Shown here: positions 1 to 64,000 of the stretch, piece by piece
Position numbering within the stretch: position 1 is the stretch's first letter
How the letters are laid out: each line of letters begins with the position of its first letter
Assembly: GCA_022821985.1 (NCBI GenBank)
Contig: JAJECP010000011.1
Span: 1 to 64,000 of the forward strand
Direction of reading: 5' to 3'
DNA length: 64,000 nt
DNA from: Acidimicrobiia bacterium
GTDB lineage: Bacteria > Actinomycetota > Acidimicrobiia > Acidimicrobiales > Poriferisodalaceae
Translations under genes and position numbers: made by a program
Notes under the pieces: generated by a model
Database searches by the model: none
Told to the model about the DNA's origin: nothing
Seen by the model: only the letters and a program-made list of their open reading frames with translations

Positions 1-3000
1 TGAACTCGCGGCTGAGCTGCCCGGCTGGGATGGCGAAGCTGAACTCCTGGGTCTTCGAGAGTGCAGTGCCGTCGGCGGCGGTGAGTGCGTAGTCGCCGCT
101 CGCGGCAGTAGTGGAGGCTGACTTCACCCGGACAGGGATGGTGACGTCTGCCGCAAGGGCAGTACTCAGGCCGATGGTGAGCGTGACCGACTCGCCCTCG
201 GGCACGTCGATGCTGTGCCCGATGTCGGATTGGGACCCGGCGATCCAGAATCCGGCGGTGGCCTCGGTATCGCCAGAGATGACGAGCACTGCGTTTCGAG
301 TACGTCCGAAATCGGCATGAACCGGCTGCTCGATATGGAGCCGTGCAGACTTGGCGACATCCGAGGGGACGCCGTCTCTGAGGCTCTGAACCCGGATCGA
401 CCGCTCGGTGACGCCCGGGGCGAAGCGAAGCACGCCCTCAGCCGCGATGTAGTGCTCTCCCGCTATGGCGGTGAGGTTCTCTGTGCGGTAGCCGACCGAG
501 ATCGGCAGCAGCGTCGAACCCGAATTCGGGTACTCCACCACGACAGCAATGTCGTCTGCTTTGCCTTCGGTAGTCGCGACGACTGCCGACTTGAAACTGA
601 CGGTGGGGAGATCGTCATCGTCGGTGATGGCGCCGACGGCCGACGACTTGTCGGGGTTGAGCGACGGCGCGTCGGTGCCCGTCGGCGCGCCGAGCGTGAC
701 GGTGAAGTACTGGGTGCTCTCGTACACGCTGTCTTGGGTGGTGGCGACGGTGATGGCGCCGGTGGTGGCGCCCTGGGCGATCCTGAGGCTGCCGGTCGCG
801 TTGGCGTAGTCGGCGCCGGTGCCGTCGCTGCTGCCGGTGGTTATGGCGGGCGCAGGGTCGCCGGTGACGTTGCGGCCGTCGCTGAACGAATAGGGAATGG
901 TGATCCCGCCCGAGGGCGCGGCGGTCGGCAGCGTGACGGTGAAGCTGAGGCTGCCGCCCTCGGCCGCGGCGGCCGACTCGACCGTGACGCCGGCCTCCAC
1001 GGTGAACAGGCCCGACAAGGCGTACAGCGGCAGCTTCTCGGTGGCACGGGCGCCGACGCAGGCGCCGGCCGGGTCGGCGTTGCCATCTTGGGTGGGCGCG
1101 CCGTGGATGCCGTCACGCGGCCCGAGCGGGTTGTAGTCGACGCCTGCCTTGTTGAGATAGCCCACCCGGGGCTGAGCCTCGCCCATGAGGCCTCTGCCGT
1201 GCTCGCCGGCGGGCAGCGGAGTCAAGGTGCCGTCACCGGACTTGTGATTCCTGGGGACGTAGACACGGCACGCGTAGGCGCGGTCATAGCCGGCGCCTGC
1301 CCGTGAGCTGCCGGTCCAGTATCCGTCGGCGTTGACGGTGGCGGCTGTGCCGTCGGCGTGACGGGGCTTGTCCTCGTTGGCCCAGTCGCCGCTCAGGGCC
1401 GCGTTGTCGACGGCGACCAAATTGCCGTTGACCCAATGCGTTTCTCCCTCGGGGAAGGCGAAGGTCGTCGGGTTGTTGACGGCCCTGAACAGCGCGTGAT
1501 CCCGCGCGGCGCCCGTGATGTCGTTGATCTCCGATGCGCCCGGCGCCAGCCGGATGGTCTGACGGGGGAGTTGGCCGATCACCTTGCCGTTCTCGTCGAT
1601 GGCGCCGGTGGAGACGACGGCCCGGAACATCGAGGCGAACGGCTTGAGGGCGTCCACCGCGCTGGTGAGGCTTTGGCCGTCGCTGGTGGCGCCGGCGATG
1701 ATCTCGTTGCGGACGAAGCTGTCGTAGTAGCTCGCCTCGGTGCTGGTGCCGGTGGTGGCGCCCTTGGTCACGTAGACGAGCCGGAAGCTGTCGCCGGGAC
1801 CGACACCGGTGGGCAGCAGCGGCCAGTCCATGGGCACGATCCCCGCCGCGGCGGAAGTGAGCCCGGCATCGTCGTCGTCGGTGATGCCGTACCAGTGCTC
1901 GGTCGCGGCGCCGGCGGCCTCCACGCCGCCGCCGAGGTTGCTCGCAGGCGGCGGGGTGGTCGGCACTCCGTCGATGACTGTCGGCGCCAGGTTGTCGGCC
2001 AGTTCCACCGAGAACGTCTCGTCCACGGCCTCGCCGTCGTCGAAGCCGGCCCTCGTGCGCAGCTCGATGGTGGCGGTGGCGTTGCCGGCGGTGGGGCCGC
2101 GCAGCTCCACATAGCGGAAGCCCGTATGGGAAGGGGTGCGCCGGTCGACGTGGGCCACCGTGGCGCCCGCCTCGGTCGCGGTCATCTCGAAGTCGTTGTA
2201 CTGCGGGGGGAAGGCCACGTTGGCGCCGATGCGGGGTTCGCGCACCGTCTGCACCACCACCCCGTTGGCCTCCGATTCGAGACGCAGCGGCACCCGCACC
2301 CACTCGCCGTCGGCCAGCGGCCGCGACAGGCTCACCGTGAGCACGTCGGCGCGTGACGGGTCGCCCTCGGTCATCACCTTCGAGAGGCCTGCCTTGGCGG
2401 CACCGCCGCCGGCGAGGGTGACGGTGGTGGGCTCGTCGTCGACTGCGGTGACGGTGAGGCGGGGGCCGGCGAGCCCGAAATAGTCGCTGTGGTCGGAGTT
2501 GGCCGCGTGGGTGATGACGGCGGTGCGGTCGGCCTCGTCCTGGGCGGTGTTCTGCGCGGTGACGGTGACGTTCTGGGCGGTCTGCCAGTTGCTCGGCGTG
2601 AAGGTGAGCGCCACGCCGCCGGTGACGGTGGCGGCTGTGGAGACGCTGCTGGTGAGGCGGGCCGCGCTGGTGTCGTCGCTGGTGACGGTGACGGTCACGT
2701 CGAACAGCGGCTTGGTGTTGAGCCGCACGCCGTAGGTGACCGAGCCGCCGTCCTCGCCGAGGCGCACGGCGGCGGGCAGCGCGCCGCTCTGGCCCGCCAG
2801 GGTGATGCCGGGCGACGCTTCGAGCAGGTCGATGTTGTAGCTGCGCTGCTCCGCGGCGCCCGCGATGTGGCCGGGGCAGCCCGCGCCGGCGCACGCCCCG
2901 CCGCCGAGGGTGCCCCCGAAGCGGTTGCTCTCGCCCAGCCAGCCGTCGGAGCGCTCCGGTATCGACACCTCCATCCGGTTGGTGATCCGGTCGATGTCGG

Positions 3001-4540
3001 CCAGCGCCGTCACGATGACCGTGGCCTCGGCGGCCGACTTGTCGGTCGGGGTGCCGGTGAAGGTGAGCCGGCCCTCGGTGCCGTCGGCGGAGTCTCGGTA
3101 GGCGACGCCCTGGGGGCTGCCGTCGAGGGCCAGCTCGAAGTTCGCGCCGAGTTCGAGGTTGGCCGTGTGGGGGGCACCGTTCGAGCCGGTCCAGGTCTCG
3201 GCGCCGCGGAAGCGCAGCGGCACGGTGAGCTGCTCGCCCGCGGCAAGGGGGCGGGCCAGGGTCACCGTGAACTTGGCGGTGTCGTTCGGGTCGGCCTCGG
3301 TGGCCTGGTGATCGGCGGTGCCTGCGGGGCCCAGCGTCACCTTGGTGGGCTCGTCGTCGCCGAACACCTTGATCGGGATGGCGAAGCGGCCCAATTTTCC
3401 GATCAGGGCTGCGTTCGGTGCGGTGGTGTGTTTCTTGTCCGTGTAGTTGTCGGTGATCTCGAACGCGAGAAGGCTGATGGTCCCCTCGAGCACGCCCTCG
3501 TTGTCGACTCCGTTGTCGAAGGCCACCATCTGGAAAGTGACGCTGGCAGGGATGTCGCCGTAGACCGGCTTGTCGCCCGCGTCTGTGCGGCCGTTGTTGT
3601 TGGTGTCTTCGTAGCGCAGCAGCGGGCGGGTGAGCCGGGCCACCTCGCGGTACTGCCTCGACCGTTTGGGGTCGTGAATGCCAGGGTCGCCGCCGACACC
3701 GTGGGCGATCGAGCGCCGGTTCGGATCGAGGAGGTTGCCATGACCGTCCCTCGTGTCGCTGATGGGGCCCGGCTTCACCTTGACCAGCTCGTTGACCCTG
3801 GCCACGATGGCCACGCCGTCGGCCCTGTCGCTGTCGGCGACGCTTTCCATGTCTGCGATCACCGTGCTGTCGAACTCCAGCGTGACGGTGTCGCGGTGGT
3901 CGCGGGAGTCGCTGTTCTGCGTCCGCTCCATCAGCCGCACCGCGTCGCTGTTGATCCGCACCGTGACGCCGCTGTTCGAGAACGATTTGGCGGCGGGCTG
4001 CTCGTTGACGGTGACCGTCCAGTCGGCGACCGCCGCCGCGTCGGTGCAGGTCGTTCCGCCCACGCAGAGCTGCACGCCGAACGTCTCGCTGGTGGTGTCG
4101 CTGTCGCGGCTGACTGTCTGGGTGGTGACCTGGCGGCCCCGCACCGTCTTGGTGGTGGTGGTGATCGTGCCGGCGGCCACCTCGAACTGGATGCGGCCGC
4201 TGCGGATGTTGGGATACACCCGCATGCTGGCGCCGGGCGCCACGGCCTTCTCTCGCCCCCGCTGGTCGCGGGCGGTCACCTTCATGTCGCTGCTGGTGGC
4301 CGTGTAGGGGTCGGCCAGCGGCTTGACCCGCAGGTGGTACTGGTCGGCGTCGGGCAGGTTGGAGATCTCGAAGTAGCGCTCAGTGCCGTCGTCGATCACC
4401 GTGCGGTGCAGGTACGGCACCGTGGAGGTGTCGACGTCGGTCGGCGTCTGCGCCCCGGCCTCGTGCGTGCCGTAGGGCACCACCGCGAGCAGCGAGGCCA
4501 GCAGCAGCACCGCCAGCGCCCCCGCCCCATGCCGCCGCAC
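1..4540 (-). CDS. Giant secreted Calx-beta-repeat surface protein (3' end outside window)
   Basis: The frame is open from a GTG at 4540 to the window edge, giving 1513 residues with no stop. The GTG is preceded by GGGAGGA at a good distance; an in-frame GTG at 4564 lacks this. Residues 1-30 form a signal peptide (basic VRRHG, then a Leu/Ala/Val core, AGA|QT as a likely cleavage site), so the protein is exported. The rest is Thr/Asp/Gly-rich beta-sandwich sequence with repeated DDEPT and DDDD linkers followed by segments of the type EGGSLSFTVTLP, which resemble Calx-beta calcium-binding repeats of bacterial adhesins and S-layer-like proteins. Two Cys occur close together near residue 200 and a few more later. 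No anchor is visible because the C-terminus is missing. The long plus-strand frames lying across it are antisense shadows. Exact domain count is not resolved. Confidence 0.85.
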   Translation of the reverse strand, partial: MRRHGAGALAVLLLASLLAVVPYGTHEAGAQTPTDVDTSTVPYLHRTVIDDGTERYFEISNLPDADQYHLRVKPLADPYTATSSDMKVTARDQRGREKAVAPGASMRVYPNIRSGRIQFEVAAGTITTTTKTVRGRQVTTQTVSRDSDTTSETFGVQLCVGGTTCTDAAAVADWTVTVNEQPAAKSFSNSGVTVRINSDAVRLMERTQNSDSRDHRDTVTLEFDSTVIADMESVADSDRADGVAIVARVNELVKVKPGPISDTRDGHGNLLDPNRRSIAHGVGGDPGIHDPKRSRQYREVARLTRPLLRYEDTNNNGRTDAGDKPVYGDIPASVTFQMVAFDNGVDNEGVLEGTISLLAFEITDNYTDKKHTTAPNAALIGKLGRFAIPIKVFGDDEPTKVTLGPAGTADHQATEADPNDTAKFTVTLARPLAAGEQLTVPLRFRGAETWTGSNGAPHTANLELGANFELALDGSPQGVAYRDSADGTEGRLTFTGTPTDKSAAEATVIVTALADIDRITNRMEVSIPERSDGWLGESNRFGGTLGGGACAGAGCPGHIAGAAEQRSYNIDLLEASPGITLAGQSGALPAAVRLGEDGGSVTYGVRLNTKPLFDVTVTVTSDDTSAARLTSSVSTAATVTGGVALTFTPSNWQTAQNVTVTAQNTAQDEADRTAVITHAANSDHSDYFGLAGPRLTVTAVDDEPTTVTLAGGGAAKAGLSKVMTEGDPSRADVLTVSLSRPLADGEWVRVPLRLESEANGVVVQTVREPRIGANVAFPPQYNDFEMTATEAGATVAHVDRRTPSHTGFRYVELRGPTAGNATATIELRTRAGFDDGEAVDETFSVELADNLAPTVIDGVPTTPPPASNLGGGVEAAGAATEHWYGITDDDDAGLTSAAAGIVPMDWPLLPTGVGPGDSFRLVYVTKGATTGTSTEASYYDSFVRNEIIAGATSDGQSLTSAVDALKPFASMFRAVVSTGAIDENGKVIGQLPRQTIRLAPGASEINDITGAARDHALFRAVNNPTTFAFPEGETHWVNGNLVAVDNAALSGDWANEDKPRHADGTAATVNADGYWTGSSRAGAGYDRAYACRVYVPRNHKSGDGTLTPLPAGEHGRGLMGEAQPRVGYLNKAGVDYNPLGPRDGIHGAPTQDGNADPAGACVGARATEKLPLYALSGLFTVEAGVTVESAAAAEGGSLSFTVTLPTAAPSGGITIPYSFSDGRNVTGDPAPAITTGSSDGTGADYANATGSLRIAQGATTGAITVATTQDSVYESTQYFTVTLGAPTGTDAPSLNPDKSSAVGAITDDDDLPTVSFKSAVVATTEGKADDIAVVVEYPNSGSTLLPISVGYRTENLTAIAGEHYIAAEGVLRFAPGVTERSIRVQSLRDGVPSDVAKSARLHIEQPVHADFGRTRNAVLVISGDTEATAGFWIAGSQSDIGHSIDVPEGESVTLTIGLSTALAADVTIPVRVKSASTTAASGDYALTAADGTALSKTQEFSFAIPAGQLSREF

Positions 4541-5053
4541 CGGCTTCCTCCCAACGTCGGTCACCGGGCCGTCGCCCACGCAATCGTCGTCCGCGGACCC
4601 GTCATCGTTCCCGGCGAAGGCTCAGCCACAGGCGGGCCGCCGACGCATCGGCCGCAACGACCCCCCCCCCCCCGCAATCGGGGCAGGTCAGCACCGGTCG
4701 CCGCCGTCGGACACCCAGACGCCGTTCCGCGGCGGCACTGAGATCCGCGGAGCTGCACCCGGCGAAACCGGACGTTCCCGAGCCGGGCTGACCCGGCCGA
4801 CAGCGACTTCCCAACAGGTACGCCACAAGCCGACAAGAGTACTGCTGCGCTCGTCCATGGTGAACCCATTCACCAGCGTGCAGCCGAGCCGCACTGCACG
4901 CGGCACAGCCGACATCTCTGACGTGGATATCATCGAAAAATATTGATAATATATGAAACACTATTCTTGTGATGGTGCGGGACCGATTACAGCCACGCCG
5001 GCAGCACCTCGGCCGGCGACGGGCGCTGCCGTGATCCGACCCTGGGAGGCCAA
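4541..5053. other. Divergent intergenic region, no convincing gene
   Basis: About 510 bases separate the minus-strand surface protein from the plus-strand coiled-coil gene. Short minus-strand frames here are Arg/Cys-rich and not protein-like. The stretch 4925-4975 is strikingly AT-rich against the high-GC background and probably holds promoter elements for one or both genes, but no clean -35/-10 pair could be assigned. A 13-base C tract lies at 4661-4673 (listed separately). Confidence 0.6.
4661..4673. repeat. Homopolymeric tract of 13 C (13 G on the minus strand)
   Basis: Thirteen consecutive C are read directly. On the minus strand this is a poly-G tract 121-133 bases upstream of the start codon of the giant surface protein. 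Such tracts are slippage-prone; in a promoter-proximal position they can alter transcription, as known for phase-variable surface genes in other bacteria. Function here is inference only, and the run length could also be a sequencing or assembly error. Confidence 0.7.
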
Positions 5054-5722
5054 ATGAGTACGCTCGAGACCGTGGCAACAGGCAGCAGCCCCGACACCGG
5101 CAGCGCTTCTGACGCCACGCCGCAGCAGCAGACCCCGCAGCAGCCCACCGGCGACGGGCCCGACTCGCCGAGCGGACCCGCGCAGCGCCACGACGAGCAG
5201 CAACAGCCGGGCCAACGCTCACCCACCTCCGAAGCCACGCGAGCGGCGGGCCGGCAAGCTGTGCAGGCTCGCAGCCGGCGTCTGCCGGCATGGCTGGAAC
5301 GCAACGGCATCGCAGCAGCCGTCATCACCAGCTTCGCCGCCCTGCTCGTCTACGGCTTCATGTCGCTCAGCAACCAGATCGACACCCTCGGCGGCAGAAT
5401 CGACCGCGTCGAAGACAACCTCAACCAGCGGATCGACCGCGTGGACCAGCGAATCACCACCGAGATCGCCTCCCTGCGAGATGACATGAACCAATGGATC
5501 GACCGAGTCGACGCACGGTTCGCCCAGATCGACCAGCGGTTCATCCAGATCGAGGGGCGTCTCGACCAGATCGACCAGCGCTTCATCCAGATCGACTCGC
5601 GGTTCGCCCAGATCGACCAGCGGTTGACGGATATCAACGCGATTCTGTTCGACCACACTGGTCGGCTGTCACGCATCGAGACCACTCTCGAACTGGGCTC
5701 CAGCACCACCCCGGAGACGTAG
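5054..5722 (+). CDS. Single-pass membrane protein with long heptad coiled coil
   Basis: The 222-residue product has a Gln/Pro/Ser-rich, disordered N-terminus (1-75), one transmembrane helix (about 85-105), then a coiled coil from about 106 to 213. The coiled coil is built from near-perfect seven-residue units such as RFAQIDQ, RFIQIDS and RLDQIDQ, with Ile/Phe at the core positions, so it very probably oligomerises on one side of the membrane. GGGAGG sits upstream of the ATG. The stop codon is followed directly by the ATG of the next gene (TAGATG), indicating translational coupling. The repeats are visible at DNA level as 21-base units. No enzymatic motif is present, and the specific role is unknown; structurally it could act as a spacer, tether or scaffold. 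Confidence 0.8.
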   Translation: MSTLETVATGSSPDTGSASDATPQQQTPQQPTGDGPDSPSGPAQRHDEQQQPGQRSPTSEATRAAGRQAVQARSRRLPAWLERNGIAAAVITSFAALLVYGFMSLSNQIDTLGGRIDRVEDNLNQRIDRVDQRITTEIASLRDDMNQWIDRVDARFAQIDQRFIQIEGRLDQIDQRFIQIDSRFAQIDQRLTDINAILFDHTGRLSRIETTLELGSSTTPET

Positions 5723-6856
5723 ATGGGGCCTGCTCAGCAGTCTCCCCGCAGGCTGCCGCAGTTGACGCCCGAGGCCGCGGCGCTGCTGCCGACCGGCGAC
5801 ACTGCGCCCCGCTGCGCCGCCCATGCTGCCGCTATCGGCGCCGATCCCGGCGGCACTGCAGTCTGCGCCGATGCCGTGGCGCTGGTGGGAGCACCGCTGC
5901 CGTGGCCGAAGCCGGTGTTCGCGAGCGGCCTGCTCGAGGGTTTTATGCCCATGATGGAGCTGCACCCAGGCCTGACCCGGGTGCTTGCCGTGGCGCCGCC
6001 GGACAGGAGCGGCCCGCACGGCACGATCACTGCGGATGAGGTCGCGGCAGATCATCTGTCGCAGGTGCCGCCGGGGGGGCGTGACCGGCACGGCAAAATT
6101 CCCGTCGTGCTGCACTGGCGTTCCGGAGCGGGCACGCAGTCGGCATGCTTCGACGCTCGCGGCCCCGACGGGCTGCGGCAGCTCTTCGCCCACCTTCGGG
6201 ACCAATCGCCCGCCGACCCCGTACCGCAGGGCGCCAGGTTTGCCTCGCTCGGCTGCGCCGAGAACGAACGGGCGGTGCTCATCTGCACACAGGGCAGCCA
6301 TGACGTGTGCTGCGGCAGCGAGGGCACACGCCTGGCGGCCGACTTCGAAGCGGTGCTGCGCGCCTACCGGAATGCGGATGCCGACGAGCCCTACGCCGGT
6401 GCGCCGACCGGCGGCGGGCGGGTCGCCGTGTACCGCGTCAGCCACACCGGAGGCCACCGATTCGCCCCGACGGCGATGACGCTGCCCGACGGCCGCATGT
6501 GGGCCGGCGTCGAAGCCGGCGAGCTGGCCTCGATCTTGGACCAGACTGCCGACGCAGCCGCCGTGGCGCCGCGCTGCCGGGGATGGTGGGGGGCGCCGAC
6601 CGGACCGGCGCAGGTCGCCGAGCGTGCGGTGTTCGCGCAGGTGGGCTGGCCGCTCGAAGCCATGACGCGTGAAGTGCGCTTGAGGCGCACACCGGACGCT
6701 TGGGAGGTCGACGTGGTGGCGGCCGAGGCAGGGCGGGCATGGACCGCGACCGTGCGAGAGTCTCGAACGGTGCCGACTATCGCTTGCAGAGCGCTCGGCG
6801 GCCTGCCCGCCAAAGGGGCCACCGAGTTCGTCGCGACCGAGGTACGCGAACGCTGA
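5723..6856 (+). CDS. Sucrase/ferredoxin-like (Suc_Fer-like) family protein
   Basis: The 377-residue product carries the thioredoxin-fold signature of the Suc_Fer-like family: Cys188, then Cys196-Cys197 in HDVCCGSEG, followed by SHTGGHRFAP with His241 and His245. In the family these Cys/His residues are expected to ligate a 2Fe-2S cluster; the biochemical role of bacterial members is largely undefined, possibly electron transfer or redox sensing. The N-terminal 60 residues are Ala-rich, with further Cys at 31, 48 and 178. The ATG abuts the stop of the coiled-coil membrane gene with no spacer, so the two are likely one transcript; whether the proteins interact is unknown. No transmembrane segment is seen, so it is probably cytosolic. 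Confidence 0.75.
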   Translation: MGPAQQSPRRLPQLTPEAAALLPTGDTAPRCAAHAAAIGADPGGTAVCADAVALVGAPLPWPKPVFASGLLEGFMPMMELHPGLTRVLAVAPPDRSGPHGTITADEVAADHLSQVPPGGRDRHGKIPVVLHWRSGAGTQSACFDARGPDGLRQLFAHLRDQSPADPVPQGARFASLGCAENERAVLICTQGSHDVCCGSEGTRLAADFEAVLRAYRNADADEPYAGAPTGGGRVAVYRVSHTGGHRFAPTAMTLPDGRMWAGVEAGELASILDQTADAAAVAPRCRGWWGAPTGPAQVAERAVFAQVGWPLEAMTREVRLRRTPDAWEVDVVAAEAGRAWTATVRESRTVPTIACRALGGLPAKGATEFVATEVRER

Positions 6857-6965
6857 GCCAGGCCGATCACGCAACAGGACGCCGAACGGCCCAGCGATCT
6901 AGCCTGCTCACGTCGCGGTCACCGACTGGGACAGCCCCGCCCACCACTCACGAGGAGCTGCTGCG

Positions 6966-8189
6966 ATGACATCACCGCTGGAGGGCATCCGCGTCGTCGA
7001 GTTCGCCAACTTCGCTGCGGCGCCGTCTGCCGTGGCGATCATGGCCGACCTCGGGGCGGAGGTGATCAAGGTGGAAGCCATCGGCGGCGACCCGATTCGC
7101 GGGCTGATGAAGCAGGCCAAGGTGCCCGAGGGTGCGCACAACCCCGACGTGGCCTTCCAGTTCATCAACCGGGGCAAGCAGTCGATCCAGCTCAATCTGG
7201 AAGACCCCGACGGCTCGGCGATTGCGCGGCGGCTGGTCGCGGCCTCCGATGTCGTGGTCATGAACCTGCTTCCCGAGCGGCGCGACCGTTTCGGCCTGAG
7301 CACCGACGATCTGCTGGCGCTGAAGCCCGACCTGGTGATCGGCGTGCTGTCGGGCTACGGCGAGGCGGGAGACGAGATCGACCGGCCCGGCTACGACGTG
7401 ACGGCCTTTTTCTCGCGGTCGGGCCTCTACGGCGCCTCGACGCCCCCCGGCGGCGCCCCGCCGCACGCCCGGCCGGGCCAAGGCGACCACACCACGAGCC
7501 TGGCATTCTTCGGCGCGATCATGGCCGGGCTGCGGGCCCGGGATGTCACCGGCGAAGGCCAAGTGGTGGAGTCGTCACTGCTGCGGACAGCGACCTGGAC
7601 CATCGCCATCGACATGGCCACCTCGCTGGTGGACGGTCGCCCCAACACTGAGCGTCCTCGTGAGAGCGGCTTGTCGCCCATGCTCGAAGCCTTCGAGTGC
7701 GCGGACGGGCGGTGGCTGCACTTCACAATGCCCGACACCGGCGACGCGTGGGAGCGCTTCTGCAAAGCCATCGAGCGCGAGGACCTGCTGTCCAACCCCG
7801 ACTACCAGACCGGCCGGCAGCGCTTTCGGTCAATGCGCGCACTGCTCGCCGACATCGACGACACCCTCAAGTCACAGCCGTCCGAATACTGGATGCCTCG
7901 GCTGGATGAGCACCGCTGCATCTGGGCGCCGATCAACGACACGGCGCAAGCAGCGCAGGATCCGCAGGTACGCGCAACCGGGGCCTTCGAGACCATTCAC
8001 CACCCGGAGGCCGGCGACTTCGAGACCATCGCCGCCCCGTTCCGCATGCACAACTCCCCCGACGTGGGTGTGCGCGGCCCCGCGCCACGAGCCGGTGAGC
8101 ACACCGCCAGCGTGCTGGGCGACCTGCTCGGCCTCGACGAGAGCGAGATCACCGACCTGGCCGAACGCGGCGTCATCGCGTCGGACTGA
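6966..8189 (+). CDS. CaiB/BaiF (family III) CoA-transferase
   Basis: The 407-residue product has the family III CoA-transferase layout: N-terminal LEGIRVVEFANFAAAPSA, ADLGAEVIKVE, the RPGYD segment near 140, and the catalytic Asp at 174 in the GQGDHTTSL context, where an acyl-aspartyl/CoA intermediate forms. Length fits the family (about 400). Such enzymes move CoA between organic acids, for example formyl, oxalyl, carnitine-type or aromatic acids; the substrate cannot be read from sequence. It starts at ATG 6966 after a GAGGAG box and is a stand-alone unit, ending against a hairpin (8216-8241) that separates it from the convergent shikimate kinase gene. Probably cytosolic, in carboxylic-acid catabolism. 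Confidence 0.9.
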   Translation: MTSPLEGIRVVEFANFAAAPSAVAIMADLGAEVIKVEAIGGDPIRGLMKQAKVPEGAHNPDVAFQFINRGKQSIQLNLEDPDGSAIARRLVAASDVVVMNLLPERRDRFGLSTDDLLALKPDLVIGVLSGYGEAGDEIDRPGYDVTAFFSRSGLYGASTPPGGAPPHARPGQGDHTTSLAFFGAIMAGLRARDVTGEGQVVESSLLRTATWTIAIDMATSLVDGRPNTERPRESGLSPMLEAFECADGRWLHFTMPDTGDAWERFCKAIEREDLLSNPDYQTGRQRFRSMRALLADIDDTLKSQPSEYWMPRLDEHRCIWAPINDTAQAAQDPQVRATGAFETIHHPEAGDFETIAAPFRMHNSPDVGVRGPAPRAGEHTASVLGDLLGLDESEITDLAERGVIASD

Positions 8190-8215
8190 ACGCCTGTCGA
8201 CGATTCGCCGGTAGT

Positions 8216-8241
8216 CGACAGCCGGTCGACCGGCGCTGTCG
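8216..8241. terminator. Hairpin between convergent genes (probable bidirectional terminator)
   Basis: Between the CoA-transferase stop (8189) and the shikimate kinase stop (8246) lies the perfect palindrome GCCGGTCGACCGGC at 8221-8234, embedded in arms CGACA and TGTCG with a small bulge. There is no clear T-run, so an intrinsic terminator is likely but not certain. Confidence 0.5.
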
Positions 8242-8245
8242 CAAG

Positions 8246-8767
8246 TCAGGCTTCGAGGCGGTCGATGATGTCTGTTGCTATGTCCTGCGGTGAGCGGCCC
8301 GCCGTGTGGACCTGCTCGAACTGCCCGTAGCCCGCTGCCCGCTCCTTCAGGAGGCGGGCTACTGCGGCAGCCGGATCGTCGCCTGCAAGCAGCGGCCGCA
8401 CCGGGCCATCGACGTCGGCTCTCAGGCGGCGGACGATCTCGTCAGCACTAGCGGCAAGGCAGAAGACGCGACCCGTGGCGGTCAGCGCATCTGCATTTGC
8501 CGGATCGAGCAGCATCCGGCCGCCGGTGGCGATGACGTGGTGCCGGCCGCGGGCGACATCAGCGGCCGCCTCCCGCTCAAGTGCTCGAAAAGCGTCCTCG
8601 CCCTGCTCGGCAAAGATGGCGTCGATCGGTCCGTGCCGAGCCACGATCACGTCGTCGGTGTCGACGAATGTCCAGCCGAGGTCACGCGCGACCAACCGGC
8701 CCACGGTGGTTTTTCCTGTCCCCATGAACCCCGTCAACACCACGTTGAGCTCGGGCGAGCAAGTCAC
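8246..8767 (-). CDS. aroK: Shikimate kinase
   Basis: The 173-residue product has a P-loop (GFMGTGKTT), the DTD motif in TFVDTDDVI, a GEDAFRALE segment and a RPLL lid arginine region, the pattern of shikimate kinase (EC 2.7.1.71), which phosphorylates shikimate in chorismate biosynthesis. The usual GGG substrate loop reads ATGGR, a substitution seen in divergent members, so another small-metabolite kinase is possible. The start is GTG (8767) without a strong ribosome binding site. It is not beside other aro genes; a chorismate mutase gene lies far away at 45 kb, so the pathway appears scattered. Cytosolic enzyme. Confidence 0.78.
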   Translation of the reverse strand: MTCSPELNVVLTGFMGTGKTTVGRLVARDLGWTFVDTDDVIVARHGPIDAIFAEQGEDAFRALEREAAADVARGRHHVIATGGRMLLDPANADALTATGRVFCLAASADEIVRRLRADVDGPVRPLLAGDDPAAAVARLLKERAAGYGQFEQVHTAGRSPQDIATDIIDRLEA

Positions 8768-8929
8768 AGGATCACGCTAGGACGCCAAGCCGGCAGCGCG
8801 AACATTGCGGAAACATCGGCCAACGATGCCGCGACATCGCTTGATCCTTCTCGCGGTCGCCGCTTACCTACGACGCTGAGCCGGATGCCGCGCGGCGGCA
8901 GCTGCCCGGCCGTAGACCCAGGAGCACCC

Positions 8930-9634
8930 ATGTCCGCGAACTCGACATCGGACGGCGCTGCACCGCGCAACTTCGCCGCCAGTGATCACGAGATCGGCCT
9001 GCCGGAGTTCACCACCGAGCAGCTGCTGCTGATCAAGCAGGGTTCGGCTCGGCTGCGCGACGAGTTCGATGGCGTCTTCAATGCCGAGACCATCGAGCGC
9101 TACATGCTCGACTCACGCACGAAGCTCAAGGCCGGGGCGAGGCTGCTGGACTGGCTGCCGCTGCTGATCGAACGCTTCACCCGCGACCGCTTGCGAGCGC
9201 TCAAGCGTCTCGAAGTCGGCTCGCTCGACGTACCCGCCGTGCTGTTCCTGTGCACGCACAACGCGGGGCGCTCCCAGATGGCGGCCGGCTGGCTCCGGCA
9301 CCTTGCGGGCAGCCGCGTCGACGTGTTCTCGGGCGGTTCGGATCCCGGGCTCGAGACCAACGCCGCCGTCATCAAGGCCATGGGCGAGATCGGTATCGAC
9401 ATCACCGGCGAGTACCCCAAGCCGTGGACCGATGAGATCGCCCGGGCGGCCGACGTGATCGTCACCATGGGATGCGGCGACGCCTGCCCGATCTTCCCCG
9501 GCAAGCGTTACGAGGACTGGGAACTCACTGACCCGTCAGGCCAAGCGATTGAGGTTGTGCGGGAGGTACGCGACGACATCGGCCAGCGCGTCGGCGCGCT
9601 CTTGGCCACGCTCAATATCCCCGCGGCGGCCTAG
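8930..9634 (+). CDS. arsC: Arsenate reductase, low-molecular-weight phosphatase type with helical N-domain
   Basis: The 234-residue product has two parts. Residues about 25-95 form an all-helical domain (RLRDEFDGVFNAETIERYML) as in actinobacterial arsenate reductases. Residues 100-234 are a low-molecular-weight tyrosine phosphatase fold with the catalytic CX5R loop CTHNAGR at 108-114 and the later VTMGCGDACP and WELTDPSG segments typical of ArsC. In actinobacteria this architecture is linked to mycothiol/mycoredoxin-dependent arsenate reduction. The ATG at 8930 follows AGGAG; the frame is open upstream, but that part is antisense to aroK and is not used. No arsenite exporter or ArsR gene is adjacent, so an orphan detoxification gene or a relative acting as a phosphatase are both possible. 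Confidence 0.85.
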   Translation: MSANSTSDGAAPRNFAASDHEIGLPEFTTEQLLLIKQGSARLRDEFDGVFNAETIERYMLDSRTKLKAGARLLDWLPLLIERFTRDRLRALKRLEVGSLDVPAVLFLCTHNAGRSQMAAGWLRHLAGSRVDVFSGGSDPGLETNAAVIKAMGEIGIDITGEYPKPWTDEIARAADVIVTMGCGDACPIFPGKRYEDWELTDPSGQAIEVVREVRDDIGQRVGALLATLNIPAAA

Positions 9635-9686
9635 TCGCTGCGCTCACGGCCGCTCGGGCCACGGCTTCGCCATTCGGCTCAGCCCC

Positions 9687-11270
9687 TTAGGAGGCGACTG
9701 CAGTAGTCGAAGGGCCTTGGGGCGGCAGGCCGATCGGGAAGGCGTCCCGGACAGCGGCGTCGATGGCGGGGCTGATGTGCGACGGCCAGTGGCTCTCGAG
9801 CGTGGCCACCACATGGTCGTGGGCCACATCGTGTGCAGGCCGGCTGCCCGCCTCGGTCCAATCCTCGGGAGTGTCCCGGTTGGACACCAGCGGGTAGAGG
9901 TACTCGGTTTCCATGAGCTCGAGCGTCTGCGGTGAGCCCAGGAAGTGGCCCGGCCCGGCGATGACCTCGCCGATGAGCTCTGCCGACAGCGTGTCGGCGT
10001 TCACCTCGATGCCGCGCACGGTGCGGTTGATGGCGCCGAGCATGTCGTTGTCGATCACCAGCGCCTCGTACGAGCACGCCAGCAGACTCGCCAGCATCCC
10101 CGCCGACTCATAGACGATGTTCGCGCCCGCATGGCCGGCCAGCCCGACATTCAGACCCTTCTCGTAGCCGGCTTGAGCGTCGTTCACCTTGGAGTCGGTC
10201 ATTCCCGCCGCCACGCCGGTGGGCAGCCCGAGCCAGTGGCCGACTTCGGCCGCTGCGGCATTGAGGATTCCCTCCTCGCCCGATCCCCCGCTCATGGCAC
10301 CCGTGCGCAGGTCCGACACGAACGGCCACAGGCCCAGCAGGCAGGGATGGCCCGGCGACAGCAGGTTCACGAAGGTCAACCCCCCGAGACACTCGGCCAC
10401 CGCCTGCGCCAGAGCGCCTGCGAGCGCCGCAGGCGCAGTGGCACCGGCCTGCAGCGCCGACAGCAGGTTGATGGGCATGCCGGTGCGCACCTGCGCGACG
10501 AGGCACCTCGCCGAGTCGTAGGCAAAGCGCAGCGGCGGCACGACGAACGTGTTGTTGGCCGCGATGAACGGACGCTTCGCGAACTCGCCCTCGCCTCCCA
10601 GCACGAGGTCGAACATCTCGACCGACTCGTACACCCACTCCGGCTCGAACCACGACGATCCGCCCGGCTTGGTGGTGCTGCACATCACTGCGTATGCAGT
10701 GGTCATGTCGAGGTCACGGGTCTCGACCATGTCGCGTGCCACCACCGTGCGCACGTAGAAGTGCAGGTTGTCGAGCGTGTCGACCAAGCGGCCGCAGTCG
10801 TACACGTCCTGCGCGAGCGAATCGCGGAACGTGCCGGTCTCGTGGTCGTACATCATCACCGCAGCGCCGGACGTGCCGAAATAGACGTGCTCGCCGCCCA
10901 CGTGCACCGACTGATCGTCGTCGAAGCCGTGCCAGATCCACTCCTTGGCCGCCGTCTCGATGGCGCGTTCCACGACGCCGCGAGGCAGGTGAATGCGTCC
11001 GTTGTCGTCGACCCACCCGCCCACAGGCGTCGCCGCCTCGACGAACTCGTCGAGGGGATCGCCCATGCCGACGTCTTCGAGCAGCCCGAGTGCGGTGTCG
11101 TACACCTGCTGCATGTCGCTCTCGGTCAGCGGTTTGAATCGGCCCGCGGGCAGGCCGGGGCGAACCGGCCTGCGATCGCGCTCAGGTGCTGCTTCGCGGA
11201 CGGCGATGCGGCCGGCTCGGCCGCCGCCGCGGCGCCGGCGGGGTGCCTCGCCGGTGTCGGTCTCGCTCAT
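9687..11270 (-). CDS. Trimethylamine-methyltransferase (MttB) family protein, non-pyrrolysine
   Basis: The 527-residue product matches the MttB superfamily: FKPLTESDMQQVYDTALGLLEDVG near the start, an HGFDD segment, TTKPGGSSWFEP, and Gly/Ala-rich TIM-barrel segments (SGGSGEEGILNAAAAE). No internal amber codon interrupts the frame, so it belongs to the non-Pyl group, some of whose members demethylate quaternary amines such as glycine betaine and pass the methyl group to a corrinoid protein. No corrinoid partner is encoded nearby. Residues 1-40 are Arg/Gly-rich and poorly conserved. Its ATG overlaps the stop of the upstream flavin/folate dehydrogenase by four bases (ATGA), indicating coupled translation and a shared role in methylated-amine breakdown. 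The substrate is inferred, not shown. Confidence 0.85.
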   Translation of the reverse strand: MSETDTGEAPRRRRGGGRAGRIAVREAAPERDRRPVRPGLPAGRFKPLTESDMQQVYDTALGLLEDVGMGDPLDEFVEAATPVGGWVDDNGRIHLPRGVVERAIETAAKEWIWHGFDDDQSVHVGGEHVYFGTSGAAVMMYDHETGTFRDSLAQDVYDCGRLVDTLDNLHFYVRTVVARDMVETRDLDMTTAYAVMCSTTKPGGSSWFEPEWVYESVEMFDLVLGGEGEFAKRPFIAANNTFVVPPLRFAYDSARCLVAQVRTGMPINLLSALQAGATAPAALAGALAQAVAECLGGLTFVNLLSPGHPCLLGLWPFVSDLRTGAMSGGSGEEGILNAAAAEVGHWLGLPTGVAAGMTDSKVNDAQAGYEKGLNVGLAGHAGANIVYESAGMLASLLACSYEALVIDNDMLGAINRTVRGIEVNADTLSAELIGEVIAGPGHFLGSPQTLELMETEYLYPLVSNRDTPEDWTEAGSRPAHDVAHDHVVATLESHWPSHISPAIDAAVRDAFPIGLPPQGPSTTAVAS

Positions 11271-13777
11271 GACCGCAAGCCCCGGTTCTGCGGGTCGTAG
11301 GCCGCCTCAGCGAGCACCGTCGCGGTGCGCCGCTCGCCGAGCAGGTCCAGCTCGAAGGTGCTGCCGGGGGCTTCGAACCGGGGGTCGACGTACACGAAGG
11401 CCAAGCTGCGGCCCACGGTGTGTCCCCAGGCACCGCTTGTGCCGATGCCCATGGGCTCGTCGCTGCCCGGCGCAAAGGCCGGCTCGTTGCCGCGGACGTC
11501 GTTGCCCATCGGACCCATCTCGGTGTCCACCTCGCAGTACACGAGCACCATCGACAGCGCTTCGCCCTGCTGCTCAGACTCCCGGCGAGCCTGTGCCGCG
11601 TCACGTCCGATGAATGAGCGGCTGTAGTCCACGAACCGGCCGAGCCGGGCTTCGACCGGCGTGATCTCGGTGGTGAGCTCGCTGCCCCACGCCTTGTAGG
11701 CCTTCTCGATGCGCATGACGTTCATGGCGTAGCTGCCGAAGTGCACCAGGCCGTGGGGCTCGCCGGCTTCGGCGACTGCGTCATACACGCGGGCCAGATC
11801 GTCCATCGGGCAGTGCAGCTCCCAGCCCAGTTCGCCGACGTAGGACACCCGCAGCGCGATGACGGGCACGCCTGCCACCGAGATCTGCTGGGCAGTCAGC
11901 CAGCTGAATGCGTCGTTGCTGAGGTCGGCGTCGGTCACCGGCGACAGCACGTCACGTGCACGCGGGCCGGTCACCCCCAAGATGGCGGTGCTGTCGGTGG
12001 CGTCGCGCACACTCACCTGCTCGTCGGCCTCGACGTGATCGCGCAGCCAGTCGAGGTCGTGGCTCTGGCCCATGATCGCGGAGGCCAGCCAGAACCGGTC
12101 CGGCGCCAGCCGTGCAATGGTCATCTCGCACTCGATGCCGCCTAGCTCGGTGAGCATGTGCGTCAGGCGGATGCCGCCGTCGCGCCCGGGCAGGCGGTTG
12201 GCTGACAGCCGATCCAGCAGGGCGGCCGCATCGGGCCCGGTCACCTCGAACTTGGCGAAGGCGCTCAGATCGGCCACGCCCACCCGCTCACGAACGCCGC
12301 GCACCTCGGCGCCGACCACGTCGTGCGCATTGGAGCGGCGGAACGAGTGGGCCTCTGGTGTGCCGTCGGGCGAGAAGTACTGGGGGCGCTCCCACCCGTA
12401 GATCTCCTGCCACTGCGCTCCCAGCGCGTCAAAGCGGCCCCACAGCGGCGTGGTCTTGACCGGCCTGCCGGCGTCTCGCTGCTCGCCCGGCAGCCGTACT
12501 TGGTACATCTCGTGATACTCGTCGAGCGCCTTCTCGAGGGCGAACTGCGACTTGGGGCCGGTGTGGTCGCCGAAGCGGCGCGGATCCATGGCGCGCACGT
12601 TGATCTCGGTCTGGCCGTGAACCATCCACTGCGCCAGGAACTTCCCGGCACCCGGGCCTTGGGTGATGCCGATGGATGCCCCGTTGCAGTGCCAGTAGTT
12701 GCGCACCCCCGGTGCGGGCCCCATGAGATAGCCCGAGTCGGGGGTGTGGGTGATCGGCCCGGACACAACTTGCTTGATGCCCGCGTCGGACAGCACGCTG
12801 ATGCGCTGCTGAGCGAAGTCGAGGCATTCTTCGAGTACGTCGAGGTTCTCGCCGGGCAGGTGGAAGTGCAGGTCCCAGTCGATGCCGTCGACGCCGTAGG
12901 ACCGGGAGCCGGACATCTCGTACGGCCCAATGAGCAGGCCATCGATCTCCTGGCGGTAGTAGCACGAGGCGCGGGGATCGCGCACCACTGGCAGTTCGAA
13001 ATCGAGGGCTTCGAGGGCGGGCACGGTCTCGGTCACCAAGTACTGGTGGATGACCGACACGATCGGAACGTCGAGCCCGATCATGGCGCCGAGCTGGGGT
13101 GCGTAGTGCCCGGCGGCGTTCACGACGTGCTCGCAGTGGATGGTGTCCTGCTCGTCGCGGCCGTTCGAACCGTTGCGGCGGCGGGCCGGATCGGCACCGC
13201 CGCGCACGATCGTGACATCCCAGCTGCCGTCGGGGCGCTGGGACATGCCGGTCACGAGCGTGTGGCGCATGATCCGGCAGCCGAGGTCGCGGGCACCCTT
13301 GGCCATGGCGTTCGTGCAGCTCGACGGATCGGTCCAGCCGTCATGGGGTGTGTAGAAGCCGAGTCGCACGTCGTCGAGATCGGTCAGCAGCGGGTGCCGT
13401 TCGGCAATCTCCGCGGGGCCGATCAGATGCGACTCGACGCCGATCTGGGTGAGCATGGCGTGGACGTAGTGGTGCCAGTCGGCCTCGTCGGCCGTGCGCG
13501 CCAATCGGATGGCGCCGCAGCCGTGCCAGCCCGCCGACAGTCCTGTCTCGGCTTCGAGGCGCGGGTAGAGAGCGACCGCCTCCTGGTGCACCTTGGCCAT
13601 GTTGAGATCGCCGATGAAGTTCGGGATCAGGCCGGCCGCGTGCCAAGTGGACCCGGACGTCAGCTCGCCCTTCTCGACGAGGATCGTGTCGGTCCAGCCC
13701 TCATGCGCGAGGGCATACAGCAGGCCGGCCCCCATGGCTCCGCCGCCGATGATGACGCATTGCGCGTGTTCAGGCAT
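11267..13777 (-). CDS. Dimethylglycine/sarcosine dehydrogenase-type FAD oxidase with C-terminal GcvT domain
   Basis: The 836-residue product starts with a Rossmann FAD motif (VIIGGGAMGAG, residues 8-18) and SGSTWHAAG, where His46 is the site of covalent flavin linkage in dimethylglycine and sarcosine dehydrogenases. The DAO domain spans roughly 5-390, followed by an FAO_M linker (about 390-445) and a tetrahydrofolate-binding GcvT domain (about 450-830) with GELGWELHCP and RIEKAYKAWG. The family oxidises N-methyl groups and captures the carbon as 5,10-methylene-tetrahydrofolate. It is first in an operon with the MttB-like gene (four-base overlap), consistent with stepwise demethylation of a betaine-type compound. 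The ATG at 13777 has only a weak upstream purine box. Exact substrate unresolved. Confidence 0.88.
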   Translation of the reverse strand: MPEHAQCVIIGGGAMGAGLLYALAHEGWTDTILVEKGELTSGSTWHAAGLIPNFIGDLNMAKVHQEAVALYPRLEAETGLSAGWHGCGAIRLARTADEADWHHYVHAMLTQIGVESHLIGPAEIAERHPLLTDLDDVRLGFYTPHDGWTDPSSCTNAMAKGARDLGCRIMRHTLVTGMSQRPDGSWDVTIVRGGADPARRRNGSNGRDEQDTIHCEHVVNAAGHYAPQLGAMIGLDVPIVSVIHQYLVTETVPALEALDFELPVVRDPRASCYYRQEIDGLLIGPYEMSGSRSYGVDGIDWDLHFHLPGENLDVLEECLDFAQQRISVLSDAGIKQVVSGPITHTPDSGYLMGPAPGVRNYWHCNGASIGITQGPGAGKFLAQWMVHGQTEINVRAMDPRRFGDHTGPKSQFALEKALDEYHEMYQVRLPGEQRDAGRPVKTTPLWGRFDALGAQWQEIYGWERPQYFSPDGTPEAHSFRRSNAHDVVGAEVRGVRERVGVADLSAFAKFEVTGPDAAALLDRLSANRLPGRDGGIRLTHMLTELGGIECEMTIARLAPDRFWLASAIMGQSHDLDWLRDHVEADEQVSVRDATDSTAILGVTGPRARDVLSPVTDADLSNDAFSWLTAQQISVAGVPVIALRVSYVGELGWELHCPMDDLARVYDAVAEAGEPHGLVHFGSYAMNVMRIEKAYKAWGSELTTEITPVEARLGRFVDYSRSFIGRDAAQARRESEQQGEALSMVLVYCEVDTEMGPMGNDVRGNEPAFAPGSDEPMGIGTSGAWGHTVGRSLAFVYVDPRFEAPGSTFELDLLGERRTATVLAEAAYDPQNRGLRS

Positions 13778-13840
13778 GCTCAGTGATGCCGGGCCTGCTC
13801 AGACATACACAGGTCCCCATTTGTCCAGGCCAAACGTGAG

Positions 13841-13858
13841 CCGAACCCCCCGGTTCGG
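13841..13858. terminator. GC hairpin downstream of minus-strand ATPase gene
   Basis: CCGAACC (13841-13847) pairs with GGTTCGG (13852-13858) over a four-C loop. It lies between the stop of the ATPase (13927) and the start of the dehydrogenase (13777) on the same strand and is followed on the minus strand by a short T-containing stretch (GTTTGG). A second inverted repeat (GGTGCGCG/CGCGCACC, 13879-13910) sits next to it. Likely terminator separating two transcripts. Confidence 0.5.
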
Positions 13859-13926
13859 GCCCCGTGGCATGCCGACATGGTGCGCGCAAATTACCACCGC
13901 TCCGCGCACCACTGCGCGCATTGGGG

Positions 13927-15615
13927 TCAGCTGGATTCAGACGGCGAGTGATATTCCAGCAACGAGGACTGACCAAGCATGGCGACGATCCTCAGGTTGC
14001 GCTCATTGCCGTGGGCATCAACAAGGTTGAGTACCTCGTCGCCAACAGCGAAGTGAACCGGTTGCTGTTGGCCGCCGTTGACAGCGACGTTGGTCGTGTA
14101 GAGGTACGTCGTGCCGTCCCGTTCGAGAATCGGGTTCAGTCGGCCTTCGATGCCCGGCAGTTCTCCGGTCTGATCTTCGAAGATCACCGAGCCGCCGCCG
14201 CTCAGCGGTTCCAGCTCGACACTCAGCGCACCGCTAGCCGGAATCCAGCCCGTCGTGACATGAGCATTCAGACTCGGTCCGGCGACGAACACCGTCATGG
14301 GGAGAGCATCGGTGTACAGGTCGAGCCGTGCCACGCCTCTCGCGTCCGTCGCCGCGCCGCGACGGGTGCCATTGGGGAACAGCACCAAGACGTCGGCATC
14401 GGCGACGGGCGCGCCCTCGCAGCTGACGATCACGGCCGTCTCAGTGTCGAATCGCTCGAGTGCCGACGGAAACTCCCCGAGCGGCACTACCTCGACTTCA
14501 GTCCGTGACTGTGCCTTCTCGCCACCGAAGACGATCATCTGCGCTGTGACGCCGGGCACCGTCTGCGCGACGCGTCGAAGCGGCCGGAACCAATCCTGCG
14601 CCACGGTTGCACCGGACTTCACCTCGATGGCGCAGATGCCGCGCCCTGTCTCATAGAGCAGGTCGCACTCCAGGCCGCCCGACTCGCGGTAGAAGCTGAA
14701 CCGAGGGTGACGACCACGGTTGTAGCTGTACTTGATCGATTCGGCGACGACGATGTTCTCAACGAGTTGACCGCGCAAGGGATGCGTCGCCACCTGACTG
14801 GCATCTCGGATTCCCAGCAGGTAGCTGGCGAGGCCGACATCGTAGAAATAGAGCTTCGGTGACCTCACCAGCCGCTTTCGAATGTTCGCGAAGTACGGCT
14901 CGAGCCGGAACGCGATGTAGCTCCGCTCCAGCACGGCGAGCCAGTGCCGGACGGTGGTGTGCGTCACCCCGAGGTCTTCCCCGAGCGACGACAGGTTCAC
15001 GAGCTGGCCGATCCGCCCCGCGCACAGCGCTGCGAACTGGCGGAACGTCGGGAGATCGCCGACGCCTCCCATCCGACGCACGTCGCGCTCGACGTAGGTG
15101 TCGAAATAGTCGGCGAGCACTTCTCGGGGATCGAGGCCTTGGTCGATAATGCGCGGGTAGAAGCCACTGTGCACCAGTTCGTTCAGCGAATCTGCACCGC
15201 CCGCCCGGCGATGTTCCTCGAAGGAGAAGGGAAGCAGGCGAAGCTGCGCTATCCGTCCGGCCAGAGACTCGCTGATTGCCTCGTTGAGCTTGAAGTTCTC
15301 GCTGCCGGTGAGCACATACTGGCCGTTCGCCCCGCTGTCGTCCGCCAGCTCCTTGAGATACGAGAACAGGAACGGCACATGCTGGACTTCGTCGATCACG
15401 GCAGGCCTGCCGAGATCACGGAGAAACCCTCGTGGATCTCGCTCGGCTTGTCCCCGGACGTCGGGCGCATCCAAGCTGATGTACTTGACGTCAGAGGAGT
15501 CGAACACGGACTGGCAGAGCGTCGTCTTGCCGGACTGCCGCGGCCCGGTCACCGACACGAATGGGTACTGCCCAAACAGACGCAGCAGTCGATCCGCAAT
15601 CTCTCGGCGAATCAT
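13927..15615 (-). CDS. AAA_14/DUF4143 ATPase with unusual C-terminal beta-rich extension
   Basis: Residues 1-390 of this 562-residue product are a standard AAA_14 + DUF4143 protein: Walker A GPRQSGKTT (24-32), Walker B AVIDEVQHVP, YVLTGSENF, SLAGRIAQLRLLPFSF, and the nuclease-like C-part GLECDLLYETGRGICAIEVKSG with the ExK signature. This family is widespread, often horizontally mobile, and of unclear function. The extra 160 residues are not part of the usual family (members are 380-430 residues); they look like a carboxypeptidase-regulatory-type beta sandwich followed by another beta domain (VIFEDQTGELPGIEGRLNPI). ATG 15615 is preferred over 15645 because the family begins close to MIRREIADRLL; the 15645 start would include a palindrome. 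Divergent from the next ATPase. Confidence 0.85.
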   Translation of the reverse strand: MIRREIADRLLRLFGQYPFVSVTGPRQSGKTTLCQSVFDSSDVKYISLDAPDVRGQAERDPRGFLRDLGRPAVIDEVQHVPFLFSYLKELADDSGANGQYVLTGSENFKLNEAISESLAGRIAQLRLLPFSFEEHRRAGGADSLNELVHSGFYPRIIDQGLDPREVLADYFDTYVERDVRRMGGVGDLPTFRQFAALCAGRIGQLVNLSSLGEDLGVTHTTVRHWLAVLERSYIAFRLEPYFANIRKRLVRSPKLYFYDVGLASYLLGIRDASQVATHPLRGQLVENIVVAESIKYSYNRGRHPRFSFYRESGGLECDLLYETGRGICAIEVKSGATVAQDWFRPLRRVAQTVPGVTAQMIVFGGEKAQSRTEVEVVPLGEFPSALERFDTETAVIVSCEGAPVADADVLVLFPNGTRRGAATDARGVARLDLYTDALPMTVFVAGPSLNAHVTTGWIPASGALSVELEPLSGGGSVIFEDQTGELPGIEGRLNPILERDGTTYLYTTNVAVNGGQQQPVHFAVGDEVLNLVDAHGNERNLRIVAMLGQSSLLEYHSPSESS

Positions 15616-15643
15616 GACCCTATGGTAGCCGCGGAGAATGCAC

Positions 15644-15661
15644 AATCTGAACGTTCAGATT
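15644..15661. promoter_or_regulatory. Perfect 18-bp palindrome in divergent ATPase promoter region
   Basis: AATCTGAACGTTCAGATT is fully self-complementary and lies 29 bases upstream of the minus-strand ATPase start. A third half-site, TCAGATTGC, follows directly at about 15662-15670. The dyad symmetry and position are typical of an operator for a dimeric repressor; no candidate regulator is adjacent, so autoregulation or an unlinked factor would be needed. Inference from symmetry only. Confidence 0.6.
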
Positions 15662-15757
15662 TCAGATTGCATATTCACCTGCGGACACACGACGTCGCCA
15701 GTCAGGCCGCAGGTGTGGCGCGACCGCAGTCGACGCACTGCTGTTTGTGCGATTTCA

Positions 15758-15791
15758 GCGTTGTATGTCGTGCTGACACGCCATACAACGC
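15758..15791. promoter_or_regulatory. 10-bp inverted repeat just upstream of plus-strand ATPase start
   Basis: GCGTTGTATG (15758-15767) and CATACAACGC (15782-15791) are perfect inverted arms separated by 14 bases, ending 22 bases before the ATG at 15814. The second arm abuts the ribosome binding region (GAGGTAGGA). It could be an operator overlapping the promoter or an RNA hairpin in the 5' leader. Confidence 0.6.
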
Positions 15792-15813
15792 GATATCGAG
15801 GTAGGATTCCGGC

Positions 15814-17088
15814 ATGGCTGGCACCTACCTGCGCCGACATGTCGACGGGCTGCTCGAAACGCACCTCGCGGAGTTCCCCGCGATCATGCTCGTCGGGCCA
15901 CGCGCCTGCGGCAAGACCACGACCGCCGCACGGCACGCCGCCGCCGTGCTCAGGCTCGACACCGCACAGGGCTCCGATGCTCTGCGCGCCGATCCGGACG
16001 CCGCGTTGCGCAACCGGCCCGAACCGCTGCTGCTCGACGAATGGCAGGAATACCCGCCGGTGATGGGCGCAGTGAAACGAGCAGTGGACGCCGAACGGCG
16101 ACCCGGGCGATTCCTCATCACCGGTTCGGCACGCTCCAACACCGACGAGCGACTGTGGCCCGGGACTGGCCGTGTCGTGATGCTCCCCATGTACCCGCTG
16201 ACCGTGGCCGAGACACGGGGCAGGCCGCTTCGGCCGTTCATCGACCGTGTCGTCGCCGGCGAAGTGCTCTCCGGCGACGAAGCGGTGCCCGACCTCTCCG
16301 ACTACCTCGGCATGGCGCTGCGAGGCGGCTTTCCCGAACCTGCGCTCGAACTCGGCGAGGCAGGCGCTCAACACTGGCTCGCGAGCTACGCCGATCAGGC
16401 AGCGCTACGCGACGCCCGTTCTCACGACCGCATGCCCGACGCATCTCGCCTGCGCAGGTATCTCGAGGCACTGGCACTCAACTCGGCCGGAACCCCGCAG
16501 GACAAGACTCTGTATGAGGCCGCCGGCATCGACCGCAGGACGGCCCGGGTGTATGAACAGCTCCTCAGCGATCTCGTGCTGGTCGATCACCTCGAAGCCT
16601 GGTCCACGAACCGGCTCAAGCGCATGAGCCGCACACCGAAGCGATACCTCATCGACTCAGGGCTGATGGCCGGCATCCTCGGACTGGGTCACGAGGACAT
16701 CCTGGGCGACAGCGCGATGCTGGGTGCCCTGATCGACACCTTCGTCGCGGCCCAGCTCCGCGCCGAGGCCCCCGCTGCCGCAACGCGCTACCGACTCTCG
16801 CACCTGCGAGACCAGAACGGCCGGCGAGAGGTCGACGTGATCGCCGAACTGCCCCGCGGACGCCTGATCGGCATCGAGATCAAGGCAGCCGCCAGCGTCC
16901 GGCGCAGCGACGCCCGTCATCTGGCTTGGCTCCGAGACTCCATAGGCGAATCATTCGTAGCGGGCCTCGTGCTGCACACCGGCCACGACACCATCCAACT
17001 CGACGACCGGATCGTCGCCGCCCCCATCTCAGCGCTGTGGTCCCCCAGGCCCAACTGCCAGCAGAGCTTCACGACTCAAGGGGACTGA
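15814..17088 (+). CDS. AAA_14/DUF4143 family ATPase
   Basis: The 424-residue product has Walker A GPRACGKTT (residues about 30-38), the LLLDEWQEYP Walker B segment, RFLITGSARSN sensor region, a winged-helix-like middle part (DKTLYEAAGIDRRTARVYEQLLSDL), and the DUF4143 C-part with REVDVIAELPRGRLIGIEIKAA, a restriction-endonuclease-like E...ExK pattern. It is the second of four such ATPases in the window but clearly divergent from the others in sequence (LDEWQ in place of IDEVQ). It starts at ATG 15814 after GAGGTAGGA and reads away from the first ATPase through a palindrome-rich promoter region. A strong hairpin terminator follows at 17128. Family function is not established; association with mobile or defence loci is common. 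Confidence 0.85.
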   Translation: MAGTYLRRHVDGLLETHLAEFPAIMLVGPRACGKTTTAARHAAAVLRLDTAQGSDALRADPDAALRNRPEPLLLDEWQEYPPVMGAVKRAVDAERRPGRFLITGSARSNTDERLWPGTGRVVMLPMYPLTVAETRGRPLRPFIDRVVAGEVLSGDEAVPDLSDYLGMALRGGFPEPALELGEAGAQHWLASYADQAALRDARSHDRMPDASRLRRYLEALALNSAGTPQDKTLYEAAGIDRRTARVYEQLLSDLVLVDHLEAWSTNRLKRMSRTPKRYLIDSGLMAGILGLGHEDILGDSAMLGALIDTFVAAQLRAEAPAAATRYRLSHLRDQNGRREVDVIAELPRGRLIGIEIKAAASVRRSDARHLAWLRDSIGESFVAGLVLHTGHDTIQLDDRIVAAPISALWSPRPNCQQSFTTQGD

Positions 17089-17127
17089 TCCATAAGCCTC
17101 GCGCTTGGCATCGCAGCACATAATGCT

Positions 17128-17153
17128 CGAAGGCCCGCCGAAGCGGGCCTTCG
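17128..17153. terminator. Strong bidirectional hairpin terminator
   Basis: CGAAGGCCCGC (17128-17138) pairs perfectly with GCGGGCCTTCG (17143-17153) over a CGAA tetraloop: an 11-bp GC-rich stem between two convergent genes (stops at 17088 and 17304). It lacks a long T-run on either side, as is common in high-GC actinobacteria. Confidence 0.75.
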
Positions 17154-17303
17154 CCCAGCCACCGGAAGCGACTGGGGGGATATGCCAGCAGGATATATCA
17201 CACGCGTGACACTGACTACGGCGCCAACGCATTCGAGGGCGTCAGGCCGTTGACCTCCACAGTCTGCGCCCTGCGGCGATTCCACATGCAGTTCAATGCA
17301 GAC

Positions 17304-19898
17304 TCACAGGCGAACGCGCTGGTTGGCGGGGTCGTAGAAGCTACGGATCGAGGGCGTGGCGGCAATGCGGCGGCCGGCGATCTCGATGTCGAAGCTGCCG
17401 GCTTCCAGCCAGGACTTGGTGACGGCCTGGGGTTCGGGGTCGGCCGCGGTCAGGTGCGTCACGTAGCCCATCGCCAGGCAGCGGTCTTCGGTGTAGCTCC
17501 ACATGGCCGAGGTGACCCGGCCGACGAGCTCGCCGTCGCGGCGGATCGGTTCGTCGTGGTAGGCGAGCAGGTCGGGGTCTTCGAGACGGAACTGGATGAG
17601 ACGGCGTGTGCGGGGCTCGTGGCGCTGTGCCTCCAGCGCGGCGCGGCCGATGAAATCCCGCTGCTTGTCCCACGCGATCGCGAAGCCCAGACCGGCCTCC
17701 AGCGGCGTGTCCTCGTCGCTGATGTCGTGGCCCCAGTGGCGGTAGCCGCATTCCAGGCGCAGAGTGTTCATGGCGTGATAGCCGGCGTGCGCTAGATCCA
17801 GACCGTCGGCGGCCGCGGCGGCGTTCCGCAGCGCCTCGTACACCGCAACCGCTCGCTGGTTGGGCACATAGAGCTCCCAGCCGAGCTCGCCCACGTAGCT
17901 CATGCGAACGGCCAGCACCTCCATCGGGCCGGCTGCTGTCGCGACGTCGATGTGCTGAGCGCTGCCGAAGCCGAACGACTCGTTGTCGAGCGGAGCGTCG
18001 GTGACGCGGCTCAGCAGCTCGCGTGAGCACGGCCCCATCAGCCCCAGCACCGCCCAGTCGTCAGTGACGTCGGCGATCTCGACATCTCTGCCTCGACAGT
18101 GGCGCCGCAGCCATGCCCAGTCTCGGGTCTGGCAGGCAGCCGACGTGACCACCCAGAAGTCGTCATCGCCGAGCCGGGTGACGGTCAGGTCGGCTTCGAT
18201 GCCGCCGCGCTCGTTGCACCACTGGGTGTAGACGGCACGCCCGTCGGGCACATCGACGTCGGCGACGCTGAGCGTGTCGAGCACATCCAGTGCGTCTGGG
18301 CCCCGCACCGTGAACTTGACGAACGACGACTGATCGAACACCGCCACGCCGTTGCGGACGGCATCGCACTCGCGGCCTGCGTTGGCCCACCAGTTCTGCT
18401 TGCCGTAGCTGTAGCGGTACTCCCGCTCCTGGCCGGGGTCGGCGAACCAGTTGGCCCGCTCCCAGCCCGCCGTCTCGCCGAACACGGCGCCCGCCGCATC
18501 CATGGCGTCGTGCAGTGCCGAGCGGCGCTGGTCACGGGCGCTCGTGTACTGGAAGAACGGCCAGTGCATCGCATACAGCAGCCCCAGGCTCTCGCTGATG
18601 CGCTCGGCCAGGTAGCCGTTGTCGGCCTGGAATGGCATGGCGCGCCGGATGTCGACCGCTGAGAGGTCCATCGGCGGGTGCCGATCGGCGATCCAGTCGG
18701 CCAGCACCCAGCCAGCTCCGCCAGCGGACTGGATGCCGACGGAGTTGAAGCCGGCCGCCACGAAACAGCCGTCGACCTCGGGCGCCTCGCCGAGGTAGTA
18801 GGTGCCGTCGGGAGTGAACGATTCGGGACCGTTGAAAAACAGCTGCACGCCGCAGTCGGCCAGCGCCGGCACCCGATGGCATGAGCGCTCGAACACCGGC
18901 CCGACGTGGTCCCAGTCTTCCGGCAGCGTCCCGAACTTGAAGTCGCGGGGAATACCGTCGAGACGCCATACCTTGGCTTCCGGTTCGAAGAAGCCGACCA
19001 TGAGCTTGCCGGTCTCTTCCTTGAAGTATGTGTAGTTCGTGGGGTCGCGCACGATGGGCGTAGAGGTGTCGAGGCCTTCGAGCGGCTCGGTGACCACGTA
19101 GAAGTGCTCGCACGCCTGCAGCGGCACGTTCACCCCGATCTGAGCGGCGAGGTGCCGAGTCCACATGCCGGTGGCCAGCACCACGGTCTCGGTCTCGACG
19201 AGGTGGTCGCCCCCGGCGGCGTCACCGGTGCCGCTCGCGGCGCCGGGTGTCAACTCAGTCCGGACGCCGCAGATGGCGCCGTTGCGGGTCTCGAGCCCGG
19301 TGACCGCGACTCCCTCGATGATCCGGCAGCCGTGCGCGCGTGCGCCCTTGGCGAGCGCCACCGTGGCGTCCACCGGCGAGACCAAGCCGTCGTCTGGCAG
19401 GTACAGCGCTCCTACCAAGTCGTCGGTGCGCATCAGCGGCCACATCTGCGACAGCTCGTCCATGTCGAGCTCGCGGGACTCGACACCGATGGACCTGCCC
19501 ATGGATGCGCCGCGCAGGATCTCCTCCCAGCGCTCGCCGTCGGATGCCACCGAGATCGAGCCCGGCGCCCGGAATCCCGTGGCCTGACCCGTCTCGTCCT
19601 CGAGCGCTTCGAACAAGCGCACGGTGTAGGTGGCCAGCTTGGTCAGGCTGTAGGTCGACTTGAGCTGCGCTGCTAATCCGGCCGCGTGCCAGGTCGTGCC
19701 CGAGGTGAGCTGGTTCTGCTCCAGCAACAACACGTCGGTGATGCCTCGCCGCACCAAGTGGTACGCAACCGCGCAGCCCACGACACCGCCGCCCACGACG
19801 ACCACTTCGGCACGATCTGGGATCGTGCGATTGGGCCCGGCACGATCCGGGATCGTGCGATCGCCAGGGGCGCGCCCGGGTGATATCTGTTCTGCCAT
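17304..19898 (-). CDS. Second dimethylglycine/sarcosine dehydrogenase-type FAD oxidase with GcvT domain
   Basis: The 864-residue product has the same architecture as the enzyme at 11-14 kb: FAD Rossmann motif VVGGGVVGCA (34-43), flavin-linking His71 in SGTTWHAAG, DAO domain to about 420, linker, then a GcvT folate-binding domain with SYVGELGWELYVP and LRLECGYRHWGHD. Expected reaction: oxidative N-demethylation with one-carbon transfer to tetrahydrofolate. The first 30 residues are an odd extension made of a ten-residue duplicated unit (RTIPDRAGPN-like) coded by two tandem palindromes; the true start may lie inside, but no better start codon is obvious before the Rossmann fold. Ten bases separate it from the upstream hydroxyacid oxidase, so they form one operon. 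Confidence 0.88.
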   Translation of the reverse strand: MAEQISPGRAPGDRTIPDRAGPNRTIPDRAEVVVVGGGVVGCAVAYHLVRRGITDVLLLEQNQLTSGTTWHAAGLAAQLKSTYSLTKLATYTVRLFEALEDETGQATGFRAPGSISVASDGERWEEILRGASMGRSIGVESRELDMDELSQMWPLMRTDDLVGALYLPDDGLVSPVDATVALAKGARAHGCRIIEGVAVTGLETRNGAICGVRTELTPGAASGTGDAAGGDHLVETETVVLATGMWTRHLAAQIGVNVPLQACEHFYVVTEPLEGLDTSTPIVRDPTNYTYFKEETGKLMVGFFEPEAKVWRLDGIPRDFKFGTLPEDWDHVGPVFERSCHRVPALADCGVQLFFNGPESFTPDGTYYLGEAPEVDGCFVAAGFNSVGIQSAGGAGWVLADWIADRHPPMDLSAVDIRRAMPFQADNGYLAERISESLGLLYAMHWPFFQYTSARDQRRSALHDAMDAAGAVFGETAGWERANWFADPGQEREYRYSYGKQNWWANAGRECDAVRNGVAVFDQSSFVKFTVRGPDALDVLDTLSVADVDVPDGRAVYTQWCNERGGIEADLTVTRLGDDDFWVVTSAACQTRDWAWLRRHCRGRDVEIADVTDDWAVLGLMGPCSRELLSRVTDAPLDNESFGFGSAQHIDVATAAGPMEVLAVRMSYVGELGWELYVPNQRAVAVYEALRNAAAAADGLDLAHAGYHAMNTLRLECGYRHWGHDISDEDTPLEAGLGFAIAWDKQRDFIGRAALEAQRHEPRTRRLIQFRLEDPDLLAYHDEPIRRDGELVGRVTSAMWSYTEDRCLAMGYVTHLTAADPEPQAVTKSWLEAGSFDIEIAGRRIAATPSIRSFYDPANQRVRL
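19810..19858. repeat. Two tandem 30-bp units, each containing a perfect hairpin
   Basis: GCACGATC-TGG-GATCGTGC (19810-19828) recurs 30 bases on as GCACGATC-CGG-GATCGTGC (19840-19858). Both lie in the first codons of the dehydrogenase gene. They could be a recent tandem duplication, a protein-binding site inside the coding region, or a repetitive palindromic element. The duplication is direct observation; the role is unknown. Confidence 0.75.
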
Positions 19899-19908
19899 CA
19901 GTGCCGCC

Positions 19909-21147
19909 TCAGACGCGTTCGAGCAAGTCGGGGGTGAGGTCCGCGGTGGAGCGAACGCCGTTCAGGCGCATCGTGCGGGTCATCCCCTCGACGAAGTAGT
20001 TGAGCACCCAGTCGACGCCGGTCTCGCCAGCGGCGCCAAGGGCATACAGGTACGCCCGGCCGATCATCGCCGAGTCGGCGCCCAAGGCCAGGGCCTTCAC
20101 GATGTCGCTGCCGCGCCGGATTCCGCCGTCGCAGATCACCTCGCAGCGATCGCCGACCGCCTCGCGGATCGCCGGCACGCACTCCACCGGCGCGGGCGCC
20201 CCGTCGAGCTGGCGCCCGCCGTGATTCGACACGATCACTGCGTCGAGCTCCATGTCGGCGGCGATCTTGGCGTCGTCGGGCGACAGCACGCCCTTCAGCA
20301 TCACCGGGCCGTCCCAGCGCTCGCGGAACCACTCGATGTCATCCCACGACAGCGATGGATCGAATTGGCTGTTGATGTAGTCGGCCAGCGCCACGGCATC
20401 GCCGCCGTCGCCGCCCGTTGCTCCCTCGCAATTCGAGAATTTGATCGGCTCGTTGCTGAGGAAGTCCAGCAGCCAGCGGGGGTGCATCAGCCCGTCGATG
20501 ATCGTGTCGGGGCCCAGCTTGGGCGGAAGGCTGAAGCCGTGCCGGACGTCGCGCTCGCGGCGACCGAGCACCGCAGTGTCGACGGTGATCATGATGGCCT
20601 CGTAGCCGGCCGCCGCAGAGCGCTTCAGCAGATCGGCCATCAGCTCGCGGTCGCGCCAGACGTACACCTGGAAGAACTTCCTGCCGTCGCAGACATCAGC
20701 GACCTCCTCCACCGAGCGCGTCCCCATGGTCGACAGCGAGTACGGGATGCCGGCGCGTTCGGCAGCGCGGGCCACGGCCAGCTCTCCCTGAGAGTGGGCG
20801 ATGCGGTCAAAACCGGTCGGTGCGATCACGAGCGGGATCGGCACTTCTTGGCCGAGCACTTTGCCCGAGATGTCCACCTCAGTCACGTCTCGCAGCACTC
20901 GGGGCCGGAATTGCCAACGGTGATATGCAGAGACGCTGCGCTCGGCGCTGACCTCGTCTTCCGCGGCTCCGTCGATGTAGTCGAAGCAGCCGCCCGGCAT
21001 GCGGCGCTTGGCCATGCGGCGCAGGTCAGACACGTCGGCGGCGCGGATCAGGTGCCGTTTGTCTGCATCGCGTTCGAACTCGCCGAACTGCATGACGCTG
21101 CGGGCCGTTTCGCAGGCCTGCGATACCCATTTCGTCAACCCCGCCAT
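19909..21147 (-). CDS. FMN-dependent alpha-hydroxy-acid oxidizing protein (lactate/glycolate oxidase family)
   Basis: The product (412 residues) carries the FMN-dependent hydroxyacid oxidase signature: FDYIDGAAEDE near the start, PLVIAPTGFDRI, QVYVWRDRELMADLL, DTAVLGRRERD, the catalytic SNHGGRQLD segment and ICDGGIRRGSDIVKALALGADSAMIGRAYLY for phosphate binding. The family oxidises L-lactate, glycolate, mandelate or similar acids. ATG 21147 is used; an in-frame ATG at 21093 is an alternative, giving a length closer to 394. It heads an operon with the dimethylglycine-dehydrogenase-like gene 10 bases downstream. Its start is only 24 bases from the divergent aminotransferase start, so the promoters must overlap or lie within coding sequence. 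Confidence 0.9.
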   Translation of the reverse strand: MAGLTKWVSQACETARSVMQFGEFERDADKRHLIRAADVSDLRRMAKRRMPGGCFDYIDGAAEDEVSAERSVSAYHRWQFRPRVLRDVTEVDISGKVLGQEVPIPLVIAPTGFDRIAHSQGELAVARAAERAGIPYSLSTMGTRSVEEVADVCDGRKFFQVYVWRDRELMADLLKRSAAAGYEAIMITVDTAVLGRRERDVRHGFSLPPKLGPDTIIDGLMHPRWLLDFLSNEPIKFSNCEGATGGDGGDAVALADYINSQFDPSLSWDDIEWFRERWDGPVMLKGVLSPDDAKIAADMELDAVIVSNHGGRQLDGAPAPVECVPAIREAVGDRCEVICDGGIRRGSDIVKALALGADSAMIGRAYLYALGAAGETGVDWVLNYFVEGMTRTMRLNGVRSTADLTPDLLERV

Positions 21148-21164
21148 GAACGCGAACTCTACGA

Positions 21165-21180
21165 TGTGGCGATGGCCACA
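21165..21180 (+). promoter_or_regulatory. Hairpin holding the aminotransferase start codon in its loop
   Basis: TGTGGC-GATG-GCCACA forms a six-bp stem with the ATG (21172-21174) in the loop, and no ribosome binding site precedes it. This could influence initiation of a nearly leaderless mRNA. Chance occurrence is possible. Confidence 0.35.
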
Positions 21181-22461
21181 AACGCCGAACTGGCGGAGCG
21201 CTACCGCGCGATCCTGCCCAGCTTCATCAGCCCGCTGTACGAGCGTCCGGTCTCGATCGACCGCGGCGAAGGGAGCTACGTCTTCGACAACGAAGGCACC
21301 CGCTACCTGGACTTCTTCGGCGGGATCCTCACCACCATGATCGGCCACGCCAATCCCGTCGTAGTCGAGGCCGTGCAGGCCCAGGCAGCCAAGGTGATGC
21401 ACACCTCGACGCTGTATCTGAACGAGGAGATGATCTCGTTCGCCGAAGAAGTGGCCGCCGTCTCGGGCATCCCCGACCCCCGGGTGCTGTTCACCACGTC
21501 GGGCAGCGAGGCCAACGACACCGCGATCCTGCTGGCAACCAACTATCGCAACAGCAACCAAGTGCTGGCGATGCGCAACAGCTATCACGGCCGATCGCTC
21601 ACGGCCCAGGCGATCACCAGCCACCGCGCCTGGTCCACCAGCAGCTACAGCGGGCTCGACGTGCAGTTCGTGCAGGGCGGCTACCGGCTGCGCAGCCCGT
21701 TCCGGCAGCTCGACGATGACGCCTTCACCAATGCCTGCGTGGAGGATCTCGTCCAGCTCATCGACATGACCGATTCCGGCGGCTTCTCGGCGCTCATCGC
21801 CGAGCCCATCCAGGGCGTCGGCGGCTTCGCCACGCCGCCCGACGGCTTCTTCGGGGCCATGGGCAAGGTGCTGCACTCGGAGGGGATCCTGTTCATCTCC
21901 GATGAGGTGCAGTCGGGCTGGGGTCGCACCGGCGAGCACTTCTGGGGTTATGAGGCCCACGGCATCACGCCCGATGCGATCACCTTCGCCAAGGGCGTCG
22001 GCAATGGCATCACCCTGGCGGGCATCGTGGCCCGGGCCGAGCTGATGAACTGCCTGACGCGCAACTCGATCACCACGTTCGGAGGGAACCCGCTCTCGAC
22101 CGCGGCAGGGCGGGCCACGCTGCGCTACCTGCTCGAGAATGACCTCCAGGCCAACGCTGCCGCTCGCGGGGCACAGATGCACGAGCGCCTGGCCCCCGTG
22201 TGCGACGCGTCACCGCACGTGGCCGAGCTCCGCGGCAAGGGGCTGATGCAGGGTCTCGAGTTCTGCCACGCCGGCAGCATCGAGCCCGACGCCGCCACCA
22301 CCGCAATGGTGCTCGAGTCCGCCAAAGACCGCGGCCTGCTCGTGGGCAAGGGCGGCCTCTACGGCAACGTCATCCGCATCACGCCGATGCTGAACGTGAC
22401 TGAAGCCGAGCTGGACGAGGGCCTCGACATCCTCGTGCAGGTGATCGAAGCGCTCGACTGA
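21172..22461 (+). CDS. Class III pyridoxal-phosphate aminotransferase
   Basis: The 429-residue product has the class III fold: YLDFFGGILTTMIGHANP, TSGSEANDTAILLA for cofactor phosphate binding, YHGRS, the ISDEVQSGWGRTG segment with its PLP-binding Asp, and the Schiff-base Lys in FAKGVGNGITLAG. The sequence resembles alanine-glyoxylate aminotransferase 2/omega-amino acid transaminases. Paired with a hydroxyacid oxidase, which can produce glyoxylate or other 2-oxo acids, a role in transamination of a 2-oxo acid is plausible but not proven. ATG 21172 is the first codon giving the family N-terminus; the open frame upstream is antisense to the oxidase. Its last 34 codon bases plus the stop recur 2.5 kb downstream as a 39-bp direct repeat. 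Confidence 0.9.
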   Translation: MATNAELAERYRAILPSFISPLYERPVSIDRGEGSYVFDNEGTRYLDFFGGILTTMIGHANPVVVEAVQAQAAKVMHTSTLYLNEEMISFAEEVAAVSGIPDPRVLFTTSGSEANDTAILLATNYRNSNQVLAMRNSYHGRSLTAQAITSHRAWSTSSYSGLDVQFVQGGYRLRSPFRQLDDDAFTNACVEDLVQLIDMTDSGGFSALIAEPIQGVGGFATPPDGFFGAMGKVLHSEGILFISDEVQSGWGRTGEHFWGYEAHGITPDAITFAKGVGNGITLAGIVARAELMNCLTRNSITTFGGNPLSTAAGRATLRYLLENDLQANAAARGAQMHERLAPVCDASPHVAELRGKGLMQGLEFCHAGSIEPDAATTAMVLESAKDRGLLVGKGGLYGNVIRITPMLNVTEAELDEGLDILVQVIEALD

Positions 22462-22466
22462 GCCGA
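22428..22466 (+). repeat. 39-bp direct repeat, left copy (3' end of aminotransferase gene)
   Basis: Bases 22428-22466 are identical to 24902-24940. This copy contains the final codons (ILVQVIEALD), the stop codon and five following bases of the aminotransferase gene. The repeats bound a 2.47-kb segment and may mark recombination or insertion at the gene's 3' end. Confidence 0.9.
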
Positions 22467-22604
22467 ACATCGTCTGCCGAGCCTCAGACCAAGCAGGCGG
22501 TGGCGACGAATCGCCCATGCCTCACGCCGACAGAGCGTCAAATCCGCTGGTCAGGGTTGGTTTCGGGCTGTATCTGAAAAGCCACCCCGCAGCCCATACG
22601 GGAT

Positions 22605-23012
22605 GTGATCAAGGCGGGAGTTTGCACCGCTCTATTGGCTACCGTCATGGTGGCAATCGTCAAGAGCAAAGGCAAGATCGCCAAGGCCGCCCCGTTCGCC
22701 ACGAATGTGTACACAGTGGCGGAAGCGGGCGGGTGCACGCTTGTGGTTGTGGCTCTGAATGCCGTCACTGCGGATGACGACGACAGCGGCACCGACGACG
22801 ACAGCGGCGGTTCCAACCAGCAGCCGACGCCGGACCCGGACGATCCCGACGGCGACTACGACGGCGACGGCAAGACCACGGCCGAGGAAGCAACCGAGGC
22901 AGCCATCAAACACCAAGCCGGCGAGATCACCGACGCGGAGTACACCCGGATTCTCAGAAGGTACTGGTGCGGCAGCGGCGACCCGTCCTACACGTCCTAC
23001 TGCAGCGAGTGA
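22605..23012 (+). CDS. Small secreted or anchored Asp-rich protein with dockerin/EF-hand-like motif
   Basis: The 135-residue product starts at GTG 22605 with a hydrophobic Ala/Val segment (residues 6-18), followed by a second mildly hydrophobic stretch and a low-complexity Asp/Ser/Gly linker. The segment DPDDPDGDYDGDGKTTAEEA resembles a calcium-binding EF-hand/dockerin-like loop, and the last residues hold a Cys pair. Family and function are unknown. No good ribosome binding site precedes the GTG, so a later start (ATG 22647) is possible. It is the first gene of the repeat-bounded segment. Confidence 0.5.
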   Translation: MIKAGVCTALLATVMVAIVKSKGKIAKAAPFATNVYTVAEAGGCTLVVVALNAVTADDDDSGTDDDSGGSNQQPTPDPDDPDGDYDGDGKTTAEEATEAAIKHQAGEITDAEYTRILRRYWCGSGDPSYTSYCSE

Positions 23013-23053
23013 GGCGAAAAACGACGCTGGACACCCCAAACTACCCTGACACC

Positions 23054-23314
23054 ATGAGCGCACCCGACACGGCTGAGACGCAACCGCAGAGGCCGCCGTT
23101 TCGGTATCTGTTTTGGTATCGGTATCTGCCGGCGGTAGTCGTCATGTTGCTCATTCTGCTCGTGAGCTACGCGCTGCCTTTCGACTACTACCGCATGGCG
23201 TTTGCGCTGTTCGGGTTGGGCTTGTGCGTGCTGGTGTGCCTCGGCACGTGGACGTATGGCCGCAGAAGGTCCCGCCGCGCTGCCGACGCTATGGCAGAGG
23301 TTTCGTTGGGCTGA
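23054..23314 (+). CDS. Small two-helix membrane protein
   Basis: The 86-residue product has a short Pro/Thr-rich N-terminus, then two transmembrane helices (about 25-43 and 48-68) joined by a brief FDYYR turn, ending in a basic RRRSRRAAD cytoplasmic tail. The topology fits a small inner-membrane hairpin protein. No family recognised. ATG 23054 lacks a clear ribosome binding site; the frame is open further upstream but overlaps the preceding gene. It lies 41 bases after the dockerin-like gene and may share its transcript. Confidence 0.6.
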   Translation: MSAPDTAETQPQRPPFRYLFWYRYLPAVVVMLLILLVSYALPFDYYRMAFALFGLGLCVLVCLGTWTYGRRRSRRAADAMAEVSLG

Positions 23315-23731
23315 CATTGCGCCTGCACCCGGGGGGCTGCACGTGTGCCCCGCCGCGCAGACCGTCACGCCGCCGACTCTCGCTCGTCGCCATCTGCCGG
23401 TCCTTCACAAGTCAGCGAGACCACGACCAGAGGCGGACAATTGACCCACAGCGCCTCCGCGGCAAACTCAGACGCAGCACATCTTGGTGCCCTGACCACC
23501 CCCCGCACCCGCTCCTTTGCCAGGGAGCGTCTGACCGGTCCATTGAACATTGAAACAGCAACGTCCTGCTGCCTAGTTTCAAGGTCAGGCCACCTCCGCT
23601 ACCCGATCACCATCATCCCAGACGAAGAGCCGTTGCCGATAGACGCATTCCCGACAGAGGCAGCAGCGCAGGGGACGGCCGGGTCGGAGGCCGGTTGACC
23701 ACTCTCGGCAGGTGGCTACCGTGACAGAGTG
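23315..23731. other. Non-coding stretch, no supported gene
   Basis: About 415 bases between the two-helix protein gene and the RCC1-like gene. Several frames stay open on both strands, but their translations are Arg/Ser/Pro-rich and do not look like proteins. No clear hairpin or promoter was found. Confidence 0.5.
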
Positions 23732-24853
23732 ATGCGCCTCGCTCGTACAGGTCTCGGGATTGTGCTCCTGGCGTTGGCGACTACGGCGCTGCCCGCCGCT
23801 GGCGGCGCACACGACATTCCGGACGTAGCGGGCCGGTACAGCGCACACGCGGGCGACGGCACTGCGAAGGTGCATACATCGAAGCTGGAGTCGGGGTTGT
23901 CGTGGCGACGGGCTGCCGCTGCCGTGGCCACCGATCAACTCTCCTCGTGCGGGCTGCACGCCAGCGGCCGGATCGAATGCTGGGGCTGGGCCACAGGCTT
24001 CGGGGTGCCACCGACTGGCTCCTTCACGGCCGTCACCACCGGATTCGCGCACGCATGTGGACTAGGCATCGACGGGCGAGTCGAATGCTGGGGCATTAAC
24101 GAACTCGGACAGGCATCACCGCCGACAGGCACCTTCGCTGACATCTCCGCCGGGTTCTGGCATGCGTGCGGGCTGCTCACCGACGGGCAGATCGAATGCT
24201 GGGGCGGCAACGATCACGGACAGGCATCACCGCCAACGGGCACCTTCACAGCCGTCTCGGTCGGCGACGGTCATTCGTGTGCGCTTCGCGCTGGCGGCAA
24301 CGTCGAATGTTGGGGTGACGACGAGTACGGACAGGCGACGCCGCCGACAGACACCTTCACGGCAGTCTCGGCCGGGGCCGTACATTCGTGCGGGCTGCTC
24401 ACCGACGGGCAGATCGAATGCTGGGGTTACGACAGACGGGAGGCAGGGCCATTCCTCGATGATGTCGACCCGACGGCTGCCGGTCAGGGCCAAGACCCAT
24501 CACGTTCGACGACCGCACCTTGCGTCGCTCCGCTCTGCTTCTTGGGGCGAGCGTCACCACCCGCGGGCGCCTTCACGGCAGTCTCAGCCGGGAGCCTTCA
24601 CGGCTGCGGGCTTCGCACCGACGGGCAAGTCGCATGCTGGGGCTTCAACGAACATGGACAAGCATCACCGCCCGCGGGCGCGTTCATCGCCGTCTCCGCC
24701 GCGCTCTGGCATACGTGCGGGCTGCGCATCGGCGGCGAGATCGAGTGCTGGGGCGACGACTACTTCGGACAGGCATCACCGCCAGCAGGCCCCTTCGCCA
24801 CCGCATTCCACTTCATGTGCGTGCTGCAAGCAGAGAAGCCGAGCGCCTGCTGA
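23732..24853 (+). CDS. Secreted RCC1-like beta-propeller repeat protein
   Basis: The 373-residue product starts with a signal peptide (RLARTGLGIVLLALATTALPAAGGA). From about residue 70 to the end there are seven or so repeats of roughly 38 residues of the pattern HxCGLxxDGxIECWGxNxxGQASPPxGTFTAVSAG. This is the RCC1-like bacterial propeller type, with each blade carrying two Cys (HACGL and ECWG), probably disulfide-paired outside the cell. One blade is interrupted (about 235-270) by a non-repeat insert containing APCVAPLCFLG. DNA of the blades is repetitive with a period near 114-120 bases, so blade number may vary between strains. It starts at ATG 23732 or the adjacent GTG 23729. Role likely in surface binding; ligand unknown. 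Confidence 0.8.
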   Translation: MRLARTGLGIVLLALATTALPAAGGAHDIPDVAGRYSAHAGDGTAKVHTSKLESGLSWRRAAAAVATDQLSSCGLHASGRIECWGWATGFGVPPTGSFTAVTTGFAHACGLGIDGRVECWGINELGQASPPTGTFADISAGFWHACGLLTDGQIECWGGNDHGQASPPTGTFTAVSVGDGHSCALRAGGNVECWGDDEYGQATPPTDTFTAVSAGAVHSCGLLTDGQIECWGYDRREAGPFLDDVDPTAAGQGQDPSRSTTAPCVAPLCFLGRASPPAGAFTAVSAGSLHGCGLRTDGQVACWGFNEHGQASPPAGAFIAVSAALWHTCGLRIGGEIECWGDDYFGQASPPAGPFATAFHFMCVLQAEKPSAC

Positions 24854-24901
24854 GGCGGTGACAGCAACATGCCGGGCAGCCCTCGACGAATTGGGGCTCG
24901 G

Positions 24902-24940
24902 CATCCTCGTGCAGGTGATCGAAGCGCTCGACTGAGCCGA
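24902..24940 (+). repeat. 39-bp direct repeat, right copy (orphan aminotransferase 3' end)
   Basis: Identical to 22428-22466. Just upstream (24880-24901) the frame continues with LDELGLG, similar but not identical to the LDEGLD before the left copy, so the right copy looks like the remnant of a slightly longer, diverged aminotransferase C-terminus. No complete gene is attached. Confidence 0.9.
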
Positions 24941-25019
24941 CTGCGTTCAATCTGCCGCTGTCAGATGCAGAAGAGATGAGAAAAAGTAGCGCTGCTGAGA
25001 ATTCGCAGCACTCGCAACG

Positions 25020-25034
25020 CCGGGGGAACCCCGG
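25020..25034. terminator. GC hairpin downstream of the orphan repeat
   Basis: CCGGGG pairs with CCCCGG over a GAA loop, preceded at 24993-25010 by an imperfect 18-bp dyad centred on GAATTC. The hairpin may be the original terminator of the gene whose 3' end survives at 24902, or part of the leader of the following ATPase gene. Weak evidence. Confidence 0.35.
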
Positions 25035-25120
25035 GGTTATGCAGAATTGGGATCAGCGGCTATACAGAATGCCGGTTAGATCTCTGACTAAACTGTGATT
25101 TGAGCACTACTCTGGTTCGC

Positions 25121-26401
25121 ATGGATCTCGTTGACAGGCACATGCGGCCTCGGCTGGCGGACGCGCTCGACAACGCGCGGGTCGTGATCCTGCACGGCGC
25201 CCGTCAATGCGGCAAGACCACGCTGGCCCGTGCTGTTGGGGCCGAGCGCGGTGGCACCTACATTACGCTCGACGACCAACAGATGCTCGATGCTGCGCAT
25301 GCCGATCCGCGCACTTTTTTGCGCGCCTATGCGCCGCCACTGGTCATCGACGAAGTGCAGCTCGGCGGAGACCGGCTCGTGCGCGAGATCAAGATCGCCG
25401 TCGACGAGGACGGCACCCGGGGCCGCTTCCTGCTCACCGGCTCGACGAACTTCCTGACCGTGCCGATCGTCAGCGAATCTCTGGCCGGGCGGGCCGTCAT
25501 CTTGCGTCTGTGGCCGTTTTCGCAGGCTGAGCTGGCTGCTGACGGGAGGACATCTGTCATCGAGCGCTGGTTCGAAGGAGGTGTTGCTGCGCAGGAAGCG
25601 TCCGCCGCCCCAGAGGGCGGCTGGCCAGGTCGTGACGATTACTTGGGGATGGTGTGTTCCGGCGGCTATCCCGAAGTGCAACAACTCGCGCCAGCGGGAC
25701 GCGCCGAGTGGTTCGACAGCTACGTCGAGACGGTCATCAGCCGCGACATCGTGAACCTCGGCGACATCCGGCGCGCCGAACTCCTCGGACGGCTGCTGCG
25801 CCTTGCCGCCGCCAACACGGCCAGCGAGGCGAACCTGACGCGGTGGTCGCAGCAACTCGGTGCCGACCGAGCGACCGTGGAGTCGTATCTGGGCTGGCTG
25901 CGCACGGTGTTCCTGGTCCACGAACTGCCGTCGTGGACCCGCAACCGATCGGCACGCGTTGTGCGTCGGCCGAAGCTGCATCTCACCGACAGCGGGCTGG
26001 CCGCAGCGTTGAGCGGTGTCGACGCCGCGGCGCTGCGCACGCCGACCGCGACCGCAACCGGCGCGCTGCTGGAGACGTTCGCCGTGAGCGAGATCGCCCG
26101 GCAACTGGCAGCCCGCGCCGATCGTGCGACGCTCTACCACTATCGCGACAACGCGGGTCGTGAAGCAGACCTCATTGTGGAGCGGCCCGACGGCACCATC
26201 GTCGCGGTCGAAATCAAGGCCACATCCTCGCCACGCGCCACCGACCTGCGTCACATTGCCGCCCTGCGCGACAGCCTCGACCGCGCAGAGCCGGGTGCAT
26301 TCCGCGCTGGCATCCTGCTGCACACCGGCCGCCACGCGCTCAGCTTCGGCGACCGGCTTCACTCAACCCCCCTAGCAACGCTCTGGGAGCGCCCACATTG
26401 A
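25121..26401 (+). CDS. AAA_14/DUF4143 family ATPase
   Basis: The 426-residue product contains Walker A GARQCGKTTLAR (about 25-36), Walker B LVIDEVQLGG, FLLTGSTNFLTVPIVSESLAGR, a winged-helix-like region (LTRWSQQLGADRATVESYL) and the DUF4143 C-domain ending READLIVERPDGTIVAVEIKAT with the E/ExK nuclease-like pattern. It is a close paralogue of the ATPase at 36.9 kb: both share SYxxTVIxRDIVxLGDIRR and VFLVHELPSW. The ATG at 25121 is chosen over an upstream TTG. It follows the right copy of the direct repeat and a hairpin, and converges on the alcohol dehydrogenase gene. Function of the family is unknown; suspected links to mobile elements or conflict systems. Confidence 0.87.
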   Translation: MDLVDRHMRPRLADALDNARVVILHGARQCGKTTLARAVGAERGGTYITLDDQQMLDAAHADPRTFLRAYAPPLVIDEVQLGGDRLVREIKIAVDEDGTRGRFLLTGSTNFLTVPIVSESLAGRAVILRLWPFSQAELAADGRTSVIERWFEGGVAAQEASAAPEGGWPGRDDYLGMVCSGGYPEVQQLAPAGRAEWFDSYVETVISRDIVNLGDIRRAELLGRLLRLAAANTASEANLTRWSQQLGADRATVESYLGWLRTVFLVHELPSWTRNRSARVVRRPKLHLTDSGLAAALSGVDAAALRTPTATATGALLETFAVSEIARQLAARADRATLYHYRDNAGREADLIVERPDGTIVAVEIKATSSPRATDLRHIAALRDSLDRAEPGAFRAGILLHTGRHALSFGDRLHSTPLATLWERPH

Positions 26402-26411
26402 TCGGCCATCC

Positions 26412-26430
26412 CATCCCGGACAGCGGGATG
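26412..26430. terminator. Hairpin between convergent genes
   Basis: CATCCCG (26412-26418) pairs with CGGGATG (26424-26430) over a five-base loop in the 30-base gap between the ATPase stop (26401) and the alcohol dehydrogenase stop (26432). Probable shared terminator. Confidence 0.55.
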
Positions 26431-26431
26431 A

Positions 26432-27496
26432 TCAGTCGAAGCTGACCGACACTTTCAGCGCGCCGGCGTCGTGGGGTTCGTGGGCCATCCGGAAGGCGTC
26501 GCCGATCTCGCTCACGTCGTACACGTGGCTGAGCAACGGCGACACATCGATGTCGCCCGAAGCGATCAGCTGCAGCGCCTGGCGGAATGACATCGATCCG
26601 GGCTCGTCCTGGGCTCCGTAGGTGCTCGCCGCAGAGAGCCGCTTGCGGAAGAACTTCTGGAAGCGGACATGGATGTTGTCGTCGGTCGACGGCAGTCCGA
26701 ACCACAGCAGCTGACCGTCCATGCGCACGAGCTCGACTGAGTCGAGAAACGTGTCCGAGCGGCCGACGGCCTCCACGACATAATCGGCGCCGCGGCCGTT
26801 TGTCATGTCCTTGACCGCCTCGATGACCCCCGCGTTGCCGAGCTCGGCGGCATTCAGGCACTCGTCCGCGCCGTAGGCCTCGGCGACGGCGAGACGAGTC
26901 GGCGACAGGTCCGAGACGATGACCCGCTCAGCGCCGGCTCGCTTCAGCAGGTAGGTGAAGAACAGCCCCGCCGAGCCTTGGCCCATGACCATGACCGTCT
27001 CGCCGGTGACATCACGTGGGTGCTGGCGCATGGCGTAGATCACCGTGCCGAGCTGCTGGCCCATGAGCAGGTGCGAGCGAGGCACATCGCCGGCCGGCAA
27101 TGGCACGCAGTAGCTGGAGTTGATCCGTTGGAAGGCGCAGAAGCACTCGCCTACCGGTGGGTTCGGGAACGTCAGCACGTGCGTGCCCTCGGGCAGGCCC
27201 GGCGCCCGGCTCTCCACCACCATGCCGATGCCTTCGTGACCCGGGAAACCGTGCGGGCAGGGCGGCCGGTGAGCGAGGCCGGCACCCATCATCACCATGT
27301 GCAGGTCACTGCCGCAGATCGACGCCATCTCCGAGCGGATGAGCACGTCGTAGTTCACCGCCGTCATGCCCAAGGCGGCGTCTGGCCGGGACGATGGTGC
27401 GGCATCTGAGGAGATCTCATCCAGAGGCGGCACGGGAATCTCTTCGCATTCCATGCGACCCACATCGACCATGCGGCCAGCCTTCATCATCTCCAT
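26432..27496 (-). CDS. Zinc-dependent alcohol dehydrogenase (medium-chain MDR family)
   Basis: The 354-residue product has the MDR catalytic-zinc motif SICGSDLH, GFPGHEGIGMVVE, a Rossmann NAD(P) site VMGQGSAGLFFTYLLKRAG and SDLSPTRLAVAEAYGADE. The structural-zinc lobe is atypical (GECFCAFQRINSSYC), lacking the classical four closely spaced Cys. Closest general resemblance is to sorbitol/threonine/L-idonate dehydrogenase-like members; substrate not deducible. ATG 27496 follows GGGGAG and is preferred over upstream starts that give a non-conserved, Pro/Thr-rich extension. It is divergent from the MFS gene, with about 60 bases between starts, so the two may be co-regulated and the MFS carrier may import its substrate or precursor. 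Confidence 0.85.
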   Translation of the reverse strand: MEMMKAGRMVDVGRMECEEIPVPPLDEISSDAAPSSRPDAALGMTAVNYDVLIRSEMASICGSDLHMVMMGAGLAHRPPCPHGFPGHEGIGMVVESRAPGLPEGTHVLTFPNPPVGECFCAFQRINSSYCVPLPAGDVPRSHLLMGQQLGTVIYAMRQHPRDVTGETVMVMGQGSAGLFFTYLLKRAGAERVIVSDLSPTRLAVAEAYGADECLNAAELGNAGVIEAVKDMTNGRGADYVVEAVGRSDTFLDSVELVRMDGQLLWFGLPSTDDNIHVRFQKFFRKRLSAASTYGAQDEPGSMSFRQALQLIASGDIDVSPLLSHVYDVSEIGDAFRMAHEPHDAGALKVSVSFD

Positions 27497-27557
27497 CGGC
27501 TCGCTACTCCCCGCGTCGGCGGCACATCGGGGCAAGTTAGCTGGCAGGCTGTCGTAC

Positions 27558-29042
27558 GTGAATGTGCCGGTGGCGACCGCTGAGCGCAGCCAGCGGTTCG
27601 TTCGGGGCTGGGTCGTGCTCGCCGGAGTCTTCGGCGTGATGATGATCACCTCGGGCATGGTGTTCTACGCCTTGGGCGCGTTCTTGGACGCCTTCGTCGA
27701 CGAGCAGGGATTCAGCACCGGACTGGCGGGTGCGGGCGTCGGCATGTTCTTGCTGGCGTCGGGTCTGTGCGGGTATTACACGGGCAAGCTGGTCAATCGC
27801 TTCGATGCCCGGTGGGTGATCACGGCGGGCACCGCAGTCAGCACCGTCGGCATGGCACTGCTCTCTCAGGTGCGCAGCGGCTGGCAGATGTTCGTCGTGA
27901 TGACCGTCTTCGGCATCGGCTTCGGGCTCTGCGGTCTCGTGCCCACCACCACGTTGGTGACGCGCTGGTTCGAGCGCCGACGTGCCGTCGCGATGGCGAT
28001 CTCGTCAACCGGCCTGTCGCTCGGCGGCATCATCCTGCTGCCGCAGATGAGCGTTCGAATCGAAGCGGGCACGTTGGTCTACTGGGCGCCCCGATTCGCC
28101 GTCGTGTTCTGCCTCCTCATGCTGATCTCCACATGGTTCTTCCTTCGGGCCTGGCCCCGAGATGTGGGGCTGCTGCCCGACGGCGTCAGACAGTCCAGCG
28201 ATCCGAGCGAGAGGTCCGCCGGGCCGCCGCCCGGAACTCCGTACCAGCAGGCGATCCGCACGCGGTTCTTCATCTTCACCGCCATCGGATTCGTGCTGGT
28301 GATGAGCAGCCAGGTCGGGGCGATTCAGCACATGTACAAGCTCACCGGGGATCGGCTGGGGTCGGATACCGCCGCCGCAACCGCTGTCGCGGTGCTCGCG
28401 GGCACGAGCGTCGTGGCGAGGATCTGCGGCGGCATCGCAGCACTGAAGGTGTCGCTGCGCTGGCTGACGATGGTGCTGATGGTGGTGCAGGTGGTCGGGC
28501 TGTGCATGCTGGCTGTCGCCGGCAGCGGGCTTGCCATCCTGTTCGGCGTGCTGGTGCTGGGCAGCGCCATGGGCAACCTGCTGATGCTGCACCCGCTGAT
28601 CCTGGCCGATGCCTTCGGCGTGCGGGACTACCCGCGCATCTACGGCTTCGGCTCGCTGCTGATGGTGTCCGGACTGGCCGGTGGGCCGTTCCTCACCGGC
28701 GTCCTCAACGATGCGTACAGCTACCGGTCTGCGTTCTTCGCCTTGGCAGCGATCGCCGTGGTCGGTCTGGTCGTCTACAGCTTCGCCGGCAACCCAGTCC
28801 GCGACTACCTCACAGCTCCGGCGCCGGAATCCGAGTGGGCAGCCCCGATTCGGCCTCGATCCTCACGGCCGACGCCGACGCCCGTGCTGACCGTCACGCG
28901 TGATCTCCCTGAGGGAGCGCAGGCGCCAGCGTTCGTCGGCAACGGCATCAACGGCGCTCTCGAAGACACAGACGAACTCGACGAGGCTGAACAGATTCGT
29001 CAGCGGACCGCTCCCGCCGTCTGGGTCGTGGAATCCGTGTGA
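27558..29042 (+). CDS. MFS transporter, oxalate/formate-antiporter or monocarboxylate-like family
   Basis: The product (about 494 residues from GTG 27558) has twelve hydrophobic segments, with a long loop after TM6 (RPRDVGLLPDG...) and a charged C-terminal tail of about 70 residues. The stretch VTRWFERRRAVAMAISSTGLSLGG between TM4 and TM5 is characteristic of the OFA/monocarboxylate branch of the major facilitator superfamily. It presumably moves a small organic anion across the inner membrane. The start is uncertain: GTG 27558 and GTG 27564 both precede the first helix, with only a weak GCAGG box. It is divergent from the alcohol dehydrogenase, and ends 30 bases from the convergent carboxylase gene. 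Confidence 0.83.
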   Translation: MNVPVATAERSQRFVRGWVVLAGVFGVMMITSGMVFYALGAFLDAFVDEQGFSTGLAGAGVGMFLLASGLCGYYTGKLVNRFDARWVITAGTAVSTVGMALLSQVRSGWQMFVVMTVFGIGFGLCGLVPTTTLVTRWFERRRAVAMAISSTGLSLGGIILLPQMSVRIEAGTLVYWAPRFAVVFCLLMLISTWFFLRAWPRDVGLLPDGVRQSSDPSERSAGPPPGTPYQQAIRTRFFIFTAIGFVLVMSSQVGAIQHMYKLTGDRLGSDTAAATAVAVLAGTSVVARICGGIAALKVSLRWLTMVLMVVQVVGLCMLAVAGSGLAILFGVLVLGSAMGNLLMLHPLILADAFGVRDYPRIYGFGSLLMVSGLAGGPFLTGVLNDAYSYRSAFFALAAIAVVGLVVYSFAGNPVRDYLTAPAPESEWAAPIRPRSSRPTPTPVLTVTRDLPEGAQAPAFVGNGINGALEDTDELDEAEQIRQRTAPAVWVVESV

Positions 29043-29072
29043 CCTGGCCCGGCCAGATGAGGGCCGAATGAA

Positions 29073-32000
29073 CTAGGGCCGGTATGCGATCGGGCGCGGT
29101 GCGAGCTGAGCCGGCCGGTTAACGACCCGGTAGGCGCCTTCGATCCACTCGCAGATCAGCCGGCGGGTCTCGCGAGGATCGATCATCTCCTCGATCTGGA
29201 ACCGGTTGAGCGGCCCGATGGGGCCACGCGCCGCCTCGATGCGCGCTTCGAGCTCGGCCCGCAGCGCCACCGGGTCCTCCGCCTCAGCCAGCTGCCGCTT
29301 GTAGGCGGCCTCGATGCCGCCTTCGGGCGGGATGCCGCCCACGTCGGCGGCCGGCCACACCACACGGGCGCTGTGCTGGCGCCGGGGCGTGGCGCAGTTG
29401 TTGCCAGCCACGCCGAAGCTGCGGCGCATGAGCACCGTGAAGATCGGTACCGCGGCCTGCGCGAATGCCGTCATCCAGGTTGCGCCCTTGCGGATGGTGC
29501 CGGTGATCTCGTGCTCGACGCCGACTGCGAAGCCGGGGTTGTCGCAGAGATTCAGGATCGGCATATGGAAGAGGTCACACAGGTCGATGTGACGGGTCAG
29601 CTTGTCGCAGCCGTCGGCGGTCAGCGCCCCGCCGTTCGGATGACGGCTGTCGGACGCCAGCACGCCGACCGGGTGCCCGTTCACGCGGGCAAACCCGACG
29701 ACCTGATCGGTGCCCCACAGCGAACCGATCTCGAAGAACGAACCTCGGTCACAGATCAGCTCGATGCCCCGGCGGATGTCGAACGTCGTGGTGCGCTTGC
29801 GGGGGATCAGCGTCAGCAGCTCCTCGTCACGCCGGTCCGGCGGATCGTCGGGGTCCGGCGGCAGCACCGGCGGCGTCTCGTACACCGACGACGGCAAGTA
29901 CGACAGGAATCGCCGAACGAGATCGGCTGCTTCTTCCTCGGTCTCGGCGAGATTGTCCACCGAGCCGTTCGTGCAGTGGATGCGCCAGTCGCCGAGATCC
30001 TCCTTGGAGATGTCGTAGCCCATGGCGTGGCTCACGACCGGCGGCCCTGCCACGAACAGCTGCGAGATGTCGCGCACCATGACGGCGAAGTGCCCCAGCA
30101 CGGCCTTCGCCGCTCCGATGCCGACCACGCTGCCCAGCAGCATGTTGACCACCGGCACCGTCGCGAGCTGCTCCGCATACTCGGTGCTGCCCAAGTGCGA
30201 CGGCAGGAACGAACCGCCGCCGCCCGTCACCCGAGGCCGGCCGGCTTTGATGGCCCCGGTGCTCTCCTTGGCACTGCTCTCGCCTTTCTTGCGCTGCTCG
30301 GGCACCATCGAGGCGACGCTGCCGCCGCCGGACGAACCGTCCAGCAGCCGGATGGACGGCACGCCCAGCTCGGTGGACAGCAGGTCCAAATAGAAGCTCT
30401 TGGCGCCGATGGCACCGTCGGCATGACCGCCTCGCGAGGTGAAGTCGTCGGCACAGACCACGACCTCCCGGCTGTTGATCTTGCCGGTCCCGCCGACATG
30501 GTTGGCCGGCGTAAAGGCTACGATCTCACCCTCGTCGTCGTAGGAAGCGAAACCGGCCAGGCTGCCGACCTCCCGGAAGCTGCCGTCGTCGAGCAGCAGG
30601 CGGATGCGGTCGCGGCAATGCAGCTTCCCCCGGTTGCGCTGGCGGACCACGCCGGGCTCGTCTGAGTCGGGACCCAGTCGTTCCTCTGCCAGCCGCTGCA
30701 ACGTCTGCACGTCGTCCAGCAGCGGCTCCCAGCCGCTGGGGGCTGTGCCCGCGCTCGGAGTGCCGCCGGCGTCTGCGCCGGACAGCACCACGGCCAGCAC
30801 GTCGCCGGCCGCCAGCTGGTCGCCGGGCTGCAGGTCGCGCAGCGCTGAGACTGTGCCCTCGCATGGGGCGGTGACCTCCGTCTCCATCTTCATGGCCGAC
30901 AGCACCACGAGCGCTTGCCCCGCTGTGACGGCGTCGCCGGCGCTCACCCGGACCTCGACGACACTCGCGGGCAGCGGGCTGCGAATCGCAACCTCACCGT
31001 CGGCGAATTCGCGGTCCGGCCATGTCGACGCCGGCGCCGTGGCCGGTGACGGCGTCGCAGGCATGACCGCTGGGGTGCTCTCCAACATTGCAGCGCGTCG
31101 CGAGGCGCTGCCTCGGGCATCGTCCGATACGCCGTTGGTGCTCGTGGCGACCGCCGTCCCGTCGCCAGGCAGCGGCACCATCTCTGTGAGCAAGGTGGTG
31201 CGTGCATCACCGCTGCGCACGGCGGGGTGGCTGAGAATCTGGCGAAGCATGTCGATGTTCGTGGGCAGCTGGCCGATATGGAAATCGGCCAAGGCGGCCG
31301 ATGTGCGCGCCACTGCAGCTTCGAGAGTGCTCCCGGTACCGATGACCTTGGCAAGCAGCGGGTCATAGTGCGGTGGCGGCGTGTATCCGGCATAGCCGGC
31401 CGCGTCGACCCTGACGCCCGCGCCTGACGGTTCGTGGTACGCCGAGATCGCGCCAGAACCAGTCGCTACGACTCGTGCCTGCACGGCGTAGCCGCGCGGA
31501 GCAGCCACGGACGCCGCCGCGGCCCTGCCCCGGTTTGCGTTGTCCGCGACGACGCCGATCTCCTCCAAGTGCACACCTGCAGCGATCCTGAACTGCGCCT
31601 CGACCAGATCGACGCCGGTGACCTGCTCGGTGACGGTGTGCTCCACCTGGATGCGCGGGTTGCACTCGATGAAGAAGTGGTCGCCGGTCTCGGGCGACAC
31701 CAAGAACTCCACCGTTGCTGCATTCGCCAGACCGGCCTGCGCAGCGAGCCGAACGGCATCAGCGTGCAGCCGGTCACGCAGGCTGGCATCAAGTCCCGGC
31801 GCGGGCGCGATCTCGATGACCTTCTGGTTGCGCTGCTGGACCGAGCAGTCCCGTTCCCACAGATGCGCCACGTTGCCGAGGACATCGGCCAGCACCTGCA
31901 CCTCGATGTGGCGCGGTCGTTCCACGAGGCGCTCCACAAACACAGCGCCGTCGCCGAAGGCCGCTGCGGCCTCACTGGAGCACCGTTCGAACGCTTCGGC

Positions 32001-32534
32001 GATGTCCTCGATGCGCTCCACAGCGCGCATGCCCCGTCCGCCGCCGCCGGCAGCGGCCTTCAGCATCACCGGGAGACCGATCTCCGCGGCAGCGTCAGCG
32101 GCCGCGGCCGCATCGGCAACGGCACCCGGCGATCCTCCGGCGACGGGAACATCGATCGAAGCAGCCAATGCGCGGGCGCGGACCTTGTCGCCGAAGAGCT
32201 CAAGCGTGTCTGCGGCAGGGCCCACAAACGTCAGTCCCGCTTCGGCGCAGCCGGCGGCAAGAGCTGCGTTCTCCGCCAGGAAGCCGTAGCCCGGGTGGAC
32301 GCAGTCGCAGCCGTGCTCGGCAGCGATCCGCAGCAGGGCGTCGATGTTCAGGTACGCGGCCAGCGGATCGCCGCCCGGCAACGGCGCAACCTGATCAGCG
32401 GCCACCAGGTGCAGCGAGCGCTCGTCGACCGGCGCGTGCACCGCCACTGTCTCGATTCCCAGGGCACCGGCAGCCTTGGCGATCCGGATGGCTATCTCGC
32501 CGCGATTGGCGATCAGGACACGGGTGAAGCTCAC
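29073..32534 (-). CDS. Single-chain biotin-dependent acyl-CoA carboxylase (BC-BCCP-CT fusion)
   Basis: The 1153-residue product joins three functions. Residues 1-450 are biotin carboxylase (VLIANRGEIAIRI, HPGYGFLAENA, ATP-grasp GGGGRGMR, ECNPRIQVEHTVTE). About 520-600 is the biotin carrier with AMKM around the biotinylated Lys. About 610-1150 is a carboxyltransferase with both halves (SRGGHADGAIGAKS; GFARVNGHPVGVLASDS; NLCDNPGFAVGVEHE). Such single-chain enzymes are known among actinobacterial long-chain or broad-range acyl-CoA carboxylases. Normally actinobacteria use separate alpha and beta subunits, so this is a distinct paralogue. GTG 32534 is preceded by GAGGGAGGATC, a strong ribosome binding site, and is favoured over ATG 32561. 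Product would be a malonyl-CoA-type acid; the acyl substrate is not evident. Confidence 0.92.
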   Translation of the reverse strand: MSFTRVLIANRGEIAIRIAKAAGALGIETVAVHAPVDERSLHLVAADQVAPLPGGDPLAAYLNIDALLRIAAEHGCDCVHPGYGFLAENAALAAGCAEAGLTFVGPAADTLELFGDKVRARALAASIDVPVAGGSPGAVADAAAAADAAAEIGLPVMLKAAAGGGGRGMRAVERIEDIAEAFERCSSEAAAAFGDGAVFVERLVERPRHIEVQVLADVLGNVAHLWERDCSVQQRNQKVIEIAPAPGLDASLRDRLHADAVRLAAQAGLANAATVEFLVSPETGDHFFIECNPRIQVEHTVTEQVTGVDLVEAQFRIAAGVHLEEIGVVADNANRGRAAAASVAAPRGYAVQARVVATGSGAISAYHEPSGAGVRVDAAGYAGYTPPPHYDPLLAKVIGTGSTLEAAVARTSAALADFHIGQLPTNIDMLRQILSHPAVRSGDARTTLLTEMVPLPGDGTAVATSTNGVSDDARGSASRRAAMLESTPAVMPATPSPATAPASTWPDREFADGEVAIRSPLPASVVEVRVSAGDAVTAGQALVVLSAMKMETEVTAPCEGTVSALRDLQPGDQLAAGDVLAVVLSGADAGGTPSAGTAPSGWEPLLDDVQTLQRLAEERLGPDSDEPGVVRQRNRGKLHCRDRIRLLLDDGSFREVGSLAGFASYDDEGEIVAFTPANHVGGTGKINSREVVVCADDFTSRGGHADGAIGAKSFYLDLLSTELGVPSIRLLDGSSGGGSVASMVPEQRKKGESSAKESTGAIKAGRPRVTGGGGSFLPSHLGSTEYAEQLATVPVVNMLLGSVVGIGAAKAVLGHFAVMVRDISQLFVAGPPVVSHAMGYDISKEDLGDWRIHCTNGSVDNLAETEEEAADLVRRFLSYLPSSVYETPPVLPPDPDDPPDRRDEELLTLIPRKRTTTFDIRRGIELICDRGSFFEIGSLWGTDQVVGFARVNGHPVGVLASDSRHPNGGALTADGCDKLTRHIDLCDLFHMPILNLCDNPGFAVGVEHEITGTIRKGATWMTAFAQAAVPIFTVLMRRSFGVAGNNCATPRRQHSARVVWPAADVGGIPPEGGIEAAYKRQLAEAEDPVALRAELEARIEAARGPIGPLNRFQIEEMIDPRETRRLICEWIEGAYRVVNRPAQLAPRPIAYRP

Positions 32535-32646
32535 GATCCTCCCTCGGTATGACCATGACATGACCGGGACATGGCCGGGTACCGGCGATTCTGACGCGAA
32601 AGCTATGCCCGGCGCGGAGTTGGCCGACCGGTGCGAGACTGGCGAG

Positions 32647-33321
32647 ATGGAGATTTACGACGTCATGCGCACCACGTTCGCCGCTCGGGACTTCACCGAC
32701 GACGAAGTCACCGACGAGGTGCTGTACCGCATCTTCGACAACGCTCGGTTCGCCGCCAGCGGCGGCAACCGCCAGGGCCACAAGGTCATCGTGGTGCGAG
32801 ATCCCGCCCGCAAGAAGCGCCTCGGCGAGCTGTGCATTCCAGCGATGCGCGTCGCCGCTGCGCAGGTCGCTGCCGGCGAGGTGTACTGGCAGAGCTACAG
32901 CCCGTCATCGGTGAACATCGAAGAGGCCATGGCCGACGAATCGCTGAAGTTCCCGCTTCCGATGTTCGAGCACATGGACGAAGTGCCCGTCGTGCTGGTG
33001 ATCACCGTCGATCTGCGCAACGTGGCCTCGATCGACAAGGAACAGGACCGCATCGGCGTGGTCAGCGGCGCGTCGGTGTACCCGTTCGCGTGGAACATCC
33101 TGCTGGGTGCACGCAATGAGGGCCTGGGCGGGGCAATGACCACGCTGCTCTCGGCAAGCGAGCCCGCAGCCAAGGAACTGCTCGGGCTGGAGGACTGGGA
33201 AGCGGTGTGCGCCCTGCTGCCGATCGGCAAGCCGACCAAGCAGCTCACCAAGCTGAGCCGCAAGCCGGTCGAGGAGATCGCCGTGCGGGAGCGGGGCGAC
33301 GGGGAGCCCTTCACGATCTAG
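32647..33321 (+). CDS. Nitroreductase-family FMN oxidoreductase
   Basis: The 224-residue product has the nitroreductase layout: MEIYDVMRTTFAARDFTDDEVTDEVLYRIFDNARFAASGGNRQGHKVIVVRD for FMN binding, and the C-terminal GLGGAMTTLLS plus LLPIGKP. Length is typical. These dimeric flavoenzymes reduce nitroaromatics, quinones or related compounds with NAD(P)H; physiological roles vary. ATG 32647 has no strong ribosome binding site. It is divergent from the carboxylase (about 110 bases apart) and 45 bases upstream of an acyl-CoA dehydrogenase, probably one operon. Confidence 0.87.
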   Translation: MEIYDVMRTTFAARDFTDDEVTDEVLYRIFDNARFAASGGNRQGHKVIVVRDPARKKRLGELCIPAMRVAAAQVAAGEVYWQSYSPSSVNIEEAMADESLKFPLPMFEHMDEVPVVLVITVDLRNVASIDKEQDRIGVVSGASVYPFAWNILLGARNEGLGGAMTTLLSASEPAAKELLGLEDWEAVCALLPIGKPTKQLTKLSRKPVEEIAVRERGDGEPFTI

Positions 33322-33366
33322 ACCGCACCGGCCAGCTCGCAGCGGTGCATCACAGGAGGACGCCCG

Positions 33367-34617
33367 ATGGCCATCGACTTCAGCCTGAGCCCCGAACTCG
33401 AGGAGCTCCGCAAGCGCATCGCCGCGTTCATCGACGTCGAGGTGCGTCCGGTGGAAGGGCGCATCGACGACGAACGGCTCGAGGAGACCGACCGAGACGC
33501 GTATGTGACGGCGCTGCTGGGCATGCGCAAGCGGGCGCGCGACGAGCACCTGTGGCTGCCGCACATGCCCGCTGAATGGGGCGGCATGGGGCTCGGTCAC
33601 GTCGAGATGGCCATGGTGCAGGCCGAGGCCGCCAAGACCCGGTTCGGACCGTGGGTGCTCAACTGCCAAGCACCCAACGAGGGCAACATGCACACGCTCC
33701 TGCACTGGGGCACCGACGAGCAGAAGCAGCGCTACCTGGCGCCGCTGTGCGAGGGCCGCGCCGAGTCGTGCTTCGCCATGACCGAGCCCGAGGTGGCCGG
33801 CTCGGATCCCACGCTCATCCAGACCCGCGGCTACCCAGACGGCGACGAGTGGGTGCTGAACGGGCACAAGTGGTTCATCTCGAACGCGCACCGGTCCAAG
33901 TTCGCCATCCTCATCGCCCGCACCGAGGACAACCCCGACATCCCCCAGGCCGGCAACTCAGCGTTCATCGTCGACCTGCCAGCCGACGGCTGGACCGAAG
34001 TGCGCCAGATCGAGACCATGCACGGCTCAACGGGCCACAGCGAGATCCTCATCGAGGACCTGCGGGTCGGCGCCGGCCAGATGCTGGGCGGGCGGGGCCA
34101 GGGACACCTGTTGGGCCAGTACCGGCTGGGGCCGGCGCGCCTGGCGCACTGCATGCGCTGGATCGCCCAGGCTCAGACGGCGCTCGACATGATGGTCGAC
34201 CGGTCGCTCAACCGGTTCGCCCACGGTTCGCTGCTCGCCGAGAAGCAGGGCATCCAGTGGATGATCGCCGACAGCACCATGGAGCTGTACCAGGCGAAGC
34301 TGATGGTGCTGCACGCGGCCTACAAGGTCGACCGGGCGCAAGCCGGCACGGGCGAAGACTTCAAGGCCGAAGTGTCGATGGCGAAGCACTTCGTGGCCAA
34401 CATGCTCGGCCGGGTCATCGACCGGTCGATCCAGGTGCACGGAGCGCTGGGCTACTCCACCGACACCCCGCTGGCCCACATGTACCAGCACGCCCGCTGG
34501 GCCCGTTTCGCCGACGGTGCCGATGAGGTGCACCAGATGCGCATCGCGCAGCGCACCATCGCCGCCTATACCGACACTGGCAGCACCGGGGCCGCCACCG
34601 GCAACCTGCCGGTGTGA
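33367..34617 (+). CDS. Acyl-CoA dehydrogenase
   Basis: The 416-residue product is a flavin acyl-CoA dehydrogenase: CFAMTEPEVAGSDPTLIQT, WFISNAHRSKFAILIAR, QYRLGPARLAHCMRWIAQAQTAL and QVHGALGYSTDTPLAHMYQHARWARFADGADEVHQMRIAQ. The last block fits the ACAD10/11-like branch, in which the active base lies near GADEVH. It introduces a 2,3 double bond into acyl-CoA thioesters in the cytosol, passing electrons to ETF. A strong AGGAGG precedes ATG 33367. Likely co-transcribed with the nitroreductase. Chain-length preference unknown. Confidence 0.92.
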   Translation: MAIDFSLSPELEELRKRIAAFIDVEVRPVEGRIDDERLEETDRDAYVTALLGMRKRARDEHLWLPHMPAEWGGMGLGHVEMAMVQAEAAKTRFGPWVLNCQAPNEGNMHTLLHWGTDEQKQRYLAPLCEGRAESCFAMTEPEVAGSDPTLIQTRGYPDGDEWVLNGHKWFISNAHRSKFAILIARTEDNPDIPQAGNSAFIVDLPADGWTEVRQIETMHGSTGHSEILIEDLRVGAGQMLGGRGQGHLLGQYRLGPARLAHCMRWIAQAQTALDMMVDRSLNRFAHGSLLAEKQGIQWMIADSTMELYQAKLMVLHAAYKVDRAQAGTGEDFKAEVSMAKHFVANMLGRVIDRSIQVHGALGYSTDTPLAHMYQHARWARFADGADEVHQMRIAQRTIAAYTDTGSTGAATGNLPV

Positions 34618-34738
34618 GTCTGCAGCCGATTGCCGGAGCTCGATGGTCGGGAGCACGGCCGTCCACGCCGTGCACCTCGGGCGCGAGTGAGTATCCGGGC
34701 GGTCGCGGGCGCTCCGTCGGCAACGTGAAGAGCTCTGC

Positions 34739-35461
34739 GTGAGCGTTGCGGAATACCTGATCGCGGCGCTGTGCATCGCGGTGGGCGCCGGCACGCAGGC
34801 CTGCATCGGCCTCGGCATGGGCCTCATCGCCGGTCCGATCCTGGTGGTGATGGAACCCACCTTCGTACCCGGCCCGATGCTGATGGTGGCGGGCGGCATC
34901 AACATCCGCAACGCGATTGCGGACCGAGCGGCGCTGAACGCCCCGGCCCTGCGCAGGCAGCTGATTGCGGCCCCGCTCGGTCTCGTCGGCGGTGTCGCGC
35001 TGCTGACCGTGCTGAGCGACCGCTCGCTGGCGATCGCCGTAAGCGTGTTCGTGCTGGCAGCGGTGGCAGTGCAGGCCATCGGCTTCCGGCCGCCCGAGGG
35101 ACGCCGAGCCGACTATGCGGCTGGTGCCGGAACAGCGTTCTCGTCGTCGGTGGCCGCCGTGCCCGGGCCGGTGTACGCCGTCTTCGCCAGCCACTGGGAG
35201 CCGGCAACCCTGCGGGCCACCTTGGCCACGTTCATGCTGTTCGTCGGCACGGCGATCATCGCTGCCCTCGCCGTCATCGGGGAATTCGGCCTGCGGGAGC
35301 TCTGGCTCGCGCTCGGCCTGCTGCCCGCCGTCGCACTCGGGCCGCCGATCGGCAGGTGGCTGCGGCCGCGGATTGCAGGACCGCGCTTCCGAATCATCGT
35401 GCTGTCGGTAGCGGCCACGAGCGCCACTGTCGTGCTCGTCCGCCAGCTCGCCGCCGGCTGA
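34739..35461 (+). CDS. TSUP (TauE/SafE-type) membrane transporter
   Basis: The 240-residue product is almost wholly hydrophobic with seven or eight transmembrane helices; the sequence AGTQACIGLGMGLIAGPILVVMEPTFVPGPML near the start and the second half, which repeats this glycine-rich pattern, fit the TSUP family of sulfite/sulfonate or organic-acid exporters. Substrate unknown. GTG 34739 is preceded by GAAGAG; no gene is close enough upstream to force an operon with the acyl-CoA dehydrogenase (121-base gap). Confidence 0.75.
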   Translation: MSVAEYLIAALCIAVGAGTQACIGLGMGLIAGPILVVMEPTFVPGPMLMVAGGINIRNAIADRAALNAPALRRQLIAAPLGLVGGVALLTVLSDRSLAIAVSVFVLAAVAVQAIGFRPPEGRRADYAAGAGTAFSSSVAAVPGPVYAVFASHWEPATLRATLATFMLFVGTAIIAALAVIGEFGLRELWLALGLLPAVALGPPIGRWLRPRIAGPRFRIIVLSVAATSATVVLVRQLAAG

Positions 35462-35526
35462 TTCGGCCGGCCGTCGATCGCCCGCACACCCGCCATCGAG
35501 TCAAAGTTCCGTGACACACTGGGCGC

Positions 35527-35724
35527 ATGACGACGAGAGGAACTCGCCTTCTGCCGCCTCGCGAGTATCCGCCACGCGAAATGACGGAGGAGGAACGAGG
35601 CAAGGAACTCGCCAGCCTGCTCGTCCTCGCGATGCATCTGCCGCGGCACCAGTCTCCACAACTGAATTACCCGCCGTTCAAGAGCCGCCGTGAGCGATCC
35701 ACCGGAACAGGCCCTCGCTCCTGA
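35527..35724 (+). CDS. Small protein upstream of nucleotidyltransferase (possible antitoxin partner)
   Basis: The 65-residue product is basic with a central helix (TEEERGKELASLLVLAMHLP). It overlaps the following nucleotidyltransferase gene by 35 bases, an arrangement common in toxin-antitoxin or abortive-infection pairs. No family recognised. Start ATG 35527 lacks a good ribosome binding site. It could be the antitoxin-like partner or a leader; not established. Confidence 0.5.
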   Translation: MTTRGTRLLPPREYPPREMTEEERGKELASLLVLAMHLPRHQSPQLNYPPFKSRRERSTGTGPRS

Positions 35725-36355
35725 CATCTTGGGGCTGATCTCCGACCTGCATCGGTCGCTTGAAGCCTCCGGGTTGCCGTACGCCTTCGGCGGAGCGCTC
35801 GCGCTGGCGTGGTGCATCCCCGAGCCGCGCACGACTCGCGACGTCGATCTCAACATCTTCATCGAAGCCGAGTCGATGGAAGTCGCACTCGCGGCCTTGC
35901 CCGATGACGTCATCGTCTCCGACAAGAACAAGGACGAACTCCGAACCCGCGCTCAAGCTCGCCTGTCATGCGGCGGCATCGCTGTGGACGTGTTCTTGAC
36001 AAACGACCCATTCCACAGTGAGGTGGCGGAACGAGTCGTCAGGCACCCGTTCTTGGGCGAGCACATGCCGTTTCTGTGCTGCAAGGACCTCGCCCTGTTC
36101 AAGGCGTTCTTTGACCGGCGGAAGGACTGGTTCGACCTCGGCGAGATGTTCGAAGCCCGCTCGATCGATCTCAATGAGATGACAGATCTGATCGCCGACT
36201 TGCTGGCACCTGATGACGACCGCATTGCGAGACTGCAGACAGCGCACGACGAAGGCGAGCGAACACGGCAGCGCCGCGCCAGCAGTGAATTCGATTGCGA
36301 TGGCGCCGGCTCAACGCCCGACACCGCGGCCGTGTCGAACGACCAGACCTCTTGA
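35690..36355 (+). CDS. Nucleotidyltransferase-fold protein (AbiEii/MNT-like, possible toxin)
   Basis: The product (221 residues from GTG 35690) has the polymerase-beta nucleotidyltransferase signature: GGALALAW followed by RTTRDVDLNIFIE, giving the GG...DxD metal-binding pattern, then ALSCGGIAVDVFLTND with a third acidic residue, and a helical C-terminal part. Members act as toxins of type IV or related systems, or as antibiotic-modifying transferases. The overlap with the small upstream gene supports a two-gene toxin-antitoxin-like unit. The C-terminal 35 residues (after about 185) are low-complexity and overlap an inverted IS remnant, so the 3' end may have been altered by that insertion. 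Confidence 0.72.
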   Translation: MSDPPEQALAPDILGLISDLHRSLEASGLPYAFGGALALAWCIPEPRTTRDVDLNIFIEAESMEVALAALPDDVIVSDKNKDELRTRAQARLSCGGIAVDVFLTNDPFHSEVAERVVRHPFLGEHMPFLCCKDLALFKAFFDRRKDWFDLGEMFEARSIDLNEMTDLIADLLAPDDDRIARLQTAHDEGERTRQRRASSEFDCDGAGSTPDTAAVSNDQTS

Positions 36356-36399
36356 GCGCGGTTGGAGCGTCCGGACAGATCGCGGCAAGCCGATCTCCC

Positions 36400-36687
36400 A
36401 TCCCAGGCGGCGATCGCCTCAGCGGCGATCCGGTCGAACACCCCGGCGGCTTCCCACTCGTCTCTGCGGGACCGCAAAGTGGTGTCCGACACCGCCTCGT
36501 CCAGCAAGTACTCCGCCGACTGCCACGAACAGCCCGTCACCAGCCCGATGACGATGCCCCGCAGGCACAGCCGGTCACACACCCGAGGCCGGTGACAGCC
36601 CAACGGGTGATCATCGCGAACACGCGGCAGCAGCGGCTCCGCCGCCGCCCACATGACATCCACCACTCTCCTGGACAAAGCGCGCAT
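36400..36687 (-). pseudogene. IS5-like transposase, N-terminal fragment
   Basis: From ATG 36687 the minus strand encodes VMWAAAEPLLPRVRDDHP, CLRGIVIGLVTGCSWQSAEY and TTLRSRRDEWEAAGVFDRIA, ending near EAIAAWD. This is the N-terminal DUF4096-type domain of IS5-family transposases (W..aEPLLP; TGCSW; WEAAGVFDRI). After that the frame continues into antisense of the nucleotidyltransferase gene, so the catalytic DDE part is missing. It is a truncated insertion-sequence remnant; terminal inverted repeats were not located. A second Met starts the frame upstream (36768). Confidence 0.75.
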
Positions 36688-36869
36688 GATGAAACCGGCC
36701 TCCACGGTCGTCGGGAACAGACGACCCCACCAATACACCGGGGAACCAGACGACCCGTGGACGGCCACCTATCCGCGCGGCCCCTTAAGTACAAATTGTG
36801 ATGAGATGGGCATCTGAAATATGATTAGTGAGCCAGCGGAATTATGAATTGTCGGTACGCTGATTGCTG

Positions 36870-38204
36870 ATGACGGCGGAAATGCTGATTCCGCGGGCGC
36901 AGCAGCCGCGCTTGGAGCGATTGCTCGACGCATTTCGGGTGGTGGTGCTGCACGGGCCCCGGCAGTGCGGCAAGTCCACCTTGGCACGCTTGATGGCAGA
37001 GGCCCGCGGCGGCACATACGCCTCGCTCGACGATGACACGACGCTCGATGCAGCCATGTCCGACCCGGTCACCTTCGTCAGCGAGCAGCAGCTTCCGCTC
37101 GTCATCGACGAGGTCCAACTCGGCGGCGACCGGATCGTCCGAGCGGTCAAGCGGGCCGTTGATGCCTCTCATCAGACGGGCCGCTACCTGCTGACGGGCT
37201 CGACTCACTTCCTCACAGTGCCCACCATCAGCGAGTCGCTGGCAGGGCGCGTCGCCATCGTGCAGCTGTGGCCGCTGTCGCAAGCAGAGATGTCTGCTGC
37301 CGCGAACCCCCATGAAGGCGCGGCAGCGCACAGCGGCAGCCCCGCGGGCGGCACACTCGCACCAGCGGCTGATGCGACCCTCCGGGGCTGGTTCGACGGC
37401 GAGCCTGATCTCGGGCACCGCGCTTCAACGGAGCGCTCCGGCTACTTGGAGTTGCTCTGCCGGGGCGGCTTCCCCGAAGCCGTGCGCATGGGCCCGGAAG
37501 GCCGCAACGTCTGGTTTCGCAGCTACGCCGACACGGTGATCCGACGCGACATCGTCGCGCTCGGCGACATCCGTCGGGGCGCAGCACTGCCTCGTCTCCT
37601 GGAACTGGCTGCCGCCTCCACATCGAGCGTGGTCAACATCGCGGACTGGTCACGCCGGCTGGGCATCGACCGCGCCACGGTGGAGTCGTACTTGGAATGG
37701 ATGCGCCGCGTGTTCCTGGTTCACGAGCTGCCGTCATGGGGACGGGGACGGATCGGCCAGGCGACGCGTCGGCCGCGGCTCCACCTCGCCGACACAGGTC
37801 TCGCCGCCGCCCTGTACGGACTTGACTCGGCGGCCCTTCGGCCGCCCACAGCGACCATGACCGGTGCGCTTGTGGAGTCATTCGTCGCCAATGAAGTAGC
37901 CCGCCTGCTCACGGCGAACGACATGAACGTGTCCATGCAGCACTACAGAGACAAGGAGCAGCGCGAGATCGACCTCGTGCTCGAGCAGCCCAACGGTGCA
38001 ACCGTCGCAGTCGAGGTGAAGGCCAGCGCCTCGCCCCGCTCAACCGATCTTCAGCACGTCAGATGGCTTCGTGACCGGCTCGATGCAGTCGCTGCTGGGA
38101 GCTTTCGCTGCGGCATCCTGTTGCATACGGGCACAGCCGCACATCGCATGGGTGATCGCCTGTATCTGATGCCGATCGACTCGCTATGGCCGCAGCGCAC
38201 TTGA
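36870..38204 (+). CDS. AAA_14/DUF4143 family ATPase
   Basis: The 444-residue product has Walker A GPRQCGKSTLAR (about residues 26-37), Walker B LVIDEVQLGG, YLLTGSTHFLTVPTISESLAGR, and the DUF4143 part ending REIDLVLEQPNGATVAVEVKAS with the nuclease-like ExK. It is the closest paralogue of the ATPase at 25.1 kb (shared GDIRR, DRATVESYLEWMRRVFLVHELPSW), with a 20-residue low-complexity insert near 145-175 (AAAHSGSPAGG). ATG 36870 is preferred over the TTG two codons upstream. The preceding 70 bases (36785-36860) are AT-rich and presumably hold the promoter, next to an IS remnant. Family function unknown. Confidence 0.87.
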   Translation: MTAEMLIPRAQQPRLERLLDAFRVVVLHGPRQCGKSTLARLMAEARGGTYASLDDDTTLDAAMSDPVTFVSEQQLPLVIDEVQLGGDRIVRAVKRAVDASHQTGRYLLTGSTHFLTVPTISESLAGRVAIVQLWPLSQAEMSAAANPHEGAAAHSGSPAGGTLAPAADATLRGWFDGEPDLGHRASTERSGYLELLCRGGFPEAVRMGPEGRNVWFRSYADTVIRRDIVALGDIRRGAALPRLLELAAASTSSVVNIADWSRRLGIDRATVESYLEWMRRVFLVHELPSWGRGRIGQATRRPRLHLADTGLAAALYGLDSAALRPPTATMTGALVESFVANEVARLLTANDMNVSMQHYRDKEQREIDLVLEQPNGATVAVEVKASASPRSTDLQHVRWLRDRLDAVAAGSFRCGILLHTGTAAHRMGDRLYLMPIDSLWPQRT

Positions 38205-38279
38205 TCAGTCGACGCGACCGCGACCGCCGAGGCTCCTCGAGATCCAGAGCGCCGAGCAGCCCAGCGGACGGCTGGCGCC

Positions 38280-39503
38280 TCAGCATCCGCTGCTGGGGCC
38301 CTGCTGCGGATCTAGCACCGGCGTGGTGGCCTCGGCGATGACGCTGGCCGCTGCTGCGGCCCCCGAACCGCCCATCGGCGCATCCATGGCTCCCAGCACG
38401 GCCTCGATGGTGCCGATGGTCCCGAGCAGCATCGGCGGGTTGAGGTGCCCCATGTGCCCGATGCGGAAGGCAGCATCGGGGTCGCCTTGAATGTTGAGTC
38501 CCAAGGTGAGGCCGGCTTCGTCTTCACATGTATGGCGGATCTGGCCAGCCGGCACCTCGCCCGTGCGAACCAGCGTCACCGAGTTCGAGCGATGCGACGG
38601 CACCGGCACGTTCAGCTCGAGAGCGCCCGGCGCCGACCACGCATCCACCGCAGCGTGCACGGCTCGCGCCATCACATCGTGACGTGCCCAGATGTTCTCC
38701 AAGCCCTCCTCGTCGATCATGTCGAGCGCTTCGGCGAGGCCCCACAGGTGCTGGACCGGCGGGGTGCCGCAGAAGATCCAGTAGTGGGCGTCGGGATCGG
38801 TCCGCCGTGACCAGTCCCAGTAGGCGGTGCGCAGGTCGGCTCGCTGATGCGCCTCCCACGCCTTCGGGCCCACCCAGACAATGCCGAGGCCCGGCGGCAC
38901 CATCAGGCCCTTCTGGCTGCCCGCAACCGTCACGTCGACACCCCAGGCATCCATCTCGAAGGGCTCGCAGCCCAGTGATGCCACGCAGTCGGCCATCAGC
39001 AGCGCCGGGTGGTCGGCCTCGTCCAGTGCCCGCCGCACCGCGGCGATGTCATTGCGCACTGTCGTCGAAGTGTCGGTCTGGGCGACGAAGACCGCCGCAA
39101 ACTCCCGTCCGACGTCGGCACGCAGCCGGTCCAGCACGGCATCGAATTCGATGGCTGCCCGATCAGGTGCGTGCAGCACTTCGAACTTGACACCGCTCAT
39201 CGCGGCCATCTCGGCCCAGTTCGTGGCGAAGTGACCCACTTCGAGCACGAGCACCTTGTCGCCGCGTGACAGCGTGTTCGTCGTGGCCATCTCCCAGGCA
39301 CCGTGCCCGTTGGAGATGGCGATGTAGGCCCGGTGCTCGGTGCGGGCCAGCGCGGGCAGCCGCTCGAGCAGCGAATAGGTGAGATCGACCACCTCGCCCT
39401 CGTAGATGTTCGGGAGGGGACGGCGCATCGCGTTCAGCACCCGATCCGGGATGACCGACGGCCCGGGAATCATGACCAGCGGCCGGCCGTATCGCAGCGA
39501 CAT
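38280..39503 (-). CDS. Class V aminotransferase (serine/alanine-glyoxylate aminotransferase-like)
   Basis: The 407-residue product has the class V fold: MIPGPSVIPDRVLNAMRRP at the N-terminus, SNGHGAWEMA for cofactor binding, MADCVASLGCEPFEMDAWGVDVTVAGSQKGLMVPPG with the PLP-binding Lys in GSQKG, and a C-terminal GHMGHLNPPMLLGTI motif characteristic of serine-glyoxylate/alanine-glyoxylate aminotransferases. It converts glyoxylate plus an amino acid to glycine plus an oxo acid. ATG 39503 is preceded by GAAGGGAG and preferred over GTG/ATG 39545. Divergent from the class III aminotransferase, with 135 bases between starts. Cytosolic. Confidence 0.9.
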   Translation of the reverse strand: MSLRYGRPLVMIPGPSVIPDRVLNAMRRPLPNIYEGEVVDLTYSLLERLPALARTEHRAYIAISNGHGAWEMATTNTLSRGDKVLVLEVGHFATNWAEMAAMSGVKFEVLHAPDRAAIEFDAVLDRLRADVGREFAAVFVAQTDTSTTVRNDIAAVRRALDEADHPALLMADCVASLGCEPFEMDAWGVDVTVAGSQKGLMVPPGLGIVWVGPKAWEAHQRADLRTAYWDWSRRTDPDAHYWIFCGTPPVQHLWGLAEALDMIDEEGLENIWARHDVMARAVHAAVDAWSAPGALELNVPVPSHRSNSVTLVRTGEVPAGQIRHTCEDEAGLTLGLNIQGDPDAAFRIGHMGHLNPPMLLGTIGTIEAVLGAMDAPMGGSGAAAAASVIAEATTPVLDPQQGPSSGC

Positions 39504-39638
39504 CGAAACTCCCTTCAGCGGCAGCACCCTCGGGCAGGCCGCCAAACGCCATCAGCCTAAAGAGGCTGAGCCTCGGGCACGAGCGCACGCGTAGGCTGCG
39601 CCCAGGCTCTCGGGAGCGCAAACACGGGGGTGTCCACC

Positions 39639-40859
39639 ATGGACAGCAACGCACTCATCCATCCGTATTCGATTGTCGGCCGCAGCGAGAACGAGTTCAT
39701 TCGGATCGTCTCGGGCGAGGGCGTCAAACTCACCGACGACGCTGGCAACGAGTACATCGACGGCCTCGCCAGCTTGTGGCTGTGCCAGATCGGCCACGGG
39801 AACCGCACCGTCATCGATGCCATCGGTGCGCAGCTCGATCAGCTCGCGACCTACAACACCTTCGAGCCCTTCTCCAACGGCCCCGCCGTCGAACTCGCCG
39901 AGATGGTCCGCGCCCGATCGCAGCACCCTGACGGGCGAGTGTTCCTGGCATGTTCGGGCTCCGAAGCCGTGGACACGGCATTGAAGTTCGCCCGTCGCGT
40001 TCACCATCTCAAGGGCGACACCGATCGGCAGATCATCGTTCGCCGCTCCGCCGGTTACCACGGCGTGAATGTGGGCGGTACCAGCGTGCAGGGCGGAGCT
40101 GCGTACCGCGAGGGCTGGGGCGATCTCATGCCCCACGTGGTCGAGATACCCAACGACGACGTCGAGCCGGCCGCGCAGCTCTTCGCGGAGCAAGGCGAGC
40201 GCATTGCGGCGGTCATCTCCGAGCCCATTCAGGGCGCCGGAGGCGTTGTTCCGCCGCCACCGGGGTATTTCGAGGGGCTTCGGCGACTGTGCACCGAACA
40301 CGGCGCTTTGTTGATCTTCGACGAGGTCATCTGCGGCTTCGGACGCACCGGGAGCTGGTTCGCCGGTCAGACCTTCGGCGTGGCACCGGACATGTTCACG
40401 TTCGCGAAGGGCGTCACGTCGGGCTACATCCCCTTGGCCGGCGTGCTGGTGTCACGCGACATCGCCGACCTGCTCGAGGCCGACGAGACCAAGTTCATGC
40501 ACGGCTACACCTACTCCGGTCACCCGACAGCTTGCGCGGCCGGGATTGCGAATATCGGCGTCATCGAGTCTGAAGGCCTGGTCGATCGGGCAAGCGAGAT
40601 CGGCGACCGGATGGAAGAGGGCTTCCTGGCGCTCCAAGGCGACGGGATGATCGACAGCTACCGCGGACTTGGCGGTATCTGGGCCTGCGACTTGGGCCGA
40701 GACGCCACCGAGGCCAAGGAGGCCTTCCTCAAGCGAGGTGTCATTACACGGTCCATCGGCAATGCACTCGCGTTCTGCCCGCCGCTCATCATCACCGACG
40801 ACGAGATCGGACTGCTGTTCGACCGGCTCGACGATGCGCTGCGCGCCACGGCGCCCTAG
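39639..40859 (+). CDS. Class III aminotransferase
   Basis: The 406-residue product carries the class III signature: YIDGLASLWLCQIGHGNRTV, ACSGSEAVDTALKFAR, YHGVNVGG, LLIFDEVICGFGRTG and the Schiff-base Lys in FTFAKGVTSGYIPLAGV. It resembles beta-alanine:pyruvate or taurine/omega-amino acid transaminases. ATG 39639 follows GGGGGTG; an upstream GTG (39630) is in frame but less suitable. It heads a plus-strand run with a SnoaL-like protein, a deacylase and an amidohydrolase, suggesting breakdown of an amine or N-acyl amino compound. Substrate unresolved. Confidence 0.9.
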   Translation: MDSNALIHPYSIVGRSENEFIRIVSGEGVKLTDDAGNEYIDGLASLWLCQIGHGNRTVIDAIGAQLDQLATYNTFEPFSNGPAVELAEMVRARSQHPDGRVFLACSGSEAVDTALKFARRVHHLKGDTDRQIIVRRSAGYHGVNVGGTSVQGGAAYREGWGDLMPHVVEIPNDDVEPAAQLFAEQGERIAAVISEPIQGAGGVVPPPPGYFEGLRRLCTEHGALLIFDEVICGFGRTGSWFAGQTFGVAPDMFTFAKGVTSGYIPLAGVLVSRDIADLLEADETKFMHGYTYSGHPTACAAGIANIGVIESEGLVDRASEIGDRMEEGFLALQGDGMIDSYRGLGGIWACDLGRDATEAKEAFLKRGVITRSIGNALAFCPPLIITDDEIGLLFDRLDDALRATAP

Positions 40860-40904
40860 AGGCTGGGCCGAATCGCTTCGCAACATCGCTTCGCAACAGG
40901 AGGA

Positions 40905-41342
40905 ATGACGACAATGGAGAGTGCCGAGACGCGGGCATTGATGGAGCGCTACTACGCAGCGCTCACCACCGCAGACCGAGACACCATGCTTGAGTGTCTC
41001 GACCCGGAGGTCACATGGGTGCTGCCCGAGACGGCCGCCCAGGGCAACGCCGTCGACACGATGACAGGCGCAAAAGAGGTGGTGGAGGCCTTGGGAGGTC
41101 GTGTCGTCAGGCAGACCTTCGACATCTCCCAGCCGATCAGCCTCGAAGTCCGCAGGATGATCGTCGACGGCGGAACCGCCGTCGTGCAGCAGCGGCTGAC
41201 GGCCACCGCCAAGGCCACCGGTCGCGACTACGACAACCAGTACTGCTGGGTGTACGACTGCCGCGACGGTTTGATCGCCCACATGGAGGAATACACCGAC
41301 ACGCTCTACGCGGCTCAGCGGATGGGCTGGGAGACAACATGA
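40905..41342 (+). CDS. SnoaL-like / NTF2-fold protein
   Basis: The 145-residue product has the SnoaL/NTF2-like cone fold pattern: ALMERYYAALTTADRDTMLECLDPEVTWVLPE at the N-terminus and DNQYCWVYDCRDGLIAHMEEYTDTLYA at the C-terminus, where the ligand pocket lies. Family members are small isomerases, dehydratases or ligand-binding proteins. AGGAGGA precedes ATG 40905. Its stop overlaps the ATG of the deacylase gene (ATGA), so translation is coupled and a role in the same pathway is likely. Confidence 0.85.
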   Translation: MTTMESAETRALMERYYAALTTADRDTMLECLDPEVTWVLPETAAQGNAVDTMTGAKEVVEALGGRVVRQTFDISQPISLEVRRMIVDGGTAVVQQRLTATAKATGRDYDNQYCWVYDCRDGLIAHMEEYTDTLYAAQRMGWETT

Positions 41343-43036
41343 GCACCTACGACATCGTCATCAAGGACGGGATGATCTTCGATGGCACCGGGGCACCGAG
41401 GGTGCGCGGCGACGTCGGCATCGCCGGTGGGCGCATCGCCGCTGTCGGCCGGGTCGACGCCCGCGAGGGCGCCAAGGTCATCGACGCCTCCGGTATGCAC
41501 ATTGCCCCCGGCTTCGTCGACCTGCACACGCACTACGACGCGCAGGTTTTCTGGGACCCCTACTGCACGCTGTCGGGCTGGCACGGCATCACCTCGGTCG
41601 CCATCGGCAACTGCGGCTTCGGCTTCGCCCCGGTGGATCCCGACATGCGCGAGTACGCCATGCGCTCCATGACCCGGGTCGAGGCCATCCCCTACGAGTC
41701 GATGCGCCAGGGCATGCCCTGGGACTGGGTGACCTTCCCGGAGTATCTGGACAGCCTCGAACGCACGCCCAAGGCGATGAACATCCTGCCGTACGTGCCG
41801 ATCGGCCCGATGCTGGTGATGGTGCTCGGCCTCGATGATGCGAAGTCTGGGCGGCTGCCCACCGAAGGCGAGCACGAGATGCTGGCCAAGCTGGTGCACG
41901 AGGCGATGGATGCGGGCGGCTGCGGCTGGTCGGCACAGCGGCTGCCGCCGACCGGGCCCGCTGCGGTGCAGCGCGACTGGGACGGCACGCCGATGCCGAC
42001 CGACATGATGAACGACGAGACCGCCCGGGTGCTGGCCCGCGTGCTGGCCGAGCGCAACGAGGGCGTCGTGCAGATGACGCTCACCAGCGGCAACGTCGCC
42101 CACGACATGGCCCACCTCGAGGAGATCGCATCGATCAGCGGCCGGCCGCTGCTGCACAACGTGGTGCAGGCGTTCGAGGACAAGCCAAACATCCACCGCC
42201 GTCAGATCGAATGGCTGGAGCGCTGCCGCGAGCAGGGCGTTCCGGTGTACGGCCAGGGCGTGACCAGCGATGCCGGCTTCACCTTCACTCTCGAAGACTG
42301 GAATCTCTACGACGACTCCGAGGCCTGGATGGAAGCCTGCATGGGCGACAAGGCCGAACGCCTGGCCAAGATGGCCGATCCGAGCCGCCGCCAGGCGCTC
42401 AAGGACACGATGCCCCGCACCGCGACCGCGGGCATCGAGACCGTGACCATCCTGTCGCCGCGCAGCGAATCGACCGAGCAGTACCGGGAGATGTCGGTGG
42501 GCCAGGCGGCAGAGGTGGCGGGCAAGCACCCGGTGGACCTCATGCTCGACGTGGCCGTGACGGACGGGCTCGACACCTTGTTCTTCGTGGCGCCGCCGCA
42601 GGGCAGCTCAGAGCTGCTGCGCGACGTGGTGCAGTACCCGCACATGCTGTTCGGCGTGTCCGACGGCGGGGCACATACGAAGTTCCTCACGGCAGGGCGC
42701 TACCCCACCGAAACGCTGTCCGAACAGGTGCGTGAGAACCAGTGGGTGACCTACGAGGAAGCGCATCGTCGGCTGGCGGCGCTTCCCGCGCAGCTCGCCG
42801 GATTCCGCGACCGGGGCCTCATCCGCCAAGGCGGTCCTGCTGACGTCGTGGTGTACGACCCCGAGAACCTGGCAGTCGGCCCGAACGAGGTGGTGCACGA
42901 CCTGCCGGGCGGCGAGTGGCGCCGCATCCAGCGGGCCAGCGGCTACCGCAGCGTCATCGTGAACGGCGCCGAGACCATTTCCGAAGACACCCAGACCGAG
43001 ACCTACAGCGGCCAGCTCCTCCGCCACGGCGGCTAG
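41339..43036 (+). CDS. N-acyl-D-amino-acid deacylase / amidohydrolase (D-aminoacylase family)
   Basis: The 565-residue product is an amidohydrolase-3 enzyme: DIVIKDGMIFDGTGAPRVRGDVGIAGGRIAAVG, the metal-binding GFVDLHTHYDAQVFWDP, TSVAIGNCGFGFAP, and the C-terminal SDGGAHTKFLTAGRYPTETL with further metal ligands. Length and motifs match N-acyl-D-amino acid deacylases, which cleave N-acyl groups from D-amino acids or related amides. The ATG overlaps the stop of the SnoaL-like gene by four bases. It is followed after 29 bases by an amidohydrolase-2 gene, making an operon aimed at amide or N-acyl compound turnover. Cytosolic metalloenzyme; no signal peptide. Confidence 0.9.
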   Translation: MSTYDIVIKDGMIFDGTGAPRVRGDVGIAGGRIAAVGRVDAREGAKVIDASGMHIAPGFVDLHTHYDAQVFWDPYCTLSGWHGITSVAIGNCGFGFAPVDPDMREYAMRSMTRVEAIPYESMRQGMPWDWVTFPEYLDSLERTPKAMNILPYVPIGPMLVMVLGLDDAKSGRLPTEGEHEMLAKLVHEAMDAGGCGWSAQRLPPTGPAAVQRDWDGTPMPTDMMNDETARVLARVLAERNEGVVQMTLTSGNVAHDMAHLEEIASISGRPLLHNVVQAFEDKPNIHRRQIEWLERCREQGVPVYGQGVTSDAGFTFTLEDWNLYDDSEAWMEACMGDKAERLAKMADPSRRQALKDTMPRTATAGIETVTILSPRSESTEQYREMSVGQAAEVAGKHPVDLMLDVAVTDGLDTLFFVAPPQGSSELLRDVVQYPHMLFGVSDGGAHTKFLTAGRYPTETLSEQVRENQWVTYEEAHRRLAALPAQLAGFRDRGLIRQGGPADVVVYDPENLAVGPNEVVHDLPGGEWRRIQRASGYRSVIVNGAETISEDTQTETYSGQLLRHGG

Positions 43037-43065
43037 CGGCCCGCACCTGCAACCCAGGGGGGATC

Positions 43066-44226
43066 ATGACGACGTACGCAGGCGAGCGGCTGATTCACGA
43101 CACCGACAGCCATCTGATGGAACCGGTGGATTGGCTGGCGAGCTACGCCGACAGTTCCGTGGCCGCCAAACTCCGGGATCTGAGCTTGTTGGGCGGGGGC
43201 GACGCGGCGACGCACGAGCTGGTGGAGCAGTGCTGGGCGCGGCGCGACGATCCCGAGGAAACGGCGAAGCTGGCAGCCGACGTGGTCGGCGGGCCGAAGG
43301 GTTACTTCGCCTACGGCTCCATGGACGCACACGAACGGGTCGGAGCGCTCGACCAGCTGGGCTTCGCCAGCCAGCTCGTGTTCACGACGTTCGCGCACAC
43401 GCAGTTCCACGCTCGCGGCGATGTCGATCTGGCGTACGGCGGCGCCTCGGCGCACAACCGCGGCATCGCCGACTTCTGCTCGGTCGACCCGCGGCTGCTG
43501 GGCGTGGCGTTCGTGCCGCTGGAAGATCCGCAGCGCACCGTCGAGTGCGCTCGGGAGGCCATCGAGGTGGGATGCCGGGCCGCATGGATCCCCCACGGCG
43601 TGCCGACCACGATGAGTCCCACGCATCCCGACTTCGACCCGCTGTGGGCGCTGCTGAGCGAGGCCGGCGTGCCGGTACTGATGCACCTCGGGCCGAACGG
43701 CGGCAACCAACTGCCGAAGACGTACCACAACAACGGGCGTGTTCCGGGCAAGGACTTCGTGGGCGGCGGCGAGAACATGCGCTCGAAGGACTTCCTGAAC
43801 CTGTACCACGACGCCGAGAACCTGCTGTCCTGCATGGTGCTCGACGGCATCTTCGAGAAGTTCCCCGAGCTGCGCTGCGGGCTGATCGAGCTGGGCGCCG
43901 GGTGGGTGCCGAACCTGCTGCGCTCGCTGGACAACAGCGTCAAGGCGTTCGGCCGTCACGAGCCCGAGCTGTCCAAGCTGACCATGGCTCCCTCGGACTA
44001 CATCCGCCGCCAGGTGCGGTTCACGCCCTGGCACTTCGAGGACGTGGGCTGGCTGGTGGCCAACAGCGGGCCGGAGCTGTTCCTGTTCTCGTCGGACTGG
44101 CCGCACCCTGAAGGAGGCCGCGACCCAATCGCCGAGTTCCAGGCCTCGTTCACGGCGGCCGGCCTCAACGAGGGTGTCACAGCGCCGTTCTGGGCCGGCA
44201 ACGCCTCGTTCCTGCTCGGCGTCTAG
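43066..44226 (+). CDS. Amidohydrolase family 2 (TIM-barrel metal-dependent hydrolase/decarboxylase)
   Basis: The 386-residue product shows the amidohydrolase-2 layout: HDTDSHLMEPVDWLASY at the N-terminus, FTTFAHTQFHARGDVDL, VPVLMHLGPNGGN with its metal-binding His, ELGAGWVPNLLRSLDNS and LFLFSSDWPHPEGGRDPIAEF, where the Asp/His of SSDWPH is catalytic. Members are hydrolases or non-oxidative decarboxylases of aromatic acids. GGGGGGATC precedes ATG 43066. It follows the deacylase gene and probably shares its transcript. Substrate not identified. Confidence 0.88.
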   Translation: MTTYAGERLIHDTDSHLMEPVDWLASYADSSVAAKLRDLSLLGGGDAATHELVEQCWARRDDPEETAKLAADVVGGPKGYFAYGSMDAHERVGALDQLGFASQLVFTTFAHTQFHARGDVDLAYGGASAHNRGIADFCSVDPRLLGVAFVPLEDPQRTVECAREAIEVGCRAAWIPHGVPTTMSPTHPDFDPLWALLSEAGVPVLMHLGPNGGNQLPKTYHNNGRVPGKDFVGGGENMRSKDFLNLYHDAENLLSCMVLDGIFEKFPELRCGLIELGAGWVPNLLRSLDNSVKAFGRHEPELSKLTMAPSDYIRRQVRFTPWHFEDVGWLVANSGPELFLFSSDWPHPEGGRDPIAEFQASFTAAGLNEGVTAPFWAGNASFLLGV

Positions 44227-44322
44227 CGCTGCTGGGGCCCACGTGGGCCGGCAGTAGATTTGGCGTCATAGCGCTGCGACGGCCGCGCCCGGCGGCACGC
44301 GTCGCGGCGCAGGAGAGCAGAC

Positions 44323-44931
44323 ATGGCTGAGAATCCCGATCAGCATTCCGAAGGCCGACGGTCCCGCACAGCCCTGCTCGTCGTGGACGTGCAGCCCACC
44401 TTCTGCGAAGGCGGCGCACTCGGGGTCGAGGGCGGCAACGACGTCGCCGCCAATGTGGCCGACTTGCTCGCCGGCGACCACGGCTACGACTTGGTAGTGA
44501 CTACCCAGGACTGGCACATCGACCCGGGTGATCACTTCAGCGACGAGCCCGACTTCGTCGACACATGGCCGCCCCACGGCGTGGCCGGCACCGCGGAGGC
44601 CGAGCTGCACCCTGCACTCGACGCTGTAGCCGGCCGCATCGACGCGGGCGTGCGCAAGGGCATGCACGCCGCGGCATATTCCGGCTTCGAAGGCGTCGAC
44701 GGCGACGGCCGGACCCTCAACGACCTGCTGAGCTCTGCAGGAGTACGTGAAGTCGATGTGGTCGGTATCGCCTTCGACCATTGCGTTCGTGCCACCGCGA
44801 TGGACGCTGCTGCGAACGGTTACGCGACCACGGTGATCGAGGGGCTCTCCGCCTCGGTGGCGCCCGAGACCGAAGCCGCAGCACGCACCCAGCTCGCCGA
44901 TGCTGGCATCGAGGTCATCACCTCTCGCTGA
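44323..44931 (+). CDS. pncA: Nicotinamidase (isochorismatase fold)
   Basis: The 202-residue product has the nicotinamidase catalytic triad: Asp22 in LLVVDVQPTF, Lys112 in GVRKGMH and Cys154 in IAFDHCVRAT, plus the metal site DWHIDPGDHF (Asp63, His65, His71). It deamidates nicotinamide to nicotinate in NAD salvage. AGGAGAGC precedes ATG 44323. Neighbours are not NAD genes; it follows the amidohydrolase by about 100 bases and may belong to the amide-degradation block rather than salvage. A homologous amidase on another small amide is the main alternative. Confidence 0.85.
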   Translation: MAENPDQHSEGRRSRTALLVVDVQPTFCEGGALGVEGGNDVAANVADLLAGDHGYDLVVTTQDWHIDPGDHFSDEPDFVDTWPPHGVAGTAEAELHPALDAVAGRIDAGVRKGMHAAAYSGFEGVDGDGRTLNDLLSSAGVREVDVVGIAFDHCVRATAMDAAANGYATTVIEGLSASVAPETEAAARTQLADAGIEVITSR

Positions 44932-44932
44932 A

Positions 44933-44955
44933 CTGCCAGCTCAGCCGCTTGGCAG
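44933..44955. terminator. Hairpin between convergent genes
   Basis: CTGCCA (44933-44938) pairs with TGGCAG (44950-44955) over an 11-base loop in the 34-base gap between the nicotinamidase and chorismate mutase stops. Weak probable terminator. Confidence 0.35.
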
Positions 44956-44965
44956 CATCGACGGT

Positions 44966-45280
44966 CTAGAGGGTTTCCTGCTCGATCGTGAACTCGCTGG
45001 CCGTTTCGGCAATGCGTTTGTGGTTGCGGATCACCTCGTCCATCACGAAGTGGACGAACCTCTCGCAGAAGTCGGGATCGAGTCCCTCGGCCAAGGCAAG
45101 CCGGCGCAAGCCGTCCACCTGCTCATGCTGGCGAGGCAGGTCAACCGGCGGCAGGTCGTTCGCAGCCTTGTAGACGCCGATGTCATGAGTGATGCGGAAG
45201 CGCTCCGCGAGCAGGCGCACCAGCTCGGTGTCGACCTTGTCGATGCTGCGGCGGAAGGCAGCGAGCTCGTCGTCGGACAT
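44966..45280 (-). CDS. Chorismate mutase (AroQ type)
   Basis: The 104-residue product matches stand-alone AroQ-type chorismate mutase: FRRSIDKVDTELVRLLAERFRITHDIGVYKAANDLPPVDLPRQHEQ, then a helical GLDPDFCERFVHFVMDEVIRNHK. It converts chorismate to prephenate, the branch point to phenylalanine and tyrosine. The Arg and Lys residues of the first helices fit the active site. ATG 45280; no strong ribosome binding site. Convergent with the nicotinamidase gene. The gene sits alone, as does the shikimate kinase at 8 kb. Confidence 0.9.
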   Translation of the reverse strand: MSDDELAAFRRSIDKVDTELVRLLAERFRITHDIGVYKAANDLPPVDLPRQHEQVDGLRRLALAEGLDPDFCERFVHFVMDEVIRNHKRIAETASEFTIEQETL

Positions 45281-45387
45281 CGGCCCTGTTTCTAGCCCAT
45301 CGAGCCGCGACAGCCACGGGAGGAGGAGTGCAGCAGACCCGGCGGTGCACCGGCGGGGGCGGGCAGGGCTTGGCTACGGTTTGCGCC

Positions 45388-46584
45388 GTGAGTGCCTCAG
45401 GTGCTGATCGCGGCCTGCGTGGCCGCACGGCCGTTGCAGGTGTCGGCGAGACCACCTACTACAAGCGTGGCCAGTCGACCGATCCTGAATTCGTGCTGGT
45501 CGTGAAGGCGATCTTGGCCGCGTGTAAGGACGCGGGCATCAACCCACGCGAGATCGACGGGTTCTGCTCGTACAGCAACGACCGCAATACGCCCGCCAGG
45601 CTGGCCAACGCCCTCGGTCTCGAAGAGTTGCGCTACTCCAACATGCAATGGGGCGGCGGGGGCGGCGGTGCTGCAGCCGTCGTGCAGAACGCCGCCAGTG
45701 CCGTGCACGCCGGATCGGCCAACGTCGTGGTGGCCTACCGGGGTTTGGCTCAGGGCCAGTTCGGCCGCTTCGGCCAGGGCGGGCGACGACCGGCCGTGCG
45801 GGGCGAGTTCGCCTACACGCTCCCCTACGGCGTGATGAGCCCGGCCCAGATGTACGCGATGCGCACCACCCGGCTCATGTGGGAGCACGGCATCGATCGC
45901 TCCACCATGCGGGCAGTGGCGCTGGCTGCCTACCACCACGCCCAGAACAACCCCCGGGCGGTCATGTACGGCCGACCGCTCGACGCCGAGACGTACGACT
46001 CGTCCCGCTGGATCACCGAACCGTTCCGTCTGTACGACTGCTGCCTCGAGAACGACGGCGGCGCGGCCATGATCGTCACGTCTGCCGAGCGCGCCGCCGA
46101 TCTCAGCGACACGCCGGTGCTGGTGTTGGCGGCTCAGCAGAGCGGCGGGCACCGCTCGGGCGCCTGGGTCCACAACCCGACCGACTACGCGACCTCCAGC
46201 TTCAAGCTCGGGGCGCAGCACCTCTACGAGCAGGCCGGCGTGACACCCGACGACGTAGACGTCGTGCAGAGCTACGAAAACTTCACCGGTGCCGTGGTGA
46301 TGAGCCTCATCGAGCACGGTCTGTGCACCTACGAGAACGCCAACGAGGTGCTGACGTTCGAGAACCTGCGAGCGGACGGGGGGAGCATCCCGCTGAACAC
46401 CAGCGGCGGCAACCTTGCCGAGTGCTACATGCACGGGCTCGGCATGCAGATCGAGGCGGTGCGGCAGGTCCGCGGCGACTCCACCAACCAGGTGCCGAAC
46501 GTCAACGTGTCGCTCTCCAACGCCGGACCGATGGTCGAGATCGCCTCCACTGCGATCTACGGCACCACTGAGGCGCTCGGATGA
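45388..46584 (+). CDS. Thiolase-like protein (SCP2/lipid-transfer thiolase type)
   Basis: The product (398 residues from GTG 45388) contains RTAVAGVGETTYYKRGQSTDPE, GLEELRYSNMQWGGGGGGAAAVV, LPYGVMSPAQMYAMRTTRLMWEHG and PLNTSGGNLAECYMHGLGM, matching the SCP2-type thiolase-like subfamily used in steroid and branched-chain lipid degradation. An active-site Cys like that of biosynthetic thiolases is not evident at the usual place, as in many of these members, which need a DUF35 partner. An upstream GTG (45328) lies behind GGGAGGAG but would add 20 Cys/Gly-rich residues, so 45388 is preferred though it lacks a ribosome binding site. It is followed directly by its DUF35 partner gene. Confidence 0.85.
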   Translation: MSASGADRGLRGRTAVAGVGETTYYKRGQSTDPEFVLVVKAILAACKDAGINPREIDGFCSYSNDRNTPARLANALGLEELRYSNMQWGGGGGGAAAVVQNAASAVHAGSANVVVAYRGLAQGQFGRFGQGGRRPAVRGEFAYTLPYGVMSPAQMYAMRTTRLMWEHGIDRSTMRAVALAAYHHAQNNPRAVMYGRPLDAETYDSSRWITEPFRLYDCCLENDGGAAMIVTSAERAADLSDTPVLVLAAQQSGGHRSGAWVHNPTDYATSSFKLGAQHLYEQAGVTPDDVDVVQSYENFTGAVVMSLIEHGLCTYENANEVLTFENLRADGGSIPLNTSGGNLAECYMHGLGMQIEAVRQVRGDSTNQVPNVNVSLSNAGPMVEIASTAIYGTTEALG

Positions 46585-46594
46585 GGGCGCCCCG

Positions 46595-47053
46595 ATGAGC
46601 GCGCTCGCCGAGGCCAGCTACCTGCCGGAAGGCCTCACCCAGCCTGCTCCGATGCGCGACGGGATGGATGCGCCGTACTGGGAGGGCACTCGCGCGCACG
46701 AGTTGCGAGTGCAGCGCTGCGCCGACTGCGGCACCCACCAATGGGGGCCCGACTGGGTGTGCCATGCCTGCCAGTCGCTCAATGTCGAGTGGGTGACGGT
46801 CGAGCCCACAGCGCGCATCTACTCCTGGCAGCGCGTGCATCACCCGGTGCATCCGGCGCTGGCCGACCACGGCCCGTACATCGTGGTGCTGGTCGAACTG
46901 CCCCACGCCGACAACCTGCGCATGCTCGGCAACCTGCTCGGCGACCCGATGCAGGACATCGTCATAGGCAGCGACGTCGAGGCCGTCTTCGAAGACCACG
47001 ACAACGGCAACCCGCCCTACACCCTCGTCCAGTGGCAGGTCACCAGCAGCTGA
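46595..47053 (+). CDS. DUF35 / OB-fold zinc-ribbon protein, thiolase partner
   Basis: The 152-residue product has a rubredoxin-like zinc ribbon (VQRCADCGTHQWGPDWVCHACQS, four Cys in two CxxC pairs) and an OB-fold C-terminal half (RIYSWQRVHHPVHPALADHGPYIVVLVEL). DUF35 proteins form complexes with SCP2-type thiolases and help bind acyl-CoA or CoA groups. It starts at ATG 46595, 10 bases after the thiolase stop. Expected to act with the upstream gene in retro-aldol or thiolytic cleavage of a lipid or steroid side chain; the exact substrate is unknown. Confidence 0.88.
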   Translation: MSALAEASYLPEGLTQPAPMRDGMDAPYWEGTRAHELRVQRCADCGTHQWGPDWVCHACQSLNVEWVTVEPTARIYSWQRVHHPVHPALADHGPYIVVLVELPHADNLRMLGNLLGDPMQDIVIGSDVEAVFEDHDNGNPPYTLVQWQVTSS

Positions 47054-47059
47054 CGTCCT

Positions 47060-47308
47060 CTATCGATCGGGCATGTGAGTCGCAGATGCAGGATGGACTT
47101 GTAGCTGGGTGTGCTGAGCGAGCGCTGTGAAATCGCGCTCGGCGTTCAGCACCTCTGCGCCGCTCCCGATGGCAATCGCAGCAATGAGGCAGTCGATCAT
47201 GTTGCGCACCGTCGCGCCAGACCGTCGGCACGTTCGGTACAGCAGCGCCGCTCGCTGGCAATCAACTGTTTCCGCCGGTTGGCCGACACTGCCAGCGCGC
47301 TGTGTCAC
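47060..47308 (-). pseudogene. vapC: Truncated VapC-like PIN toxin
   Basis: From a GTG at 47308 that overlaps the vapB stop by four bases, 82 codons encode the C-terminal half of a PIN domain (RNMIDCLIAAIAIGSG, then AEVLNAERDFTAL). The usual VapC is 125-140 residues with an N-terminal catalytic Asp (MIVxDTSVW) and an internal Glu; here the N-terminal half is missing although the coupled start position is kept, suggesting an internal deletion. The usual DxDF near the C-terminus reads ERDF. It is unlikely to be an active ribonuclease. Confidence 0.75.
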
Positions 47309-47514
47309 AGGTGCTCGATGCGGCCTCCACGCGTGGCTTCCAGGTCGCCGTCCCAACCGGTGCCGCGCATGGCGAGTGCTTCTTCGAGCGACATCGGTTC
47401 CTCGGAGGCGAGTTCTAATGCGAAGTTCACCGCAGCCCGCTTGCTGCTGAGTCCATAGCGCTGCATGACACGCATGCACGCCGCCTCGTCGATGTCGATG
47501 TTTGTGCGTGCCAT
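47305..47514 (-). CDS. vapB: VapB-family antitoxin
   Basis: The 69-residue product begins MARTNIDIDEAACMRVMQRY, the ribbon-helix-type DNA-binding start typical of actinobacterial VapB (ARTNIDIDxxL), with AAVNFALELASEEPMSLEEALAMRGTGWDGDLEA following. It should bind and neutralise its toxin and autoregulate the operon. ATG 47514 is preferred over 47571, which adds 19 residues. The downstream toxin is broken, so this antitoxin may be an orphan or may act against other VapC proteins. Confidence 0.85.
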   Translation of the reverse strand: MARTNIDIDEAACMRVMQRYGLSSKRAAVNFALELASEEPMSLEEALAMRGTGWDGDLEATRGGRIEHL

Positions 47515-47911
47515 AGACCAATAGTGCACCAATCTCGCGCGTACCAGACCGAAAAGGCCGCAGTCCTCCACAGCGCTCAGCCCCGCGGGAACAGCGAATC
47601 ACGCCGGATTCGTCGGGGTCGGCCTTGATTGCGCAGAAGCCCACGAGAATTGCGAGCGCTCCACCTCGTGGAGCCCAATGCCGGCGTTCTCATGCGGCGT
47701 GCCCACCAACTCGTCCGCTGCTTGCGCCACTCGGTTGCGGGGCTTAGCCACAGCCACCTCGATCGATGGCGATCTCGCAGCGCTGCTCACACGCGGCGCG
47801 TAGGACCCGGCTCACTGGATCGCGGGATATGAAGGCTGCCGGACAAATAGCGGATGCCACGGATCACATCCACAATCTGTGACAGGGCTCGATCGCTTGG
47901 GAGTGATGGTC
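47515..47911. other. Intergenic stretch without a convincing gene
   Basis: About 400 bases between vapB and the Cys-rich gene. Short frames exist on both strands (for instance 47599-47790 minus, 47629-47832 plus) but lack recognisable motifs. The deleted VapC material is not found here. The stretch just upstream of 47514 must carry the vapBC promoter and presumably an operator. Confidence 0.5.
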
Positions 47912-48241
47912 ATGCGGCGACCAGTAACCGAGCGCAGATGTGACAATTGTCGCTACATGAGACAAGTTCGACGCGAGGACTCGCGATTCGGTTACTTCTC
48001 GCCTGCTGGATCCAGCGAGATGGTGCCGATCTCAGCGCGGACACTCACGATCACCACCTGTCATGAGCAGCAGTTTCCTGAGCCGAGGACCGTCGCGCCA
48101 GAGCACTTCTGTCCCGAGTGGAGGCCCTGTCCTCCTGAGCGGGCGCCACTGCTCACGATGCGTCGCGGCTTGAAGGTCCTGTTCAAGCCGGTGCTGGTCG
48201 TGGCCGAGGCAATCGCATCCCGCGTGGCAGGAAAGACCTGA
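47912..48241 (+). CDS. Small Cys-rich, putative metal-binding protein
   Basis: The 109-residue product has four Cys in a pattern (RRCDNCRYM; ITTCHEQQFPEP; EHFCPEWRPCP) that could bind zinc or an iron-sulfur cluster, followed by a basic C-terminal helix (MRRGLKVLFKPVLVVAEAIASRV). Similar small CxxCxxW...CpeW proteins occur as uncharacterised hypotheticals. ATG 47912 is preceded by GGGAGTG at proper distance, and is preferred over the earlier GTG. It lies 150 bases before the methyltransferase genes, so a link to that system is possible but not shown. Confidence 0.65.
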   Translation: MRRPVTERRCDNCRYMRQVRREDSRFGYFSPAGSSEMVPISARTLTITTCHEQQFPEPRTVAPEHFCPEWRPCPPERAPLLTMRRGLKVLFKPVLVVAEAIASRVAGKT

Positions 48242-48391
48242 ACTCTCCTCAGCGAGCTTTCGTGTCACACCCCTTCGGCATGCTCTGGGTCATGTTCTGG
48301 CATCTGGCGGCATCCTCGGCCCACACTTCGAGGCGTCTTAGGCTTGAACGGGTGCTTGGGCCCTGCTTGAGCGACACGGAGGTGTCGTGCG

Positions 48392-50152
48392 ATGGCTGAT
48401 ACGACCCGGCAGGTTGTGGCACCCGGTAACGCTCAGATGCGGTTCCCGATGACCACGGACATCCGAGGCAGCAAGGGAAGCATCTTCTATAGGGCGCACT
48501 CGTATCACACGAAGGTGCCGGTCGAGAACATCGTGCAGCTCATCGAGCACTACACGGATGTGGGCGATGTGGTGGTCGATCCGTTCTGCGGGTCCGGCCA
48601 AGCAGGTGTGGCTGCGGTGCTCACTGGTCGGCACGCTGTCATCTCGGATTTGTCTCCCGCCGCAGCGCATATCGCACGTGGCTACACAGCGCGCGTCGAC
48701 CCCGTCGGCTTCGATCAGGCCGCTTCGAGACTGCTTGAAGGACTCGCACCGTTGGAGCGGGAGCTGTACGGGGTGCCCGGCGGACGGGTCGAGTACACGG
48801 TCTGGTCTGACGTGTACCGCTGCTCGACGTGCGGGAGCGAAATCCTGTTTTGGGAGGCGGCCGTCGATCACCGGGTTGGTCAGCTGAAGCGCTCGCTCTC
48901 ATGCGCCGCGGGCCACGGACCTTTCGCAAAGACCGATCTCGATTGGCTCGGCTCCCGGCCGGTGCAACGAAACATCAGCATCGACGGTCAGCGAGCCCGT
49001 GAAGTGGAGCCGGTATGTGAGGCGGGAGACGAACCCTTCATCGACCGATCCAGCATTCCCTTTTGGTTCCCGACGGCGCCGTGGGAACGCTGGCGCGAGA
49101 TGTGGCGAGCCCAGCACGACGCGCAAGGAATCGGCACGTCCGCAGACTTCTTCACGAATCGAAACCTCTATGCGCTGGCAGCAATGTGGGACGCGATCAG
49201 ACAAGTCGACGACGAGACGATTCGGGCTGGCCTGCGGTTTGTCTTTACCGCCAGCGTCAATCGAGCGTCCCGCCGGTACCAGTGGCACCCGACGCGCCCG
49301 ACCAACGTCCTGTCATCCACGATGTACCTCGCGTCGCTGAACTACGAGTTCAACGTCTTCAGCCTCTTCCGCCGCAAGCTCTCGACGATCGCTCAGATGT
49401 ATGAGCGGACCTGGCAAGCGCCAGGTTCATGCGAAGTGCATCAGGGCCCCGCCGACAGCCTCGACTGGCTGGTCGACGACGCCGCCGACTACGTGTTCAC
49501 CGATCCTCCGTTCGGCTCCAACATCTTCTACGGCGACTCGTCGTACCTGTGGGAGGCGTGGCTCGGCGAACGGACCGACGTTGCGGCTGAGGCCGTGATC
49601 AACAAGAGGCTGACTGACGAGCTCGGTCGCACAACTCTGGATGGCTACGAGAAGGCGATGAGCCGTGCGATGGAAGAGATCGGCCGCGTACTCCGGCCGG
49701 GTGCGTGGGCTTCGCTGCAATTCCACAACTCCGATGACGCCGTGTGGTCCGCGATCCAGAACGCTGTCGATGCCGCAGGGTTGAGCGTCGAAGCCGCCGT
49801 CGTAATGGACAAGGGCCAGGCATCCTTCAAGGGCATCCGTCACCACCAGCGAGGCGAGAAGGTGGCCAGTTTCGACCTCGTGCTGCACCTCGCTTCGGGA
49901 CCACGAAACGAAACTTGCCCTGAGCGTTACGAGATCGCACGAGCCGACATGCAGCAAATGCTCGAGGCATATGTCGCTCTCGAGCCGCCATCGCGCTGCA
50001 CCACGCCGTGGCTGCATTCCCAAGCGATGCGTCATCTCATCGCGATTGGTGCGTCGCCGGCGGGATGGAGCTTCGCCGCGGTGGAAGCACTGTGCGAAGA
50101 GACTTTTGAGAGGAAGGGCAACTCATGGCACCTGCGAGCAAAGACGGCGTAG
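48392..50152 (+). CDS. DNA methyltransferase 1, Zn-ribbon (COG1743-like)
   Basis: The 586-residue product has methyltransferase motif I VVDPFCGSGQAG (DPFCGSG at 63-69, AdoMet binding) and catalytic motif IV TDPPFGSN (371-374), with the order motif I - middle domain - motif IV. The middle holds a zinc-ribbon-like module (Cys144, Cys147, Cys171, His175) and a long helical part likely to read DNA. DPPF suggests N6-adenine or N4-cytosine methylation. These features fit the Zn-ribbon adenine methylase group (COG1743/DUF1156-like). GGAGG precedes ATG 48392. Its 3' end overlaps the next methyltransferase by 28 bases. Together with the nuclease downstream it forms an operon. Confidence 0.82.
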   Translation: MADTTRQVVAPGNAQMRFPMTTDIRGSKGSIFYRAHSYHTKVPVENIVQLIEHYTDVGDVVVDPFCGSGQAGVAAVLTGRHAVISDLSPAAAHIARGYTARVDPVGFDQAASRLLEGLAPLERELYGVPGGRVEYTVWSDVYRCSTCGSEILFWEAAVDHRVGQLKRSLSCAAGHGPFAKTDLDWLGSRPVQRNISIDGQRAREVEPVCEAGDEPFIDRSSIPFWFPTAPWERWREMWRAQHDAQGIGTSADFFTNRNLYALAAMWDAIRQVDDETIRAGLRFVFTASVNRASRRYQWHPTRPTNVLSSTMYLASLNYEFNVFSLFRRKLSTIAQMYERTWQAPGSCEVHQGPADSLDWLVDDAADYVFTDPPFGSNIFYGDSSYLWEAWLGERTDVAAEAVINKRLTDELGRTTLDGYEKAMSRAMEEIGRVLRPGAWASLQFHNSDDAVWSAIQNAVDAAGLSVEAAVVMDKGQASFKGIRHHQRGEKVASFDLVLHLASGPRNETCPERYEIARADMQQMLEAYVALEPPSRCTTPWLHSQAMRHLIAIGASPAGWSFAAVEALCEETFERKGNSWHLRAKTA

Positions 50153-51891
50153 ACCGACGGCCGTTGGCCGCTCGTCTTCCGCTGCCGAACTACGTCGCTG
50201 GCTCCAAGGGAGGTCCCTGGTACACGGCGCATACCTATCCCACCAAGATTCCGCCGGAAGCCGTCGCTCCGTTTATCGAGGCGTCGACGCTGCCCGATGG
50301 CCTGGTCGCTGACCCGTTCTGCGGGTCCGGGATGACAGGCGTCGCGGCGACGCTGGCAGGCCGCCGAGCGCTGCTGTCTGATCTCTCGCCGGGCGCAGTG
50401 CACCTCGCCCGCAACCACACGCGTCGTGTGTCCGCAGCGTCGCTCCATGAGGCGATCGCGCGGCTTGACAGTGCGTGGATGCTTGACGTCGAGCGCGACC
50501 TGTACTGGTCCTCAGTTGGTACTGAGGACGGAGTCGTCTGCGGGCTGATGAGACACATGGTGTGGTCCGAGGCCTACGAGTGCGCGTCGTGCCGGTCGAC
50601 GGTGGTGCTGTGGGATGTGGCCGAGCCCAACCGGCCGCTCCGACGACAGGTTGACTGCGATATCTGCGGATGGTCGTTTGACCGAACTCGCCGCAGGCCG
50701 GTCGATTCAGTGCCCCGGTGGCTGACTCTCGCACCTGAATCGGGGGGAAAGCTGGTCCAAGGCGATCCGACTGCCGATGCAATCCGGCGGGTCGACGCGA
50801 TCGGGCGCCGACGGCTCAAGCACTGGGTGCCGAGGGTGCGCATCGACTCATCCCGCGAGATGTACATCCGATCTGCTCTTCATCTGCGCGGCGTGCGCAC
50901 GGTTGCAGACATGTTCGCTCATCGCCCCAAAGTCGCGCTGTCTCGCTTGTGGCACGAGATCGGTCTCATCACGGATGCAGCCGTGAGAGAGGCCCTGCAA
51001 TTCGCGTTCACCAACACGGCTTGGCATGCCAGCCGCATGCGGCGCTACAACGCGAAGGGTGGCCAGCGCCCGCTGACAGGCACCCTGTTCATCCCGCAGC
51101 TGGTTTCGGAACCCAACATTTTCGAGGTCTTCCGTCACCAGGTCCGCCAAGTCTGCCGGTTGTATGAAGCGCTCCCCGACGGCGATGTCGAGGTAGCTCA
51201 GTCATCTGCGACAGACCTTCGTTGGGTCGCCGACTGTTCCGTGGACTACGTGTTCACGGATCCACCCTTCGGCAACAACATCCACTACGCCGACTGCAAC
51301 ATCGTCTGGGAAGCGTGGCTGGGCAACCCGACCGATCACGACCAAGAAATTGTCGTGAACAAGTCACGCAGCGCAACGGATGGCGGCAAGACGCTCGCTG
51401 ACTACCAGCGACTGCTCACAGATTCGTTCCGTGAAGCGAAGAGGGTCGTGGTCGACGGCGGACGCATCTCGGTGGTCTTTCACAACTCTGACGACGCGGT
51501 ATGGACTGCACTTCTCGATGCCGTTGAGGACGCCGGCCTGCACCAAGCAGAGGTGTCGATACTCGACAAGGGCCAACGAAGCCAGAAGGGCTACAAGGCC
51601 AGACGGGGCGAACTCGTGCCGTTCTACGACCTCGTCATGACCTTTGACAAGGCGAATCGAAACACACCAAGACTGAACGGCGCCGGCGAGATGGCGCTCG
51701 ACGCCGTCATGGCGCATCTCGAAAGCCTCGACGGCAAGCCCTCCCAAGCACGCCACCTCGACTACCTGTACTCCGTCGCCGTGGGCGCAGTGATCGGTGG
51801 CGGCGCACGGCCGATCGGGCTTTCGTTGCGAGCATTCGAGCGGATGTGCAATGAACGCTTCGAACGAATCGGAGACTCGTTCCACCTATAG
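50125..51891 (+). CDS. DNA methyltransferase 2, Zn-ribbon paralogue
   Basis: The 588-residue product is a paralogue of the preceding protein with the same layout: DPFCGSG at 63-69, two CxxC pairs (Cys153/156 and Cys178/181) forming a full zinc ribbon, and TDPPFGNN (379-382). N-termini align (GSKGxxxYxAHxYxTKxP), as do C-terminal blocks (VVFHNSDDAVWTALLDAVEDAG versus QFHNSDDAVWSA). The recognition region between them differs, so the two probably methylate different strands or sites. ATG 50125 follows GGAAGGG and overlaps the first gene by 28 bases. Two methyltransferases for one nuclease would suit an asymmetric recognition sequence; this is inference. Confidence 0.82.
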   Translation: MAPASKDGVDRRPLAARLPLPNYVAGSKGGPWYTAHTYPTKIPPEAVAPFIEASTLPDGLVADPFCGSGMTGVAATLAGRRALLSDLSPGAVHLARNHTRRVSAASLHEAIARLDSAWMLDVERDLYWSSVGTEDGVVCGLMRHMVWSEAYECASCRSTVVLWDVAEPNRPLRRQVDCDICGWSFDRTRRRPVDSVPRWLTLAPESGGKLVQGDPTADAIRRVDAIGRRRLKHWVPRVRIDSSREMYIRSALHLRGVRTVADMFAHRPKVALSRLWHEIGLITDAAVREALQFAFTNTAWHASRMRRYNAKGGQRPLTGTLFIPQLVSEPNIFEVFRHQVRQVCRLYEALPDGDVEVAQSSATDLRWVADCSVDYVFTDPPFGNNIHYADCNIVWEAWLGNPTDHDQEIVVNKSRSATDGGKTLADYQRLLTDSFREAKRVVVDGGRISVVFHNSDDAVWTALLDAVEDAGLHQAEVSILDKGQRSQKGYKARRGELVPFYDLVMTFDKANRNTPRLNGAGEMALDAVMAHLESLDGKPSQARHLDYLYSVAVGAVIGGGARPIGLSLRAFERMCNERFERIGDSFHL

Positions 51892-51913
51892 GTGCCGAGA
51901 GAGAGGTGAAGCG

Positions 51914-52909
51914 ATGGCCAGCCTGCTAACGAAATCGGAGCTTCACGACCGGTTCCTCGCAGCGGTCGGCGGCGGTGCTGTGGTCTCCCACACAACCGAC
52001 GCCGCAGGCGAACTTGTGGTCGAGCTTCAACCGCCGCTGCCTCGCCGAGTTCGCGTCTACATCTACAACGCCACCAACCCGTCGGGCGGCCGCTCCACGC
52101 CCGAGCACAAGATTCAACTCATCCTCGCTGACCAAGGCAGAGGCCAGCGTGCCAACTTCGACCGATACGAGGTCGATTTCGTGCTGTTGTGCGGCTACGT
52201 CCCGGAGCAGGACGTCTTCGTGTTCTGGGATGCGTCCCTGCACCGGGACTTCGCATACTCGAAGAACCTGCAGGTGCGGTCCGAGAACGTTGCCGGTGCC
52301 GCTGCTGCCGGAGTCACGGTGCGCCAGGAGCGGAGCTTGCGCACCGACCCCGAAACCGTCCTATGCGCACCGAGTCGACTCGTCACGGAGGCGATCGCCG
52401 AACGGTTCGCGAGTCCGATCCTCGTTCCCCAAGGAGTAGGTGCCGAAGCTTCGAACGGCCAGCCCTACATGCGTCCACCGCGCAGCGGAAGCGGAGAGTC
52501 GGCACTGCGCGTGTTCAGCGTTGACCCAGATGCCGTCGACCGAGGAACGAATGCGCACAAAGACGTGCAAGATCGGCTCGCCGATGCGATCTCGGCTCGG
52601 GGATGGGAACCGCTCTCTCCCGGCGGCTCCGATCCGCTCTTCGACATCGGCTGGATCGTGACGGATACAGCGTGGATTGCCGAAGTCAAGAGCCTCACGG
52701 AATCCAATGAGGACCGACAGCTTCGATTGGGCCTCGGGCAGGTACTCAGCTACGCGTACCTGATCGATTGGGGCGTAGCGGCGTATCGGCCTGTCCTGGC
52801 AGTCGAGCGCAAGCCGTCCTCTTCGTACTGGCCTGATCTCTGTGCGTCACACGGTGTGAAGCTCTCCTGGCCCGAAACCTTCGAAGAGATGCTCGACAAC
52901 TGCACTTGA
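51914..52909 (+). CDS. PD-(D/E)XK restriction endonuclease candidate
   Basis: The 331-residue product follows the methyltransferases by 22 bases with GAGAGGTGA before ATG 51914. The C-terminal domain has a PD-(D/E)XK core: Asp244 in DPLFDIGW and Glu257-x-Lys259 in WIAEVKS, followed by QLRLGLGQVLSYAY, a typical nuclease helix. The N-terminal half (residues 20-165) has LPRRVRVYIYNATNPSGGR, HKIQLILADQ, then VDFVLLCGYVPEQDVFVFWD, resembling the DNA-recognition part of some type II or methyl-dependent nucleases. Position after two methylases makes a cognate restriction enzyme the best reading. Whether it cuts unmethylated or modified DNA cannot be told. Confidence 0.78.
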   Translation: MASLLTKSELHDRFLAAVGGGAVVSHTTDAAGELVVELQPPLPRRVRVYIYNATNPSGGRSTPEHKIQLILADQGRGQRANFDRYEVDFVLLCGYVPEQDVFVFWDASLHRDFAYSKNLQVRSENVAGAAAAGVTVRQERSLRTDPETVLCAPSRLVTEAIAERFASPILVPQGVGAEASNGQPYMRPPRSGSGESALRVFSVDPDAVDRGTNAHKDVQDRLADAISARGWEPLSPGGSDPLFDIGWIVTDTAWIAEVKSLTESNEDRQLRLGLGQVLSYAYLIDWGVAAYRPVLAVERKPSSSYWPDLCASHGVKLSWPETFEEMLDNCT

Positions 52910-52936
52910 CCGGCCGTAGATGGGCTTGGCCCCACG

Positions 52937-53584
52937 ATGCCGCGCAATACTGGCGTGATGCCTGATGCTCGGGGGTCACGGAGCGGCGAGCGGCCCCGCC
53001 GGAATGGCGAGGCAGGCTTGAAGCCTCGCCGACCGCCGTGGTCGATCAGCGGCGTGGTCCTGATCCGGCTCGTGACGAGCCAGGTATTCCTGATCGCGTT
53101 GGTGGTGTGGAGCTTTATGTGGGTCACCGTCGGCGCCAGCTGGGCACCACCGCTGTTCATCGTCGCCGTCATCGCCTTGGCGATCCGCAGGGGGCTCAAC
53201 GAGCGACGCCGGGGACGTCACGGGGCCGAATCCGCACGCCGTTCGCCTCGCGGCAATCCTCGGCCTCGACCTGTACGCGGCCACCGCGACCTCGATGACG
53301 ACTGGGACCCGGACGAGCTGGACTCAGAAGGCTGGAACGCGGACGACGAAGGGGACGAGATCGAGGAGCACTGGGACGACGACTGGGACGATCGTCCGCG
53401 CTCACGGCCACGCAGGTACTGGACCCGTCGCCCCGCTTGGTGGGATGACACCGACGATGATGACGACGCCGATGCCGACTGGGACAACGGCTGGGGCGAC
53501 GACGAGGTCAGCCGACGGCCGCGGCGCAGGCACCGCTCGGACTCATGGGCGTCTGACGCCTGGGACGACGACGACTACATCTGA
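52937..53584 (+). CDS. Membrane protein with acidic Trp/Asp-rich cytoplasmic tail
   Basis: The 215-residue product has a basic N-terminus, a hydrophobic hairpin of two transmembrane helices (about 40-57 and 62-80), a basic ERRRGRHG stretch and then a 120-residue tail dominated by DDDWDxD and WDD motifs alternating with Arg clusters. No family recognised. ATG 52937 or ATG 52958 could be the start; neither has a good ribosome binding site. It follows the nuclease by 27 bases and could be in its operon or independent. The tail might interact with positively charged partners. Confidence 0.6.
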   Translation: MPRNTGVMPDARGSRSGERPRRNGEAGLKPRRPPWSISGVVLIRLVTSQVFLIALVVWSFMWVTVGASWAPPLFIVAVIALAIRRGLNERRRGRHGAESARRSPRGNPRPRPVRGHRDLDDDWDPDELDSEGWNADDEGDEIEEHWDDDWDDRPRSRPRRYWTRRPAWWDDTDDDDDADADWDNGWGDDEVSRRPRRRHRSDSWASDAWDDDDYI

Positions 53585-53673
53585 CCTGCCGCACCGGCCA
53601 AGCCGGCTGGGCACAGCGCCCTCACGCCGCGTGCGGCTAGGGCTGAGCGACTGCTACACGCATCCGCGGCGGG

Positions 53674-54081
53674 TCAGCCGTGCTTGTCGGGGCCGGCCTT
53701 GGTGATGTGGAAGCGGACGAGGCAGCGCTTGTCCTCCACCATTGCGCGGCGGTAGTCGTCCCAGTCGGGGTGCTCGCCCTGCAGCGTCCGGTAGTACTCC
53801 ACCAGCGGGTCCAGCGCAGCCTCGCCGGAGATGATCTCGGCCTGACACTCGAGCTGGACCCAGCGGCCCAGCCATTTCTCGGGGAACACGCACAGCCACG
53901 ACTGCGGGTCGCGATGCAGGTTCTTGACCTTGAATGCCGTGTCCCGGGTGCTCATCACCACCGTGTCGTCGACGACGGCCAACGTGACCGGCGACAGCTG
54001 CGGCGTGCCGTCGCGTGCCTTGGTGGCCAGCACAGCGCGGTCGTTCTTGCGCACGTAGTCGAGTGCCTTCGAGATCTCCAT
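53674..54081 (-). CDS. PPOX-class, F420/FMN-type flavin-binding protein
   Basis: The 135-residue product is a split-barrel protein of the pyridoxamine 5'-phosphate oxidase superfamily: MEISKALDYVRKNDRAVLATKARDGTPQLSPVTLAVVDDTVVMSTRDTAFKVKNLHRDP, the start typical of F420-dependent PPOX-class proteins, then WVQLECQAEIISG and EYYRTLQGEHPDWDDYRRAM. Such proteins reduce diverse substrates with F420H2 or store biliverdin/flavin. GAGG precedes ATG 54081. It is next to the divergent LLM-type F420 enzyme (starts 174 bases apart), supporting an F420-linked function. Confidence 0.85.
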   Translation of the reverse strand: MEISKALDYVRKNDRAVLATKARDGTPQLSPVTLAVVDDTVVMSTRDTAFKVKNLHRDPQSWLCVFPEKWLGRWVQLECQAEIISGEAALDPLVEYYRTLQGEHPDWDDYRRAMVEDKRCLVRFHITKAGPDKHG

Positions 54082-54255
54082 GCGCGCAGCCTCGCACATA
54101 CGAGCCCCGGCAGTCGGGGCGGCCGAGGGGGTCCCGAGCCTCGTGCATGCGAGTCCGCGCGTTCCGGGCTGGCGGCCCGGGCCTCGCGCAACGAGCCGCA
54201 GCACGTCAGCACCGGCAGTCCTGTGGCACCGAGCGCGGTTCGCGAGACTGCCGCC

Positions 54256-55233
54256 ATGAAGATTTCTGCTGCGTTCCCGCCCGTTCCCGAGACGCCAGAC
54301 CACATCGTGCTGGCCGAAGAGCTCGGCTACGAGACCGCCTGGGTGTACGACACCCCGGCACTGCAGCTCGACGTGTGGATGACGCTCGCACTCGCCGGCG
54401 TGCGCACAGAACGCATCCGCCTGGGTCCTGGCGTGCTGATTCCGTCGCTGCGCCACCCGATGACCACGGCTGCGGCCATCGCCACGCTGGTCGGGCTCGT
54501 CGGGCCTGAACGAGTCATCATCGGTGCCGGCACCGGATTCACCGGCCGCCGGGCCATGGGCCAGAAGCCGCTGCGCTGGGCCGAGTTCCCCGGCATGGTC
54601 GCTGACACCCAAGCACTGCTTCGGGGCGAGGCCGTCGAGGTCGACGGCAGGGCGGCACGCATGCTGCACTGGCCGGGCCAAGCGACCGAGCGGCCCATCG
54701 AGGTGCCATGGATCCTGGGCGTGAACGGCCCCCGGGGCCTCGCCGCAGCCGCCCAGATGGGCTGCGGGGTGTTCACCTCACGGCCCCGGCCCGATGCCGA
54801 CTACAGCGGGATCGACGACGTGATCCTCCTCGGCTTCGGAACCATCATGGACGATGGCGAGACGATCGAGTCTGAGCGTGTCATGGACACCGCCGGGCCG
54901 GGTGTGAGCGTGGCGTACCACGCCTTCCTCGAGCAGCGCGACGCCCGGCTCAGCACGCTGCCCAACGCCGAGCGCTTCGGCGAGATCACCGGCCCCATGG
55001 ACCCCGACACCCTCCACCTCTCGCTCCACGAAGGCCATCTCACCGAGCTCAACCCGATCGACCGGCAGGTGCTCACCCCCGAATCGCTGCGCATCGCCCC
55101 GTTCGTCTGCCATGCCGACGAGGTGCCCGAGCGCATGGAACGCCTCGCCGCCGCGGGCATCACCGAAGTCGCATTCCAGCCCATGGGCGATGTAGAACGC
55201 GAGCTGCGCGCCTTCGCCGCCGCGGCGCTCTGA
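54256..55233 (+). CDS. LLM-class (luciferase-like) F420-dependent oxidoreductase
   Basis: The 325-residue product has the bacterial-luciferase-like TIM-barrel start MKISAAFPPVPETPDHIVLAEELGYETAWVYDTPALQLDVWMTLALAG, RIRLGPGVLIPSLRHPMTTAAAIATL and VIIGAGTGFTGRRAMG. This is the F420 or FMN-dependent reductase/monooxygenase group, common in actinobacteria. The C-terminal part is shorter than in some members. Start ATG 54256; no strong ribosome binding site. Substrate unknown; pairing with the PPOX gene suggests a shared F420 pathway. Confidence 0.88.
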   Translation: MKISAAFPPVPETPDHIVLAEELGYETAWVYDTPALQLDVWMTLALAGVRTERIRLGPGVLIPSLRHPMTTAAAIATLVGLVGPERVIIGAGTGFTGRRAMGQKPLRWAEFPGMVADTQALLRGEAVEVDGRAARMLHWPGQATERPIEVPWILGVNGPRGLAAAAQMGCGVFTSRPRPDADYSGIDDVILLGFGTIMDDGETIESERVMDTAGPGVSVAYHAFLEQRDARLSTLPNAERFGEITGPMDPDTLHLSLHEGHLTELNPIDRQVLTPESLRIAPFVCHADEVPERMERLAAAGITEVAFQPMGDVERELRAFAAAAL

Positions 55234-55314
55234 GCCACGCAGCGCCTTCCCCCGGCGAGGTCGAATGCAACGATCAGTCCCGGCTCGCGGCTGCCATCTG
55301 GCACTATCGGGGCG

Positions 55315-56025
55315 ATGACGAGCGGCGGGGAGGAGAACCCGGAGGGGGACGCAGACGCTGGGGCAACCCCTGATATCCGCCAGATCGACTCCTTGGAGCT
55401 CTCAGCGGCGGCAATGGACTCGCCGCTCACCACCGCGGAACTGTGCCGGGTGGTGGGCAGCCGGGTCCGCGAACTCCGCCAAGCGCTCAACATGACCATG
55501 TCGGCGTTCGCCGACGATGTGGGCATCTCGCTGGGGATGCTGTCGAAGATCGAGCACGGCCAGAGCGCGCCCAGCCTCTCGACGCTTGCGCGGCTGGCCG
55601 CAACCGCCAAGGTGCCGGTGACCGCGTTGTTCCGGGGTCTCGACGAGGAGCACGACCTGGTGATCGTGCGTGCGGGCGAGGGTCACCAGATCCACCACGA
55701 CCGCGGCGGGCCCGACCGGCTCTACCAGGATCTCGGGACACTGCGCGGCGCCAACCGGGTCATCGAGCCGATGATCACCACCATCACCGAGCGGGGCGGC
55801 GAGTTCCCCCTCTACCAGCACCCCGGCGTCGAATTCCTCCACGTGCTGGACGGGTCGCTCTACTACGGCTACGGGGGAAAGGCCTACCTGCTCAACACCG
55901 GTGACACCATGCAGATCCACGGCGAGGTAGCCCACGGCCCGGTCGAACTCGTCGAGTTGCCGGTGCGGTTCATCTCCATCAAGGTGTACCCCGCCAGCGA
56001 GTCGCGCACCGCGGCGGGAGGGTGA
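55315..56025 (+). CDS. XRE-family transcriptional regulator with C-terminal cupin domain
   Basis: The 236-residue product has a disordered N-terminus (1-40), a helix-turn-helix XRE domain (about 45-105: VGSRVRELRQALNMTMSAFADDVGISLGMLSKIEHGQSAPSLSTLARLA, HTH around ISLGMLSKIE), and a cupin domain (about 160-230) with HPGVEFLHVLDGSLYYGYGG and GDTMQIHGEVAHGP carrying His ligands. This type (HipB/PuuR-like) senses small metabolites in amino-acid or polyamine catabolism. ATG 55315. It may control the following small membrane-protein genes, with which it is translationally close. Confidence 0.9.
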   Translation: MTSGGEENPEGDADAGATPDIRQIDSLELSAAAMDSPLTTAELCRVVGSRVRELRQALNMTMSAFADDVGISLGMLSKIEHGQSAPSLSTLARLAATAKVPVTALFRGLDEEHDLVIVRAGEGHQIHHDRGGPDRLYQDLGTLRGANRVIEPMITTITERGGEFPLYQHPGVEFLHVLDGSLYYGYGGKAYLLNTGDTMQIHGEVAHGPVELVELPVRFISIKVYPASESRTAAGG

Positions 56026-56030
56026 CGCTT

Positions 56031-56258
56031 ATGGGTTTCCTGCTCCTGATCGAATTCCTCACCCAGCGCCAGGGCATCGCGCAGAGCGTGATGCTGTGGC
56101 TGCTGCTCGCCGGGGCCGTCGCGCTGACGCTCTGGGAGTGCCGCGAACGGGGCTACCGGCTCAAGGTGCTGCTGTGGTGGGTGTCGTTCGTGGCGCTGAC
56201 TCATGTGGTGGGCTACATCGTGCTGCGGCTCGTTCCGCGCCGCGAGAGCGAGTCGTGA
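56031..56258 (+). CDS. Small two-helix membrane protein
   Basis: The 75-residue product has two transmembrane helices (about 20-38 and 44-65) and a basic tail. ATG 56031 lies six bases after the regulator's stop codon. The stop overlaps the start of the next gene (TGATG), so the three are transcribed and probably translated together. No family recognised. Confidence 0.65.
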   Translation: MGFLLLIEFLTQRQGIAQSVMLWLLLAGAVALTLWECRERGYRLKVLLWWVSFVALTHVVGYIVLRLVPRRESES

Positions 56259-56596
56259 TGGGAAATCGCAAGTGGGTGCTGATCGGAACCGGCGTGCTGC
56301 TGGCGATCATTCTGATCTTCTTCGACGGTTGCTCGGGCGTCGAGGTCGAGGAGGAAGCCGCCGTCGCTGCCGCACGAGCTGCGCTCGACGTGACGCCAGG
56401 CAGCTTCGAGCCCGACCGCTCAGAAGTGCGCCTGATCCGACGAGGCTTCCCGCCACGCCCGGCGTGGGCGGTCGTGTTCACCCTCACCGATCCCGCGGGC
56501 GGCCGCAACGACTTCCTGCGGCAGGCTGCGATTGTCGTCGATGCCGGCACCGGCGCCGTCGTCGAATTCGAGTTCGTCGATCCCGACAGCGGTTGA
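56258..56596 (+). CDS. Small membrane-anchored protein with PepSY-like domain
   Basis: The 112-residue product has one N-terminal transmembrane segment (WVLIGTGVLLAIILIFF) and an exported domain that resembles a PepSY-like fold: EEEAAVAAARAALDVTPGSFEP, RPAWAVVFTL and AAIVVDAGTGAVVEFEFVDP. It has a Cys after the helix but no lipobox. Coupled to the upstream two-helix gene by a TGATG overlap. Role unknown; PepSY-like domains often inhibit or regulate extracytoplasmic enzymes. Confidence 0.65.
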   Translation: MGNRKWVLIGTGVLLAIILIFFDGCSGVEVEEEAAVAAARAALDVTPGSFEPDRSEVRLIRRGFPPRPAWAVVFTLTDPAGGRNDFLRQAAIVVDAGTGAVVEFEFVDPDSG

Positions 56597-56669
56597 GGGG
56601 CACAGATCACCCGCAGGGTTCAATTTCCACCCATCTGGCGGCAGGTGTCGGGCGCGAGATTGCAAACAT

Positions 56670-56744
56670 GTTACGGTTTCTCGAACTGGTCTGCCGCTCG
56701 GATCATGGGGACTTGAGCGCAGAACGAGAACAGGGGGAGGCGCA
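56670..56744 (+). promoter_or_regulatory. Leader region of amt, possible nitrogen-response promoter
   Basis: In the 150-base gap upstream of amt there is GTTAC at 56670-56674 followed by GGTTTCTCGAAC, vaguely like a GlnR-type half-box (GTnAC-N6-GAAAC), and an AT-poor leader ending in GGGGGAGG just before the ATG. The match to a GlnR box is imperfect, so this is only a suggestion; a real test would need promoter mapping. Confidence 0.25.
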
Positions 56745-58148
56745 ATGGACATTGCTGCCGTGGCCACGGACGGGATTCTGACCGAGGCCTACTACTACTT
56801 CACCGTCGCGATCATGTGGCTATTGCACGTCGGCTTCATGACCTATGAGGCCGGCGTCAGCCGTCGCAAGAACATCATGTCGACGGCCATGAAGAACATC
56901 ATGACCATCGCCGTGGTGACGCCGACGTTCTATTACGTCGGCTTCTGGGTGTACTTCTGCATGCAGGAGGGCCTGAAGTTCACAGGGACGGCCGACGGCA
57001 ACGGCAACGCCGGCGAAGCGGCCTACTTCTGCGGCGAGGGTTACGTCGTGCCGTGGGACGCCAGCATGAGTCCCAACATCGGAGACAACCTCACGGGAGT
57101 CTTCTGGGCGGCGTTCGTGCTCTTCTCGTGGACGACGGGCTCGATCATGTCGGGTTCGGTGCTGGAGCGAATCCGGATCTCGGCCTATCTGTGGCTGACG
57201 GCCCTGATGGGCGGCATCGTCTGGGTGATCGCTGCTGCGTGGGGCTGGAGCTACGGAGGCTGGCTGGTCATCCACTTCGGCTATCACGACTTTGCCGCGT
57301 CGGGCGTGGTGCACGGCATCGCCGGCATCTTCGCCTTGGGCGTGCTGTTCAACCTCGGCCCGAGAATCGGCAGATACGACGCCAACGGCGGAACGCGAGC
57401 GTTCAAGCCCCACAACCTGCATCTCACGTTGATGGGGCTCATGATCATCTTCACCGGGTTCTACGCCTTCTACGCCGCATGCCTGTACATCCAGGCCGAC
57501 ACCACCGGCGGCTACGTCAACATCTACTTCGTCCCGGCCACGCTGTCGGCGATCACGTTCACCATCACCATGGCATTCGCGGGCGGCTTCGCCGGCGGCT
57601 ACATCTTCGCCAAGGGCGACCCGTTCTGGACGCTGTCAGGCGGCCTGGCCGGCGTGGTGGCCGTATCGGCTGGTGCCGACATCTACAGCCCGTCGCTGAC
57701 GTTCGTCCTGGCCTTCTTCTCGGCCGGGCTCGCGTATGCGGCAGGCAACTGGATCGAGCAGAAGGCTCGCATCGACGATGCTGTCGGGGCGGTCAGTGTT
57801 CACGGCGTGATGGGCTTCTGGGGCGTGCTGCTCCTGGGCATCTTCGCCGGCGGATTCCCCGCGAGCGGCGTGGTGGATGTCAAGACTTCGTTCTTGGGCC
57901 AGCTCGTCGGTGCCGCAGCGCTCATCGCCTTGGCGTTCTTCACGGGCTACATCGCTTCGTGGATACTCAAGAAGCTGAACCTGCTGCGGGTGCCGCCCGA
58001 AGTGGAACTCGAAGGCCTCGACATGGCCGAGTTCGAGACGGACTTCTTCCCCGAATTCGGCCGCGCGGACGAGCCCATTGTCCACGCCGACGGTTCCGAG
58101 GAGCCCGCTGCAGGGGTCCTGCAGGGCGCCTACCGAGACAACCGTTAG
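56745..58148 (+). CDS. amt: Ammonium transporter (Amt family)
   Basis: The 467-residue membrane protein has eleven or so helices with the two conserved pore histidines: His190 in DFAASGVVHGIAG and His353 in AVSVHGVMGFWG, and a FSWTTGSIMSGSVLER region near 128-143. It carries ammonium across the inner membrane. A 30-residue segment near 78-112, Gly/Asp-rich with a Cys (TGTADGNGNAGE), appears to be a loop longer than in AmtB, and the C-terminal tail (after about 410) is acidic. GGGGGAGG precedes ATG 56745. No GlnK gene follows; instead three tiny membrane-protein genes do. It fits uptake of ammonium, or recapture of that released by amine oxidation. Confidence 0.93.
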   Translation: MDIAAVATDGILTEAYYYFTVAIMWLLHVGFMTYEAGVSRRKNIMSTAMKNIMTIAVVTPTFYYVGFWVYFCMQEGLKFTGTADGNGNAGEAAYFCGEGYVVPWDASMSPNIGDNLTGVFWAAFVLFSWTTGSIMSGSVLERIRISAYLWLTALMGGIVWVIAAAWGWSYGGWLVIHFGYHDFAASGVVHGIAGIFALGVLFNLGPRIGRYDANGGTRAFKPHNLHLTLMGLMIIFTGFYAFYAACLYIQADTTGGYVNIYFVPATLSAITFTITMAFAGGFAGGYIFAKGDPFWTLSGGLAGVVAVSAGADIYSPSLTFVLAFFSAGLAYAAGNWIEQKARIDDAVGAVSVHGVMGFWGVLLLGIFAGGFPASGVVDVKTSFLGQLVGAAALIALAFFTGYIASWILKKLNLLRVPPEVELEGLDMAEFETDFFPEFGRADEPIVHADGSEEPAAGVLQGAYRDNR

Positions 58149-58154
58149 CTCACG

Positions 58155-58322
58155 GTGTCGGGCGGATGGCTCCAGTTCATCGGCGCTGTGGTGCTGATGT
58201 ACCTCGTGGTAGGTGCAGCAGGACTGTGGGCGAAGAAGCAGCGAGCCCGTTTGGCCGACACCAGCGACAGAACACAGAACGCTGAGCACCCCGCTCACAA
58301 TCGGTCTAGGAGAACCACATGA
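58155..58322 (+). CDS. Tiny single-helix membrane protein downstream of amt
   Basis: A 55-residue frame starts at GTG 58155, six bases after the amt stop, with one transmembrane helix (WLQFIGAVVLMYLVVGAAGLW) and a basic, Asn/Arg-rich tail. Its stop overlaps the next start (ATGA). Too short to be in most ORF calls; the coupling on both sides and clear helix support it as real. Confidence 0.65.
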   Translation: MSGGWLQFIGAVVLMYLVVGAAGLWAKKQRARLADTSDRTQNAEHPAHNRSRRTT

Positions 58323-58531
58323 ACACTTTTCCCTACGAAAGCTTCAATGAAGCCGTGGAAGCGGCTGGGGGCTATTCGACATGGGGCGCACCCGCGGGCA
58401 CCAACGGGACGATGGTCGTCCTCGCCCTCCTCGGCATCGCCATCTCGGTGATTTCCGCAGTGATGGTGACTGTCCGCGAAAACGCGCTGCTCGACCACGC
58501 GGCCGACCGGCTCGCTGAGAAGTACAACTAG
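58319..58531 (+). CDS. Small single-helix membrane protein
   Basis: The 70-residue product has a short soluble N-terminus (NTFPYESFNEAVEAAGGYS), one transmembrane helix (about 32-50: MVVLALLGIAISVISAVMV) and an Arg/Glu-rich C-terminal helix. TAGGAGAACC precedes ATG 58319. It overlaps the tiny gene before by four bases, so translation is coupled. No family recognised; probably acts with amt. Confidence 0.7.
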   Translation: MNTFPYESFNEAVEAAGGYSTWGAPAGTNGTMVVLALLGIAISVISAVMVTVRENALLDHAADRLAEKYN

Positions 58532-58559
58532 CTCGTAGAGCTCACTCGTTAGGACTGAC

Positions 58560-58703
58560 ATGGCTCGCAGAAAGCAAATCGAGTTCCAGGGCTTGCAGGG
58601 ACACAACAAGAACGTTGAGAGGGCCGTCGTGGTCTTCTGCGTCGCCTGCATCGTCTTTGTCATCATCGCCGTGCAGGCGGTTGGCGGCGGCACATTTCGC
58701 TGA
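58560..58703 (+). CDS. Tiny membrane protein
   Basis: A 47-residue frame from ATG 58560, 28 bases after the previous stop and behind AGGA: a basic, amphipathic N-terminus (MARRKQIEFQGLQGHNKNVE) and a C-terminal hydrophobic helix (AVVVFCVACIVFVIIAVQAV). The pattern of three tiny helix proteins in a row after amt is unusual. It might be a subunit or regulator of the transporter. Confidence 0.6.
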   Translation: MARRKQIEFQGLQGHNKNVERAVVVFCVACIVFVIIAVQAVGGGTFR

Positions 58704-58847
58704 GTTCCGGCCTGGCCTGAGCAGTCAGCGCTTCTCAGGCCCGCGCACCGGCAAGCCTCGCGGCGCAAACAGGTCACGGTGCCTGCTGGCTCATGTGCCA
58801 GCAGGCACCGGACTGACCGGTCGTCACGCGATGCAAAGATTGGCGCC

Positions 58848-59288
58848 GTGAACACTTCTCGCAAGCTGATCGCTCAGGCGTGCTTGGTGGCGGCGGGGGC
58901 AGCGATGCTGCTGCCGTGGCACCTCAACGCCGGTCTCAGCGGCAACCAGACGGTGCTCGGCATCAGCATCGGCGAAGGCCGGCTGCTCGTCTTGGCCTGC
59001 GCGGTGACGATCGGGCTGATACGGATCGCATGGCGTCCTGCGTGGATCGGCGCCGGTTTCGCAGGTGCCATCGCGGCACGAGAGATCTTTGATCCGTCCG
59101 GGATCGGCCCGCCCGGCCAGCCGCCCGATCCGGGCATCGGCGTATGGATCGCTGTTGTCGCCTCCGCAACGGCCGTTGTGCTGCTGGTGTGGGAGATGTT
59201 CGCCGACGTCTCGGGTTCCGACGGCGGCGGTGACACTGATGAGCCGCCGAGACGCGGATTCTCCGGGCCGCTCGGCCGACGGCGATGA
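58848..59288 (+). CDS. Four-helix membrane protein
   Basis: The product (146 residues from GTG 58848) has four predicted transmembrane helices (about 8-25, 42-60, 63-80, 98-116) and an Asp/Gly-rich, basic tail (SDGGGDTDEPPRRGF). The GTG lies at the family-like start NTSRKLIAQ; the upstream part of the frame is Arg/Ser-rich and not used. Ends eight bases before the TMAO demethylase start at 59296. Unknown function; position suggests a link to methylated-amine uptake or membrane anchoring. Confidence 0.65.
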   Translation: MNTSRKLIAQACLVAAGAAMLLPWHLNAGLSGNQTVLGISIGEGRLLVLACAVTIGLIRIAWRPAWIGAGFAGAIAAREIFDPSGIGPPGQPPDPGIGVWIAVVASATAVVLLVWEMFADVSGSDGGGDTDEPPRRGFSGPLGRRR

Positions 59289-59295
59289 CGTCTCG

Positions 59296-61674
59296 ATGAC
59301 GTCTGTGGCCGCAGTCCAAGCCGAGGTCGTGGTGCCGGGCTTGATGCTGCTCGGGCCGGGAGTGGAGCGTTACCGGGTGACGGGGGGCGGAGCGACGGTG
59401 CTCGCGCTCGCCGTCGGCGATGAATTGGAGATCGTCGACCCCGAAGGCTGCCAGCCATGCGAGCTGGTCGCATTCGATGCCGACGGGCAGTCGGATCCGG
59501 GCCTGCTCGAGGTAACCAATGGCAGCGCTGCAGCGTCCGCCCCAACCGACCCGGCGGCTGTCGGCATCCTCTCGGCACCGCTGACCGACGCCCGCCGAGT
59601 ACGGGCCGGTCTCGAGCGCGTCGGCGTCGATATGCGCGCCGTGCAGGCAGCGACCCCGCTGAGGCTGCTCGACGGTGACACGCCGGCGAACGTCACGGCT
59701 CGGGTGACCGCGCTCGACGATGTCGCCTGCGTGATCGCGGCACCCGGTGGCCCCATGTCAGCGCACGAGGGTGCTCCGCCCACCGATCTCATCGCCTACA
59801 TCCATCGCCGTGACCCGGCCGGCAACGACATCGAGCCGTTGCTGCCGACGCCGCTGGCCGACCCCAGCCAGGACTTCATCGTGGCGGCCAGCACTGCCCA
59901 CGCCTACCAGGTGTCGAAGGGCGACTGGTTCCAGGTGGTGGACATGGAGGGCCGGCAGTGCTCAGACTTCCAGTGCTTCGCCGTGGCGGATCTCGAAGCG
60001 GGCACCGATCTCTGCCTCGATGCCACCATCACCCGCTCGCTCATGGGCGCGAGCTACCCGATGCCGGGCCTGTACTCCAAGTTCTTCAACGCCAAGATGC
60101 AGCCGCTCGTGGAGGTGGTGCAGGACACGGTGGGCCGCCACGACACCTTCAACACCGCCTGCAACGCCCGCTACTACGAAGAGATGGGCTATCCGGGCCA
60201 CATCAACTGCACCGACAACATCAACGAGGTGCTTGAGCCCTACGGCGTGGCTGCACGGCGGGGCTGGGAGGCGATCAACTTCTTCTACAACACGCAGGTG
60301 GACGACGCGAATCAGATCTACCTCGACGAGCCGTGGTCACGCCCCGGCGACTACGTGCTGCTGCGGGCGCTGGAGGACCTGGTGTGCGTCAGCACTGCCT
60401 GCCCGTGCGATGTCGACGCTGCCAATGGCTGGAACCCCACCGACATCGCCGTCAGGGTCTATCCGGCAGCAAACATGTTCAAGAAAGCGACGGCCATCAG
60501 AATGACCGCGGACTCCGAAGCCCAGCTCACCAAAGAGACCGGATTCCACTCCCGCACCGCTGCGCTGACGCGCAGCTTCAGCGAGTACTGCGGGTACTGG
60601 CTGGCCGATCATTTCACGGCCCATGGCGCCGTCGAGGAGTACTGGGCGTGCCGGCAGGCGGCAGCCGCCATCGACCTGTCGCCGCTGCGCAAGTACGAGG
60701 TGACCGGGCCCGACGCCGAGCTGCTGATGCAGACCTGTGTCACCCGCAACGTCCGCAAGCTGGCTGACGGGCAGGTCGTGTACACCGCCATGTGCCATCC
60801 CACCGGCGGCATGATCGACGACGGCACCGTCTTCCGGATCGGGCGCGAGAACTTCCGCTGGATCGGCGGCCAGCTCGGCTACAGCGGCGTCTGGCTGCGC
60901 GAGCAGGCCGAGCGGCTCGGTCTGAATGTCTGGGTGCGCAACTCCACCGAGCAGCTCCACAACCTGCAGGTGCAGGGACCTCACAGCCGCCGCATCCTCG
61001 ACGAGGTCATCTGGACGCGCCCCGACCAGCCGACGGTTTCCGAGCTGGGTTGGTTCCGGTTCGCGATCGCCCGCATTGGCGACTACGACGGCATCCCGAT
61101 CGTGGTATCACGCACCGGCTACACCGGCGAGCTCGGCTTCGAGGTGTTCTGCCACCCCTCCGACGCCCCGGCCGTGTGGGACGCCATCTTCGACGCGGGC
61201 ACACCTCACGGGCTCGTGCCCATGGGCCTGAGTGCGCTCGACATGCTGCGCATCGAGGCCGGGCTGGTGTTCGCCGGCCACGAGTTCTGCGACCAGACCG
61301 ATCCCTACGAGGCGGGGATCGGCTTCACCGTGCCACTCAAGACCAAGGAAGACGACTTCATCGGACGCGATGCGCTGTTCGACCGGCGCGACAACCCCCA
61401 GCGGAGGCTGGTGGGGCTGGAGCTCGACGGGGGTGAACCGGGGGCGCTGGGCGACGGCGTGTACGTGGGGCGCAATCACGTCGGCGAGATCACCAGCGGC
61501 ACCATCTCGCCCATCCTGCGCAAGAACATCGCACTGTGCCGCTTGTCGCTGCCCTACAACGAGATCGGCACGGCCGTCGAGGTGGGCAAGCTGGACGGAC
61601 ACGAGAAGCGGATAGCCGCCGAGGTGGTGCGCTACCCCTTCTACGACCCCGACAAGTCCCGAGTGCGCTCCTAG
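59296..61674 (+). CDS. tdm: Trimethylamine N-oxide demethylase (DUF1989-GcvT fusion)
   Basis: The 792-residue product has an N-terminal beta-rich part (1-180), a DUF1989 metal-binding domain (about 190-390) and a GcvT tetrahydrofolate-binding domain (about 440-792, with VSRTGYTGELGFEVFCHP and LRIEAGLVFAGHE). That is the known architecture and length of TMAO demethylase Tdm, which splits trimethylamine N-oxide to dimethylamine and formaldehyde. Cys289, Cys305 and Cys369 are spaced 16 and 64 residues apart, matching my recollection of the three zinc-binding cysteines of the Methylocella silvestris enzyme. The tmm gene lies 1.9 kb downstream. ATG 59296 gives the family length; ATG 59239, overlapping the previous gene, is an alternative. 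Confidence 0.88.
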   Translation: MTSVAAVQAEVVVPGLMLLGPGVERYRVTGGGATVLALAVGDELEIVDPEGCQPCELVAFDADGQSDPGLLEVTNGSAAASAPTDPAAVGILSAPLTDARRVRAGLERVGVDMRAVQAATPLRLLDGDTPANVTARVTALDDVACVIAAPGGPMSAHEGAPPTDLIAYIHRRDPAGNDIEPLLPTPLADPSQDFIVAASTAHAYQVSKGDWFQVVDMEGRQCSDFQCFAVADLEAGTDLCLDATITRSLMGASYPMPGLYSKFFNAKMQPLVEVVQDTVGRHDTFNTACNARYYEEMGYPGHINCTDNINEVLEPYGVAARRGWEAINFFYNTQVDDANQIYLDEPWSRPGDYVLLRALEDLVCVSTACPCDVDAANGWNPTDIAVRVYPAANMFKKATAIRMTADSEAQLTKETGFHSRTAALTRSFSEYCGYWLADHFTAHGAVEEYWACRQAAAAIDLSPLRKYEVTGPDAELLMQTCVTRNVRKLADGQVVYTAMCHPTGGMIDDGTVFRIGRENFRWIGGQLGYSGVWLREQAERLGLNVWVRNSTEQLHNLQVQGPHSRRILDEVIWTRPDQPTVSELGWFRFAIARIGDYDGIPIVVSRTGYTGELGFEVFCHPSDAPAVWDAIFDAGTPHGLVPMGLSALDMLRIEAGLVFAGHEFCDQTDPYEAGIGFTVPLKTKEDDFIGRDALFDRRDNPQRRLVGLELDGGEPGALGDGVYVGRNHVGEITSGTISPILRKNIALCRLSLPYNEIGTAVEVGKLDGHEKRIAAEVVRYPFYDPDKSRVRS

Positions 61675-61766
61675 CACTGCCTGTGTGGAGTCGGAAGCGA
61701 CCTGCTCGGCACGCGTCATGAATTGGCGTGACACATGAGCCGTGGGTCAACGACACTGCGGGAAGC

Positions 61767-62183
61767 TCAGACCTCGGCGTCCTGAGCGATGATGCGCAGT
61801 TCGATCTGCTCAAGGTCGCATATCTCGGGCCAGTGTTGTCCGACGTTTCCTTCGGCCACAAGGATTGGCGCTCGGTGATGGATCGCGGCACCGAGCAGAT
61901 CGGCGACGATCATGTTCAGCCGATATTCGATCTTGAGGCGTGTCGCGAGTCCGGTGTACGGCCGTGGGTCGAGGACGTGCAGCATCGACTCCGGTGGGGC
62001 CAGTGCCCGACGCACCAGCGCGGGACTCGCCCGGCGACTCAGGTTTCCGGTGTCTGACGGGCTTTGCAGTGCGAGGAGCAGCCTCGAGTACAGCACCCAT
62101 GGAATCGCAGGGGATTCGGCGGGCCAGTACGTGTGGTCTCCTTGAAGCGCCCTCAGCGCAAGATCATCGTCGACGATGATCAC
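61767..62183 (-). CDS. PIN-domain toxin candidate (VapC-like)
   Basis: The 138-residue product looks like a PIN ribonuclease: VDDDLALRAL near the start (first catalytic Asp), then IVADLLGAAIHHRAPILVAEGNV with the second acidic position, and a WPEI...IELRII C-terminus. The internal Glu usually seen between them is not obvious (WVLYSRLLLAL), and the final Asp may be replaced by Glu (VAEGNV), so activity is uncertain. Its GTG start overlaps the antitoxin stop by four bases. The pair lies between tdm and tmm but on the opposite strand. Confidence 0.68.
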   Translation of the reverse strand: MIIVDDDLALRALQGDHTYWPAESPAIPWVLYSRLLLALQSPSDTGNLSRRASPALVRRALAPPESMLHVLDPRPYTGLATRLKIEYRLNMIVADLLGAAIHHRAPILVAEGNVGQHWPEICDLEQIELRIIAQDAEV

Positions 62184-62746
62184 GCTTGGGCACTGCGATG
62201 CTGGGACGCCGGTTCAGGTCGTGGATAGACGATGACAGGGCCGTCAAGGGGCTCGTCGCCCGCGAGGAACATGTGCACGATGAACTTGCTGAGCGCCTCG
62301 CTTGTCGCCGCAGGCCAATCGGGCGGTTCGAGGTCACGGGCCATCGTCGCTGGATCGTTGTCCAGCTTGGCGTCGCGAGGAATCCGAACGGCCATCGCAT
62401 ACACGTGCCGGTCCGCCAGATGGCCTGTGAACGCACGCTTCGTCGTCGACATCGACGAGACGACGGGGCTGTCGTGCTCGGCGTCAGGCTCGAATGGATC
62501 GTCCATTCGCAGATCGGGATCGTCCTCGAACAGCTCTTGTCGTATCGACGGGTAGTCGCGGGCGAACTCGGCGAAACCTGCCCGCAACTCGTCCTCGTCG
62601 TCGCCAGCGGAATCGCCGTCGAGCCCTGTGAGGACCCGTTCGATGAGCTTGCGCACGCAGTCGCTGATCGTGCTCTGTTCGGCATCGGCGCGCTTGCGAA
62701 GCAGCTCGTCGAACTCATCGGAGAGCAGCACCTCGATGCGTGCCAT
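62180..62746 (-). CDS. Ribbon-helix-helix antitoxin with long C-terminal extension
   Basis: The 188-residue product begins MARIEVLLSDEFDELLRKRA and AEQSTISDCVRKLIERVL, a ribbon-helix-helix DNA-binding domain (1-40). The remaining 140 residues, Asp/Glu-rich then Pro-rich, are much longer than in usual antitoxins (60-90 residues) and may wrap the toxin or hold another function. It overlaps the PIN gene by four bases (start of the toxin inside its stop). ATG 62746 has no strong ribosome binding site. Expected to repress its own promoter. Confidence 0.68.
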   Translation of the reverse strand: MARIEVLLSDEFDELLRKRADAEQSTISDCVRKLIERVLTGLDGDSAGDDEDELRAGFAEFARDYPSIRQELFEDDPDLRMDDPFEPDAEHDSPVVSSMSTTKRAFTGHLADRHVYAMAVRIPRDAKLDNDPATMARDLEPPDWPAATSEALSKFIVHMFLAGDEPLDGPVIVYPRPEPASQHRSAQA

Positions 62747-63035
62747 ACCCGAAGCGTAACCCCCGCCCTCCGAATCACTCGATGCAGTTTCTTGATCCGC
62801 GGGACCAGGTCAGTGAGCAACCAGAAGCCCAAGGCTGCACAGTCGTTGCCTTCGAACGGCGCGTAATCTCGGCGTCGATGGCAGGGCTTGGACTGCTCGG
62901 GTGACGAACGGCACGATTCAACGGGCTGAGCCGTCGTATTGGCGAGCGGTACGTCGTGCGTGGGGGAAATTCCCGGAGTGCCGCAGCCGTGCGGAGTGGT
63001 GGGCATGGCATTTGGCGTCTACATGGGTGCCCTGA
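62747..63035. other. Gap without supported gene
   Basis: Bases 62747-63035 between the antitoxin start and the small membrane-protein gene show only long, low-quality frames on both strands. They must include the antitoxin promoter and possibly a start for the divergent gene. Confidence 0.4.
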
Positions 63036-63335
63036 ATGATCGTGCCGTGGTCTAGGTACTGGGCCTCTCTGAGTCTGCTCACCGCATTCGCCCTGCTGGG
63101 CATGTATTGGGTGATGGCGTCGCTGGCCGGCGGTTGGTGGCTGCATGCCGGGCGCGACCGCTTCCCGCTGAGTCCTGAAGCGATGGAACGCATCAAGGCA
63201 CGCAAGATCCGCAAGCAGGCGCGGGACGAGCAGCGGGATGCGCAGCGGCGGGAGGACGGACGCCCTCGGGCAGTGCAGGCGCCGTGTCCGGCGCAAGAAG
63301 TGCGGCGGGATGCGCAGCGGCGGGGAACTTTCTGA
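63036..63335 (+). CDS. Hypothetical small membrane protein
   Basis: The 99-residue product has a transmembrane helix (about 10-32: WASLSLLTAFALLGMYWVMASLAGGWW), then PLSPEAMERIKARKIRKQARDEQRDAQRRED, a long Arg/Glu helix, and a Pro-rich end. The DNA holds a short repeated unit (GCGGGATGCGCAGCGGCGG) at about 63234-63252 and 63303-63321. No ribosome binding site precedes ATG 63036. Supported only by the helix pattern. Confidence 0.4.
   Translation: MIVPWSRYWASLSLLTAFALLGMYWVMASLAGGWWLHAGRDRFPLSPEAMERIKARKIRKQARDEQRDAQRREDGRPRAVQAPCPAQEVRRDAQRRGTF

Positions 63336-64000
<665 letters not shown>

Follow-up and report, generated by a model that had tools for sequence, protein, structure and literature searches.

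PMC12839542 describes the methylases of type 3 BREX and the DUF1156 methylases as N6-methyltransferases whose target domain is inserted after strand 2, and PMC10853773 reports N4-cytosine and cytosine-5 methylases in related loci. On the nuclease side, PMC1189080 lists XisH among the known PD-(D/E)XK members. Here we describe a three-gene locus, M1-M2-R, in the window (the whole analysed stretch of 64,000 nucleotides, from an Acidimicrobiia bacterium), which we read, with a probability of about 0.68, as a compact restriction-modification system, type II-like and directed at an asymmetric site, in which M1 and M2 would modify one strand each and R would cut unmodified DNA. A description of this operon was not found in the literature searched, where PMC10853773 was the one paper on MTaX1 with a bearing on it, and Krishnan 2020 (PMC7544218) may show it. 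The features of the locus are as follows.

48392 to 50152, forward strand: M1, putative DNA amino-methyltransferase of 586 amino acids, with motif I DPFCGSG, a zinc-ribbon region and motif IV TDPPF
50125 to 51891, forward strand: M2, M1 paralogue and putative methyltransferase of 588 amino acids, with DPFCGSG and TDPPF
51914 to 52909, forward strand: R as a whole, 331 amino acids, start ATG at 51914
51914 to 52411, forward strand: R, N-terminal MTaX1 domain, residues 1–166 (PF20296 and AlphaFold confidence)
52412 to 52510, forward strand: R, fast-evolving linker, about residues 167–199 (low pLDDT and dN/dS)
52511 to 52909, forward strand: R, predicted C-terminal PD-(D/E)XK domain, XisH-like, with D244, E257-x-K259 and Q276 (alignment, weak profiles and predicted fold)
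48257 to 52914, no strand: unit common to the window and contig 68 of genome G571, at 89% DNA identity
47535 to 52934, no strand: stretch missing in G100, a genome of the same genus, in which the flanks are separated by 17 bases

The three open reading frames were found again where the preliminary description had placed them, with M1 and M2 overlapping by 28 bases and a gap of 22 bases between M2 and R, and a purine-rich stretch resembling a ribosome-binding site precedes the ATG of R. The three genes form one operon. No Rfam family reached its gathering score between 46900 and 53800.

That M1 and M2 are paralogues sharing two motifs, as had been claimed, is borne out by an identity of 36% over 579 columns (E 7e-112) and by intact SAM and catalytic motifs (DPFCGSG, TDPPF) in both; the Pfam family N6_N4_Mtase was found in each. 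In an alignment of eight methylases (three tandem pairs and two single methylases), TDPPF and the GSG of motif I are invariant, as are C144, C147 and C171 (M1 numbering), which upholds the zinc-ribbon region proposed between the motifs, albeit with a variable fourth zinc ligand. The best PADLOC profile for both proteins is PDLC03312 (MTase_II, a type II methylase of 1344 positions), of which M1 matches the first half (184–558, 506 bits) and M2 the second (773–1292, 481 bits); second comes BREX-3 PglXI, at 315 bits for M1 and 275 for M2. The PglXI profile scores far above the DUF1156 models, of which NF042963 matches partially (45.8 and 39.3 bits against a cut-off of 1000), and Pfam DUF1156 has no match in M1 or M2 at E ≤ 1. 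The earlier label ‘COG1743-like’, a label linked to DUF1156, is roughly right in kind, though it is PglXI rather than DUF1156 that the pair resembles by score.

Amino-methylation of N6-adenine seems more likely than of N4-cytosine, because M1 and M2 are akin to BREX-3 PglXI. Their motif order also fits the layout given in PMC12839542, with the target domain after strand 2, whereas the N4-cytosine and cytosine-5 methylases of PMC10853773 count against the N6 assignment. In a midpoint-rooted tree, in which the long branches of the L053 halves, L038 and L039 were flagged by the tree tool, nine M1-type and nine M2-type rows lie on the two sides of one branch (support 91/89), and methylase type needs one change in 200 of 200 bootstrap trees; the two halves of a fused methylase from Sphingomonas, like the members of the plasmid pairs described below, sort to the M1 and M2 sides. 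Because the two types sort across one branch, the split between them appears to have preceded the joining of different effectors, or else M1-M2 moved as a pair. The M1 side also takes in the single methylase L038, so that the tandem pair would not be the sole descendant of that branch. M2 had no match in phages at E ≤ 1e-5.

For R, the PD-(D/E)XK core proposed earlier (D244, E257-x-K259) is invariant in all 13 aligned nuclease domains, down to 30% identity. The nuclease half of the full-length AlphaFold model is of low confidence, and the domain was hence modelled alone (pLDDT 86.2, pTM 0.80); strands 49–53 and 56–63 of the domain model bear D48, E61 and K63 at or beside them. Foldseek returned one match at E ≤ 0.001, Cdn1, and further matches to Hjc, XisH, HindIII, EndoMS, N.BspD6I and PaqCI, with query TM-scores of about 0.3–0.6. 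All of these, Cdn1/Card1 included, we take to be PD-(D/E)XK enzymes. A PDB profile search was headed by XisH, a protein with a role in excision control (2inb and 2okf, E 0.055–0.066), while by sequence R retrieved nothing from the PDB at E ≤ 10. The XisH family itself (PF08814) has no match in R at E ≤ 1. Nine domain-bearing proteins were scanned; four of them (R, L037, L003 and the R of L052) are without an XisH match, and five of the eight relatives among the nine (L036, L005, L033, L082 and L083) match it in the same C-terminal part below the cut-off, at 15.7–20.9 bits against 25. From these weak profile matches and the modelled fold, which supports the nuclease claimed at the outset, the C-terminus of R is predicted to be a PD-(D/E)XK nuclease nearest XisH. 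Its 130 residues recur in proteins with other N-termini, namely a weak BRCT match in L036 and an SRA-like match in L005 (E 0.0038), both below cut-off, and N-termini matching no family in L037, L003, L082 and L083. No ATPase profile was found in R by Pfam, PADLOC or other profile scans, nor did any PADLOC model match it at E ≤ 1.

The N-terminus of R, which had been called unlike common restriction enzymes, is in fact a Pfam domain already known to be associated with methylases: residues 45–152 match MTaX1 (PF20296) at 69.5 bits against a gathering cut-off of 25. In ten-residue blocks of the full-length model, pLDDT is 72–94 over residues 1–160 and 27–62 over residues 161–200, and Foldseek with this model against the PDB gave no match at E ≤ 0.001. 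Thirteen aligned MTaX1 rows, 19–77% identical to the domain of the window, have two invariant columns and six nearly so. As far as our searches show, the function of MTaX1 in the literature is a predicted one; that it may read DNA is suggested by what is in print and by indirect evidence.

Full-length R was found in ten genomes (that of the window, L033 and L045–L052), and an open M1-M2 pair lies directly upstream in every one, so that the possibility raised earlier of an R that never occurs with the methylases is not what is seen. The orthologues are 45–96% identical and the frame is open in the nine other genomes. R has matches in four of 198 genomes of the order, full length in two of these, and MTaX1 was found in six of 396 genomes sampled across the phylum at E ≤ 0.001, the sixth (G448) below the cut-off. 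Among the five above it, G000, G034 and G518 have M1-M2 in front, G284 has an MTaX1-HNH protein behind a putative single methylase recognised by eye, and, for the MTaX1 protein of G309, none of the five scanned neighbours was recognised as a methylase. PDLC03312 matches 11 of the 396 genomes at E ≤ 1e-20, as an adjacent methylase pair in three, all with R, and in a single frame in each of the remaining eight, seven of which were retrieved. A scan of named genomes reduced 42 pattern matches to ten loci, of which eight are from Acidimicrobiia or Acidimicrobiaceae bins and have the order M1-M2-R (L049, L045 and L046 are taken as the same contigs as the G034, G573 and G571 copies); the other two are a fused methylase of 1262 amino acids with an HTH-MTaX1 protein in Sphingomonas hankookensis, and a putative methylase, seen by eye, with MTaX1-HNH in a gammaproteobacterial bin. 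No relative of R was found in the viral contigs scanned.

NG86 dN/dS values for the window against L045, L046, L047, L048 and L050, given without a significance test, are 0.12–0.19 for M1, 0.09–0.15 for M2 and 0.10–0.15 for R, and 0.04–0.13 for the nuclease domain of R in the four of five comparisons that were computable. The linker stands at 0.26–0.54 against L045, L047 and L050 and at 0.10 against L046 (not computable against L048), and constraint is looser in some C-terminal parts of the methylases, where the ratio reaches 0.84 for M2 when the window is compared with L045, which is nearly identical. Judged by these ratios, R is under purifying selection; the notion of R as an unknown or chance reading frame is rejected on these values and on its conservation in nine other genomes.

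Across 11 genomes of the genus, the full unit is present in three (G000, G571 and G573) and broken in G574, and seven have no scored match longer than 70 bases within it, the DNA search having scored 27 of about 170–220 candidates per genome. Besides G100, with its 17-base junction, G570, G059 and contig 33 of G571 are without a longer stretch, about 47053–53674; in G571 the window's site is thus empty on contig 33, and the unit lies on contig 68 with other flanks. A 148-base stretch (47653–47800) recurs elsewhere in the genus and resolved into neither an attachment site nor a gene. In G574 the copy is without M1 and the beginning of M2, and some 200 bases are also gone from within the MTaX1 part of R, a double loss that would be expected if R without its methylases were harmful (one case, in one bin). 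With its gene order conserved, its nuclease fold predicted and R apparently under purifying selection, the three-gene restriction-modification-like system of the preliminary description is supported, and M1-M2-R is a real, conserved and variably placed operon of that kind.

By the family matches, M1-M2 with an MTaX1 protein recurs beside three effectors: the nuclease fused to MTaX1 in R, a module of PbeA and PbeC, and an ATPase that weakly resembles McrB. Behind the fused pair of Sphingomonas come HTH-MTaX1, PbeA, PbeC, a small protein and another MTaX1 protein. Plasmids of Paenarthrobacter, Arthrobacter and Pseudarthrobacter bear the pair (51% identical to M2; five of 14 plasmid records at E ≤ 1e-20), and after it, in the two plasmid loci opened, come a protein of about 265 amino acids, an AAA family ATPase and a protein of 668 amino acids. 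In the L090 plasmid locus the first of these matches MTaX1 at 44.6 bits, the ATPase matches AAA_5 and weakly McrB, and the third matches no family in profile scans; a DPK stretch seen by eye in the 668-residue plasmid protein could be a nuclease motif.

Beside M1-M2-R in the eight Acidimicrobiia loci, the Pbe module is intact in two, broken in two, a fragment in one and not seen in three. In the intact loci, L047 and L050, a small protein, PbeC, PbeA and a second MTaX1 protein stand just behind R and convergent with it, PbeA and PbeC being open and full-length; in L047 they score 691 bits (PbeA) and 731 bits (PbeC), and the N-terminus of the second MTaX1 protein matches PADLOC PDC-S02. PbeA is split in two pieces in L051, while in L052 parts of PbeA and PbeC are fused in one frame of 869 amino acids and the second MTaX1 protein was not seen; a 38-residue match to the small protein is the sole remnant in L049, where 1.3 kb after R was surveyed. 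No Pbe match at E ≤ 1e-4 was found in L045 (2.9 kb after R), L046 (4.3 kb), L048 or L033, and a longer stretch of the genome of L045 (L078, from G573) matches the window to 55834 without Pbe. Likewise, tblastn of the 64-kb window with PbeA, PbeC and the small protein of L047 and L053 gave no match at E ≤ 1e-4, and the window as a Pbe system was rejected for this lack. M1, M2 and R are open in all eight Acidimicrobiia loci, in the window and in L033, the breaks in L051, L052 and L049 lying on the Pbe side; those in L051, L052 and G574 are on draft contigs and may in part be assembly errors. In our interpretation the Pbe side was lost while M1-M2-R was retained, since a gain of Pbe would account for L047 and L050 but leave the fragments unexplained. 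No family match was found for the small protein next to PbeC, and to call it DndE-like would be to go by position. A distant PbeA-like helicase (39% over residues 266–681) lies elsewhere in the window's genome, on contig 31 of G000.

We suggest that M1 and M2 would each methylate one strand of an asymmetric site, that R would bind DNA via MTaX1 and discriminate unmodified from modified sites, and that its XisH-like domain would cut the unmodified DNA, so restricting phage. This reading is favoured because all ten genomes with full-length R bear open M1-M2 upstream, and the weak SRA-like partner of the R-type nuclease in L005 argues for a DNA-reader role. Counting against it are the moderate Foldseek scores, the lack of an XisH match in R and of a fold match for MTaX1, and the G309 protein with no methylase recognised among its five scanned neighbours; R lies beside Pbe genes or their remains in five of the eight Acidimicrobiia loci, and so may have evolved within a larger machine.

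The methylases with which MTaX1 recurs are of unlike kinds (the tandem pair, a DUF1156-annotated gene in L002 and, judged by eye, single methylases in L034 and L054), and so are the effectors (XisH-like, HNH, PbeA/PbeC, AAA_5). This variety, like the invariant and nearly invariant columns of MTaX1, could point to a docking adapter that holds R, or another effector, to the methylase pair; the target domains of the pair would then find the site for R to cut when unmodified. The wide identity range of MTaX1, however, also suits a diverging DNA-binding domain, and the SRA-like partner favours a reader; we consider such tethering unlikely. That SRA-like match, below cut-off as it is, would equally be at home if the methylases mainly regulated genes or marked plasmid or phage DNA and R were a modification-dependent, type IV-like enzyme cutting foreign marks. 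To our knowledge type IV enzymes need no cognate methylase pair, yet full-length R without M1-M2 occurs in none of the ten genomes, and to this arrangement we give the lowest probability of all. It is quite improbable, too, that R is a leftover accessory of a Pbe-type system (CxC ABC ATPase, PbeA helicase), with no restriction of its own and a relic in the window. PbeA and PbeC are indeed complete beside R in L047 and L050, and CxC/DndE systems with methylases and MTaX1 appear in PMC10853773, but the window, L045, L048, L033 and L046 (4.3 kb after R) keep the three genes open with no trace of Pbe at E ≤ 1e-4, the dN/dS of R stays low in all five comparisons, and the breaks fall on the Pbe side.

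Beyond the type II-like reading, it is possible, if doubtful, that M1-M2 and MTaX1 form a stable core, in effect a methylation code for two strands that comes with a reader or adapter of its own, to which unrelated effectors (PD-(D/E)XK nuclease, McrB-like ATPase with partner, Pbe machine) could be swapped in; the window would then be the minimal stand-alone form, from which Pbe was lost or which it never joined. With 331 residues, no ATPase domain and cognate methylases adjoining, R makes an uncomplicated case for finding out what MTaX1 reads, and loci with intact, broken or missing Pbe beside open M1-M2-R raise the question of whether one methylation code can serve a large ATP-driven defence machine as well as a small restriction enzyme.

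Compared with known systems, the locus is in part already covered by PADLOC: M1 and M2 match the halves of PDLC03312, here as two separate genes, and the nuclease lies outside the profile; the ‘undescribed defence system’ first suggested is right in part, the genomic context being new. With the PbeABCD systems of CxC ABC ATPase, DndE and HKD-SF2 helicase that go with methylases and MTaX1 (PMC10853773), it has MTaX1 in common, and PbeA/PbeC-like genes occur in its relatives L047, L050 and L053; the window, in contrast, has no PbeA, PbeC or small partner near the operon, and its MTaX1 is fused to the predicted PD-(D/E)XK nuclease. The methylases are akin to PglXI/BrxXI of BREX type 3 (a Roseomonas BREX-3 methylase matches at 28%), but differ from the BREX type 3 and DUF1156 methylases of PMC12839542 in being a tandem pair rather than one, shorter and without a DUF1156 domain, and in the tree they fall outside the clade of single long methylases. 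Some type II systems, compared here by description, likewise combine two methylase activities, as separate or fused proteins, with one nuclease (for example MhoVII and HgaI-like systems), which fits an asymmetric site; the R of the window is MTaX1 plus an XisH-like domain. XisH (PF08814; 2inb, 2okf) is a fold neighbour of the R C-terminus, R itself being without a profile match. In keeping with type II, the locus has intact methylase motifs and a linked predicted nuclease with catalytic residues and no ATPase domain. By their sequence matches M1, M2 and R are thus made of known families; what is new is the combination of genes, the stand-alone MTaX1–XisH-like nuclease and the way in which effectors are exchanged while the methylase pair stays the same.

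The Pbe module (the helicase PbeA and the ABC ATPase PbeC), found beside M1-M2-R at some Acidimicrobiia loci, has at three of them a second MTaX1 (PF20296) protein besides that of R, so two different MTaX1 proteins lie inside 6 kb. In a profile scan of the protein from one of these loci (L047), the N-terminus resembled the PADLOC profile PDC-S02.

L047, 9996-11078, minus strand: second MTaX1 protein of the Pbe module, with counterparts in two other Acidimicrobiia loci (L050, L051)

The genome of the window itself carries part of a PbeA-like helicase (39% over residues 266-681) on contig 31, 122129-123373. The XisH-like nuclease domain of R also occurs on a viral contig, where its gene adjoins an ORF resembling, by eye, a DNA adenine methylase.

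Viral contig L082, 2809-3612: protein with the XisH-like nuclease domain after an N-terminus of no assigned family

Upstream of M1-M2-R lies a stretch of toxin–antitoxin appearance, the labels assigned by eye.

Window, 47060-47571, minus strand: VapB-like antitoxin ORF (47305-47571, minus strand), after which comes an apparent PIN-type toxin tail

DNA comparison with the same-genus genome G573 (stretch L078) shows about 100 bases gone between two pieces matching this region. The 148 bases at 47653-47800 have matches of 73-78% identity both in other parts of the window's genome and in further genomes of the genus; Rfam gave no family for them at gathering score, and no clear gene was seen.

In other hosts, a Sphingomonas hankookensis MTaX1 protein (L053, 13235-14269) has a C-terminus that appears by eye hydrophobic and helical, and is possibly a membrane effector. 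On a Haloglomus plasmid (L002, 7986-11743), an MTaX1-like protein annotated as an HNH endonuclease is flanked by genes annotated DUF499 and DUF1156, an arrangement resembling the BREX-related loci of PMC12839542.
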